From an uncultured Atopobiaceae bacterium (GTDB lineage: Bacteria > Actinomycetota > Coriobacteriia > Coriobacteriales > Atopobiaceae): a stretch of 46,624 nt of DNA. Where the stretch lies: positions 1 to 46,624 of the forward strand of contig CANQOF010000015.1 in NCBI GenBank assembly GCA_947625405.1. The letters run 5' to 3'. How positions within the stretch are numbered: the stretch's first letter is position 1; every line of letters starts with the position of its first letter. Of the stretch, positions 1 to 46,624 are shown piece by piece. Position numbers and translations under genes: made by a program. The notes beneath the pieces were generated by a model that saw only the letters and a program-made list of their open reading frames with translations, was not told the DNA's origin and ran no database searches.

Positions 1-1059
1 GAAGGTGGCCACTGCGCCGTTTTCCTTTAGGATATCGAGGATCTGCTGGGTGGTGGTGTCCCAAGGGCCGTCGTCGAAGGTGAGGGCGACCACCTTGTCG
101 TCGCCGGTATCTGCGTTGTATTGGACGTAGCCCGCGTCCACCGGCTCTTGGATCACGGTTTCCTGGACGATGCCGGAGCGCGTGCCCGTCACGCGCTGCA
201 TGACGCCGTCGGTGCCCTGCGAGTAGACGTGGATGGCGCCCCATGTGTCGGAGCTCGACGTGCCGAAGGGGATGCTCACCTCTTCGGTCGTGGTCTCCTC
301 GGTGGTGTCGCCGCCGTTTGAGATCTGCACGACGTTTCCGGACTTCAACACCGTGTCGCCGTCGGCGGCCTCGCCATCGACGGTGGCGGTGAAGGGCTGG
401 CCCGCACCCTGCTCAAGGAGCGATCCGTCAATGGCAAGGAGGTTTCCGGGAGAGGGCGACGCGTGGCCCTCCTCGATCACGCCCTCGATCGTCGTCCCCG
501 GCTTCAGGGAGAGCTCGACGCCGTTCACGGTGACGTCGATCACGCCAAAGGTCGCCCAAAGGAAGTAGCCGAGGCCGACGGCGAGCGCCACCGCGCAGAT
601 GATGCCGATCACCACGGGTACCTTCGAGCGCTTCCTCGCGGGGCGCTGATGCGGGGCGCGCGTCTGGTAGCCCTCGGCACGGTTCGTGATGATGGGGTTT
701 TCCAGCTGGGGGCGCGTGGCGTAGGCGCTTTGCCTCGAGCTGCGCCTCGCGTTCTGCGCGTTCGGGCGGGCACCGCTGCGCGCGTAGGGGGAAGAGGCCT
801 GGTCGCGCGAGCTCCTCGTGCCTCGCGCGCTTCTCGCGGAGGTGCTCCGTACCGAGCTCTGGCGAGACGACCCTTGGCGAGCAGCGCCCTGCGAAGCATG
901 GGAACTCGGGGCCCTCGCATCGAGGGGCGAGTAGCAACCCTGCTGGGAGCGCGTCACAAGGCGCCCGTTCTCCCCGCGGGTGAATTGGCTTCCCTGGCTG
1001 AAGCTTCCCTCGGGCTTCCTCTGGTTTGGATCCCGAGGGTCGTGCATGGTGCCGCTCAC
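1..1059 (-). CDS. Membrane-anchored polysaccharide deacetylase (3' end outside window)
   Basis: NodB-type polysaccharide deacetylase, expected to remove acetyl groups from a cell-wall or capsule glycan outside the membrane. About 353 residues are visible. Residues 1-146 are a Ser/Arg/Gln-rich, low-complexity cytoplasmic segment ending in a basic RKRSK patch. One membrane helix follows at about 147-170, then an extracellular region of about 150 residues with a Thr/Glu-rich stretch. The start of the catalytic domain is seen as LTFDDGPWD, the NodB motif 1 whose Asp residues hold the base and the metal. The metal-binding His motif lies beyond the left edge. I chose the GTG at 1059 because GGGAG sits six bases upstream; the ATG at 1047 is in frame but has no site of its own. 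It is divergent from pepC. The extracellular domain before the deacetylase is not one I can name. Confidence 0.85.
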   Translation of the reverse strand, partial: MSGTMHDPRDPNQRKPEGSFSQGSQFTRGENGRLVTRSQQGCYSPLDARAPSSHASQGAARQGSSRQSSVRSTSARSARGTRSSRDQASSPYARSGARPNAQNARRSSRQSAYATRPQLENPIITNRAEGYQTRAPHQRPARKRSKVPVVIGIICAVALAVGLGYFLWATFGVIDVTVNGVELSLKPGTTIEGVIEEGHASPSPGNLLAIDGSLLEQGAGQPFTATVDGEAADGDTVLKSGNVVQISNGGDTTEETTTEEVSIPFGTSSSDTWGAIHVYSQGTDGVMQRVTGTRSGIVQETVIQEPVDAGYVQYNADTGDDKVVALTFDDGPWDTTTQQILDILKENGAVATF

Positions 1060-1375
1060 ATCAATCTCCCGTTTTGCGCTCGTTCATGCCGCGTTCGTAG
1101 TGCGTTTGCGCCGAGCCCCTTCGGGTCCGGCCGCTCGTAGTGTAGCGATCTTCGGAAAGGGCGGGTCGCATCCGTGAAGGTTTGGTAGAGCTTTCCACCA
1201 TCCGCGGAGACGCTGGGGAGTTTCGGGTTTGCGAGCCCTCGTTTGAGGGCACCCACCAAGTGGACTGAACACGGTCTTCCTCAGGCGATGGATGTCCTTC
1301 GTCGCTCGTCTTTCAAGGCTCGTGCCAGTTTGAAGGGGTCGGATCGGCCGACCTCCCGACGAGAAAGGACGAAGT
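1060..1375. other. Divergent intergenic region between deacetylase gene and pepC
   Basis: This 316-base stretch has no convincing gene. It must hold promoters for both flanking genes. On the minus strand TACACT at 1144-1139 is a possible -10 for the deacetylase gene, giving a leader of about 70 bases. A stem-loop GCCCTC-GTTT-GAGGGC lies at 1235-1250, flanked by GGGT and ACCC that can extend it. A second inverted repeat, GGTCGG-ATCGG-CCGACC at 1337-1353, sits ten bases before the pepC ribosome-binding site (AAAGGA at 1363-1368) and could be an operator or a leader hairpin. No T-run follows either hairpin, so neither looks like an ordinary terminator. Confidence 0.4.
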
Positions 1376-2719
1376 ATGGCTCTTGAAATGGAAACGCTTG
1401 CGAAGTTCAAGGACTCCTTCCTCAATGACGAGACGCGCCAGGCCACTGAGCGCGCCGTCTTCAAGAACGGGATCTTGAGCTCCGCGCAAAACGACAACGT
1501 CATCGACGAGATGAGCTTCGTCTTCTCCGTCGACGTCGACCAAGAGGCCGTCACCAACCAAAAGCAGTCCGGCCGCTGCTGGATGTTCGCCGCGCTCAAC
1601 ACCCTTCGCGTGGACATCGAGAAGAACCTCAAGCTCAAGAAGGGAAGCTTCCAGCTCTCTCAGAACTACAACTTCTTCTTCGACAAGCTCGAGAAGGCCA
1701 ACTACTTCTACGACCAGATCATCGCGAGCGCCGATAGCTCGCTCGACGACCGTCGCGTGACCTTCCTCCTCTCCACCCCGCAGCAGGATGGCGGCGACTG
1801 GCCCATCATCGCCCCGCTCATCGAGAAGTACGGCGTCATGCCCCTCACCGCCATGGGCGACACCGCGTGCTCGATGGATTCCAGCGAGATGGACACGGTC
1901 CTCAATCGCAAGATGCGCCAAGACGCCCTCGAGCTTCGCAGGCTCGTACGCGATGGCAAGGGCGATGACGAGGTCGCCGCGGCCAAGGAATCGATGCTCG
2001 GCGACATCTACAAGATCTGCGCCGTCTGCCTCGGCGTTCCGCCCGAGAAGTTCGATTTCGAGTACCGCGACACCGACGGAAACTTCCATGGCGACTACGG
2101 CCTCACCGCGCAGGAGTTCTATAAGAAGTACTGCAAGGACGTGAGCGACTACGTGGCCGTGACGAACGTCCCCACCGACGCCACTCCCTACAACCGCATG
2201 TTCACCATCGAGATGGCAAACGAAGTCGCCGGCGCCGAGCCGGTGCGTTATCTCAACGTCGAGATGGACGTGTTGAAGGACCTCACCATCAAGCAGCTCC
2301 AAGACGGCGAGCCGGTGTGGTTCGGCTGCGACGTGCTCCAGAGCTCCGACCGCTATCGGGGCATCATGGCCATCGGCCTCTACGACCTCGAGGCGCTCTT
2401 CGGCATCAAGGACACGATGGATAAGACGCAGCGCTACCTCGCCCGCGAGAGCCTGCCCACGCACGCGATGATGCTCGGCGGCGTCGACCTCGTCGATGGC
2501 AAGCCCACGAAGTGGAAGGTCGAGAACTCCTGGGGTGCCGAGGCCCACGGCCAGAAGGTCGGCTTCAACGGCTACTTCATTATGAACGATGGGTGGATGG
2601 ACGAGTACACCTACGAGGTCGTCATCCGCAAGGACCTCCTGCCTGATGACCTCAAGGCCGTCCTCGACACCGAGCCCGTCGTGCTGCCCTACTGGAGCAC
2701 CTTCAACCCGGTGCCGTAA
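1376..2719 (+). CDS. pepC: Aminopeptidase C (bleomycin hydrolase family, peptidase C1B)
   Basis: Cytoplasmic papain-fold cysteine aminopeptidase that trims N-terminal residues from peptides, normally as a hexameric barrel. Length of 447 residues is usual for the family. The catalytic set is visible: Gln62 and Cys68 in NQKQSGRCWMF, His363 in THAMMLGG, and Asn384 in VENSWG. There is no signal peptide. AAAGGA seven bases before ATG 1376 fixes the start. A strong rho-independent terminator follows at 2763-2810, so it is probably monocistronic. The next gene is an amino-acid antiporter-like permease, consistent with peptide and amino-acid use in an anaerobe, but the two are separated by the terminator. 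Confidence 0.95.
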   Translation: MALEMETLAKFKDSFLNDETRQATERAVFKNGILSSAQNDNVIDEMSFVFSVDVDQEAVTNQKQSGRCWMFAALNTLRVDIEKNLKLKKGSFQLSQNYNFFFDKLEKANYFYDQIIASADSSLDDRRVTFLLSTPQQDGGDWPIIAPLIEKYGVMPLTAMGDTACSMDSSEMDTVLNRKMRQDALELRRLVRDGKGDDEVAAAKESMLGDIYKICAVCLGVPPEKFDFEYRDTDGNFHGDYGLTAQEFYKKYCKDVSDYVAVTNVPTDATPYNRMFTIEMANEVAGAEPVRYLNVEMDVLKDLTIKQLQDGEPVWFGCDVLQSSDRYRGIMAIGLYDLEALFGIKDTMDKTQRYLARESLPTHAMMLGGVDLVDGKPTKWKVENSWGAEAHGQKVGFNGYFIMNDGWMDEYTYEVVIRKDLLPDDLKAVLDTEPVVLPYWSTFNPVP

Positions 2720-2762
2720 CGTGGCGAAATAGCCTCTTCGCGCTCCGTCTTCCGAGCGCCTC

Positions 2763-2810
2763 GCAAGGCCCGAACCCCTTTGAAGCGGGGCTTGGGCCTT
2801 GCGCCCTTTT
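2763..2810 (+). terminator. Rho-independent terminator after pepC
   Basis: Perfect 9-bp arms GCAAGGCCC (2763-2771) and GGGCCTTGC (2794-2802) enclose an inner ACCCC/GGGG pairing, and TTTT follows at 2807-2810. It lies 44 bases after the pepC stop codon. Confidence 0.85.
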
Positions 2811-2948
2811 GGGTCTCAACTGCGATTTCATTACTCAGCCGCTCACGGTTCTCGCGCCATAACCCTCCTCGGAGGGGTATGCACCACCCCAGAGATTGCA
2901 CTGCCAAAAGGAGGGGCGCCCGGCGGGCGCGGTTTGAAGGAGCGAGCC

Positions 2949-5195
2949 ATGAGCTTAAGGAAGCATGGCACCGACGGCACCGTTGCGAAGCAGGCAACGG
3001 CCAGGAACACGAATTACATATCACTCGCGGCACTCACGATGATGAACGTCACCGTGGTCGCAGGCCTCGCGAACGACGTACAGCAGTCGTTCTACGGCCT
3101 GTCCTCGGTGACGTACTTCATCATTGGCGCGCTGCTGTTCTTCCTGCCCACCGGCCTCGTGGCCGCTGAGCTCGCGGGCGGCTGGAACGAGCGAGGCGGC
3201 ATCTTCAGGTGGGTCGGCGAAGGCATCGGCCCGGCTTGGGCGTTCGTCTGCGTCTTCCTTCTCTGGTTCCAGACGACCTTCAACTTCGGCGTGGGCGTCG
3301 CGAGCTTCTCGGCCACGATCGGGTTCTTCACGCCAGACTTCGATTGGGCGGTCGACTTCGCCCAGCACCCCTCGAACGAGCTGCTCATCATGTGCTGCTG
3401 GCTCGCGTTCTACTGGATCCTCTGCTGGGTCGCCACCAAGGGCGTGAAGACCTTCGCGCCGCTCACCAAGTACGGCGTGCTCGTGGGCACCTTCATCCCG
3501 CTCGCCACGATCATCATCCTCTTCTTCGTGTACGTGGGCCAAGGCCATCCCATCGAGTTCATGCAGGATCCCAACACGAACTCCCTCATCCCGAAGTGGG
3601 AGGGCATGAACACCCTCGCACTCGCAGCCGGCGTGTTCTTCTCCTTCGCGGGCATCGACATGAACGCCGCCCACATCAAGGAGATCAAGAACCCGCGCAA
3701 GACCTACCCGCTCTCCATCGTCATCTCGATGGTCCTCGCGCTCGTCATCTTCATGGTCGGCACGCTCATCATCGCGGCCGTCATCCCGAACGACCAGATC
3801 AACGTGCTCTACACGCTCTACGCCACGTATAAGACGCTCGGCTCGACGATCGGCATCCCCTGGCTCTACATGGTCTTCGTCTACATGGGCCTCGGCGCGA
3901 CGATCGCAAACCTCGTGACGAACCTCGCAGGCCCGTCCGTGATGCTCGGCAACGCCGGACGCTCGGGGTTCCTCCCCAAGTTCCTCCAGAACTCGAACAA
4001 GAACGGCATGCCCTCCCGCCTCATGTACGTGCAGCTCGCGGGCATGACCCTCGTCGCCTTCATCGTCTTCCTGCTTCCCAACATCGAGGGCTTCGTCGTC
4101 CTCATCACGCAGGCCATCACGATCCTCTACATGCTCTACTACGTGCTGATGTTCATCGCCTTCATTCGCCTGCGCTACACGCAGCCGAACCGCCCGCGCT
4201 CCTTCGTGGTGCCCGGTGGCAAGGTGGGCGCTTGGATCGTCGCCGGCGTCGGCACCGCGGCCTCGATCTTCGGCATCATCCTGTCCATCATCCCGCCCGC
4301 GCAAATCCAAAAGGAAATCGGCTCCGGCACTGAGTACGTCATCATCGTCTGCGCGCTCACGGCGATCGTCCTCCTCGTCTCCTTCGGCATCTACGCGATC
4401 AGCCGCAAGAAGAACTGGGTCGATCCGAAGAACGAGATGTCCCCCTTCACCTGGGAGATCGAGGGTCTGAAGAAGCCGAGCCGCGTGACCTCGAACGTCC
4501 CCGCCGACGTCCTCGCGCAGGGCCAAGACCCGATGGGCCTGCCCATCAAGCACCCGTGGTCGCCTGACGCGCACGTCGACCTCTCGCAATATGAAGGCTA
4601 TAGCTCGAACAAGGGCGGAAAGCTCTTCGGTAAGGGCAAGGGCGACGCCACGCCCGCTCCCGAGCCCGTCGTCTCCCATGAGAAGAGCAAGGAAGCCGTC
4701 ATCGCCACGGCTGCCCAGAAGGTGGAAGCCGGCACCGCCGTCACCGCTACGCCGGTTCCCGAGCCCCTGCAAGAAACCGTCGACGCGGTGGCGAAGCCGA
4801 AGGAGGCCCCGAGCGCCACATCTGGCGTCCCCATCCCGCGCAGGCACGTACCCGCGGCAAGCGCGGACGAGATAGCCGCGGCCACGCTCCCCGAGGACGC
4901 CGTCCAGGCGGCAAAGGACGCGGAAGCCGAGGCCGAGAAGCTCGCCGTCGCCAGCGCGGCCCTCAAGCAGGAAGCCAAGGCCGACGAAGCGCTCGCGAAG
5001 GCACGCGAGGCCGCCAAGAGCGCGGAGGCGGCCGCGGAGGATGCCCGCAAGGCGGCAGGCCTCGACGCACCCGCGCAAGATCCCGCACCCTCCGCGGATC
5101 CCGCGCCCGAGGCTCCGAAAGACCCGCCCGCGAGTTCTGGCACCACGAGCACCACGAGCGCCCCGAGCGACCCTCCCGCTCCCAGCGCCTCGTAG
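2949..5195 (+). CDS. APC-superfamily permease, glutamate:GABA antiporter (GadC)-like, with long C-terminal tail
   Basis: Inner-membrane amino-acid transporter of the APC superfamily. The stretch around GLSSVTYFIIGALLFFLPTG, then AAELAGGW, ERGGIFRWVGE and a run of about 12 hydrophobic segments up to residue ~482 resemble GadC-type exchangers, which swap an amino acid for its decarboxylated product. The actual substrate cannot be read from sequence. The protein is 748 residues, whereas GadC is about 510. The extra ~265 residues form a Lys-rich patch followed by an Ala/Glu/Lys stretch likely to be helical or coiled (roughly 640-710) and a Pro/Ser/Thr-rich end. ATG 2949 has AAGGAG six bases upstream; the open frame extends further 5' but without a better site. 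No decarboxylase gene is nearby. A bidirectional terminator follows. Confidence 0.85.
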   Translation: MSLRKHGTDGTVAKQATARNTNYISLAALTMMNVTVVAGLANDVQQSFYGLSSVTYFIIGALLFFLPTGLVAAELAGGWNERGGIFRWVGEGIGPAWAFVCVFLLWFQTTFNFGVGVASFSATIGFFTPDFDWAVDFAQHPSNELLIMCCWLAFYWILCWVATKGVKTFAPLTKYGVLVGTFIPLATIIILFFVYVGQGHPIEFMQDPNTNSLIPKWEGMNTLALAAGVFFSFAGIDMNAAHIKEIKNPRKTYPLSIVISMVLALVIFMVGTLIIAAVIPNDQINVLYTLYATYKTLGSTIGIPWLYMVFVYMGLGATIANLVTNLAGPSVMLGNAGRSGFLPKFLQNSNKNGMPSRLMYVQLAGMTLVAFIVFLLPNIEGFVVLITQAITILYMLYYVLMFIAFIRLRYTQPNRPRSFVVPGGKVGAWIVAGVGTAASIFGIILSIIPPAQIQKEIGSGTEYVIIVCALTAIVLLVSFGIYAISRKKNWVDPKNEMSPFTWEIEGLKKPSRVTSNVPADVLAQGQDPMGLPIKHPWSPDAHVDLSQYEGYSSNKGGKLFGKGKGDATPAPEPVVSHEKSKEAVIATAAQKVEAGTAVTATPVPEPLQETVDAVAKPKEAPSATSGVPIPRRHVPAASADEIAAATLPEDAVQAAKDAEAEAEKLAVASAALKQEAKADEALAKAREAAKSAEAAAEDARKAAGLDAPAQDPAPSADPAPEAPKDPPASSGTTSTTSAPSDPPAPSAS

Positions 5196-5217
5196 CCGAA
5201 CAGGCACGCTCCTTGAC

Positions 5218-5256
5218 AAAAGGACCGCATCCCGAACTTCGGGGTGCGGTCCTTTC
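5218..5256. terminator. Bidirectional terminator between permease and alcohol dehydrogenase genes
   Basis: A 12-bp stem GGACCGCATCCC / GGGGTGCGGTCC (one G-T pair) with loop GAACTTC. It is flanked by AAAA on the left and TTTCC on the right, so it can end transcripts from both converging genes. Confidence 0.85.
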
Positions 5257-5285
5257 CTAGATGGTTCCTCGCGCTACGCGAGCGA

Positions 5286-6449
5286 TTACGCCATGACCTT
5301 TCGGAAGAGGATCTCCACGTCCTCGGCCGTGGGCTCGCGCGGGTTTCCGGGCGCGCAGGCGTCGGCGAGCGTGTCGGCCACGAGGCGATCGAGGTCGTCT
5401 TCCACGAGCCCGTCCACGACGGTGGGGATGCCCACATCCTCGCCAAGCTGGCGCACGGCATCCACCGCGGCCTCGCGCGCATCCTCGATGGACATCTCGT
5501 CCACACCGGAAACGCCCATGGCGCGCGCGACGTCGCGCAGGCGCTCACCAGTGGAGGCCGCGTTGTAGGCCATCACGTGCGGAAGCATGATCGCGCAGGC
5601 CACGCCGTGTGGCGTGTCGTAATTTGCTCCAAGCGTGTGCGCCATGGAGTGCGCGATGCCGAGGCCCACGTTGGAGAAGCCCATGCCCGCGATGTACTGG
5701 GCGAGCGCCATGCCGGCGCGGCCCGAGCCCGGAACTCCGCTCTTCGCCTCTTCCACGGCGTCGCGAAGGTGCTCGGAGATGAGGCGGATGGCCTCGAGGT
5801 GGAACATATCGGGGATCTCCCACGCGGCCTTCGTCGTGTAGCCCTCGATCGCGTGCGTGAGGGCGTCCATGCCGGTCGCCGCGGTGAGGCCCACGGGCAT
5901 GGAGGCCATCATATCGGGGTCGACGATCGCCACCTCGGGGATGTCGTTGGTGTCCACGCACACGAACTTGCGCTTCTTCTGCACGTCGGTGATCACGTAG
6001 TTGATGGTCACCTCGGCCGCCGTGCCGGAGGTCGTGGGGATAGCGATGGTGAAGACGGCGTGATGCTGGGTGGGGGCCACGCCCTCAAGCGAGCGCACAT
6101 CGGAGAACTCGGGGTTCGTCACGATGATGCCGATCGCCTTCGCGGTGTCCATCGCGCTGCCACCGCCGAGCGCGACGATGCAGTCGGCGCCGGAATCCTC
6201 GAAGGCCGCCACGCCGGATTGCACGTTCTCGATCGTGGGATTGGGCTTCACGTCCTGGAAGACCTCGTAGTCCACCGCCGCGTCGTCGAGGATGTCGGTC
6301 ACCTTCTTGGCCACGCCGAACTTCACGAGGTCGGGGTCGGTGCAGACGAAGACCTTCTTCTTGCCGTTGCGATCGAGCTCGCCCACGAGCTCGCTCAAGG
6401 CACCTTCGCCGTGGTAGGAAATGGTGTTGAGGACGATGCGATTGGCCAT
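5286..6449 (-). CDS. Iron-containing alcohol dehydrogenase
   Basis: NAD(P)-dependent group III alcohol dehydrogenase of 387 residues, the usual length, similar in layout to lactaldehyde reductase and 1,3-propanediol dehydrogenase. Visible motifs are the nucleotide-binding GGGSAMDTAKA and the iron site: Asp and His in GMDALTHAIEG, His in GIAHSMAH, and His in YDTPHG. It is cytoplasmic and probably disposes of reducing power in fermentation; the aldehyde substrate is unknown. I chose ATG 6449 (MANRIVLN), eight bases after GAGAGG, rather than the longer frame starting at 6500. It is the last gene of a minus-strand run after azlD, separated by 112 bases, so it may have its own promoter. Confidence 0.92.
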   Translation of the reverse strand: MANRIVLNTISYHGEGALSELVGELDRNGKKKVFVCTDPDLVKFGVAKKVTDILDDAAVDYEVFQDVKPNPTIENVQSGVAAFEDSGADCIVALGGGSAMDTAKAIGIIVTNPEFSDVRSLEGVAPTQHHAVFTIAIPTTSGTAAEVTINYVITDVQKKRKFVCVDTNDIPEVAIVDPDMMASMPVGLTAATGMDALTHAIEGYTTKAAWEIPDMFHLEAIRLISEHLRDAVEEAKSGVPGSGRAGMALAQYIAGMGFSNVGLGIAHSMAHTLGANYDTPHGVACAIMLPHVMAYNAASTGERLRDVARAMGVSGVDEMSIEDAREAAVDAVRQLGEDVGIPTVVDGLVEDDLDRLVADTLADACAPGNPREPTAEDVEILFRKVMA

Positions 6450-6561
6450 GGAAGCCTGCCTCTCAAGTCGTGCCCAAAGGGCGTATCCGGACTCCCTCAT
6501 CCTACGGCAGCGGGCGCCGCGGGGAAGCGCAGGACATCGCGAACTGAACAGGGCGTCGCAC

Positions 6562-6894
6562 TTAGAGGGGGATCATCCCGAGCACGAGGTAGAAGACGAG
6601 GCCCGCCACTGCGCAGATGATGAGCGAGCCGGTGCGCCGCGCGATCACCACGACTCCGCCCGCGGCGATGAGCGGCACGAGCGCCTGCCACACGTTTCCC
6701 GCCGCCCAGGCGGCCGGCTGGTAGAGGTCATTCGCCACGAGCGCGGAAAACGCCGCGACGGGGATGAGGTCGAGGATGGCGACCACGCGCGCCGAGAGCT
6801 CGCGCCCGCGCAACACGAAGAGCGGCACGCAGCGCGAGAGCGCCATCGTGGCCATGAGGATGGCGTAGAGGATCCCGAACTCAGCGAGGGTCAT
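6562..6894 (-). CDS. azlD: Branched-chain amino-acid exporter subunit AzlD
   Basis: Small membrane protein of 110 residues with about four hydrophobic segments and the PLFVLRGRELS stretch after the first helix that is typical of AzlD. It pairs with AzlC to export branched-chain amino acids. Its start overlaps the end of azlC by 14 bases, which implies translational coupling and equimolar production of the two subunits. Confidence 0.88.
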   Translation of the reverse strand: MTLAEFGILYAILMATMALSRCVPLFVLRGRELSARVVAILDLIPVAAFSALVANDLYQPAAWAAGNVWQALVPLIAAGGVVVIARRTGSLIICAVAGLVFYLVLGMIPL

Positions 6895-7738
6895 CTTCCG
6901 CCTCCTCCCCCATCATTTCCTCCGCGGCCTCGAGGCGCTCGGCATCGATGAGCGGGGCGCCGTAGGCCTCGTCGTCGGCCACCGCCTCGCCCGGCGTTTC
7001 GGGCGTGATCGGCCGTTGCCCGTGGAGCGCGGCAAAGACGCAGCCCGCGGCGACGCCCACCATGGCGCCCACGATGATGGCCGGCTGCTCGAGCCCGATC
7101 GCCTTCATGAAGACGACCATCGCGCAGGAAACCACCCCGACCACGATGGTGGTGGAGGTGAAGGTGCGCCCGAAGAGAAGGCAGATGAAGATCGCCGTCA
7201 TCGCGAAGGACGCCACCGCGGTGGGAATGGCGAGCGCGCTTCCCACGAGCCCCCCGACGAAGTTCGCCGTTGCCCACGCGCTCATCGAGAGCAGGTTCAC
7301 GCAGGTGGCGTCCGCGGCGTCCCACGGATAAAACCCGGGCTCGCCGGAGAGCACCGCGGATTCATCGCTTTGCGCGAAGCGATCGAGGTTCACGCCGAAC
7401 GATTCATCGGTGACGGTGAGGGCGAAGAGCGCGGCGAGCGAGCGCCTCACCTTCTGAAACCTCGGTGCGAACGCCGCCGAATAGAGAAGCTGTCGCAGGT
7501 TCACGAAGGAGATCGACGCGGCGATCGCATAGAGGGGCTGCCCCGCGAGCCAGAGGTTCGAGAGCATGAACTGCCCCGCGCCGGAGTAGAACGTGGCGGA
7601 GAGGATGAAGGCCATCCACGGCGCGATGCCCACCTCGGCCTCGAGAATGCCGCAGGGAATGCCGATGGCCACGTAGCCGGCCATGATGGGCGCCGCATAG
7701 GGAAGCGCGCGACGTATGTGGGTGACAACTGAGCTCAT
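6881..7738 (-). CDS. azlC: Branched-chain amino-acid exporter large subunit AzlC
   Basis: Polytopic membrane protein of 285 residues. The early motifs GYVAIGIPCGIL, SATFYSGAGQF and FVNLRQLLYS are those of AzlC, the large permease subunit of the LIV-E exporter family. The last ~45 residues are an acidic cytoplasmic tail, longer than in many homologues. ATG 7738 has no clear Shine-Dalgarno sequence. It follows the nitroreductase gene by only 34 bases, so read-through from that operon is likely. No Lrp-like regulator gene lies next to it. Confidence 0.9.
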   Translation of the reverse strand: MSSVVTHIRRALPYAAPIMAGYVAIGIPCGILEAEVGIAPWMAFILSATFYSGAGQFMLSNLWLAGQPLYAIAASISFVNLRQLLYSAAFAPRFQKVRRSLAALFALTVTDESFGVNLDRFAQSDESAVLSGEPGFYPWDAADATCVNLLSMSAWATANFVGGLVGSALAIPTAVASFAMTAIFICLLFGRTFTSTTIVVGVVSCAMVVFMKAIGLEQPAIIVGAMVGVAAGCVFAALHGQRPITPETPGEAVADDEAYGAPLIDAERLEAAEEMMGEEAEDDPR

Positions 7739-7772
7739 GGGGCCAAAAGCGTAGCGCTTCGTCGAGGTAGGC

Positions 7773-8549
7773 TCATCCCCGCTCTCGCGGCGTCTTTTCC
7801 TGGAGCCCGAAGCCCTCGAGGTAGCGAGCCGCGGAGCGGTTCATCTCCGCCGCGAATCCAGAGGCGTACTTGCGATCATGGAATGCGCGCACCCATTCCT
7901 CGAAGCGCTTCGCCCCAAGGCGCGAGGAGAGCATCTCGCGCGCCCTCGCGCCCGAGAGCGGCTCGTAGGCGTCCTCCATGACCACGCAATCCGCGGGTTC
8001 GCGCAAGGGCTTCGGGCGCCGAAGCTGCTGCTCGGTGGGGTAGCCGAAGACGAGCATGACCGCGGGCACCACCTGCGCAGGGAGCCTCAGGAGCTCGCAC
8101 ATCGCCTCGTGCTGCTCGAGCACATCGCCGATATAGCACGAACCCACTCCCTCCGCCCACGCGGCGACTACGGCGTTTTGCGCGGCGATCGCGGCATCGG
8201 CAAAGGCGAGCAGGAGATCTCCCGGCCCCGCGGGACGCGAATCGATTCCCGCCTCCTCGTAGACCGCTCGCCATTTCTCGCAATCCGCGAGGAAGACGAG
8301 CACCATCTTCGCCTTCGCGATGAAGGGCTGGTGGTCGCAGAGCTCGGCGAGCGCCTCGCGCTCGCGCTGGTCTCTCACGTCGATGATGGAGTAGAGCTGT
8401 TGGTTTCCCGCGGTGGGCGCCTGGAAGGCCGCCTCGAGGATGCGAGCGCGCACGTCCTCGGGGATCTCGCGATCCTCGAACGCCCGCACGCTCTTCCTCG
8501 CCACGAGCTCTTCGAATACTCGATGCCCGCCCTGCGTGAACTCACTCAT
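7773..8549 (-). CDS. Nitroreductase family flavoprotein
   Basis: FMN-dependent NAD(P)H oxidoreductase of the nitroreductase fold, 258 residues. Typical motifs are RKSVRAFEDREIP at the N-terminus (FMN-phosphate binding), FQAPTAGNQQ, and GVGSCYIGDVLEQ in the middle. The physiological substrate cannot be told; quinones, flavins or nitro compounds are usual for the family. ATG 8549 lies eight bases after GGAGGAG and overlaps the end of folD by eight bases, so it is translated with folD. It could supply or consume reducing equivalents linked to folate chemistry, but that is inference from context only. Confidence 0.87.
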   Translation of the reverse strand: MSEFTQGGHRVFEELVARKSVRAFEDREIPEDVRARILEAAFQAPTAGNQQLYSIIDVRDQREREALAELCDHQPFIAKAKMVLVFLADCEKWRAVYEEAGIDSRPAGPGDLLLAFADAAIAAQNAVVAAWAEGVGSCYIGDVLEQHEAMCELLRLPAQVVPAVMLVFGYPTEQQLRRPKPLREPADCVVMEDAYEPLSGARAREMLSSRLGAKRFEEWVRAFHDRKYASGFAAEMNRSAARYLEGFGLQEKTPRERG

Positions 8550-9411
8550 CCTTCGCTCTCCTCCCCGATTGCGCGATGCGCTCTGCCGCTCGCACCGTCT
8601 GCGCCACCAACGTCGCCGCCGTCACGGCCCCCACGCCCCCAGGGACGGGCGTGAGCGCCCCGGCCACCTCGGCCACCTCGGGCGCCACGTCGCCCGTGAG
8701 CCTCCCATCCTCGCCGACGTTGATGCCCACGTCGACCACCCAGGCCCCCGGGGACACCATCTCGGGCGTCACGAACCCCGCCACGCCCACGGCGCAGGCG
8801 ATGAACTCGCTCCCTCGGCAGATCTCGTCGATGCGAGGGGTCTTGGAGTGGCAGAGGGTGATAGTGGCGTCCCGCGAGGTGAGAAGCGCCTGGAGGGGGC
8901 GCCCGACCACGGTGGAGCGGCCGAGCACGCAGCCCACGCGCCCTCGCACGTCGTAGCCGTAGTGGTCGAGGATCTCGAGGACCGCCCTCGCCGTCGCGGG
9001 GGCAAAGCCGTCCGACCTCCCCGAGAAGAGTTGCGCAAGCGCGCGCTCCCCCATGGCGTCGACATCCTTCTCCGGCGCGATGGCGAACGCCGCCTCATGC
9101 TCGGAGAGCCCCTCCGCAAGCGGACGGAGAAGGAGGATCCCCGAGACGGCGGGGTCCGCCGAGAGATCGCCGAGAAGCTCGTTGAGCTCGCGTTGCGGCA
9201 CGCGGCGCGTGAGCTCGATGAGCTCGACCGCGATGCCGCTCGCCTCGGCGGCGCGGGAGATGCCGCGCAGGTAGGCGGTATCGGAATCGTCTTTTCCCAC
9301 CCGCACGACCACGAGCTTCACTTCGACGCTCTTGAGGGCGAGGCGAGATGCCCTCGCGCGCGAGGCATCGTTCAGCGCTTTGGCCACGGGAGCGCCCTTG
9401 AGCGATATCAC
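8542..9411 (-). CDS. folD: FolD-type methylene-tetrahydrofolate dehydrogenase with altered catalytic residues
   Basis: Member of the 5,10-methylene-THF dehydrogenase/methenyl-THF cyclohydrolase family, 289 residues from GTG 9411. The C-terminal NAD(P) part is intact (VLGRSTVVGRP, CHSKTP, WVVDVGINV, LTPVPGGVG). The N-terminal active site is not standard. Tyr47 is kept, but the Lys four residues later (Lys54 in E. coli) is Ile51, and the QLPLP motif reads LRPLA, losing the Gln. The KDVD Asp is kept. By family knowledge that Lys is needed for the cyclohydrolase step, so this enzyme may be a dehydrogenase only. The start overlaps the stop of the preceding cyclodeaminase gene (GTGA), so the two are co-translated. 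The longer open frame upstream is just the overlapping gene in another frame. Confidence 0.88.
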   Translation of the reverse strand: MISLKGAPVAKALNDASRARASRLALKSVEVKLVVVRVGKDDSDTAYLRGISRAAEASGIAVELIELTRRVPQRELNELLGDLSADPAVSGILLLRPLAEGLSEHEAAFAIAPEKDVDAMGERALAQLFSGRSDGFAPATARAVLEILDHYGYDVRGRVGCVLGRSTVVGRPLQALLTSRDATITLCHSKTPRIDEICRGSEFIACAVGVAGFVTPEMVSPGAWVVDVGINVGEDGRLTGDVAPEVAEVAGALTPVPGGVGAVTAATLVAQTVRAAERIAQSGRRAKDE

Positions 9412-10052
9412 GAGAGGAGCTCCCTTTCCACTCGCGCGCCGATCTCCGCGCTGTAGAGCCGCACGAGCTCGCGCTGGTGCGCCTCGAGCGCCTCGAGGCG
9501 GCGCGCGAGCTCGGTATCGGCCATCCACGACGTGTTCGCGAGCACGGTGGCGCTCGCGCCGTTCGCGGCGGCCTCGAGAAGCGCCGCGGAGCAGATGATG
9601 TCGCTTTTCGCGAGCGTGCTTCCCTCGCGCGAGAGCCAGTCGAGGTCCTCTAAGGCCTCGCCCGCGCAGGCGAGCATCTCGAAGGGGGCGCGGCAGGCCT
9701 CCTCGAGCGCGCTCGCGAGCACCCGCGCGCGCGTTGACCTCTCGGCCCCGGTGCCTCGGGGCATCTTGAGGGCACGCGCCACATCCGCGTAGCCCTGCGC
9801 ATCCTGTTCGGCGAGGGCCATGAAGCGCACGCGCAGGCCCCCGAGGTGGTCCCATGTCTCGCGCATGCGCGCATGCACTGCCTCGTAGCGGGGGTTTTGC
9901 GCGGTGATGGCAGCGACCATCTGCGCCTGGGCGCATCCAAGCGCGCCGGCGACCGCCGAGGAGGCACCGCCTCCCGGGGTGGGTTCCTGCGAGGAGAGCG
10001 CGTCCATGAACTCCTCGAGCTGCTCGGTCTTCACCCTCGACGCCCCTGCCAT
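9408..10052 (-). CDS. fchA: Stand-alone formimino-THF cyclodeaminase / methenyl-THF cyclohydrolase domain protein
   Basis: Cytoplasmic all-helical protein of 214 residues matching the C-terminal FTCD domain alone. The motif PTPGGGASSAVAGALG near residue 25 is diagnostic. Family members convert 5-formimino-THF to 5,10-methenyl-THF plus ammonia, and FchA-type forms hydrolyse 5,10-methenyl-THF to 10-formyl-THF. No formiminotransferase domain is attached or adjacent. ATG 10052 follows GGAG. It is first in an operon with folD (4-base overlap) and the nitroreductase gene, so it works in one-carbon folate interconversion. Given the substituted FolD, a cyclohydrolase role is the attractive reading. 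Confidence 0.88.
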   Translation of the reverse strand: MAGASRVKTEQLEEFMDALSSQEPTPGGGASSAVAGALGCAQAQMVAAITAQNPRYEAVHARMRETWDHLGGLRVRFMALAEQDAQGYADVARALKMPRGTGAERSTRARVLASALEEACRAPFEMLACAGEALEDLDWLSREGSTLAKSDIICSAALLEAAANGASATVLANTSWMADTELARRLEALEAHQRELVRLYSAEIGARVERELLS

Positions 10053-10123
10053 GGCGCACTCCTTCCTCGCGATACTCGCGCCGTGATTCTACGAGCAGAA
10101 TCTCCATGGCGTCACCGCATGCT

Positions 10124-10129
10124 TACGAT
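10124..10129 (+). promoter_or_regulatory. Possible -10 element for ftsH
   Basis: TACGAT 48 bases before the preferred GTG start of ftsH, in the 80-base divergent gap with fchA. No clear -35 is visible. If used, transcription would begin around 10136, which makes the ATG at 10135 unusable and supports the GTG start at 10177. Confidence 0.3.
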
Positions 10130-10176
10130 AGGGTATGAAGTTCGGGAAGAGCGGCACCCAACTTTGCGGGGGACCA

Positions 10177-12054
10177 GTGGACGATAAGAAGAAGCGACAG
10201 TCGATCATCCTCTACGTGATCCTCGTGATCGCCATCGTCGTGGCCGTGCGGGCCTTCATCTATCCCGCCGTCACGAACAGCCAGGTGCAAAGCGTGGACT
10301 ACTCCACCTTCATCACGATGGTGGACGACCACGAAGTGGACCAGGTGCAATACAACACCGAGGATTCGACCATTCTCTTCACGGGAAAGGGCGCGGACGC
10401 GGGGCAAACCTACCAAACGAACGTCTTTCCCGGAGATAGCGACCTCGTGACGAGGCTCGAGGACGCGGGGGTCACGTTCACCGCGCAGCTTCCCAACGCG
10501 GGCTCGAACATGCTCCTCTACCTCCTCATGATGTGGGGCCTTCCGCTGCTCTTCATCTTCGGCGGCGGATGGCTCCTGAATCGCCAGCTCAGAAAGTCGA
10601 TGGGCGATGATCCCACGATGACCTTCGGCGGGGGCGGCATCGGAAACTTCGGCAAGAGCGGAGCGAAGGTCGTCGCGCAGTCCGAGACGGGCATCACGTT
10701 CAAAGACGTCGCCGGCGAGGACGAGGCGAAGGATTCGCTCGCAGAGATCGTGAGCTTCCTCGAAAAGCCCCAGCGCTACGAGGCCATCGGCGCGAAGCTC
10801 CCGCGCGGCGCCCTGCTCGTGGGGCCTCCCGGCACCGGCAAGACCCTCCTCGCGAAGGCCGTGGCGGGCGAGGCGCACGTCCCGTTCTTCTCCATCTCGG
10901 GTTCGGAGTTCGTGGAGATGTTCGTGGGCCGCGGCGCGGCCAAGGTGCGCGACCTCTTCAAGCAGGCGAACGAGAAGGCCCCTTGCATCGTCTTCATCGA
11001 CGAGATCGATACGGTGGGCAAGCGCCGCGACGCGGGACTCACCACCAACGACGAGCGCGAGCAGACGCTGAACCAGCTCCTCACCGAGATGGACGGCTTC
11101 GACAACCACAAGGGCATCGTCGTCATCGGCGCCACGAACCGTCCCGACACGCTCGATCCGGCACTCCTTCGCCCCGGGCGCTTCGACCGGCGCATTCCGG
11201 TGGAGCTTCCCGACCTCGCGGGCCGCAAGGCCATCCTCTCGCTCCACGCCCACGACGTGAAGATGGATCCCGGTCTCGACCTCGACGTGATCGCGCGCTC
11301 CACGCCCGGCGCCTCGGGCGCCGACCTCGCGAACATCATCAACGAGGCGGCCCTTCGCGCGGTGCGCATGGGCAGGAATCGCGTCTCGCAGGAAGACCTG
11401 CAGGAATCCGTCGAGGTCGTCATCGCCGGCGAGCAGCGGAAGTCGACCGTGCTCTCCGAGAAGGAGAAGAAGCTCGTCGCCTACCACGAGATCGGCCATG
11501 CCATCGTCGCCGCCATCCAGCGCGGGGAGGCGCCGGTGCAGAAGATCACGATCGTGCCGCGCACCTCGGGCGCCCTCGGCTACACGATGCAGGTGGAGGA
11601 AGACGAGCATTTCCTCACCACGAAGACGGAGGCGCTGAACCAGATCGCCGTCCTCTGCGGTGGACGAAGCGCCGAGGAGATCATCTTCCACGACGTCACC
11701 ACCGGCGCGGCGAACGACATCGAACGCGCCACGCAGCTCGCGAGGAACATGGTCACACAGTACGGCATGTCGGACGAGTTTGGCCCGGTGGCGCTCGGGC
11801 AGGTGCAGAACCGCTATCTCAACAGCACCGCCACGCTCACCGTCGCCGACGGCACGGCCGAGCGGATCGACCAGGTGGTGCACGACATCGTGGAGAGCTG
11901 CCACCAGACGGCCGTCCGCATCCTTCGCGAAAACCAATTCAAGCTCCACGAGCTCGCGCGCTACCTGCAGGTGAAGGAGACCATCACCGGCGACGAGTTC
12001 ATGCGGATCTTCTCGAGGGACAACGACCTCCTCCCCAAGCCCAAGGAGGAGTAG
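10177..12054 (+). CDS. ftsH: ATP-dependent zinc metalloprotease FtsH
   Basis: Membrane-bound AAA+ protease that degrades misfolded and regulatory membrane proteins. From GTG 10177 it has 625 residues: an N-terminal helix, a ~90-residue extracytoplasmic domain, a second helix in [17 protein letters not shown], the AAA domain with Walker A GPPGTGKT (~216-223), Walker [10 protein letters not shown] and the arginine-finger region RPGRFDRR, then the zinc site HEIGH (~437) and the distal Asp in [11 protein letters not shown] prefer GTG 10177, three bases after GGGGGA, over the in-frame ATG at 10135, which has no ribosome-binding site and lies on the likely transcription start. The loop after the pore motif reads [11 protein letters not shown] rather than GVGASRVRDLF. 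No long basic C-terminal tail is present. Confidence 0.93.
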
Positions 12055-12096
12055 CCGCTCGAGGGTTTCCACCCGATTTGGAGATGTCTTGAGTGC

Positions 12097-12124
12097 GGGC
12101 GCGCCCTCGAGAAGAGGCGCGCCC
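12097..12124 (+). terminator. GC-rich stem-loop after ftsH
   Basis: Perfect 9-bp arms GGGCGCGCC and GGCGCGCCC with a ten-base loop, 43 bases after the ftsH stop. No T-run follows, so it may be a weak or factor-assisted terminator, or simply protect the ftsH 3' end. Confidence 0.5.
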
Positions 12125-12150
12125 GTGCCGCTACCATTGCCTGCTTGGAC

Positions 12151-12156
12151 TAGACT
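12151..12156 (+). promoter_or_regulatory. Putative -10 element (TAGACT) for the L,D-transpeptidase gene
   Basis: TAGACT ends 27 bases before the ATG at 12183. The same CTAGACT heptamer occurs at a nearly identical distance before two other genes in the window (30076-30082 and 37131-37137), which supports a -10 role. No clear -35 is seen. Confidence 0.45.
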
Positions 12157-12182
12157 TCGAATCGCGTGTGAAAGGGGGTGCC

Positions 12183-14054
12183 ATGGCTCGCGAGCTGGAC
12201 AATCAAAGGAGCGCGACCGGTGTGGACCCCACGCGCGCGAAGGGTGCGAAAAAGGCACGACAAGCTCGGCATATGGCACCAAAGGCCCCCAAGGCCAACA
12301 AGGCGTTGGCAAATCTCTTCAAGGCCGAGCGACACGCCGAGCAGACCGCAAGCTTCCAGGCGCCCTCTCAAGCGCAGATTGAAGAGACGAGGCAGGACAC
12401 CCCCGAAGCGGAGCACGCGCAGACCCGCCTCATGCGAAGCGTCGAGGAGACGATTCCCGCCCAAAGCGCGCAAGAAGACGCCGGCGCCGAAGACGCTTTC
12501 CCGAGCGAGAACCCTCCTGCTAAGGACGCGAACGCGCCAGCCGAAGAGCCCACGGTGGTGGTGCCACCCCTCTCTTCGCCCGGAACTGCCGTCCCGGGAG
12601 ATGGACCCGAGGAAGCGCAGCCCGAAACGCACGTCTCGAAGAAGGTCGTGTGGGGCATCGTCGGCGGTTGCGCGGCCGCGCTCGTCGCGGCCTACGTGGG
12701 GGTGGCGCTCTTCTTCAGCCATACCTTCATGCCGCATACCACGGTGAACGGGCGCGACGTCTCGCTCATGGGGCGTCAGGAGCTCGTGGACACCCTCGAC
12801 CAGGCCTCCATCGACTACTCGCTCGCCGTGAGCGGAGATGGCTTGAACTTCACCGTCGAGGGCGCCGACATCGGCCTTGGCGTCGACGGCGAGGCCTACG
12901 CGGACGCAGCGCTCGAGGCCACCAACCCCTGGACGTGGCCCGCGAGCATCTGGACCCCGCGCAGTATCGAGCAGGAGATGGCGCAGAGCTACGACGAGGA
13001 GAAGCTCGACGGCCTCGTGGGCGAGCAGGTGGCCACCTTCAACACGCAGGCGAAGTCGCCCGCGAATGCGAGCATCGCCTACGACGATGATTCCGACCAG
13101 TTCACGATTAAGCCCGAGGAGATGGGCACGCTGCTCGACGAGGCCGCGGTGCTCGAGGAAGTGGCGCAATCCATCGATAACTTCACCGATACGCTCGTGC
13201 TCGATGAAACGCAGCTCGCGAAGCCGGAGATCACCTCCGTAAACGACAAGCTCCTCGCCGCGAAGGACCAGGCGAACTCCTATCTCACGACCGAGGTGAC
13301 CCTCAAGATGAACGGCGAGACCGCCGAGGTTATCGGGCCCGACCGCGTGAAGGACTGGGTGGCGATCGACGATTCGCTCAATCCCAAGCTGGACGAGGCC
13401 GCCATCACGGAATGGGGCAAGAACGACCTCTCCGCACGGCTTGACACCGTCAACCGCGAACGCACCTACACCCGAGCCGATGGCAAGGTGATCACCGTGA
13501 ACGGCGGCTCCTACGGTTGGTCGATCGATTCGGCGGCGCTCACGCCCCTCGTGGTCGACGCCGTCATGAGCGGCAAGAGCCAAGACGTGGACGTGCCCAT
13601 CCTCCAGTCGGCCGCGACGGTGCCCGACGAGGGTGGCCGCGATTGGGGCAACCGCTACATCGACGTCGACCTTTCCGAGCAGTACGTGCGCATGTACGGC
13701 GACAACGGCTCGCTCATCTGGGAATCCGACTGCGTCTCGGGAGATTCCTCCCTAGGGCACGACACCCCCACCGGCGTGTGGTTCATCGACAGCAACTTCA
13801 ACAAGAGCTCGCCATCGAGCGTCCTCATCGGCTACAAGCCGGATGGAACGAAGGACTACGAATCACCCGTGCGCTATTGGATGCCCTTCATCGGCAACTC
13901 CGTGGGGCTCCATGACGCGGATTGGCGAGGCGCCTTCGGCGGCTCGATCTACACCTACAACGGCTCGCATGGCTGCGTGAACCTGCCGGTGTCAGCCGCG
14001 GAGGATCTCTGCGGCATCGTGAACCAGGGCGACGTCGTCATCACCCACTACTAG
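12183..14054 (+). CDS. L,D-transpeptidase (YkuD) with peptidoglycan-binding domains, membrane-anchored
   Basis: Cell-wall enzyme expected to make 3-3 peptidoglycan cross-links or attach proteins. It has 623 residues. Residues 1-150 are cytoplasmic, first Lys/Ala-rich (KKARQARHMAPKAPKANK) and then acidic and Pro-rich. One membrane helix lies at about 153-178. The extracellular part has two related putative peptidoglycan-binding regions of the PG_binding_4 type, and a C-terminal YkuD domain with His in GLHDADW and the catalytic SHGCVN motif (His596, Cys598). ATG 12183 follows AAAGGGGG. It is convergent with ffh, and the 31-base gap holds no clear terminator. A TAGACT -10 candidate lies just upstream, so it probably has its own promoter separate from ftsH. 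Confidence 0.92.
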   Translation: MARELDNQRSATGVDPTRAKGAKKARQARHMAPKAPKANKALANLFKAERHAEQTASFQAPSQAQIEETRQDTPEAEHAQTRLMRSVEETIPAQSAQEDAGAEDAFPSENPPAKDANAPAEEPTVVVPPLSSPGTAVPGDGPEEAQPETHVSKKVVWGIVGGCAAALVAAYVGVALFFSHTFMPHTTVNGRDVSLMGRQELVDTLDQASIDYSLAVSGDGLNFTVEGADIGLGVDGEAYADAALEATNPWTWPASIWTPRSIEQEMAQSYDEEKLDGLVGEQVATFNTQAKSPANASIAYDDDSDQFTIKPEEMGTLLDEAAVLEEVAQSIDNFTDTLVLDETQLAKPEITSVNDKLLAAKDQANSYLTTEVTLKMNGETAEVIGPDRVKDWVAIDDSLNPKLDEAAITEWGKNDLSARLDTVNRERTYTRADGKVITVNGGSYGWSIDSAALTPLVVDAVMSGKSQDVDVPILQSAATVPDEGGRDWGNRYIDVDLSEQYVRMYGDNGSLIWESDCVSGDSSLGHDTPTGVWFIDSNFNKSSPSSVLIGYKPDGTKDYESPVRYWMPFIGNSVGLHDADWRGAFGGSIYTYNGSHGCVNLPVSAAEDLCGIVNQGDVVITHY

Positions 14055-14085
14055 ACTCTGTGCGAGTGGCGAAGGCCGCGCGCAC

Positions 14086-15507
14086 CTAGCGGCGCTTGCG
14101 CCCCTTCCTCGCCTGCATGCGCCGCTGGGCGCGGTTGCCACCGGCGGGCGCGCCTTGGTTCTTCATCTGCGCCGCCATCTGCTTCATGGCCCTCGGCGAG
14201 AGCTGCCCGTTATTCTGGAGGGCGCGGAGCTTGCCCATCATCGTGTTCATCTCGTCCCATTGGCGGATGAGCTGATTCACCTCTTGCACGGTGCGGCCAG
14301 AGCCCTTTGCGATACGCGCGCGGCGCATGCCGTTGATGATCTTCGGGCGCGCACGCTCCTGCGGGGTCATGGAGAAGATCATGGACTCCATGCGATTGAC
14401 CACGCCCTCGTCGATGCCCTCGGGAAGCTGCCCCATGAGGCGCTCCCCTCCCGGAAGCATCCCCAGGATCTTCCCCAGGCCACCCATCTTTCGGATGGTG
14501 TTCACCTGCTTCAGCATGTCGTCCATGGTGAAGCCCTCGTTGAGCATGCGCTCGGCATCGGCCATGGCCTCGGCGTCCGCGAGCTCCTCCGCGCGCTCGA
14601 TGATCCCCACCACGTCGCCCATGCCGAGGATGCGCTTGGCCATGCGATCGGGATGGAAGACCTCGAGTGCATCGGGCTTCTCGCCCGTGGAGACGAACTT
14701 GATGGGCTTGCCGGTGACTTCGCGCACGGAGAGCGCGCCACCGCCACGCGCGTCGCCGTCGAGCTTCGACATGATCACGCCGTCGAAATCGGTCCTCTCG
14801 GCGAATTCCGAGACGACGTTCACAATGTCCTGCCCCGCCATGGCGTCGACGACCATGAGCACCTGGTCGGGCTTCACCGCGTTCTTGATGGCCACCGCCT
14901 CGGCCATCATCACCTCGTCGATCTGCAGACGGCCCGCGGTGTCGATGATGACGACGGTTGCGTCCATTTCCGCGGCGGCCGCGATGGCGCCCTTGGCGAT
15001 CCCCACGGGGTCGGTGCGATCCCCCGTGAAGACGGGCACTCCCACCTCGGATCCGAGCGTCTCGAGCTGGTCGATGGCGGCCGGACGATACACATCGCAC
15101 GCCGCGAGGAGCGGACGCTGTCCCTGCTTCCTTAGGAGATAGGCGAGCTTCGCCGCGGCGGTCGTCTTGCCCGAGCCCTGGAGGCCCACGAGCATGATCG
15201 AGTTTGGATGGCGATTCGGCGCGAGCGTGAGCGTCGATTCGGTGGAGCCGAGGAGCTCCGTGAGCTCCTCCAAGACCACGCGCACCACGTTTTGCGCAGG
15301 GGTGAGCGAATCAAGCACATCGGCGGCGAGGCAGCGCTCCTTGCACGAGGCCACGAAGCGCTTCACCACGCGGAAGTTCACATCGGCCTCGAGGAGCGCG
15401 AGGCGGATCTCGCGCATTGCGACGTTGATGTCGTCTTCGGTGAGGCGCCCCTTGCCCCTCAACCGATCGAACGTGTCCTGAAGGCGATCTTGAAGCGAGT
15501 TGAACAC
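14086..15507 (-). CDS. ffh: Signal recognition particle protein Ffh
   Basis: SRP54 GTPase that binds signal sequences and the SRP RNA and delivers ribosomes to FtsY. It has 473 residues with N domain (1-85), G domain with GLQGSGKT (108-115), DTAGRLQ, and KLDGDARGG, and a Met-rich M domain (about 300-435) containing MGGLGKILGMLPGG. The end is strongly basic (RRMQARKGRKRR). The start is GTG 15507, with AAAGGA seven bases upstream. It is the last gene of the long minus-strand run, 16 bases after ftsY, so receptor and particle are made together. No SRP RNA gene was recognised here. Confidence 0.96.
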   Translation of the reverse strand: MFNSLQDRLQDTFDRLRGKGRLTEDDINVAMREIRLALLEADVNFRVVKRFVASCKERCLAADVLDSLTPAQNVVRVVLEELTELLGSTESTLTLAPNRHPNSIMLVGLQGSGKTTAAAKLAYLLRKQGQRPLLAACDVYRPAAIDQLETLGSEVGVPVFTGDRTDPVGIAKGAIAAAAEMDATVVIIDTAGRLQIDEVMMAEAVAIKNAVKPDQVLMVVDAMAGQDIVNVVSEFAERTDFDGVIMSKLDGDARGGGALSVREVTGKPIKFVSTGEKPDALEVFHPDRMAKRILGMGDVVGIIERAEELADAEAMADAERMLNEGFTMDDMLKQVNTIRKMGGLGKILGMLPGGERLMGQLPEGIDEGVVNRMESMIFSMTPQERARPKIINGMRRARIAKGSGRTVQEVNQLIRQWDEMNTMMGKLRALQNNGQLSPRAMKQMAAQMKNQGAPAGGNRAQRRMQARKGRKRR

Positions 15508-15523
15508 CGAAGGTCCTTTCGAG

Positions 15524-16429
15524 CTAGGTGAGGGAGCCCTCCCCCACGAGCGCCGTCGCGAAGTCGTGCGCGTCGAAGCGTTGGAAGTCCTCGATCGACT
15601 CTCCGACGCCTATGCGATAGATCGGGAGCTCGAGCGTGTGCGAGATGGCGACGGCGATGCCTCCCTTGGCCGTACCGTCGAGCTTCGTGATGATGAGGCC
15701 GTCGAGGTCGAGCGCGTCGTTGAACTCCTTGGCCTGCGAGAGCCCGTTTTGCCCTGTGGTGGCGTCCACCACGAGGACCACGTGCACCGGCATCTGCGCG
15801 CGCTTGCGCGTGACGGAAACCACCTTCTGGAGTTCTCGCATGAGGTCCACGGAGGTGTGGAGGCGCCCCGCGGTGTCGATGAGCACGAGATTGGAGCCGA
15901 GCTTCTCCGCTTCCTCGATGACGTCGTAGCACACGCTCGCGGGATCGGCCCCGCGAGGGCGGCTGATGATGGGAACGTTCGCGCGATTCGCCCAGATCTC
16001 GAGCTGCTCGAGCGCGGCCGCGCGGAAGGTGTCGCCGCATCCGATGATCACCGAGGCGCCCGAAAGCTTGCTCGCATTGGCGAGCTTTCCCACGGTGGTG
16101 GTCTTGCCCGCGCCATTGATGCCCACGAAGAGCACGCAGGACGGCCTCTCGTCGAAGGGATCGCTCGTGGCGGGCGTGAACTCCTCGGCGATGCGGTTGA
16201 TGAGCGCCGCCCTCAGCTGGCGGTCGGTCCTAAGGCCCCTTCGCGCCGCCTCGTCGCGAAGGTCGTCCACCACGGAGAGCGCCACTTCGGCGCCGAGATC
16301 GCCCATCACGAGCGTGTCCTCGAGGTCTTCCCAGAAGTCCTCGTCCACCTCGCCGCCGAAGTAGAGGATCTCGTTCAGTGCCTCGCGAGAGCGCGAAAGG
16401 CCTCGTTTGAGACGGTCCAAGAGCGCCAT
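15524..16429 (-). CDS. ftsY: Signal recognition particle receptor FtsY
   Basis: Membrane-associated SRP receptor GTPase. It has 301 residues and is a short form lacking the acidic A domain of E. coli FtsY; it begins directly with the N domain. GTPase motifs are GINGAGKT (103-110), DTAGRLHTS, and TKLDGTAKGG. The insertion-box motif GDTFRAAA is present. It lies between smc and ffh, as in other Actinomycetota, with a 30-base gap from smc. Confidence 0.96.
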   Translation of the reverse strand: MALLDRLKRGLSRSREALNEILYFGGEVDEDFWEDLEDTLVMGDLGAEVALSVVDDLRDEAARRGLRTDRQLRAALINRIAEEFTPATSDPFDERPSCVLFVGINGAGKTTTVGKLANASKLSGASVIIGCGDTFRAAALEQLEIWANRANVPIISRPRGADPASVCYDVIEEAEKLGSNLVLIDTAGRLHTSVDLMRELQKVVSVTRKRAQMPVHVVLVVDATTGQNGLSQAKEFNDALDLDGLIITKLDGTAKGGIAVAISHTLELPIYRIGVGESIEDFQRFDAHDFATALVGEGSLT

Positions 16430-16459
16430 GGCTAGGCCTCCTTCGTGGCTCGGATCACG

Positions 16460-19400
16460 TTAGGGGACGTTCGCGATCTCGCGGGGTCGGAAATCGGCGA
16501 TGCGCTGCGAGATCGCGCGCGATACGCCGTCGGCTCCCATCGAGACGCCATAGAGCACGTCCGCCTTCTCCATGGTACGACGCTGGTGTGAGATGACGAT
16601 GAGTTGCGTTTGGCTCTTGAGCGCGTCGATCGAGGCGAGGAGCTTGTTCAGGTTCGTGTCGTCGAGCGCCTGCTCCACCTCGTCGAAGACGTAGAAGGGA
16701 ACAGTGCGCGTGCGGTAGACCGCGAAGAGGAGCGCGAGGGCGGTGAGCGCGCGTTCCCCGCCCGAGAGGAGCGACATCTTCGCCACGCGCTTCCTCGGAG
16801 GCTGCGCGCACACTTCGACTCCGGACTGGAGGGGGTGCGCGGGGTCATCCATGTCGAGCCGCGCATCGCCTCCGCCGAAGAGCGTCTTGAACACCTCGGT
16901 GAAGTTCGCGCTCACGTCCTTGAACGCCACGAGATAGGCATCGCGCATCTTGCGTTCGACCGCGTTCGAGATCTTTCGAAGCGCCTCCTGCGCGCCCTGG
17001 AGATCGTCAAGCGCCGAGCGCACGCGCTCGAGGCGCTCCTTGGCGCGCTCGTAGCTCGCGATGGCAGTCTCGTTCACGGGCCCCATGCGCTCGATCGCCG
17101 CCTCGATCTCGGCGAGCTTTGCGACGAGGGCCTCGGGGTCATCCGGCTCGGGAAGCGAGAGCGCCTCCTCGAGATCCATCGCTTGCGACGCGCGAAGGCG
17201 CTCCGTCGCCTGGCGCACGCGCTCCTCGATCACCCCGGCGGACACCTTGAGCTCGTTTGCCGAGGCCTGCGCCTCGTCGGCGTTCGCGCGGGCTGAGCGC
17301 GCCTCGCCTTCCGCGCGTTCCACGGTCTCTCGAAGCGTCTTCGAATCCGCCTCCGCGATCGAGGAGCGATCGACGAGCACCGTGGCCTTGGCGAGCGCCA
17401 CTTGGTGGAGCTCCTCCATCAGGCGATGAAGGGGGTCGATCCTCCTGCGAAGCACGTCGAGGGAAGCCGCCGAGGATCGCACGCTCTCGCAACGTTGCGA
17501 GAGCGTCTCGCGACGACGGCGCTCGGCCTCGAGCGCTCCGTCGAGGGCCCGCTTGCGCTCCTCGAGGCGAAGCTTCGAGAGCGTGACCGCCCCCAGCTCG
17601 TCCTTCGCGCGATCCGCGGCCGAGCGGGCCTGATCGAGGGTTTCCTCGATCTCTCCCATGGAGGCGTTGAGCCGCTCGAGCCTCGCCTCCGACTCGTCCC
17701 TTTGCGCGATGAGCGAGACCCTTCTCTCGCGACTCGCCGCGAGCTCCGCGGCGGCTTCCTCGCGCTCCTTCATGAGGCGCGCGATCCCCTCTTGGCTCCT
17801 CTCGAGCGCCTCCTCCTCACGGCCTTGTGCGCGCGCGGCTTGGTCGAGCTCGATCGCAACCGCGGCGCGCTCGTCTGAGGTGGCGGCAAGCTCACCGCGC
17901 GCGGCCTCGAGGGCGCTTCGCGCCTCGTCCGCCGCGGCGTTGGCTTCGTCATGGCGTTCCTGCAGCTTCGGAAGGCGCCTCGCCAAGCGCTGTCGCGCGC
18001 GGTTCCTCGAGAGGGACAGGTCAACCGACGCGCGGCCTCCTCCGAGGCGCACACGACCGTCGGAGAGCACCACCGATCCATCGCGGCCGAGATAGGCGTT
18101 TGCGGGCTCCTCGAGATGCCGCGAGAGCGCGGAAAAGACGTCCTCGACGAAGACCACGCGCGCGAAGAGGCTCGACACCAAGTGCTCGAGCGTGGGATCC
18201 GTCGCGCGGACGGGGACGTCTTCCCCCTTCCCCGTCTCGGGGCTCGGCGCGAAGAAGCTCGCTCGACCCTTCTCGCCAAGGCCCTCGGCGCGCTCCACGA
18301 GAAGCCGGAGCGCCTCGGCGTCGCGTCCCACGAAAGCCTGCACGTCGTCGCCGAGGAAGGCGGCGATCGCCTCTTGGTAATCCTCGTCGATCTCGAGGAT
18401 CTCTCCCAAGCGCACTTCGAGCGCCTCGTCCCCGCAGGCCTTGGCGACGGCCTTTTGGAGCGGCTCCTCGGCCGATGTCGCCCGTTCGAGCGCGTTCAGC
18501 GCGGAGAGCTCGGTTTCGTTGCGGGCGAGCTCGTCCTTCACCTCGGCAAGCTCCGCCTCCGCCTTCTTCGCGGCACGCTCCGCCTTCGAGAGCGCCTTGG
18601 CGAGCTCCCTCTCTCGAGCCTCGAGCGGGCCCTTGCGAGAGAGCGCGGCTTCATGCGCCTCCCGCGCGGCCTCGAGGGCGGCTCGCGCCTCATCGCGAGC
18701 GTACTCGAGCTCCTCGAGACGCTCCGCCATGAGTCGATCTCGCGTATCGGCCGCGCGAAGCTCCTGCTCGAGGGCCGCGAGGCCAAGCGTTGCCTCGTCT
18801 CTGGCGCGTTCGGCCGCCGATCGCTCGCCTCGCGCGCGATCGTAGGCGCCTCGCGCCTCGTCGAAGGCGTCCCTCGCCTCCTCGTCTTCCCTCGTGAGGC
18901 GCTCGAGGCGCGCGGTCGCCTCATCGAGCGAGGCCTCGCACGCCGCCCGCTCCTCTTCATCGGACGCGAGGGATCGTTCCACCTCGTTGGCCTCGAGCGA
19001 GAGCTGGGAGAGCTGCAGCCTCGCGTCCGAGAGTCGATCCACGAGGTGGTGGCCCTTTTCCTCGAGGAGCTTCAGCCCGGAGAGGATGCTCTCGAGATCC
19101 CTTTGGGAGCGCTGGCGTTGCTCGCCGAGGTCTCCCACGAAGAGGCCCTTTTCCTCGAGGAGGCGCTTCATCTTCGCGAGCTCGCGCTCCTTCTCCTGGA
19201 GCTGGTAGCTCGCAAGCTCCCGGGCCGCCTCGGCCTCGCGCCGCTTCCTCCCGAGCGCCTCCCACTCCCCTTGGAGTCCGCGCAGCTCCGACACGGCGAG
19301 CGTCGTCTCGATGAGGGACTTCTCCTCGCGTAGCTCCCCCATCGCCCGCGCCTGATCCACCTGGCGCTCGAGCGGGGTGAGGTCGCGGCGAAGGATGCGT

Positions 19401-19984
19401 GCGTAGGAGCGGATGCGCACGATGTCCTCGTCGAGGCGCGCGAGCTTCCTCTCGGCGCGTTCGCGACGCTGGCGATGCTTGGCGATCCCCGCGGCCTCTT
19501 CGATGAGCGCGCGCCGGTCCTCGGGCCTGCTCTGGAGCACTTCGCCGAGGCGTCCTTGCGAGATGATCGTGTGCGTGTCGCGCCCGAGCCCCACGTCGTG
19601 CAGGAGATCCCGCACGTCGCGAAGACGCACCTGCGCGCCGTTCACGAGGTACTCGCTCTCCCCCGTGCGATACATCCTCCTCGTGATGGCAATCTCCGAG
19701 AAGTCGAGCGCGACGGCGTGGTCCGCGTTGTCGAGGACGAGGGTGACCTCGGCGACCCCCACCGCCTTCCTCTGCGCGGAGCCGGCGAAGATCACGTCCT
19801 CCATGGCCTGGCCGCGAAGCGTCTTCGCGCTCTGCTCGCCGAGAACCCAGAGGATGGCGTCGGAGATGTTGGATTTGCCGGAGCCATTCGGCCCCACCAC
19901 CACGGAAAGGCCCGGGTCGAAGGAGAGCCTCGTGCGATCGAGGAAGGACTTGAATCCCTTGAGCGTGAGTGTCTTCAGGTACAC
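16460..19984 (-). CDS. smc: Chromosome segregation protein SMC
   Basis: Condensin ATPase that loops and compacts the chromosome. It has 1174 residues, the usual length. Walker A GPNGSGKSN is at 31-39. Two long Glu/Arg/Ala-rich coiled-coil arms flank a hinge at about 515-650. The C-terminal head has the signature LLSGGERAL (from 1072) and Walker B YVFDEVEQALDD. The start is GTG 19984, with GAGGAG six bases upstream. It follows rnc by 13 bases. The partners scpA and scpB are not in the window. The coding DNA is very rich in GAG/GCG/CGC codons, which creates long meaningless frames on the other strand. Confidence 0.97.
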   Translation of the reverse strand: MYLKTLTLKGFKSFLDRTRLSFDPGLSVVVGPNGSGKSNISDAILWVLGEQSAKTLRGQAMEDVIFAGSAQRKAVGVAEVTLVLDNADHAVALDFSEIAITRRMYRTGESEYLVNGAQVRLRDVRDLLHDVGLGRDTHTIISQGRLGEVLQSRPEDRRALIEEAAGIAKHRQRRERAERKLARLDEDIVRIRSYARILRRDLTPLERQVDQARAMGELREEKSLIETTLAVSELRGLQGEWEALGRKRREAEAARELASYQLQEKERELAKMKRLLEEKGLFVGDLGEQRQRSQRDLESILSGLKLLEEKGHHLVDRLSDARLQLSQLSLEANEVERSLASDEEERAACEASLDEATARLERLTREDEEARDAFDEARGAYDRARGERSAAERARDEATLGLAALEQELRAADTRDRLMAERLEELEYARDEARAALEAAREAHEAALSRKGPLEARERELAKALSKAERAAKKAEAELAEVKDELARNETELSALNALERATSAEEPLQKAVAKACGDEALEVRLGEILEIDEDYQEAIAAFLGDDVQAFVGRDAEALRLLVERAEGLGEKGRASFFAPSPETGKGEDVPVRATDPTLEHLVSSLFARVVFVEDVFSALSRHLEEPANAYLGRDGSVVLSDGRVRLGGGRASVDLSLSRNRARQRLARRLPKLQERHDEANAAADEARSALEAARGELAATSDERAAVAIELDQAARAQGREEEALERSQEGIARLMKEREEAAAELAASRERRVSLIAQRDESEARLERLNASMGEIEETLDQARSAADRAKDELGAVTLSKLRLEERKRALDGALEAERRRRETLSQRCESVRSSAASLDVLRRRIDPLHRLMEELHQVALAKATVLVDRSSIAEADSKTLRETVERAEGEARSARANADEAQASANELKVSAGVIEERVRQATERLRASQAMDLEEALSLPEPDDPEALVAKLAEIEAAIERMGPVNETAIASYERAKERLERVRSALDDLQGAQEALRKISNAVERKMRDAYLVAFKDVSANFTEVFKTLFGGGDARLDMDDPAHPLQSGVEVCAQPPRKRVAKMSLLSGGERALTALALLFAVYRTRTVPFYVFDEVEQALDDTNLNKLLASIDALKSQTQLIVISHQRRTMEKADVLYGVSMGADGVSRAISQRIADFRPREIANVP

Positions 19985-19997
19985 GGGCGCTCCTCGG

Positions 19998-20699
19998 CTA
20001 GTCTTCGAACTCGGCTTGGAGCGCGTCGAGCGCCATCTTCGCCGCGGCCTTCTCCGCTTCCTTCTTGCTCGCGCCCACGCCCGTGCCGAGCGTGCGCTCG
20101 CCCACGCGCACCTCGAAGGTGAAGGTGGGCGAATGGGGCGGCCCCACCCTGCTCACGAGTTCATAGACGGGCGAGAGGTGCAGCTGCTGCTGCGCGAACT
20201 CCTGGAGGAGCGACTTCGGCGAGGTCTCGACGAAGACATCGGGCAGCATCGGCTCGGCGAGCACCGTGCGGCGCACGAACCGCTCGAACACGAGACGCCC
20301 TCCGTCGAGGTAGAGCGCCCCGCAGAGCGCCTCATAGACGTTCTCCAACGCCGAGCGCAGGCCGCGATTGTTCGTGCCGTGCTCGGATTCCCCGAGGAAG
20401 ATGCACGGGCCGAGCCCGAGATCGTCCGCGACGTCGGAGAGATGCTCGCCTGAGACGAGCGAGGTCTTGGCGCGCGTGAGCTCGCCCTCGTCCATCTCCG
20501 GATGGTGCTGGTAGAGATAGGCGGATACGATCGCCCCGAGGAGCGCGTCCCCCAAAAACTCAAGGCGCTCGTAGGAATCCTCGAGGGCGTGGCCCTCCAC
20601 TGCGGAGGGATGGGTGAGCGCCTTCTTGAGCAGCGTGGGATCATCGAAGGCGTAGCCGATGAGCTCCTCGGCTCGCTCGAGCGTCTCCTCGATCGCCAT
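19998..20699 (-). CDS. rnc: Ribonuclease III, with Asn at a usual metal-binding Asp
   Basis: Double-strand-specific endoribonuclease for rRNA and mRNA processing, 233 residues. The signature ERLEFLGDALLG (Glu44, Glu47, Asp51) and the C-terminal dsRNA-binding domain (GASKKEAEKAAAKMAL) are clear. In the second metal-binding motif, where the family normally has Asp-x-x-Glu, this protein reads Asn120-Val-Tyr-Glu123. Glu123, equivalent to the essential Glu117 of E. coli, is kept. It sits between acpP (6-base gap) and smc, the standard actinobacterial order, and is surely part of that operon. Confidence 0.94.
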   Translation of the reverse strand: MAIEETLERAEELIGYAFDDPTLLKKALTHPSAVEGHALEDSYERLEFLGDALLGAIVSAYLYQHHPEMDEGELTRAKTSLVSGEHLSDVADDLGLGPCIFLGESEHGTNNRGLRSALENVYEALCGALYLDGGRLVFERFVRRTVLAEPMLPDVFVETSPKSLLQEFAQQQLHLSPVYELVSRVGPPHSPTFTFEVRVGERTLGTGVGASKKEAEKAAAKMALDALQAEFED

Positions 20700-20705
20700 G
20701 GGGCC

Positions 20706-20942
20706 CTAGAGCATCCTCATGATCGCGTCGACGGCGTCGCCCACCGTCTCGATCTCGTCGAGGTCATCGTCGTCCACCACGATCTCGAGCTGGTCCTCGA
20801 GGTCGGTGATGATCTCGATGCGGTCGAGCGAATCCGCCTCGATGGATTTGAACGTCGTGTCTTCGTCGATCGTGTCGACGTCGAGATCCATGACCTCTGC
20901 GATGGCGTAAGCCACCTTCTGAAGCACCTGATCGCGGTCCAT
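20706..20942 (-). CDS. acpP: Acyl carrier protein
   Basis: Small acidic carrier of fatty-acyl chains, 78 residues. The 4'-phosphopantetheine attachment site is Ser38 in EADSLDRIE. ATG 20942 follows GAAGGAGG, one of the strongest ribosome-binding sites in the window, in line with high expression. It lies between plsX and rnc, so acyl-ACP supply is coupled to PlsX, which turns acyl-ACP into acyl-phosphate. Confidence 0.95.
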   Translation of the reverse strand: MDRDQVLQKVAYAIAEVMDLDVDTIDEDTTFKSIEADSLDRIEIITDLEDQLEIVVDDDDLDEIETVGDAVDAIMRML

Positions 20943-20992
20943 GGGACCTCCTTCGCTCGGGGCGTCGGCCCCTCTCGTCGCTCTCGCCTACC

Positions 20993-21982
20993 CTATGCCA
21001 AAACCGTCGCTATGTCATCGGCGATATGCGCGTTCGCGGCACGTTCCGCTGCAAGCGCCCCGTTCTTCACGGCTTCCTCGCTCGTGGCTCCGTGGCCGAT
21101 GAGCACGGGCCCTTTGAGCCCGAGGAGCTGCGCGCCTCCGTATTCGTCTCCCGAGAGATCCGCCGCGAGCCCCTTCATCGCGCCCTTCACGAGGAGCCCG
21201 CCCACCGCCGTGAGGGGATTGGCCTTCGCGGCGGCCTTGAGGCGCCTCGAGATGTACTTCGCGGTGCCCTCCATGCTCTTGAGCGCCACGTTCCCGGTGA
21301 AGCCGTCGCAGACGATCACGTCCACGTCGCCCATGAGGATGTCGGAGCCCTCGCAGTTGCCCACGAAGTTCACGCCGCGATCCTTCGCCGCCTCGAGCGC
21401 CCCATGGGCTGCGATGGCCGCCTTAGAGCCCTTCGCGTCCTCGGTGCCGTTCGAGAGGAGCATCACCCTTGGCTTCTCAAGGCCGAGTGTCGCCTTGGCG
21501 AGGCACTGCCCCATGAGCGCGAACTCGACGAGCATCTCGGGGCGGCAATCCGCGTTGGCGCCGAGGTCGAGCATCACGCGACGCGCCCCGTCGAGGCCCG
21601 GCACCACCGAGGCGAGCGCGGGGCGGGCGCATCCTCTCACGCGCCCGACGAAGAGCGTGCCCGCGGCGAGGATCGCGCCCGTGGATCCCGCGGAGAAGAA
21701 CGCGTCGGCGCTTCCCTCGCGCACCGCCTTGCACCCGCGCACGATGGAGGAATCGCGCTTCGTGCGCACGGCGCGGGTGGGATGCTCCCCCATGCCTATG
21801 GCTTCGGTGACCACGAGGGGCTCTGTGCGCTCATGGGAGGCACAGAAGGGAGCAACCACGTCCTCTGGTCCGGCGAGGAGGATCTCGAGGCTCTCCGAGG
21901 CCTTGAGCGCCGCGTCGCAGCCGGCCAGGACGACCTCGCTCGGCTCGTCTCCGCCTACGGCGTCAATGCAAACCTTGGCCAT
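20993..21982 (-). CDS. plsX: Phosphate acyltransferase PlsX
   Basis: Makes acyl-phosphate from acyl-ACP for the first acylation of glycerol-3-phosphate. It has 329 residues from ATG 21982, which has GGAGGG seven bases upstream; a longer open frame upstream has no such support. The N-terminal DAVGGDEPSEVV and LDLGANADCRPEML motifs are typical. Together with acpP downstream and fakA further upstream in the same run, it places two independent routes to acyl-phosphate in one transcript region. A hairpin separates it from rpmF. Confidence 0.95.
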   Translation of the reverse strand: MAKVCIDAVGGDEPSEVVLAGCDAALKASESLEILLAGPEDVVAPFCASHERTEPLVVTEAIGMGEHPTRAVRTKRDSSIVRGCKAVREGSADAFFSAGSTGAILAAGTLFVGRVRGCARPALASVVPGLDGARRVMLDLGANADCRPEMLVEFALMGQCLAKATLGLEKPRVMLLSNGTEDAKGSKAAIAAHGALEAAKDRGVNFVGNCEGSDILMGDVDVIVCDGFTGNVALKSMEGTAKYISRRLKAAAKANPLTAVGGLLVKGAMKGLAADLSGDEYGGAQLLGLKGPVLIGHGATSEEAVKNGALAAERAANAHIADDIATVLA

Positions 21983-22016
21983 GGATATCCCTCCAAGCAA
22001 TCGGGCTCGACTCATG

Positions 22017-22041
22017 AAAGAGGCCGCCATCGGGCGGCCTC
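22017..22041 (-). terminator. Attenuator-like stem-loop between rpmF and plsX
   Basis: Perfect 9-bp arms GAGGCCGCC and GGCGGCCTC with a 4-base loop, followed on the minus strand by TTTCAT. The U-run is short, so it is more likely a partial terminator or processing site inside the operon than a full stop. Confidence 0.55.
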
Positions 22042-22069
22042 GAGACGTCCGTGGGCACACTCGCCTCGT

Positions 22070-22249
22070 CTACTCGACGATCAGGACCTCGCGCTCGTTG
22101 TAGTAGCCGCAGCTCGGGCACACGCGATGCGGGAGCTTCACCGCGCCGCAGCGCGGGCACGTGGAGCGGGAAGGCGTCTCGGCCACGCTATTGGCCGAGC
22201 GACGGTGGTGGGTTGCGATCCTGCCCTTTTTCTGCTTGGGGACTGCCAT
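22070..22249 (-). CDS. rpmF: 50S ribosomal protein L32
   Basis: Large-subunit ribosomal protein, 59 residues, starting MAVPKQKKGR. Two CxxC pairs (CPRCG and CPSCG) form a zinc ribbon, so it is the zinc-binding form. ATG 22249 follows AAAGG at eight bases. It is placed between the DUF177 gene and plsX, the near-universal order for yceD-rpmF-plsX. Confidence 0.96.
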   Translation of the reverse strand: MAVPKQKKGRIATHHRRSANSVAETPSRSTCPRCGAVKLPHRVCPSCGYYNEREVLIVE

Positions 22250-22328
22250 GAGGTACCTTTCCGTCTTCGCGGCGGCCGGCTGGCCGTCGCGTTGCAATCT
22301 TCAACAGCCGGCGATTATAGCACCGGGC

Positions 22329-22895
22329 CTAACTCCGCTGCTGCTCGCCACCCTTGGTTTTGAAGGCTTTGAGGGCACTCATGGGGTTCATGGGATCTCC
22401 CCCGGCCGCGAGGCGCTCCTCGCAATCGCACGTGCCCTCGTTGAGGTTCTGGCCGCAATGGGGGCAGAGGCCCTTACAATCGGGCTTGCAGAGCACCTTG
22501 AAGGGGATCTCCACCGCAATGGCCGAGCGCACGGGGAGCGTGAGGTCGATCACGTCCTCCACGATCGGGAGCACCTCGATCTCCTGCTCGTCGTCTCCCT
22601 CTGAGAACTCCTCGGGATCATCGGCGAAGAGCGCGTCCACCTCGCCCGTGAGGTGCAGGCGAGCCTCCTCGAGGCAACGATCGCAAAGGCCGACGAGCTC
22701 GGCTTCGACGCCTCCCATCGCAAGTACGGTGGCGCCGGTGTTCGTGATGGTGAGCTCGTAGGCTATGCCATCGGGGGCACTGAAGGCGCGATCCCCCACC
22801 ACGAAGTCGTCGACCGCGAGCACGCCCTCCACGTCGAGGGCGCTTCCCGCCTCCGCGAGCCTCGCATCGAGGCGGACCTTCAGGCTTTCCGCCAC
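22329..22895 (-). CDS. yceD: DUF177 (YceD) family protein
   Basis: Conserved protein of 188 residues encoded just before rpmF in most bacteria; in plants and bacteria the family is tied to 23S rRNA accumulation, but the exact role is unsettled. It has a Cys-rich C-terminal segment (CKPDCKGLCPHCG then CDCEE) that may bind metal, and a further CDRC pair in the middle. The start is GTG 22895, only three bases after the stop codon of the preceding coiled-coil gene, so translation is probably coupled. Confidence 0.9.
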   Translation of the reverse strand: MAESLKVRLDARLAEAGSALDVEGVLAVDDFVVGDRAFSAPDGIAYELTITNTGATVLAMGGVEAELVGLCDRCLEEARLHLTGEVDALFADDPEEFSEGDDEQEIEVLPIVEDVIDLTLPVRSAIAVEIPFKVLCKPDCKGLCPHCGQNLNEGTCDCEERLAAGGDPMNPMSALKAFKTKGGEQQRS

Positions 22896-22898
22896 TTC

Positions 22899-23384
22899 CT
22901 ACCAGCCCTGGGCGCGGTCGTAGGAGCTCTGCTGGGTGAGCGTGGCGCGGCAGCTCGACACCGACGACACGACGGAATTCAGGTTCTCCTCGAGGCGCGT
23001 GAGCAGGCTCTCCACGTACTCCTCCGCGTTGTAGCGGGTATCGCGCTCATAGGCCTGCGCCTGGTTGCGCACTTCCTCGGCCTGTTGGTTGGCAAGGCGC
23101 ACGATTTCCTGATCGCTTGCGAGAATGAGGGCCTGCTGCTGCGCGTCGCTGATGATGGAATCGGCCTGCTGCTCGGCATGGGCGAGGATCTCGGCTTCGG
23201 CCTTGCGCACGCGGCGCGCCTCCGTGAACTCGCGATCGAAGAGGTCGCGAATCTCATCGGTGATGGCAAAGATGTCCTCTGGGTCCACCTGCTTGCGGCC
23301 CCCGCCGCCGAAGACCGGCTTGGCGTCTTCCACGAGGTCGTCGAGATCCTGAAGAAGGTTTTCCAGCTCTTCACCCGGCTGCAT
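22899..23384 (-). CDS. Short coiled-coil protein in the SepIVA/DivIVA-like position
   Basis: Soluble protein of 161 residues. Residues 1-35 are acidic (ELENLLQDLDDLVEDA), followed by a GGGG linker, then a long Glu/Gln/Arg/Ala helix from about 45 to 145 that looks like a coiled coil, with a Ser-rich end. No enzymatic motif is visible; similar proteins are sometimes labelled ATPase, but I see no nucleotide-binding site. Its place, between coaD and DUF177, is where mycobacteria and streptomycetes carry a DivIVA-like cell-division protein (SepIVA in mycobacteria), so a role in septal or polar organisation is a fair inference. ATG 23384 follows AAGGAG at six bases. An internal promoter lies about 60 bases upstream. 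Confidence 0.75.
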   Translation of the reverse strand: MQPGEELENLLQDLDDLVEDAKPVFGGGGRKQVDPEDIFAITDEIRDLFDREFTEARRVRKAEAEILAHAEQQADSIISDAQQQALILASDQEIVRLANQQAEEVRNQAQAYERDTRYNAEEYVESLLTRLEENLNSVVSSVSSCRATLTQQSSYDRAQGW

Positions 23385-23445
23385 TTTTGCTCCTTTCAAG
23401 CGAGCTGGGACGCGCCGCGGGGATTGGTCGCGCGCGTTCGCCGCC

Positions 23446-23454
23446 ATACTAGCA
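23446..23454 (-). promoter_or_regulatory. Internal promoter: extended -10 before the coiled-coil gene
   Basis: On the minus strand TGCTAGTAT combines an upstream TG dinucleotide with the hexamer TAGTAT, an extended -10. It lies in the 99-base gap after coaD, with the start point expected near 23440. No strong -35 is visible, as is usual for extended -10 promoters. Confidence 0.5.
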
Positions 23455-23483
23455 TGGAGCCCCAAGAACAATGAGGTAGAAGC

Positions 23484-23990
23484 CTATGGGCGGGCGCTTT
23501 GCAATCGTTTCAGCACGCAGGCGGGCACAAACGGCGCCACATCCCCGCCAAGGCCCGCGATTTCGCGCACCACCGAGCTCGACACGAAGGCGAACTCCGG
23601 CTTGCTCATGACGAAGACGCTCTCGATGTCGCCGGCGAGGATCTGGTTCATCGCGGCCTGTTGGAGTTCGTATTCGAAGTCCGCCGCCTCTCTAAGGCCC
23701 TTCACCACGGCCTCAGCGCCCACCTCGTGGCAAAAGTCCACGAGAAGGCCCTCGAGCGGCGCCACCTCCACGTCCCCGAGCCCCGCGTCGTCGAGCGATT
23801 CGCGCACGAGCTCGAGGCGCTCCTCGAGGTTGAACGTCGTGCCCACGCCACGCTTCTTCGCGGAGACGGCCACCGCCACCACCACGTGGGGCGCGAGCCG
23901 CCGCGCGCGGGAGATCACGTCGACGTGCCCGAGCGTGACGGGATCGAACGTGCCGGGTACGACCACTTTCGAGATGCCTTCGCAGGCCAT
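23484..23990 (-). CDS. coaD: Phosphopantetheine adenylyltransferase
   Basis: Penultimate enzyme of coenzyme A synthesis: ATP plus 4'-phosphopantetheine gives dephospho-CoA. It has 168 residues with GTFDPVTLGHVDVI (the nucleotidyltransferase HxGH motif) and the C-terminal SSSVVREIA motif. ATG 23990 follows GGGAG at seven bases and starts one base after the rsmD stop codon, so the two are co-translated. The longer open frame upstream only runs into rsmD. Confidence 0.95.
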   Translation of the reverse strand: MACEGISKVVVPGTFDPVTLGHVDVISRARRLAPHVVVAVAVSAKKRGVGTTFNLEERLELVRESLDDAGLGDVEVAPLEGLLVDFCHEVGAEAVVKGLREAADFEYELQQAAMNQILAGDIESVFVMSKPEFAFVSSSVVREIAGLGGDVAPFVPACVLKRLQSARP

Positions 23991-23991
23991 G

Positions 23992-24606
23992 CTAGTCTCC
24001 CTGATCTTCCACGGTGGCTTCGGACGTTTCCCCATCGTAGCGCCAGAGGTCGATGGCGCTCTGCCCGATGGTGCGCGAGCGAATCCCGATGAATCCCCTC
24101 GTTGCGAGGCACGTCCCGTCGAGCGCGGGCGCCCGCTCGGCGCGCTCGTGCGCGATGAGGGCCCCGTGCGCGAGAGCGCCTCGCTCCTCGAGCAGGCAGA
24201 TGAGATCAAAGAGGCGCTCCGGAGGCGTGGCATAGGGAGGATCCAAGAGCACCACGTCGAAGGGCGCTCCGGGGATCCCCGGGCGAGAGAGCACGCTCCA
24301 CGCGTCGCCGACGATCACCCTCGCGGGCGCGCCAAGCTCCCGCACGTTTCGCTCGACCGCCCGCTTGGCGCGCGCGCTCCTCTCGATGAAGACGGCCTCC
24401 TCGGCGCCCCTCGAGAGGAGCTCCAAGCCGAGCGCTCCCGAGCCCGCGAAGGCGTCGAGCACCCGCGCGTGGGAGAGATCGAGCCCGCGCGCGGAGAGCA
24501 CGATCGAAGCGAGGCTCTCGCGCAGGCGATCGGTCGTCGGACGCGTCTGGCTCCCCTCGGGGGCGAGGATCGCGCGCCCCTTCCATTTGCCGGCGACGAT
24601 CCTCAC
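23992..24606 (-). CDS. rsmD: 16S rRNA (guanine-966-N2)-methyltransferase RsmD
   Basis: SAM-dependent methyltransferase acting on 16S rRNA, 204 residues. It opens MRIVAGKWKGR and has the TRPTTDRLRESL segment, SAM motif LDAFAGSGALGLE, and the catalytic DPPY. The GTG start at 24606 overlaps the recG stop (GTGA), and coaD follows by one base, the usual recG-rsmD-coaD cluster. Confidence 0.95.
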   Translation of the reverse strand: MRIVAGKWKGRAILAPEGSQTRPTTDRLRESLASIVLSARGLDLSHARVLDAFAGSGALGLELLSRGAEEAVFIERSARAKRAVERNVRELGAPARVIVGDAWSVLSRPGIPGAPFDVVLLDPPYATPPERLFDLICLLEERGALAHGALIAHERAERAPALDGTCLATRGFIGIRSRTIGQSAIDLWRYDGETSEATVEDQGD

Positions 24607-26705
24607 GAGCTCTCGCCCCTCGAGAGGAGCGCGCCGAAGCGTTCGCGCACCTCCGAGACCAAGAGTCCGAGCTCGGGGTCTTTGAGCGCGGGATCTCGCC
24701 GGAAGAGCTCCTCGGCATCGGAATGGGCGGCCTCCACGAGATCCCGATCGGAGATGAGGTCGACGAAACGGAAGGTCACGTCGCCCGACTGGCGGTAGCC
24801 GAGCACTTCCCCCTCATGGCGAAGCTCGAGGTCGAGCTCGGCAAGCTCGAAACCATTTGAGCTCTTCACGAGCGCCGAGAGGCGCTTTTGCGCATCCGAT
24901 CCCCGCTTCGCGCGAGTGACGAGGAGGGCGCGCCCGGGGATGCTTCCTCGCCCGACGCGCCCCCTCAGCTGGTGGAGCGTGGCGAGGCCATAGCGATCGG
25001 CATCGAGCACGACGATCACGGAGGCGTTGGGCACGTCAACCCCCACCTCGACCACCGTGGTGCACACGAGGATGTCGATCTTTCCCGCGCGCATCGCCGC
25101 CATTACGTCGTCCTTCTCCTGGGCGGAGAGGCGCCCGTGGAGAAGGGCGATCCGTCGATTGGGAAAGACGCGCTCCTTGAGCTCGGCGTAGATGGCGCTC
25201 GTGGAGGCGAGCTTGCCGGCGGCCTCGCCCGCCACGTCGTCGAGCTCGCTTGCGCTATCCGCCTCGTCCACGAGCGGGCACACCACATAGGCCTGCTGGC
25301 CCGCGACGATCGCCTCGTCCACGGCTTTCCACGCGTCGTCGACGCGAGCCCAGGAGAGCACCTTCGTCGAGACCCCCGCGCCCCTCACGGGGCGCTCCGC
25401 CATGGACGACACGGCGACGTCGCCATAGAGCGAGAGGGCGAGGGTGCGGGGTATGGGGGTTGCGGTCATCGAGAGCACGTCCGGGGTCTCCCCCTTGCCG
25501 GCGAGCGCGTGGCGCTGATTCACGCCGAAGCGATGCTGCTCGTCGACGACCACCAAGGAGAGGCTCGGAAACGAGAGATCGCTCGAGAGGAGGGCCGTGG
25601 TGCCGAAGACGACGTCAACCTCCCCCTTCGAGAGGGCCTCCGCGATGTCCGTCCGCTCGTCCTTCGGCGTCCTCGAGGTGACGATCCGCCAGCGCACGTC
25701 CGCGCGATCGAACACGGGGCCGAGGCTTTCCGCGTACTGCGAGGCAAGCACCGAAGTGGGAGCCATGATGGCCGCCTGGCACCCCGAATCCGCCGCGGCC
25801 GCGCAGGCGATGGCCGCGACCGCCGTCTTCCCCGTGCCCACGTCTCCTTGCAGGAGCCTATTCATCGGCGCGTTCGAGGCCATGTCGGCGAGGATCTCGC
25901 GCGCCGCGCGCTCCTGGTCTTGCGTGAGCGCGAAGGGGAGGCTCTCGCGCACGGCCGCCTCCCTCGGGCCATCCACCACGTGGGAGACGCCCCTCCGCGA
26001 GCCCGGTGCCACGGCCTTCCGAAGGCGAAGTCCCACCTGCAGGCAGAGGAGCTCGTCGTAGGCGAGGCGCCTGCGCGCGTGGCCCGCGCCGAGCAGGCTC
26101 TTCGGGAAGTGCGCCTCGCGGAGCGCCGCCGCCTCGCCCATGAGCCCATGGGCTGCCACGAGGCGTGCGGGGAGGAAGTCGACGATTTCGCCCGCGTCGG
26201 CGAGCGCCGAGGAGAGGATTCGCCTGATCCACGCCTGCGAGAGCCCCTCGGTCGTCGCGTGCACGGGCATCACCCGCGCGTACGTCTCCGCGGCGTCATC
26301 GGCGGAGCCGAGCACCTCGTGGAAGACCGGTGTCATCGTGAGGTAGCCGTACGAGAAGCCCACCTTCCCCGACACGGCGAGCACATCGCCCTTCTTGAGG
26401 CTGTCCTTCAGCCATGGCTGGCGGAAGAAGGAGATGCGGAGCACGCCGGTGGCGTCCACGAGGAAGACCTCGACGATGGAAAGCCGGGGGCGGGGGCGCT
26501 TCAAGGTGATGCGGTCGATGGTGGCGACGATGGTCGCGCTCTTCCCCACCTCGGCGTCCGCGATGCGGCTCACCTGCGAGAAATCGAGATAGCGCGCAGG
26601 CGCGTGGAGGAAGAGATCGCGCACGGTGCGAATTCCGAGCCGCTCGAGGGCCTCGCCGCGCTTTCCACGCGCAAAGCGAAGGCTCCCCACTGGCGACGAG
26701 AGCAT
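24603..26705 (-). CDS. recG: ATP-dependent DNA helicase RecG
   Basis: Helicase that reverses stalled forks and migrates branched DNA. From ATG 26705 it has 700 residues: N-terminal wedge/OB domain, then the helicase core with GDVGTGKT (Walker A), DEQH (motif II), SMTATPIPRTL, and QLRGRVGRG (motif VI). A TTG at 26762 would add 19 residues, but ATG 26705 (MLSSPVGSLRF) matches where family members begin; neither start has a strong ribosome-binding site. The GVGPK loop often seen near residue 10 is replaced by FARGK. It sits between fakA and rsmD. Confidence 0.94.
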   Translation of the reverse strand: MLSSPVGSLRFARGKRGEALERLGIRTVRDLFLHAPARYLDFSQVSRIADAEVGKSATIVATIDRITLKRPRPRLSIVEVFLVDATGVLRISFFRQPWLKDSLKKGDVLAVSGKVGFSYGYLTMTPVFHEVLGSADDAAETYARVMPVHATTEGLSQAWIRRILSSALADAGEIVDFLPARLVAAHGLMGEAAALREAHFPKSLLGAGHARRRLAYDELLCLQVGLRLRKAVAPGSRRGVSHVVDGPREAAVRESLPFALTQDQERAAREILADMASNAPMNRLLQGDVGTGKTAVAAIACAAAADSGCQAAIMAPTSVLASQYAESLGPVFDRADVRWRIVTSRTPKDERTDIAEALSKGEVDVVFGTTALLSSDLSFPSLSLVVVDEQHRFGVNQRHALAGKGETPDVLSMTATPIPRTLALSLYGDVAVSSMAERPVRGAGVSTKVLSWARVDDAWKAVDEAIVAGQQAYVVCPLVDEADSASELDDVAGEAAGKLASTSAIYAELKERVFPNRRIALLHGRLSAQEKDDVMAAMRAGKIDILVCTTVVEVGVDVPNASVIVVLDADRYGLATLHQLRGRVGRGSIPGRALLVTRAKRGSDAQKRLSALVKSSNGFELAELDLELRHEGEVLGYRQSGDVTFRFVDLISDRDLVEAAHSDAEELFRRDPALKDPELGLLVSEVRERFGALLSRGESS

Positions 26706-26771
26706 CGACGTCGCCGAAAGGCGAGGATGGGCTAAGGGGATCGCCAGCGGACGTGCGCTCAACGGCGCACT

Positions 26772-28487
26772 CTATTCGATGGAGAAGATGATCGGGTAGA
26801 GCGGCTGCTCGCCTCGGTGCGGATCCATCTCGAGGTCGGGCTCCTCGTCCTCGATCTTTCCGCAGAGCGCCTCGAAGCGATCCTCGGGCATGTCGGAGCC
26901 GGCGAGGATCGTGAGCGTGTCGCCCTCGCTCTCGTCTTGGATCTTCTTCACGAGCTTGAGCGTGACCTCTTCCACCGTCTTCCCCACGACGGTGATGTCG
27001 CCGTCCTGGATGCCCATGACGTCGCCCTTCTTGATGGGCGTGCCGTCGGCTGCCTGCGAATCGCGGATGGCCTCCGTGACCTCGCCGTCGTGGATCTCGG
27101 AGATGGCCTCGTTCATGGCGTCGGCGATGGTGTTGATGTCCTTGTCGTTTTCCACCACGAACATGGCGGCGAAGGCCTGCGGGACGGTCTTGGTGGGCAC
27201 GACCGTCACCTTGCAGTCCTCGACCGCCGAGGCCGCGGCCTCGGCCGCCATGCGGATGTTGCCGTTGTCGGGCAGCACGATCACGTTCTTCGCGTTCGTC
27301 TTCTCGATGGCGCCGAGGATGTCGGCCGTGGAGGGGTTCATCGTCTGGCCGCCGGAGACCACCTGATCCACGCCGAGCGACTTCAGGATGTCCGCCTCCC
27401 CCGAGCCAGCGGCCACCGCCACGAATCCGAGGTCCTTCATTTCGGACTTCTTCGCCGACGGCACCTCCATCACGTCCTCGTGCACCTGCTCGGCCGCCTC
27501 CGCGTCGCGCGCGAGGATGGCCGTGCGCTCCTTGCCCTCGAGGTCCATGTTGTGGACGAAGACCTCGAAGATCTGCCCCTCCTGGAGCATGTGGTGGAGC
27601 ACCTTATCCGGCTCGTTCGAGTGCACGTGGATCTTGTAGTCGGGGAAGGAGCCCACGAGGAGCTCACAATCGCCCATCGAGGCGAGGAAGTCGAGGTTCG
27701 CCTTCTGGTCGAAATCCTCGTGGTCGGCCTTGAAGAGGAACTCGGTGCAGTAGCGATACTTCGAGCCCTCCCAGTCGTCGTTGATCACGAAGTGCACGTT
27801 CTTCGCCACCTGCGCCTTCGCGTTCTCGTGCGAGGAGGTGTCGACGGTGGTCTGGAAATCGCGCACCGTGCCGCCATCGCCGAGCGCCGCGTTCACGAAC
27901 GCCTCGAAGAAGACGGCGAATCCGAAGGCACCACTGTCCACCACGCCGTTTTCCTTCAACACGGGAAGGAGGTCGGGCGTGCGCGCCACCGATTCGTAGG
28001 CCTGGGTCACGAGCTGCTTCAGCGCGTCGTCGAGATCGACCTTCGACTTCGCGAGCTCGTCGGCCTTGGCGGAAAGATCGGACACGACCGTGAGGATGGT
28101 GCCCTCCACGGGCTTGCGCACCGCCTGGAAGGCGACCTTCTTGGCGCGCCTCGCGCACGCGGCGAAGTCGTCGGTGGTGAGGGGGTCGTCCTTCACGTCG
28201 ACGACTCCTTCCGCGAAGCCACGCAGGATCTGGCTCGTGATCACGCCGGAGTTGCCACGAGCGCCCATGAGGGATCCGTGGGTGATCGCCTTGGCCACAT
28301 CGGCCATCGACGCGTCGGCGGGGAGCGCCTCCACGTCCGAGACGACGGTCTTCAGCGTGAGGCTCATGTTCGTGCCCGTGTCCCCATCGGGCACGGGGAA
28401 GACGTTCAGCTTGTTGATCTCCTCGGCCCTATCGGCCACGGCCTTGGCCGCGATGGGAAAGCAGCGGCGGATCACGTCAGCAATCAT
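26772..28487 (-). CDS. fakA: Fatty acid kinase catalytic subunit FakA (DAK2 domain)
   Basis: Phosphorylates FakB-bound fatty acids to acyl-phosphate. It has 571 residues. The DAK2 kinase domain (about 1-200) shows NVFPVPDGDTGTNMS and GSLMGARGNSGVI, which bind ATP and magnesium. Middle and C-terminal domains follow the usual FakA layout. A FakB (DegV) lipid-binding partner is not encoded in this window. It follows the Asp23-like gene by 33 bases, the widespread asp23-fakA-recG order, and lies upstream of plsX in the same direction. Confidence 0.93.
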   Translation of the reverse strand: MIADVIRRCFPIAAKAVADRAEEINKLNVFPVPDGDTGTNMSLTLKTVVSDVEALPADASMADVAKAITHGSLMGARGNSGVITSQILRGFAEGVVDVKDDPLTTDDFAACARRAKKVAFQAVRKPVEGTILTVVSDLSAKADELAKSKVDLDDALKQLVTQAYESVARTPDLLPVLKENGVVDSGAFGFAVFFEAFVNAALGDGGTVRDFQTTVDTSSHENAKAQVAKNVHFVINDDWEGSKYRYCTEFLFKADHEDFDQKANLDFLASMGDCELLVGSFPDYKIHVHSNEPDKVLHHMLQEGQIFEVFVHNMDLEGKERTAILARDAEAAEQVHEDVMEVPSAKKSEMKDLGFVAVAAGSGEADILKSLGVDQVVSGGQTMNPSTADILGAIEKTNAKNVIVLPDNGNIRMAAEAAASAVEDCKVTVVPTKTVPQAFAAMFVVENDKDINTIADAMNEAISEIHDGEVTEAIRDSQAADGTPIKKGDVMGIQDGDITVVGKTVEEVTLKLVKKIQDESEGDTLTILAGSDMPEDRFEALCGKIEDEEPDLEMDPHRGEQPLYPIIFSIE

Positions 28488-28520
28488 GGGTGTTGGCTCC
28501 CGTCTGAAAGCGGCCGCCGG

Positions 28521-28859
28521 CTAGCGGGCCCGGATGTCCTCGATGAAGACGCGTACCTCGGCGTCTTTGATTTCGGCGATGGTCTTGAGCACGAAGCTCA
28601 CCGTGCTCTTGAGGTTCTCCGTCACCTGGCGCATGTTCACCTGGGAGTTCACGACCACGTGGAGGATCACGATGACCTTTCCGTCCTCGACCTTGACCTC
28701 GATGCCCTTCCTGAGGGTCCGCAAGGAGAGAAGGTCGACGATGTGCTGCTGATCATCGGTGTAGGCCATTCCCACGACGCCGTAGCACTCCATCGCGGCG
28801 TAGCCCGCCAAGTCGGCGATGACCTCATTGGACACTCGCAAGGTTCCAGGCACAGGCAT
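28521..28859 (-). CDS. Asp23/Gls24 family envelope-stress protein (YloU-like)
   Basis: Small protein of 112 residues of the Asp23/DUF322 family; members are cytoplasmic, often membrane-associated, and linked to envelope homeostasis. It opens MPVPGTLRVSNEVIADLAGYA and carries the alternating beta-strand stretch VKVEDGKVIVILHVVV. ATG 28859 follows GGGAGG. As first gene of the long minus-strand run it is preceded by the promoter and palindrome at 28919-28936. Confidence 0.9.
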   Translation of the reverse strand: MPVPGTLRVSNEVIADLAGYAAMECYGVVGMAYTDDQQHIVDLLSLRTLRKGIEVKVEDGKVIVILHVVVNSQVNMRQVTENLKSTVSFVLKTIAEIKDAEVRVFIEDIRAR

Positions 28860-28918
28860 GTCCTGTCCTCCCGATCCCTTTTGAGGGCGCCGCGCGCTTC
28901 GCGAGGAGCCCCCGGTGA

Positions 28919-28936
28919 TTGAACGTTCAAAGTATA
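28919..28936 (-). promoter_or_regulatory. Promoter of the asp23-fakA-recG run, with a perfect 12-bp palindrome on the start point
   Basis: On the minus strand TATACT (28936-28931) is a five-of-six match to the -10 consensus. It is immediately followed by the perfect palindrome TTGAACGTTCAA (28919-28930), which would cover the transcription start. A dimeric repressor bound there could block initiation. The -35 is not obvious. The divergent rpmB promoter lies only about 40 bases away. Confidence 0.55.
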
Positions 28937-28971
28937 CCCACACAACGCGCATGGACCGACGCCCTTCGAAG

Positions 28972-28999
28972 TTCGGATTCGCAGGGGCTGTGCTATAGT
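28972..28999 (+). promoter_or_regulatory. rpmB promoter
   Basis: Extended -10 TGCTATAGT (hexamer 28994-28999) with a possible -35 TTCGGA at 28972-28977 and a 16-base spacer. The start point would be near 29006, about 40 bases before the rpmB ATG. Confidence 0.6.
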
Positions 29000-29044
29000 G
29001 ACCGGGTTCTTGAGAATGCCCACGCTTCCCTAAGGGAGGTCTGT

Positions 29045-29233
29045 ATGTCGAAAGTCTGCGAGATCTGCGGCAAGCACCCCGTGGCCGGGCGCTCCGTGAG
29101 CCACTCCCACCGCGTGACCAACCGCACGTTCCGTCCGAACATCCAGCGCGTGACCATCGTGCAGAACGGGCACAAGCGCAAGATGAACGTCTGCACGCGC
29201 TGCCTCAAGAAGGGCAATCTCCAGCGCGGCTAG
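29045..29233 (+). CDS. rpmB: 50S ribosomal protein L28
   Basis: Large-subunit ribosomal protein, 62 residues, starting MSKVCEICGKHP. Two CxxC pairs (CEIC and CTRC) make it the zinc-binding form. GGGAGGT five bases before ATG 29045 decides the start over the longer upstream frame. It is divergent from the asp23-fakA run, as in many Gram-positives, and is ended by its own terminator. Confidence 0.96.
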   Translation: MSKVCEICGKHPVAGRSVSHSHRVTNRTFRPNIQRVTIVQNGHKRKMNVCTRCLKKGNLQRG

Positions 29234-29258
29234 CGCCTCTCGCACGCTGAACGCTTCG

Positions 29259-29290
29259 GGCGCCGGGGCCCTCGGGTTCCGGTGCCTTTT
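29259..29290 (+). terminator. Rho-independent terminator after rpmB
   Basis: Stem GGCGCCGG / CCGGTGCC (one G-T pair), 12-base loop, followed by TTTT at 29287-29290, 26 bases after the rpmB stop. Confidence 0.75.
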
Positions 29291-29307
29291 CGTGTGCCGA
29301 TCGCGCG

Positions 29308-30009
29308 CTACACGCGCTCGTTGAGCACCACGAGGCAGCGGCCCCTCTCGCAGGAAACCGTCGCCCTCGCGCGCTCGATCACGTTCGAGACGCCGAGGTC
29401 GGAGAGCGCCTCGAGCGCGTGGTGGTCGAGGTCCCAGGTGAAGCCATGTTCCGAGACCACCGTATCGCTCTCGAGCGCGAGCACCGAGAGGGTCTTGCCC
29501 ACCTCCTCCTCGCCAAACGAGACGCCCCGGCGCGCCTCGGGAGCGAGGAGCCATGCGGAGAAGGCGTCTTCGACGATGACGGGTTGGAGTTCGGCGTGGG
29601 AAACGAGGGTGCCGATCACGCCAAGTTGATGGTCGAGTCGACCGCCGGTGACGCACGTGACCCGGCAAATGCTCGATCTCGGGGAAACGGCGCGCTCGGC
29701 GACGACATCGAGGGCCAGCGCGAGATCGGTTTGGTCCTTATGCGAGGGTCGAAGGAGTTCGAAGCTTGAACGATCCTCGGCCCACGCGCGCGCCTCCGCG
29801 CCCACTGAATCGGAATCGCCCACATAGGCCCAAGGCGCGACGCCCGCCGTCTCGAGGATTTCCGCACCGCGATCGATGGCGATCACGCGCTCCGACTGAG
29901 CCGCGAGCTTCCGCACGAGTGCCGCTGAGCTCGGCTCCGGAGATCCACCGACGAGGAGGTATTCGAAATGCCCGATGCGATCTACGCCGTGCGGTTCGCG
30001 CTCGCCCAT
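29308..30009 (-). CDS. thiN: Thiamine pyrophosphokinase
   Basis: Transfers pyrophosphate from ATP to thiamine to make the cofactor TPP; about 233 residues. Family motifs present are VGDSDS, the KDQTDLALALD segment, and TGGRLDHQLG. I chose ATG 30009 (MGEREPHG), preceded by GGAGGG at about five bases; ATG 30021 and GTG 30048 are in frame upstream without such support. It converges on rpmB and diverges from the zinc-ribbon gene. No thiamine transporter or TPP riboswitch is seen next to it. Confidence 0.9.
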   Translation of the reverse strand: MGEREPHGVDRIGHFEYLLVGGSPEPSSAALVRKLAAQSERVIAIDRGAEILETAGVAPWAYVGDSDSVGAEARAWAEDRSSFELLRPSHKDQTDLALALDVVAERAVSPRSSICRVTCVTGGRLDHQLGVIGTLVSHAELQPVIVEDAFSAWLLAPEARRGVSFGEEEVGKTLSVLALESDTVVSEHGFTWDLDHHALEALSDLGVSNVIERARATVSCERGRCLVVLNERV

Positions 30010-30076
30010 CTCGCCCTCCATTCGCCGTTTCCGATCCAAGTTTCCCACAGCCGCGCCACGCGGCGAGCGTTGGGGC

Positions 30077-30082
30077 TAGACT
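30077..30082 (+). promoter_or_regulatory. Putative -10 element (TAGACT) for the zinc-ribbon gene
   Basis: TAGACT ends 32 bases before ATG 30114, matching the spacing of the same element before the L,D-transpeptidase gene and gltX. Confidence 0.45.
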
Positions 30083-30113
30083 TCTTCCCCGCGCCCCTGC
30101 CGAAAGGAACCCC

Positions 30114-30461
30114 ATGGCCCGCTATGACTATCGTTGCCCCTCCTGCCACCATGTATTCGAAGTCGAGCACGGCATGAACGAGAAGCCGAAGGTCGTGTGC
30201 CCCGTCTGCGGCACCGAGGCCTCGCGCGTCTTCGAGGCGACGGGCATCACCCTCAAGGGCTCGGGCTTCTACAACACCGACATGCGGGACGGCAAGGGAA
30301 GCGCGAGCGCGCCCCATGGCTCGAGCGATGCGACCAGCGCGAAGGATGGGGCAAGCGGCTCCGCGGGCGAGGGCGCGTCGAGTGCGGAGAGCGCGGCGAC
30401 TTCGCCCAGCTCGGCCGGGGAAAGTGCCCCCTCTCCCACGCCAAGCGACGCGAACGCGTAA
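30114..30461 (+). CDS. FmdB-family zinc-ribbon protein
   Basis: Small protein of 115 residues. The N-terminal third is the FmdB/CxxC regulatory-type zinc ribbon: MARYDYRCPSC with Cys8, Cys11, Cys29 and Cys32, ending in GSGFYNTD. The rest (about 60-115) is a Ser/Ala/Gly-rich low-complexity tail. The family's function is not established, though some members are called putative regulators. AAAGGA six bases before ATG 30114 decides the start. It converges on rsmB; the 25-base gap contains only a short CGCGC/GCGCG stem (30467-30481) without a T-run. Confidence 0.87.
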   Translation: MARYDYRCPSCHHVFEVEHGMNEKPKVVCPVCGTEASRVFEATGITLKGSGFYNTDMRDGKGSASAPHGSSDATSAKDGASGSAGEGASSAESAATSPSSAGESAPSPTPSDANA

Positions 30462-30486
30462 GGGCTCGCGCGAAGAGCGCGCCAAC

Positions 30487-31884
30487 TCAGGCTCGCGTGG
30501 GGCGAAGCACGGCGAGGTAGTGCAAATCGGGCCCTCCCGCCTTCGACCTCGGGAAGAAGGAGCTCCCGGAAAACCCATCGGTTATGAGTTGCTCCTTGGC
30601 GGCTGAATCGATCTCCGCGAAAATCGGCAGCTCCTCGAGCTTTCCGCGCTCGAAGTCGGCGCCCGCGGCGCTCCCGAGGAACGCCCGCACCACCCGCTCG
30701 TTCTCCTCATCGAGCGCGGAGCACGTGGCGTAGAGGAGAAAACCCCCTCCTTCCACGTGGCGAGACGCGGATTTCAAGAGCTCGAGTTGGAGCGCGGGAA
30801 GCGCGCCGGGGGCATCGGGATCCACTTTCCAAGGTTCCAAGTTCCACGCGATCTCGGGGTGCCTGCGCATGGTCCCCGTGCCCGAGCACGGCGCATCGAG
30901 GAACACCATGCCGAACCGCTCGTCGCCGAGGAGATCGTCGAGCAGCCTCCCGTCGCCGACGAGGATCCGCGCCTCCAATCCGGCATCTAAGAAGCGCCGC
31001 CTCGCCTCCTCGACGCGCTCCTCGCTCGCGTCCACGCAGGTGAAACGATCCGGCGCTCCGCCATTCGCGCTGGCACGGGCCGCAACGAGCGCCTTCGTGG
31101 CGCGCCCCGCTCCCACCTCGAGCCGTAACGCGCCTCGGGAGGGCACGCTCGCGAGCGCGATCTCGAACGCTGAATGGTCCTCGACGGCAAATCCCTCGCG
31201 AAGCACGCCCGACGCCTCGAGGCGCGAGGGGCTTTCAATCCGCCAGATTCCCGGAAGGGCACTCCCATGAGGGTCGAGATTCGCACGTTCGAGCGTGCGC
31301 ACCCGCGCCTTCCTCGTCGTGGCCACAAGCCAGGTGGGAGCCGCGTCCATGAGGTCGAGCGCGAGCGTGGCGGCGCTTCGCTTCCCCAGGCTACGCATCA
31401 GCCGCTCCGCGAGCCATCGTGCGATTCCCGCGCAACGCTCGAGATCCGCCGCCTCAAAGTCGCCGGAGCGTACGCGCACGCGCGCATCCCGCACTTCTTC
31501 GCGAAGGGGCGCGAGCTTTCGGAGGACGGCGTTGGCAAGGCCCGACGCGCGAGGTGCCATGGCCTTCACCGCATCCACCCACTGGCTCACCACGACCCCC
31601 GTGGGCGTCGAGAGATAGCCGAGCTCGAACGCGCCGAGGATGAGCGCGTCGCGCACGCGCGGCTCCAGCGAGGAGGGTCTCTTCACATGCTCCCGCACGC
31701 GCGCCTCGAGAAAGCCCCTCGCAAGCGTTGCCCCCATGGCGACTCGCCAAGCGAACGCGCTATCCCTCTCGGAAACCTCGAGCGCGGGGGCGCATTCCCT
31801 GAGCGCGTCGCGCACCCATGACCTCGAGCGCCGTGCGCGGCCAAACGCCCTCAGGGCAAGCGTCCTTCCAGGCGCGAGCGCCAT
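30487..31884 (-). CDS. rsmB: RsmB-like rRNA (cytosine-5)-methyltransferase with unusual SAM motif
   Basis: Expected to make m5C in 16S rRNA; 465 residues. The N-terminal ~140 residues are NusB-like (RNA binding). The catalytic domain has both family cysteines: Cys333 in DAPCSGTG and Cys388 in YATCSALDEEN. The SAM-binding motif I, normally close to CAAPGGKT, here reads LEVGAGRATK, so this is a divergent branch. ATG 31884 abuts the fmt stop codon directly (TAGATG), so it is co-translated with fmt. The order def-fmt-rsmB is the widespread one. Confidence 0.9.
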   Translation of the reverse strand: MALAPGRTLALRAFGRARRSRSWVRDALRECAPALEVSERDSAFAWRVAMGATLARGFLEARVREHVKRPSSLEPRVRDALILGAFELGYLSTPTGVVVSQWVDAVKAMAPRASGLANAVLRKLAPLREEVRDARVRVRSGDFEAADLERCAGIARWLAERLMRSLGKRSAATLALDLMDAAPTWLVATTRKARVRTLERANLDPHGSALPGIWRIESPSRLEASGVLREGFAVEDHSAFEIALASVPSRGALRLEVGAGRATKALVAARASANGGAPDRFTCVDASEERVEEARRRFLDAGLEARILVGDGRLLDDLLGDERFGMVFLDAPCSGTGTMRRHPEIAWNLEPWKVDPDAPGALPALQLELLKSASRHVEGGGFLLYATCSALDEENERVVRAFLGSAAGADFERGKLEELPIFAEIDSAAKEQLITDGFSGSSFFPRSKAGGPDLHYLAVLRPTRA

Positions 31885-32802
31885 CTAGGGCCGCTCCCAG
31901 GCGAGGCTCTTCTCGTGTAGCCCGCGCGCCCAGCTCCTCGCATCCATGGGCCTCTTGCCAGCGGGCGTGACTTCCGCGAGCTCAAGGGCACCGTCCGCGC
32001 AGCCGAGGATCACCGAGCCATCCCGCTCCACGCAAAGGGCGCCCGCGGGGGCCCGCGAACTCGACAGTCGGGCCCGCCTCACGCGAAGGAGCGTTCCTCG
32101 AGCGGCCACGCGCGAGACGTGCGCGTCGCTCGACGCGAGCACGTGGCGCATGTTCTCCTCCGCGGAGAGCGCGGGCGAGAGATCGAGCTCGCCCTTCTCG
32201 ATCCTCGGAGCGTAGGTGGCGAGCTCGTCATCCTGCCTGCGCCATGCGACCTCGTTATCCTCGAGTGCCTCCAGCACATCGAGAAGCCCGTAGCCGCCCG
32301 TGTAGGAGATGTCGTGTCGCACATCCTCGCACGCGCGTCCCGCGCAGGGCACGCTCGCCTGCCAGGCGACGGGGCCGGTGTCGAGGCCCTCCTCCATGGC
32401 CATGATCGACACGCCCGTCTCCGCGTCTCCCGCGAGGATCGCGCGCTCGATGGGAGCCGCGCCTCGCCACCTCGGCAAAAGCGAGGCGTGCACGTTCACG
32501 CATCCCAGGCGCGGAAGTGCGAGGACCCGCTTCGGAAGGATGCAGCCGAACGCGGCCACACAGATCACATCCGGAGCGAGCTCGGCGAGGACGCCTGTGG
32601 CCTCGGGGGTCATGCGAGCGTGCTCGATCACGGGAACGCCGAGCTCGAGGGCCCTTTCCTTCACGGGACTTGGAACGAGGCGCCTGCCGCGCCCCCGCAC
32701 CGCGTCGGGCCGCGTGACCACGCCCGCAACCTCGTGGCTCCGCGCAAGAAGCGAGAGTACGGGTACCGCGAACTCGGGGGTGCCCATGAAGGCCACGCGC
32801 AT
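31885..32802 (-). CDS. fmt: Methionyl-tRNA formyltransferase
   Basis: Formylates initiator Met-tRNA using 10-formyl-THF; 305 residues. Visible are MRVAFMGTPEFAVPV, the catalytic NVHASLLPRWRGAAPI region, and GLDTGPVAW. The C-terminal tRNA-binding domain is present. It starts three bases after the def stop. It links this translation operon to the folate genes at 8.5-10 kb through its substrate only. Confidence 0.95.
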   Translation of the reverse strand: MRVAFMGTPEFAVPVLSLLARSHEVAGVVTRPDAVRGRGRRLVPSPVKERALELGVPVIEHARMTPEATGVLAELAPDVICVAAFGCILPKRVLALPRLGCVNVHASLLPRWRGAAPIERAILAGDAETGVSIMAMEEGLDTGPVAWQASVPCAGRACEDVRHDISYTGGYGLLDVLEALEDNEVAWRRQDDELATYAPRIEKGELDLSPALSAEENMRHVLASSDAHVSRVAARGTLLRVRRARLSSSRAPAGALCVERDGSVILGCADGALELAEVTPAGKRPMDARSWARGLHEKSLAWERP

Positions 32803-32805
32803 CGT

Positions 32806-33369
32806 CTAGCCCTTCTTAGGCGCTTTGGAGGGCTTTTCCACGTCCCCGGGCTTCGCCCCGGCTTCGATGGCCTCCCTCACCTGCTTCTTCACTCGCATGC
32901 GCGCCATGGGGCCGAGGTGGTCGAGAAGGGTCTTGCCGTCAAGATGGTCGATCTCGTGTTGCAGACACACGGCGAGGAGGCTGTCCTCGGCCTCGTAGCG
33001 CATGACATCGCCCTCGAGGTTGGTCGCGTGCACCACCACGCGCCGCGGCCGCTCCACCTGCACCGTCACGCCGGGAAAGGAGAGGCACCCCTCGCCCGTC
33101 GTGCGAAGCTCGTCCGAGGTTTCGACGATCTCGGGGTTGATGAGCACGTAGGGCGTCTTCTTGCCAGAGCCCCACTCGCAATCCACGACCACGAGCCGCT
33201 TGTTCACGCCCACCTGGGGCGCGGCAAGGCCGCAGCCATCCGCCTCGTACATGGTCTCGAGCATGGAATGCGCGAGGTCCTTGATCTCGTCGTTGATGTC
33301 GGCGACGGGCTCGCACACCTCCTCGAGCACGGGGTCGCCGGTGATGCGAATGTCGTCCATGAGGCTCAT
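32806..33369 (-). CDS. def: Peptide deformylase
   Basis: Metalloenzyme removing the formyl group from new proteins; 187 residues. All three motifs are seen: GCGLAAPQVG, EGCLSFPG (metal Cys) and QHEIDHLDG (metal His pair and catalytic Glu). The last ~20 residues are a Lys/Pro-rich tail. ATG 33369 follows GGAGGG at eight bases. Confidence 0.95.
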   Translation of the reverse strand: MSLMDDIRITGDPVLEEVCEPVADINDEIKDLAHSMLETMYEADGCGLAAPQVGVNKRLVVVDCEWGSGKKTPYVLINPEIVETSDELRTTGEGCLSFPGVTVQVERPRRVVVHATNLEGDVMRYEAEDSLLAVCLQHEIDHLDGKTLLDHLGPMARMRVKKQVREAIEAGAKPGDVEKPSKAPKKG

Positions 33370-33435
33370 CTTCCATCCCTCCTGCGGGCACGCGAGGGGC
33401 GTCTCGAGGCACGCTCGCGCGCAAGCCCCACCATG

Positions 33436-35727
33436 CTAGAGCACCTCGTAGGCGTCAACGTCGATCGCGAGCGAAACCCCGGAACCTCCAAGCCCTCGCG
33501 CAAGCGAGAAGAGCCGCTCGCCGAGCTCCGCGCCCAAGGGCGCCTTCACGATCACGTGATGGCGGAAGCGGTCGCGCACCTTCGCGCGAAGGCACTCCGC
33601 CGGGCCCACCACCTGCCATCCCGCCCTCGGCGCGGCGTCTCGAAGTCGCGCTCCGAGCTCGGAGATGGTGGCTTTCACGCGCGCCTCGTCCACGCCCGAC
33701 GCCGTGATGTTCGCGAGGCGCACGAAGGGCGGGTAGCCCGCCTCCCTGCGAAGTGCGAGCTCACTCTCCACGAAGGCGTCCCGATCCTTCCTCGCCACGC
33801 ACGCCACCGCGGGATGCGTGGACCAATAGCTTTGGATGATCACGCGTCCGGGTTTCGATCCGCGCCCGGCGCGCCCCGTCACCTGCTCGAGGAGGTCGAA
33901 CGTGCGCTCCGCCGAGCGGAAGTCCGGAAGCTTCAGCGACGTGTCGGCGTTCACCACCCCCACGAGCGTGACCTCGGGAAAGTCCAGGCCCTTCGCGATC
34001 ATCTGCGTGCCCACGAGCACCGCGCCCCTCGAGGCGTCGAACCGCTCGAGAAGGCGCTGGTGCGCGCCCGCGCCCGAAGTCGTATCCGCGTCCATGCGAA
34101 TGACCTCGGCATCGGGCAGAAGTTGGCGGACCTCTCCCTCCACGCGCTCGGTGCCCACGCCGGGAGCCCTCAGGTAGCGGCTCCCGCAATGCGGGCAGAG
34201 CGAGGTCGGATCGGGCCATGGCTTGATCGGCCAGATGGAGCCGCAGCTATGGCACACGAGCTCATGGCGACGCGCATGGTAGGTGAGCGAACTCGAGCAG
34301 TGCGGGCACTCAGGCACGCACCCGCAGTCCTCGCAGATGAGAAACGGGGAGAACCCACGTCGGTTGATGAGGAGGACGGACTTCTCGCCCCTCGCGTGCG
34401 TCTCGCGCAGGGCATCGGCGAGCTCGGGGGAAAAGACAGTGGAACCCTCCGTGTGGGTGCCTCGGAGATCGACGAGCGACACCTCCGGGAGAAGGGCGCC
34501 CGTGGCACGCTCCGGCATGCGCACGCGCTCCCATCTCGCGCCCAGGAACTCGCCCTCACGGCACCGTTTCAGGCTCTCGAGGGAGGGCGTCGCGCTCCCG
34601 AGCACGAGCGAGGCGCCCCGCAAGCGCACGAGCTTCGCCGCCACCTCGCGCGCGTGGTAGCGCGGCGCCTGTTCCTGCTTGTAGGTGAACTCGTGCTCCT
34701 CGTCGATCACCACGAGGCCAAGGTCGGCCACCGGGCAGAAGAGCGCGGAGCGCGCGCCCACGACCACCCTCGCCTTTCCCGAGCACACCGCCATCCACTG
34801 CTGGCGCCTCTCCGCGGGAGTGAGCCGCGAGTGCATGAGGGCAACCTCGTCGCCGAAGCGCGAGCGGAACCGTCCGAGCGTCTGCGGCGTGAGGGAGATC
34901 TCGGGCACGAGCACGATGGCGCCGCGTCCGAGCGAGAGGGCCGCCTCGATCGTCTCGAGGTAGACCTCCGTCTTCCCCGAACCGGTGACGCCGTCCACGA
35001 GCACGACCGTGCCATCGCCTCGGCCGAGGGCGCGGCTGATCATGGCGAGGGCGGCCTCCTGGCCCCTCGTCAGGCGATCGGGAACCGGCGCCTCGGCTGA
35101 GCCCAGCGTGGTGCCCTCGGGGCGCACGAGCTCCGGCTCGCCCTCGAAGACCTCCACCACCCCACGCTTCTCGAGCACGCGAAGCGTGGGTGCCACGCCG
35201 GGAAGCGTGGCCTTGAGCTCGGAGAGCGGAAGAGGCCCCCTCGAGAGCGCCTCGAGGAGCTCGCGCTGCCGGTACGCGTCGGCTCTGGGCGTGAAGGCCT
35301 CGCCTCCCGGAGCGCGCCGCACCCAGCGATTCTCGAGCTTGCCGAGGTGCTTTGAGGTGAGCTCCCACGATCCGTCCGCAAGGCGCCTCGCCTTGGGAAG
35401 CGATCCCGGCGGGAGGAAGAGCCGCACCGCCGCCACCGCGGGGCACGCGTACTCCCGCGCGATCCAGAGTGCGAGTTCGGCGGCCGTCTCGTCGAACGCG
35501 CTCGGGGCGAGCACCTTCTCGATGGCGCGGAGCTTCGTCTCATCGATGCCCTCGGCGAGCATGCTCGAGAGCCCCACGACATAGCCCACGGCCGGACGAT
35601 TTCCGAAGGGCACGAGCACGGTCGCGCCCACCTCCACCTCGCCCGCGAGCTCGCACGGGACGGAGTAGGAGTAGGCGCTCAGGAGCGAGCGCGTCTTTAT
35701 GTCGAGGACGACCGAGGCGATGGTCAT
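33436..35727 (-). CDS. priA: Primosomal replication-restart helicase PriA
   Basis: Restarts collapsed replication forks; 763 residues. The N-terminal 3'-DNA-binding domain starts at residue 1, Walker A GVTGSGKT is at ~246-253, the DEEH box is at ~342-345, and eight cysteines in four CxxC pairs (CEDC, CPHC, CHSC, CPHC) hold the two zincs. Helicase motif VI is GRAGRG. The metK-priA-def-fmt-rsmB order is common in Gram-positives; the gap from metK is 19 bases. Confidence 0.95.
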   Translation of the reverse strand: MTIASVVLDIKTRSLLSAYSYSVPCELAGEVEVGATVLVPFGNRPAVGYVVGLSSMLAEGIDETKLRAIEKVLAPSAFDETAAELALWIAREYACPAVAAVRLFLPPGSLPKARRLADGSWELTSKHLGKLENRWVRRAPGGEAFTPRADAYRQRELLEALSRGPLPLSELKATLPGVAPTLRVLEKRGVVEVFEGEPELVRPEGTTLGSAEAPVPDRLTRGQEAALAMISRALGRGDGTVVLVDGVTGSGKTEVYLETIEAALSLGRGAIVLVPEISLTPQTLGRFRSRFGDEVALMHSRLTPAERRQQWMAVCSGKARVVVGARSALFCPVADLGLVVIDEEHEFTYKQEQAPRYHAREVAAKLVRLRGASLVLGSATPSLESLKRCREGEFLGARWERVRMPERATGALLPEVSLVDLRGTHTEGSTVFSPELADALRETHARGEKSVLLINRRGFSPFLICEDCGCVPECPHCSSSLTYHARRHELVCHSCGSIWPIKPWPDPTSLCPHCGSRYLRAPGVGTERVEGEVRQLLPDAEVIRMDADTTSGAGAHQRLLERFDASRGAVLVGTQMIAKGLDFPEVTLVGVVNADTSLKLPDFRSAERTFDLLEQVTGRAGRGSKPGRVIIQSYWSTHPAVACVARKDRDAFVESELALRREAGYPPFVRLANITASGVDEARVKATISELGARLRDAAPRAGWQVVGPAECLRAKVRDRFRHHVIVKAPLGAELGERLFSLARGLGGSGVSLAIDVDAYEVL

Positions 35728-35746
35728 CGCGCGGGCTCCGAGGCTG

Positions 35747-37009
35747 CTAGACCCGAGCCTTCACCGCCGCGCGGAGCTCGGGCGCCTTCACGGACGTGTC
35801 TTCCCACGTGAAGTCGGGGTCGTTCCTCCCGAAGTGGCCGTAGGCCGCGGTCTTGCGGTAGATGGGGCGACGAAGCGCGAGCGTGTCGATGATGGCCGCG
35901 GGGCGAAGGTCGAAGACCTCCTTCACCGCGTCCTCGATCACGCTATCGGCCACGGTGCCCGTGCCGTGCGTGTCGACAAGCACGGAGAGCGGGCGCGCCA
36001 CGCCGATGGCGTAGGCGAGCTCGACCTCGCAGGTGTGCGCGAGGCCCGCGGCAACGACGCTCTTGGCCACCCAACGCGCCGCGTAGGCGGCGGAGCGGTC
36101 CACCTTGGTGGGGTCCTTGCCGCTGAAGGCGCCGCCTCCATGGCGACCCATGCCGCCGTAGGTGTCCACCACGATCTTCCTGCCCGTGAGGCCGGTATCG
36201 CCCATGGGCCCGCCCACCACGAAGCGCCCAGTGGGGTTCACGAGGATCTCGGCGTCCGACCACTCCACGCCCTCCTCGTCGAAGACCGGCGTGATCACGT
36301 GCCTCACGAGGTCCGCCTTCACCTTCTCCATGTCGCGCACGGAATCGTCGTGCTGCGTGGAGATGACCACGCACGTGACGGCCACGGGGACTCCATCCTC
36401 GTAGCGCACGGTCACCTGCGTCTTGCCGTCGGGGCGAAGGTAGCCCACGACGGCGTCCTTGCGCACCTCGGCCAAGCGTTGCGCGAGGCGTTGCGCGAGG
36501 TAGATCGGCATGGGCATGAGCGCGCTCGTCTCGTCGGTGGCGTAGCCGAACATCATGCCCTGGTCGCCCGCGCCGATGCGGTCGAGGAGGTCGCCCGCCT
36601 CGCCGAGCTGCGCCTCGTGCGATTCGTCCACGCCCATGGCGATGTCGGGGGACTGGTCGTGGATCATGTTGATGACGCCGCAGGTGGTGGCGTCGAAGCC
36701 ATAGGAGGCGTCGGTGTAGCCGATGTCACGTACCACGTCGCGGGCAATCTGCTGCACGTCGACGTAGGCCTGCGTGCGGATCTCGCCCGCCACGATGATG
36801 GTGCCCGTGGTGGTGAAGGTTTCGCAGGCGCAGCGCACCTCGTTCACGTCGGCCTTCCGTCCGTTCGGGGCGACGTAGCCTTCCTCTTGGAGCTTGATCT
36901 CCTTTTCGAGGAGCGCGTCGAGCACCGCGTCGGAGATCTGGTCGCACATCTTGTCGGGATGCCCCTCCGTGACGCTCTCGCTTGTGAAGTAGTGCACCTC
37001 TTTGGCCAT
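35747..37009 (-). CDS. metK: S-adenosylmethionine synthetase
   Basis: Makes SAM from methionine and ATP; 420 residues, slightly long for the family. Signatures are [33 protein letters not shown], and [22 protein letters not shown] 37009 follows AAAGGGGG. It heads the operon. A weak -10 candidate, TAAGGT, is on the minus strand at 37056-37051. The leader is too short for a SAM riboswitch, and none was recognised. Its product feeds the downstream rsmB methyltransferase. Confidence 0.97.
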
Positions 37010-37131
37010 CGAAAGCCCCCTTTTGAAATCCCAAATCCTTTCGGGTGCCTACCTTAGCCCAACCGCTTCACGACAATACGCACGAGTGAAAACCCGCTTT
37101 TCGATAGGTGCCGGGAAACGACCGCTCACGC

Positions 37132-37137
37132 TAGACT
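37132..37137 (+). promoter_or_regulatory. Putative -10 element (TAGACT) for gltX
   Basis: TAGACT ends 30 bases before ATG 37167, in the divergent gap with metK. Same heptamer CTAGACT and spacing as at two other plus-strand genes. Confidence 0.45.
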
Positions 37138-37166
37138 CGGGGCGTCAACGACCACGAAGGAGCCCC

Positions 37167-38642
37167 ATGCCCACACCGTCTTCCCCCGCCCCGCGCGTGC
37201 GCTTCGCCCCCTCCCCCACGGGAAAGCTCCACGTGGGTGGCGCCCGTACCGCCATCTTCAACTGGGCCTTCGCCCGCGCGAGTGGCGGCACCTTCGTGCT
37301 GCGCATCGAGGACACCGACCCCGAGCGATCCACGGAGGAAAACGAGCAGGTCATCATCCGCGCGATGCGCTGGCTCGGGCTTGACTGGGACGAGGGCCCC
37401 GAGGTGGGCGGCGCCTTCGGACCCTATCGCCAATCCGAGCGCTTCGCGCGCTATGACGAGCTCGTGGAGCGGCTGCTCAGCGAGGGGAAGGCGTACTACT
37501 GCTTCTGCTCTCCCGAGAAGCTCGAGGCGGATCGCGAAGCGGCTCGCGCGCGCAAAGACCCCTTCCAGGGCTACCAGCGCACCTGCCGCTCCATCGACCC
37601 CGCTGAGGCCAAGGCGCGCGCCGCGGCCGGGGAACCCTGCGTGGTGCGCCTGAAGGTGCCGCTTGATCGCGGTGACGTCCACGTCCACGACCTCATCCAC
37701 GGAGACGTGACCTTCAACGCCAAGGAACTCGACGACTTCGTGATCCGCCGCACCGACGGCACCCCCACCTACAACTTCTGCGTGGTGGCCGATGACGCCG
37801 CGATGAAGATCACCCACGTCGTGCGCGGTGACGACCACCTCTCGAACACCCCTCGCCAAGTGCTCGTCTATGAGGCCCTCGGCCTGGAGCCGCCGCTCTT
37901 CGCCCACGTGCCGATGATCTGCGGGCCCGACAGCAAGAAGCTCTCCAAGCGCCACGGCGCCACGAGCGTGGAGGAGTGGCGCGACGAGGGCTACGACCCC
38001 GAGGCGTTCGTGAACTACCTCGCGCTTCTCGGCTGGTCGCTCGACGGCGAGACCACGGTCGTGCCGCGTGAGGTGCTCTGCCGCGAGTTCTCCCTTGAGC
38101 GCATCTCGAAGAATCCCGCGGTCTTCGACCCGAAGAAGCTCCTCTGGCTGAACGCCGAATACCTGCAGGCGAAAACCGACGACGAGTTCGCACGAGAGGT
38201 GCTCGGGCCCCAGCTCGTCGCCGCGGGACTCGTGGACGAGGGAGCCGTCGAAGCCGATCCCACCTGGTTCGCCCTCCTCGCGCAGATCCTCAAACCACGC
38301 GCGAAGCTCGCACCCGACGTGGTAGGGCTCTCGCGATTCCTCTTCGGCGACGAAGTGGCCATCGACGAGAAGGCGCGCGCAAAGGCGCTTGAGAAGGAGG
38401 GGGCGAAGGCGGCACTCGAAGCCGCGAGGGCGGCGCTCCTCGAGCTCGAGCCGTTCACCGGAGACGAAATCGACCGCGCGCTCGAACCCCTTCCCGAGGA
38501 GCTCGGTCAATCGAAGCGCAACTTCTACCAGGCGATTCGCGTGGCGGAGACGGGAAGCCTCGCGAGCCCACCCCTCGGCCCCTCGCTCCAGCTTCTCGGA
38601 AAGGCCCGCGTGCTCTCAAGGCTTGACGCTGCGATGCGCTGA
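37167..38642 (+). CDS. gltX: Glutamyl-tRNA synthetase
   Basis: Charges tRNA-Glu, and possibly also tRNA-Gln if an amidotransferase route is used; 491 residues. Class I motifs: PSPTGKLHVGGARTA (HIGH-like) and KLSKRHGA (KMSKS-like). ATG 37167 follows GAAGGAG at five bases and is preceded by a TAGACT -10 candidate. tRNA-Glu(CTC) and tRNA-Gln(CTG) are encoded about 5 kb away. No glnS or gatCAB lies in the window, so discrimination cannot be judged. Confidence 0.96.
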   Translation: MPTPSSPAPRVRFAPSPTGKLHVGGARTAIFNWAFARASGGTFVLRIEDTDPERSTEENEQVIIRAMRWLGLDWDEGPEVGGAFGPYRQSERFARYDELVERLLSEGKAYYCFCSPEKLEADREAARARKDPFQGYQRTCRSIDPAEAKARAAAGEPCVVRLKVPLDRGDVHVHDLIHGDVTFNAKELDDFVIRRTDGTPTYNFCVVADDAAMKITHVVRGDDHLSNTPRQVLVYEALGLEPPLFAHVPMICGPDSKKLSKRHGATSVEEWRDEGYDPEAFVNYLALLGWSLDGETTVVPREVLCREFSLERISKNPAVFDPKKLLWLNAEYLQAKTDDEFAREVLGPQLVAAGLVDEGAVEADPTWFALLAQILKPRAKLAPDVVGLSRFLFGDEVAIDEKARAKALEKEGAKAALEAARAALLELEPFTGDEIDRALEPLPEELGQSKRNFYQAIRVAETGSLASPPLGPSLQLLGKARVLSRLDAAMR

Positions 38643-38689
38643 CGTTTCGCCCGTTCGAACTCCGCCATTATCGAAGCAAGGACTCTCGC

Positions 38690-38717
38690 GGGCGGAGGAC
38701 TATGTCCTCCCCCGCCC
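38690..38717. terminator. Stem-loop between converging gltX and YbhN-like genes
   Basis: GGGC-GGAGGAC, loop TAT, GTCCTCC, a CCC bulge, then GCCC. It ends exactly before the stop codon of the minus-strand gene. No T-run is present, so the strength as a terminator is uncertain. Confidence 0.45.
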
Positions 38718-39995
38718 TCAGTCGCCCTTGCGTCCGTCACCCGCGTAGTTCACGTCGTTCCTTCCGATGAAGCGCTGGATGGGCGCGTAGATCTTCGTGC
38801 CCTTGTGCGATGACTTCATAAACGTGAATGCGCCGCACACGCCGGTGTAGACGTAGAACGTCACCACGCGCCACACGAGGAAGCACGAGAGCGCCGCGCT
38901 CCCGAGCGCGTTCGAGAAGAAGAACAGGAACGCCGCCTCGATGCCTCCGGTGCCACCGGGGGTGGGCACGACGGTCGCCACGAGCTGCACGAGCGTGCCA
39001 AGGCAGAGCGTCTCGCCGAAGCCGAGGTGCACGCCGAATGCCTCGAGCGCGAAACAATCCGTGGCGTAGAAGCACCCCACCTGCAGTATCGAGATGACGA
39101 GCACGATGAGCATCTGCCGCCACGCGCCCGCGAGCTGGCGAAACGCGGTGCCGAACTTCGTCGTCTCCTCGTGGATGCCGAGGCGCCATGCCTCGAGGCG
39201 CGCTTCGCCGATGAGCTTCTTCGTGAGCCCCCAGAACTTGAGCGCGGAGATGAGCCAGTTGCCCGCGCGCATCACGAAGTTCGGGAAGAGGCAGAGGAGC
39301 ACGATGATCGCCGTCTGCACCACCTTGAAGCCCACGATGGCGAGCGCCACCCAGATGATCCGCCCGTATTGCCCCTCGATGGGGCCCCAGTACACGAGGA
39401 GCAGGACCGTGGCCATGATGGTCTGGGCTACCTGGTAGACGGAGAAGCGCGCGAGCTGCACGGCCGTTGCCTCGCCCGGCGTGTAGCCGGCGCGGCAAAG
39501 GCGCCAGATCTGCCCGGGAAGACCGCCCACGGAAAGCGGCGTGAGGTTGCCGAAGAAGGTGCCGGACGCCTCCACGGAGATCGCGTCGCGCACGCCCATC
39601 ACCGTCTCGGGGTCGAGCCAGGCGGTGATGAGGTAGGCCGCGCCGCCGAAGACGAGGTTTCCAATCATGAGGACGCCCATGGCGACGAGCCAGCCGATCG
39701 ATGCCTTGGAGAGCGCCTCACCCGCGGCGTCCACCTGGTGCGTCACATAGAGGTAGATAATATTTCCAAGGAGCACGACGCCGAGGAAGACGGCGCCGAT
39801 GATGGCGATCTTCTTGTTGGTCTTCGGCTTCTCGTCCTCCGCGGGCTTCGCGCGCTGCCCATCGCGCCCGGGCGAAGGAGCAGGCGTTTGGTTCGCCTTC
39901 TCCTCCGGCACGGCATTAGGATCCCTGCGCGCATCGGCGGCGAGCGTCGTCTTCCCCTCCTCAGGCAGTGCGCTCACCTCCCCCACGCCGTGCAA
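38718..39995 (-). CDS. YbhN / LPG-synthase-TM family membrane protein, copy 1
   Basis: Polytopic membrane protein of about 425 residues of the UPF0104 family, related to the flippase half of MprF; function in this organism unknown. About 60 charged, Pro-rich cytoplasmic residues come before the first helix (~63-83). Conserved blocks are SVEASGTFFGNLTPLSVGG, GQIWRLCRAGYTPGEATA and VPTPGGTGGIEAAF. The start is uncertain: TTG 39995 is twelve bases after the stop of the upstream paralogue and preceded by AGGAA; GTG 39986 and 39977 are alternatives. No lysyl-transferase domain is attached. It forms an operon with copy 2. Confidence 0.85.
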   Translation of the reverse strand: MHGVGEVSALPEEGKTTLAADARRDPNAVPEEKANQTPAPSPGRDGQRAKPAEDEKPKTNKKIAIIGAVFLGVVLLGNIIYLYVTHQVDAAGEALSKASIGWLVAMGVLMIGNLVFGGAAYLITAWLDPETVMGVRDAISVEASGTFFGNLTPLSVGGLPGQIWRLCRAGYTPGEATAVQLARFSVYQVAQTIMATVLLLVYWGPIEGQYGRIIWVALAIVGFKVVQTAIIVLLCLFPNFVMRAGNWLISALKFWGLTKKLIGEARLEAWRLGIHEETTKFGTAFRQLAGAWRQMLIVLVISILQVGCFYATDCFALEAFGVHLGFGETLCLGTLVQLVATVVPTPGGTGGIEAAFLFFFSNALGSAALSCFLVWRVVTFYVYTGVCGAFTFMKSSHKGTKIYAPIQRFIGRNDVNYAGDGRKGD

Positions 39996-40007
39996 GCCGA
40001 GTGGTTC

Positions 40008-41507
40008 CTACCCCTTGAACGTGTACGTCGCGCGCCGGGAGGAGTTCCTGCGGAAGGAATTCCACCGCTGGTAGATGGAGCGTCGCGAGGTCGAGCGAAG
40101 TGCGGAGAGCGGCAGGCAGGCCGCCGTGGGGATGAAGAACGTGACGAGGCGCCAGACCACGAAGCCCGCCGCGGCCGCCGAGCCGAAGATCGGCCCGAAG
40201 AAGAACGCGAAGCCGGCCTCGTTTCCGCCCGCGCCACCCGGAAGCGGCACGGAGTTGCCGATCATCTGCACCATCGCGCCCGCCGCGAGACACTCCACGA
40301 AGTCCGCGTCGCCTCCGAAGGCTCGAAGCACGCACCACGGCACCGAGTAGAAGCACACGAGCATGCCCAGGGTCACGAGCCACGTGAGGAAGAGCGACGA
40401 CTTGTGCTTGAAGGACGCCTTGAAGGTCGTCGAGAACTCCTGCACCTGCACGTTCACGATGTGGAGATAGCGCTGCGCCGTCTCGGGCTTGATCCAATTC
40501 TTGCGTTGGGCGAAGCGGATACCCCAGTTTCCCCCGCGCACCACGATCCTCGGGAAGAGGCACACGACGAGGAGCGCGAGCGCCTGGATCGTCTGGATCA
40601 CGAACACCACGAGGTTGAGGATTACGAAGTTGCCGTAGTGCTCGAGGAAGAAGTCGAACTTCAACCAGAGGAGCACCGCGGCCACCACGACCTCGCCCGC
40701 CTGGTAGAAGATGAAGCGCGTGAACTGCGTGGCCGACGCCTCGCCCACGGTGAGGCCAGCGCGCGTGAGGCGGTAGATCTGCGCGGGGACGGCGCCCGAG
40801 TTCATGGGCGTGAGGTTTCCGAAGAGCGTGCCGGAGGCTTCGACGCTCATGCAGTCGCGCACGCCCACCGGGCTCGTGGGGTCGATGTAGACCGCGAACA
40901 CGTAGGCGAGCGTCCCGAAGCCAAAGCGCACCGTCATGAAGAGGAGCCCGAGCCAGAGCCAACCGTAGTCGGCCGTCGCGAGCGAGGAGACGAACTCGTC
41001 GAACTGCCCCGAGACCACGATCCACCCGAGGTAGATGAGGAAGAGGATCCCCATGAAGACGGCGCCCTTGCGGGCCTTGCGACGATCCGCCGCCTCCTCC
41101 TCGCCCACCCTCGTGTTCGAAGTCGCGCGGAGTGGCGCCGCCTTGCCCACGTGCACGGAAGGCGCCGGACGCTGGGGAGGGGCGCTCGGCTGTGGCGTGG
41201 CGGGCGCGGACGCGGCTTCGCTCGTCGAGTTTTGTGGCGCAGGCGTGGCGCCGGGCGTCGTCGCGGCCTCTTCGGCTTCCGCGGCCTCCCCTGCCGCCAC
41301 GTCCGCCGGCTTCACCTCATAGGCGCCGAAGAGGTCCTCGATGGGCTCCTCAACGAGTTCCAGGGCCGCGGGGCTGATGCCACCCGTCTCTCCTCCGGCT
41401 GGATTACGCGTGGGAGCCTCGGACTTGGAGGAGGCGTCCTCAACCGAGGACACGAGGCGAAGGCGGGCTGCATCGCGGCGATCACCAGGCTGGGTTGAGC
41501 TCGCCAT
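40008..41507 (-). CDS. YbhN / LPG-synthase-TM family membrane protein, copy 2
   Basis: Tandem paralogue of copy 1, 499 residues. The N-terminal ~148 residues are cytoplasmic and low-complexity: acidic first, then Ala/Pro/Ser-rich, then basic before the first helix (~149-166). The shared blocks are SVEASGTLFGNLTPMNSGA, AQIYRLTRAGLTVGEASA and VPLPGGAGGNEAGF, so the two arose by duplication but have diverged. The C-terminus is very Arg/Ser-rich. ATG 41507 follows GGGGAGGG. It is divergent from gshA. Possible roles are lipid or polyprenyl-sugar transfer across the membrane, or resistance to cationic peptides; none can be chosen from sequence. Confidence 0.86.
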   Translation of the reverse strand: MASSTQPGDRRDAARLRLVSSVEDASSKSEAPTRNPAGGETGGISPAALELVEEPIEDLFGAYEVKPADVAAGEAAEAEEAATTPGATPAPQNSTSEAASAPATPQPSAPPQRPAPSVHVGKAAPLRATSNTRVGEEEAADRRKARKGAVFMGILFLIYLGWIVVSGQFDEFVSSLATADYGWLWLGLLFMTVRFGFGTLAYVFAVYIDPTSPVGVRDCMSVEASGTLFGNLTPMNSGAVPAQIYRLTRAGLTVGEASATQFTRFIFYQAGEVVVAAVLLWLKFDFFLEHYGNFVILNLVVFVIQTIQALALLVVCLFPRIVVRGGNWGIRFAQRKNWIKPETAQRYLHIVNVQVQEFSTTFKASFKHKSSLFLTWLVTLGMLVCFYSVPWCVLRAFGGDADFVECLAAGAMVQMIGNSVPLPGGAGGNEAGFAFFFGPIFGSAAAAGFVVWRLVTFFIPTAACLPLSALRSTSRRSIYQRWNSFRRNSSRRATYTFKG

Positions 41508-41664
41508 GACCCTCCCCTCGTCCACTTCAAGGCGCTACTATCCAAGGCGAACGCGTACGCCGCGACGCGGCGCGTGTCCTCGCAGCAATCCTCAAGTTTA
41601 GTGGACTTTGGGAAAGGTGCCGAGGTCATGGCGTTGCCATGCAGATCCTGCGAAAGCTGGGAGC

Positions 41665-42996
41665 GTGAACGAGCTCTACACACCCGCCGAACTCAGCCTC
41701 ATCGAGCGCAATCGCGCGCGTCTCATCCACATCGTGGAGGGCTCGGAGCAGCCTCGGCGCCGGGGCGCCGAGCGCACCCTCGGCCTCGAGCTCGAACGGC
41801 TCGTCGTGGACGTGGCGAGCGGCGAGGTCGTCTCCTACCTCGACGATCCCGGCGTCCACCAGCTCCTCGAAGCATGGGTGAACCTCGAATCCGGCTGCGC
41901 GCCCGTCTACATCGACGGACGCCTCTTCGGCATGCAAGGCGAGATAAGCACCCCGCGAGGCCCGGTGGGGATTTCCCTCACCCTCGAGCCGGGGAGCCAG
42001 CTCGAGGCCTCTCTTGGCCCCTCCACCTCGCCTCTTTCCCTCATGGCGGCCCTCGAGGCCTTCGACGACGAGTTCGGGGAGGCGTGCGCCGCGGTCGGCG
42101 CGGATTGGCAACTCGCGGCGCTTGGCCTGAACCCCGTTGCGGTAGACCCGCGCGATGTGCCGCTCATCCCCAAGGAACGCTATCGATTCATGGACTCCTA
42201 CCTCTCGAAGCAGGGCTTCTACGCGCGCGATATGATGCGATGCTCCGCTTCCACGCAAGTGTCCATCGACAGTGGCGAGCCGGAGGAGCTCGCGCGCATC
42301 TACCAACTCGCCGTGGCGCTCGGGCCGATCATCTCGTTCCTCACCGACAACGTGCTCTCGTGGCGCGGTCTCGTGGGCGAGGACACGCCGATCATGGCGC
42401 GCTCACGCATCTGGGACCACGTGGATCCTGCGCGCTGCGGCACGGTGCCCGGCACGTTTTCCGCCGACTTCTCCGCCGCCACCTACGTGGACTGGCTCAT
42501 GGGCGTGAAGCCGATCCTCTTCACGGGCGACGCGGGAAAGAGCGTCTCCACGGGAGACGCCACCGTCGAGAACATCATGGCGCTCCGCGAGCTCAGCACA
42601 GGCGAGCTCGCGCACCTGCTTTCCATGGTCTTTCCCGCCACGCGCCTCAAGGGTTTCGTGGAGATTCGCGATGCCGATTCACTTCCCCCTCGCCTTGCCG
42701 CGGGATTCGCGGCTTTCGTGAAGGGCATCTTCTATAGCCCCGAATCCTTCGAGGAGGCCTACGTGCTCCTCGCGAAAGGCCGCGCGGACGAAGACATCGC
42801 GAAGGCGCACGAGGCCCTTCGCCGTGAGGGCTGGAAGGCCAAGGTCTACGGGCTTCCCATGACCACGATCGCGGGCAGGCTCATCCAGCTCACGGAAAAC
42901 GGCCTCCTCGATCAAAACGAGCGCGTCCTCTTCCACGCCCTTTCCGATCTCTGGACGAGGGAGCTCGTGCCGCGCGACCTCCTCCTGCGCTCATAG
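41665..42996 (+). CDS. gshA: Glutamate-cysteine ligase (GCS2/EgtA-like)
   Basis: Expected to join glutamate and cysteine as gamma-glutamylcysteine; about 443 residues. The ATP-grasp-like GCS blocks are visible: LGLELERLVVD, MQGEISTPRGPVGISLTLEP followed by GSQLEASLGP, MRCSASTQVSID, and FVEIRDADSLPP. The start is uncertain: GTG 41665 (NELYTPAEL) lies just before conserved sequence and right after GGGAGC; TTG 41608 and GTG 41617 are in frame upstream. No glutathione synthetase gene or domain is seen. The methyltransferase gene follows by five bases. Confidence 0.85.
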   Translation: MNELYTPAELSLIERNRARLIHIVEGSEQPRRRGAERTLGLELERLVVDVASGEVVSYLDDPGVHQLLEAWVNLESGCAPVYIDGRLFGMQGEISTPRGPVGISLTLEPGSQLEASLGPSTSPLSLMAALEAFDDEFGEACAAVGADWQLAALGLNPVAVDPRDVPLIPKERYRFMDSYLSKQGFYARDMMRCSASTQVSIDSGEPEELARIYQLAVALGPIISFLTDNVLSWRGLVGEDTPIMARSRIWDHVDPARCGTVPGTFSADFSAATYVDWLMGVKPILFTGDAGKSVSTGDATVENIMALRELSTGELAHLLSMVFPATRLKGFVEIRDADSLPPRLAAGFAAFVKGIFYSPESFEEAYVLLAKGRADEDIAKAHEALRREGWKAKVYGLPMTTIAGRLIQLTENGLLDQNERVLFHALSDLWTRELVPRDLLLRS

Positions 42997-43001
42997 CTCC
43001 C

Positions 43002-43838
43002 GTGGCGCGCGTGCTACGTTGCCCCGAGCCCGGGGATCCCCTGCCCAAGCTCTTCACGGAGCTCACGAATCGCCAGCTCAGGAAATCACTCGAGGCCGAG
43101 CGCGGCATCCTCATCGCGGAATCGACGCTCGTGGTGGAAAAGGCGCTCGCGCGCGGCCTTGAGCCCGTGGCGCTGCTCGTCGCCGAGCGACGGCTTGAGG
43201 CGCTCGATGCGCTCATCGCGCGCCTTCCCGAGTGCACGCCCGTCTACGCGTTGAGCGATGCGGACGTGGAATCCATCACCGGGTATCGCGTCCATCGCGG
43301 GGTGCTCGGGGCGTTCGAGCGTCCCGCGTCGCTCGCGCCACGGGAGGTCTCACGGCACGCGTCGAGGCTCTGCATTCTTGAGGCGAGCGTCGACGCCACG
43401 AACGTCGGCGCCATCTTCCGCTCTGCCGCCGCTCTCGGCGCGGATGGCGTGCTCATCGATCCCACCTGCGCGGACCCGCTCGAGCGGCGCTGCCTTCGCA
43501 CCTCCATGGGCTGCGTGCTCGAGATCCCTTGGGCGCGGCTCGCCGCCTGGCCCGAGCCAGCGCTCGCCGAACTTCGCGCGCAGGGATTCACGATCGCCTC
43601 GTGCGCGCTCTCCCCCACCGCGTTTGACCTCGCGGACTTCGCCGCGACCCGCCGCAAGGAAGGCGCGGACGGCAAGCTCGCGCTCGTCTTCGGCACCGAG
43701 GGCGAGGGTCTCGCTCCCGCCACCATCGCCGCCTCCGACCTCGCGCTTCGCATCCCCATGGCGCGCACCGTCGACTCGCTCAACGTCGCGAGCGCCGCCT
43801 CGATCTTCTTCTGGGAGCTCTTCAAGAGCTCGCCTTAG
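43002..43838 (+). CDS. SpoU/TrmH-family RNA 2'-O-ribose methyltransferase
   Basis: SAM-dependent ribose methyltransferase with the trefoil-knot fold; 278 residues. Motif 1 is DATNVGAIFRSAAALGADG (catalytic Arg), motif 2 VFGTEGEGL, and motif 3 RIPMARTVDSLNVASAASI. An N-terminal substrate-binding domain of ~110 residues precedes it. Target (rRNA or tRNA position) cannot be told. The GTG start at 43002 has no clear ribosome-binding site, but lies five bases after the gshA stop, so coupling is likely. Confidence 0.9.
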   Translation: MARVLRCPEPGDPLPKLFTELTNRQLRKSLEAERGILIAESTLVVEKALARGLEPVALLVAERRLEALDALIARLPECTPVYALSDADVESITGYRVHRGVLGAFERPASLAPREVSRHASRLCILEASVDATNVGAIFRSAAALGADGVLIDPTCADPLERRCLRTSMGCVLEIPWARLAAWPEPALAELRAQGFTIASCALSPTAFDLADFAATRRKEGADGKLALVFGTEGEGLAPATIAASDLALRIPMARTVDSLNVASAASIFFWELFKSSP

Positions 43839-43871
43839 AGTCCGTGCGCTGGCTGTCGGAAGTGGATCCGC

Positions 43872-43903
43872 GAAAAACAAGAACGCCCCGGCATAGCCGG
43901 GGC
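43872..43903 (-). terminator. Terminator of the tRNA-Gln/tRNA-Glu transcript
   Basis: Perfect 8-bp stem GCCCCGGC / GCCGGGGC with loop of three bases, followed on the minus strand by TTCTTGTTTTTC. It may also slow read-through from the converging methyltransferase gene. Confidence 0.85.
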
Positions 43904-43913
43904 GCTTCATGTT

Positions 43914-43989
43914 TGGTAGCCCGTACCAGATTCGAACTGGTGATCTTCGCCTTGAGAGGGCGATGTCCTAACCGCTAGACGAACGGGCC
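43914..43989 (-). tRNA. tRNA-Glu (anticodon CTC)
   Basis: Complete cloverleaf of 76 bases. The acceptor GGCCCGT pairs with ACGGGCT, with a G1-U72 wobble. The D arm is GTCTAGCGGTTAGGAC, the anticodon loop CTCTCAA, and the T arm has ACCAG-TTCGAAT-CTGGT. A73 is followed by an encoded CCA. It reads GAG codons. Confidence 0.96.
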
Positions 43990-44008
43990 GTACGTGCCGG
44001 CAGGACGG

Positions 44009-44082
44009 TGGCTGGGATGGAGAGAATCGAACTCCCATTGACGGAACCAGAATCCGCTGTCCTACCGTTAGACGACATCCCA
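44009..44082 (-). tRNA. tRNA-Gln (anticodon CTG)
   Basis: Complete cloverleaf of 74 bases. The acceptor TGGGATG pairs with CATCCCA (U1-A72), the anticodon loop is TTCTGGT, the T arm GGGAG-TTCGATT-CTCTC, and G73 is followed by an encoded CCA. It reads CAG codons. It lies 19 bases upstream of tRNA-Glu in the same transcript. Confidence 0.96.
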
Positions 44083-44108
44083 AAGTGGACGTCCTGCAAA
44101 GCGGGATC

Positions 44109-44137
44109 ACTCTAAGGCATAACCGCCAGTTTCGCAA
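44109..44137 (-). promoter_or_regulatory. Promoter of the tRNA operon
   Basis: On the minus strand TTGCGA (44137-44132), a 17-base spacer, and TAGAGT (44114-44109). Each hexamer matches its consensus at four of six positions and the spacing is ideal. It lies about 27 bases before the tRNA-Gln 5' end. Confidence 0.65.
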
Positions 44138-44180
44138 ATCACCCGATCTTCCGTCTCCTCATCTCCTCCAAGGGCACTCC

Positions 44181-46624
44181 TCACGCTCCGTCCGCGGCGC
44201 CCGGCGCAAGGCGCACGGCGTACCACGCAACGCCCTCTTGCTTCCATGCGCCCACGGGGGGAAGCGTGGGGAGTGTCTCGTATTCGTTGAGGTCAGCGGT
44301 CCAGAGGTGGCTGCCGAGGCCGCCATCGGCCGTCTGCTCGGAATTCCAGAGGCGATAGATCGGCGGAGTTTCCGCGCCGGGTGCGCCGTAGAACTTCACG
44401 CCCTCATCGATCCAACCGAGCGGCACGAGGCCCTCCACCTCGTGGGGGTTGGTGGTGTAGAGATGGTCGCCGTTATAGGGGTTGTAGAGCCTGGACACCT
44501 GCGAACATCCCTCGCCGTCCTCGGCATAGACGTAGAACTTCACGCCCTCGTCGATCCAGCCGAGCGGCACGAGGGTGTCGATCTCGTGCGAGTTCGCGGA
44601 GAGGAGATGGGCTCCGTTGTAGGGGTTGTAGAGCCTCGAAACGGGGACGGCCTCGGCGGGCTCCTGGGGGCTCGGGGGCGTAGGCGGCGTGGGCGGCGTA
44701 GGCGTGGAGCCGCCCTCGACGATGAGCGTGGCCGTGGCGGTGTAGGTGGCGGATCCCTCGGGATACGTCGCCTTGATGATGACGCCGTTCGAGGTGGAGG
44801 GAGTCGCGCTCGAGGGCGCCGTTACCGTGAAGACGGCGGTTGACGCGGGGTCTCCCTGGGCCTTGCCGTCGATCGAGGCGCCGGATTGGGAGTTGGCGCC
44901 GAAGGCGAGCCCGAGCTCAGCGGGCGCGATGTCGTCTTTAGGCTTGTAGTCTTCGGGCGGGAGCACGCCCGTCTGCGTGGGCTGCGGGAGGAGCGCCACG
45001 GTGTAGGTGGCCGTCTGGTTCGGCGCGACCGTCTGCGTCACCGGCCATACGAGAAGCGTTTTCGCGCTCTCGCTTCCCCACATGGCCGTGAGCGTCGTGT
45101 CCTCGGAGAAGGTGAGGCCGTCAAGCTCGACGCTGTGCCAATAGCCGTGCACGGGCGTGACGCCATCGCCCTCGCTATCCGCCTCGCCGTCCGTTTCACC
45201 TTCGAACCACTGGTACCACGCGAGGAAGTCGTGGCCGGGGTTCGTGGGGCCCGACGTATTCAGCTCCGCGAGCTGCTCCGCATCCAGCCCGTCGCCCTTG
45301 TCCACCATGAACGTCTTGAAGGGGATCGAGCCCCATGTGCCTCCGTTGCCTTGGAAGGTCACGTACACGGGATCGATGCCATCGACCACCTCGAAGGTCG
45401 CCGTGGCTGACACGCCCGCCCACGTGGCGCTCACATCCACCTTGCCATTGACCTCGGGCGCGGTGACGTTGAAGGAGAGGGTGTTTCCGCTCGTCGTGAT
45501 CCCCGTCACCTCGCAGAGGGGGTCGGTCGCGATGCCCACGTCGCCCGCGGCGAGCGCCACGTCGTGAAAGCTCGGGCTCGTGGTGGCCGTGGCCGTGAAG
45601 GAGACGATTCCCTTCGCCGAAACCGGCGCCGAGGCCTGCGCGAGCGTGAGCGAGGGCGTTCCCCACTGCGCGTAATACGTCACGTCTTTCGTGGTGGTCG
45701 TCGGGAAGCTCGTCAACTCCGAGGGAGATTCCTGCTGGGTTGCCCAGCCGAGGAAGACCTTATCAGATTTGTCCGGCGGTGTGGCGGGAGCCGAGAATTC
45801 ATTTCCCGAATCGACCGTGAGCGACTGCGTCGTAGCGCTCCCCCATGTGCCGCCATTCCCGTCGAACGTCACGGTTTTCGTGTCCTTCACCCACACGGCG
45901 GTGAGCGTCGTCTTTTGGTTGAAGACGTGGGAGGAGAGATCGCCTATCGTGCCACCGTTCGAATCCCGCCAATAGCCAAAGGCCAAGGTCGTATCCGAAT
46001 TCGTGGGCGTGCTCGTATAGCTCGGAAGCTTCCCGTCGACGTTAGTGGTTGCGGAATCCTCGGGACCTCCGGACCACGACCCTCCGCTCCCAAGGTTGAA
46101 CGAAACCTGGTAGCGCATGGGAAACGGGAGCGGCTTGATGACGCTCGTCGCGCCGTTGCCGTAGACGTCCTCGAGGAGCTCCCAAGGCTCGGGCGAGATG
46201 CTCGTCGTGCGACCCTTCGGATCGGCGGCGAAGGTGATCGAGCCTTGCGTCTCGCCCGGGCTATAGCTCGTCGACGCATTTTCCGAGGGAGAGATCACAT
46301 CGCCTACGACCGGGAAGAACGTAGTGAGGAGGGAACCGTCGATCTCCGGCTGGCCAGCTCCCGATGCCCCGAACTGGTAGGCGAGCTCGAGATCGACCTT
46401 CTCCCCCGCCTGCACTCCACTCTCGACGGGACTTGTCGAGGCGCCGGACGGCGTGAAGCCGAGCGACGTGAGCGCGAGCGGCTCGATCTCCACGCACTTC
46501 GCGCCGAGGGAGATGCCGGTGCTCGCGGCGGTCTGCGTGTTGCCCGCGCCCGCGAAGCTGAGGACGCGCACGCTCTCCGAGCCGCTCTCCCCTCCCCGGG
46601 CGAACCAGGGATAGAAGTCGGCCT
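44181..46624 (-). CDS. Secreted multi-repeat protein: InlB B-repeats and DUF5648-like C-terminal repeats (5' end outside window)
   Basis: Large surface or secreted protein; 814 C-terminal residues are visible and the frame is open at the right edge, so the signal peptide is not seen. Three InlB/Listeria-Bacteroides-type B-repeats occur, recognised by VTFDGNGGTWGS, VTFQGNGGTWGS and VSFNLGSGGSWSG starts and TLTAVW/TYYAQW ends, with an Ig-like segment between the second and third. A Thr/Pro spacer (PTPPTPPTPPS) leads to three DUF5648-like repeats beginning RLYNPYNG or RLWNSEQ and ending DEGVKFY or QEGVAWY. The protein ends ...GAADGA with no LPxTG motif, membrane helix or charged tail, so it is released or held by its repeats. 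Such proteins are presumed adhesins or wall-binding proteins. Confidence 0.88.
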   Translation of the reverse strand, partial: ADFYPWFARGGESGSESVRVLSFAGAGNTQTAASTGISLGAKCVEIEPLALTSLGFTPSGASTSPVESGVQAGEKVDLELAYQFGASGAGQPEIDGSLLTTFFPVVGDVISPSENASTSYSPGETQGSITFAADPKGRTTSISPEPWELLEDVYGNGATSVIKPLPFPMRYQVSFNLGSGGSWSGGPEDSATTNVDGKLPSYTSTPTNSDTTLAFGYWRDSNGGTIGDLSSHVFNQKTTLTAVWVKDTKTVTFDGNGGTWGSATTQSLTVDSGNEFSAPATPPDKSDKVFLGWATQQESPSELTSFPTTTTKDVTYYAQWGTPSLTLAQASAPVSAKGIVSFTATATTSPSFHDVALAAGDVGIATDPLCEVTGITTSGNTLSFNVTAPEVNGKVDVSATWAGVSATATFEVVDGIDPVYVTFQGNGGTWGSIPFKTFMVDKGDGLDAEQLAELNTSGPTNPGHDFLAWYQWFEGETDGEADSEGDGVTPVHGYWHSVELDGLTFSEDTTLTAMWGSESAKTLLVWPVTQTVAPNQTATYTVALLPQPTQTGVLPPEDYKPKDDIAPAELGLAFGANSQSGASIDGKAQGDPASTAVFTVTAPSSATPSTSNGVIIKATYPEGSATYTATATLIVEGGSTPTPPTPPTPPSPQEPAEAVPVSRLYNPYNGAHLLSANSHEIDTLVPLGWIDEGVKFYVYAEDGEGCSQVSRLYNPYNGDHLYTTNPHEVEGLVPLGWIDEGVKFYGAPGAETPPIYRLWNSEQTADGGLGSHLWTADLNEYETLPTLPPVGAWKQEGVAWYAVRLAPGAADGA
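44391..44640 (-). repeat. Direct repeat of ~106 bp, offset 144 bp, encoding the DUF5648-like units
   Basis: The stretches 44391-44496 and 44535-44640 are closely similar, including gaacttcacgccctc at the left and gggttgtagagcct at the right. The encoded units repeat every 48 residues (RLYNPYNG...LVPLGWIDEGVKFY). The third, C-terminal unit has diverged. Confidence 0.8.

Follow-up and report, generated by a model that had tools for sequence, protein, structure and literature searches.

The window, i.e., the whole 46,624-nt stretch of DNA analyzed here, carries on its minus strand a folD gene directly preceded by fchA, which encodes a stand-alone FTCD_C protein (Table 1). At the junction CTCTCGTGATATCG both genes overlap by the 4 nt GTGA, with the folD start inside the fchA stop codon, as an earlier note on this DNA had described, and translation of the two genes is likely coupled through this overlap. 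The nitroreductase-family gene adjoining folD is probably part of the same transcript; a homologue of it also adjoins the fchA/folD pair in three further loci (L087, L070, and L072). One promoter-like site, a consensus match only, was found upstream of fchA against 0.2 expected, and an inverted-repeat scan of the locus revealed nothing notable.

Table 1. Positions of genes and sites at the fchA/folD locus.
Feature	Coordinates	Strand	Remarks
Nitroreductase-family gene	7773-8549	minus	overlaps folD stop by 8 nt
folD	8542-9411	minus	289 aa, GTG start; lacks Lys54 and Gln98 (E. coli numbering)
Leu95-Arg96 codons	9124-9129	minus	position of Gln98-Leu99, LRPLA loop
Ile51 codon ATC	9259-9261	minus	position of catalytic Lys54
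Tyr47 codon of folD	9273-9271	minus	numbered from Val1
fchA stop/folD start overlap	9408-9411	minus	GTGA, 4 nt
fchA	9408-10052	minus	214 aa; FTCD_C domain by itself, putative methenyl-THF cyclohydrolase
Weak promoter-like site upstream of fchA	10086-10115	minus	9/12 consensus matches

Both Pfam domains of the FolD family, THF_DHG_CYH (PF00763, 84.1 bits) and THF_DHG_CYH_C (PF02882, 166.1 bits), were detected in FolD above the cut-off. Against the NCBIfam models for bifunctional FolD, the best score among the matches listed was 253.5 bits and thus below the cut-off of 411. An AlphaFold model with a mean pLDDT of 95 matches FolD/MTHFD structures of the PDB at Z values near 40, which supports the predicted FolD fold and speaks to the fold only.

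The active site was compared with E. coli FolD by alignment to a reference sequence, the key residues of which agree with PMC5688156. Ile51 aligns with the catalytic Lys54 and Leu95-Arg96 of the LRPLA loop with Gln98-Leu99, so that FolD deviates from bifunctional FolD in both characteristic residues, the Lys of YxxxK and the Gln of QLPLP. Tyr47 (E. coli Y50), Asp118 of the KDVD motif (E. coli D121), and the NAD(P)-site motifs GRS...GRP and TPVPGGVG are kept. What the earlier note had read from the sequence, namely Ile in place of the catalytic Lys next to a retained Tyr, an altered QLPLP loop, and intact NAD(P) and KDVD motifs, is thereby borne out, the key point in the loop being the exchange of Gln98 for Leu with an adjoining Arg. 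Furthermore, R165, H188, and S189 correspond to the Arg, His, and Ser that bind at the 2′-phosphate site of the human enzyme (PMC3368264), which points to a preference of FolD for NADP.

The functions of the two lost residues are described for E. coli and human enzymes. E. coli FolD K54N retains about 19% dehydrogenase and no detectable cyclohydrolase activity (PMC5688156), in agreement with the earlier statement that the Lys is needed for the cyclohydrolase, and Q98H retains about 8% dehydrogenase and about 1% cyclohydrolase activity (PMC5688156). Such mutants survive because the hydrolysis is also spontaneous, although growth of K54N is very slow (PMC5688156). In human DHCH, Lys56 and Gln100 are described as acting together (PMC3368264). 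A contribution of Lys56 to the dehydrogenase reaction is described as well (PMC3368264), and this counts against a dehydrogenase-only FolD. The loss of Lys54 and Gln98 with Tyr and Asp kept is a pattern that a dehydrogenase-only enzyme could show.

FTCD_C was the only Pfam domain found in FchA (155.5 bits, above the cut-off), and the residues invariant across 168 aligned FTCD_C sequences including Methylobacterium FchA (PxGGG, Met, Asp, Ser-Asp, and Asn) are kept. Its score against the NCBIfam model MthfCyhylaseFchA is 100.4 bits and thus below the cut-off of 275; since this model appears narrow, the name FchA is used here for likeness and not for membership. The source genome, which is 98.5% complete, contains one folD, one fchA and, on another contig, one fhs. 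A second canonical folD, which according to the earlier note would have argued against a split of the two reactions, was searched for in this genome and is absent. FTCD_N was not found above the cut-off in the source genome nor in any of the 149 Coriobacteriia genomes, so that a formiminotransferase of the FTCD_N type does not supply FchA with formimino-THF.

Within the Coriobacteriia, PF04961 was detected in 58 of the 149 genomes, all of which belong to the same order as the source. The association of Lys loss with fchA that the earlier note proposed to look for was found throughout the class: all 59 FolDs from fchA genomes lack the Lys (Ala, Ile, or Leu at position 54; Phe, Leu, or Met at position 98), and both Lys and Gln are present in each of the 61 FolDs read from fchA-less genomes. 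As Ile was also found at the Lys54 position in a second genome of the source genus (G096), and as the 59 FolDs are uniformly Lys-less, the loss in the source FolD is not a chance event. At 49 of 58 Coriobacteriales loci, fchA and folD overlap (20 loci) or are separated by at most 30 nt, and the coordinates give the gene order fhs-fchA-folD in most relatives. The genus Collinsella (g16) is split, with fchA and a Lys-less folD in some genomes and a canonical folD beside fhs, without fchA, in others. The canonical Collinsella FolD shares 64% identity with canonical FolDs of other Coriobacteriia against 45% with the Lys-less type, which suggests that the two arrangements were exchanged as units.

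A contig scan beyond the class yielded 43 canonical FolDs lacking an fchA within 4 kb, along with Lys-less FolDs that either have a nearby fchA (29) or do not (nine); a canonical FolD with fchA within 4 kb was not found among these. All nine genomes of the last group have a single folD, and eight of them carry fchA elsewhere. In total, 142 FolD sequences lacking both Lys54 and Gln98 were collected, some genomes being sampled twice; the Tyr50 and Asp121 equivalents are kept in all of them, and for 140 the genome contains fchA. The finding that would have spoken against the split, Lys loss without fchA in relatives, is thus missing for these 140 and occurs in G152 alone, which accounts for both exceptions. 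G152 (L132 and L217) is a 1.4-Mb Coriobacteriales MAG with a Lys-less FolD in which no fchA was detected, owing either to an incomplete assembly or to a true exception; 30 of 33 genomes of its family have fchA.

In the phylum of genome G154, which by its named loci comprises mostly clostridia-like Bacillota, fchA is present in 116 of 199 genomes. Here, canonical FolDs (type KQD) occur with or without fchA, and FolDs that have lost both Lys and Gln always occur with it. The converse rule, that fchA implies a Lys-less FolD, had to be rejected, as 36 sampled Bacillota genomes combine fchA with canonical FolD only; because many Bacillota do so, FchA must have other uses too. Two further FolD types were observed. 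KED-type FolDs, in which Lys is kept and Gln98 is replaced by Glu (e.g., L234, L235, L239, L241, and L356), all come from fchA genomes (30/30), mostly with adjacent genes in the order folD-fchA, and possibly represent a second route to the same division between dehydrogenase and cyclohydrolase. Paralogs with a D121E exchange in the KDVD motif and Gln or Ile for Lys (L280, L284, L288-L300, L302, L307, L398, and L405) usually occur beside a canonical copy; G306 contains three of these paralogs but neither a canonical folD nor an fchA.

A FolD tree was calculated with FastTree, which is approximate, leaving out the columns of the trait itself. The source FolD falls into a clade of 63 double-loss representatives spanning Coriobacteriales and clostridia (support 99). 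The KED clade (support 97) contains another double loss. A third one is represented by the YMMMD clade with Megasphaera and Allisonella (support 99). The tree thus indicates at least three supported origins of the double loss, to which a few singletons may add more. Because most Lys-less FolDs form one clade, the co-occurrence counts are not independent and represent a few independent events followed by long co-inheritance, not 142 trials. Only one independent Lys-less/canonical pair is permitted by the tree, and a sign test on such pairs hence has no power.

We consider it highly probable (about 0.87) that the locus encodes a FolD restricted to the dehydrogenase reaction together with a separate methenyl-THF cyclohydrolase, and that FchA very probably performs the cyclohydrolase job lost by FolD. 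The two reactions that link 5,10-methylene-THF to 10-formyl-THF would be shared out within the pair. The dehydrogenase step would stay with FolD, which would keep its sites for folate and NADP; lacking Lys54 and Gln98, FolD could not, or could hardly, hydrolyze 5,10-methenyl-THF, and FchA would take over this hydrolysis. Together with fhs, a route connecting formate, 10-formyl-THF, methenyl-THF, and methylene-THF would be completed, in a flux direction that we infer. That FolD and FchA serve one pathway is suggested by the tight spacing, the order fhs-fchA-folD, and a FolD-FchA fusion in genome G100 (L090 1001-2552, G100:C9), where both form one open frame of 562 codons besides a separate fchA-folD pair (C8). 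The split put forward in the earlier note is therefore supported by the genomic tests, with the qualifications that the co-occurrence is one-way and to a good part reflects one inherited clade and that acetogens provide a precedent.

A FolD that is still bifunctional, with another residue such as Arg96 replacing Lys54 and FchA being redundant or differently used, is very unlikely. Arg does occur at position 96 in 110 of the 142 double-loss FolDs and is not among the commonest residues there in canonical FolDs, but Ala, Met, Ser, or Cys occupies this position in other double-loss FolDs, which makes it less likely that Arg96 generally substitutes for Lys. Such a FolD would also leave unexplained why fchA accompanies the Lys/Gln loss, and the lack of detectable cyclohydrolase activity in E. 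coli K54N (PMC5688156) argues against it, although that mutant lacks such an Arg.

It is likewise highly unlikely that FchA acts as a formimino-THF cyclodeaminase in amino-acid or purine breakdown and that the missing cyclohydrolase step of this organism proceeds spontaneously. The cyclodeaminase domain of FTCD is of the FTCD_C type as well, and E. coli lives without the cyclohydrolase since the reaction can be spontaneous (PMC5688156), but the slow growth of K54N (PMC5688156) and the adjacency of fchA to folD and also fhs do not fit this explanation. A cyclodeaminase fed by FTCD_N is rejected by the lack of above-cut-off matches to this domain in the 149 Coriobacteriia, which concerns formiminotransferases of the FTCD_N type only. 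That FolD has lost both activities and is decaying or has another role is extremely unlikely: its score to the catalytic-domain family is low, and divergence of FolD copies is seen elsewhere in the D121E paralogs, but it is the sole folD of a nearly complete genome, it has an intact frame that still encodes Tyr, Asp, and the NAD(P) motifs, and the Lys-less type is conserved across the order.

For a dehydrogenase-only FolD accompanied by FchA, residues 54 and 98 should provide a sequence test to tell it from bifunctional FolD. This class is missed by public annotation, since RefSeq names a Lys-less Collinsella FolD (L424, NZ_OY725717.1) bifunctional and its neighbor "cyclodeaminase/cyclohydrolase family protein"; the record, from Collinsella aerofaciens, is a 900-kb sequence filed as a plasmid. 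The distinction matters for how one-carbon metabolism is modeled in gut anaerobes and acetogens. As the residual dehydrogenase of E. coli K54N is completely insensitive to carolacton (PMC5688156), the Lys-less signature predicts bacteria with a carolacton-insensitive FolD. The repeated joint losses together with a natural fusion offer a clean case for studying the division of a bifunctional active site. Tentatively, the loss of Lys54 and Gln98 might mark a large unnamed subfamily of dehydrogenase-only, FchA-dependent FolDs of anaerobes, which would have arisen several times, be exchanged as an fchA-folD unit or fusion, maybe form a channeling complex, and be intrinsically insensitive to carolacton-type inhibitors binding Lys54.

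Split enzymes as a kind are already known, since monofunctional dehydrogenase and cyclohydrolase proteins are reported in Acetobacterium woodii and Clostridium formicoaceticum, with a bifunctional enzyme in Moorella thermoacetica (PMC9124964). In open-licence papers, no report was found that describes the Lys/Gln-loss signature, its inheritance together with fchA, or its multiple origins. The residue signature, its spread through the Coriobacteriales, and the predicted insensitivity to carolacton would be the additions made here.

In comparison with known systems, the bifunctional E. coli FolD (1B0A, 5O22) shares with the source FolD the fold, the folate Tyr and Asp, and the NAD(P) site, but differs in Lys54 and Gln98, which are Ile and Leu here, at 30% identity. 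Yeast MTD1 (1EDZ) has a FolD-type fold (Z 29.5) and is dehydrogenase-only by name; it belongs to a distant branch and is likened by fold and name. The best solved relative of the source FchA is the FchA of Methylobacterium extorquens (7VG4), a stand-alone FTCD_C protein with the invariant residues in common. The usual dehydrogenase partner of that FchA is MtdA and not FolD. Adjacent fchA and folD genes are well known from acetogens (PMC3584212, PMC6925170), including Acetobacterium (PMC6925170). A. woodii and C. formicoaceticum use two proteins for what bifunctional FolD does alone (PMC9124964), as proposed for the source pair; these enzymes differ in their host, which is a member of the Coriobacteriales here, and are likened by reported activities, not by residues 54 and 98. 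The source genome has a single folD together with fchA, as would be expected for a split pair of the acetogen type.
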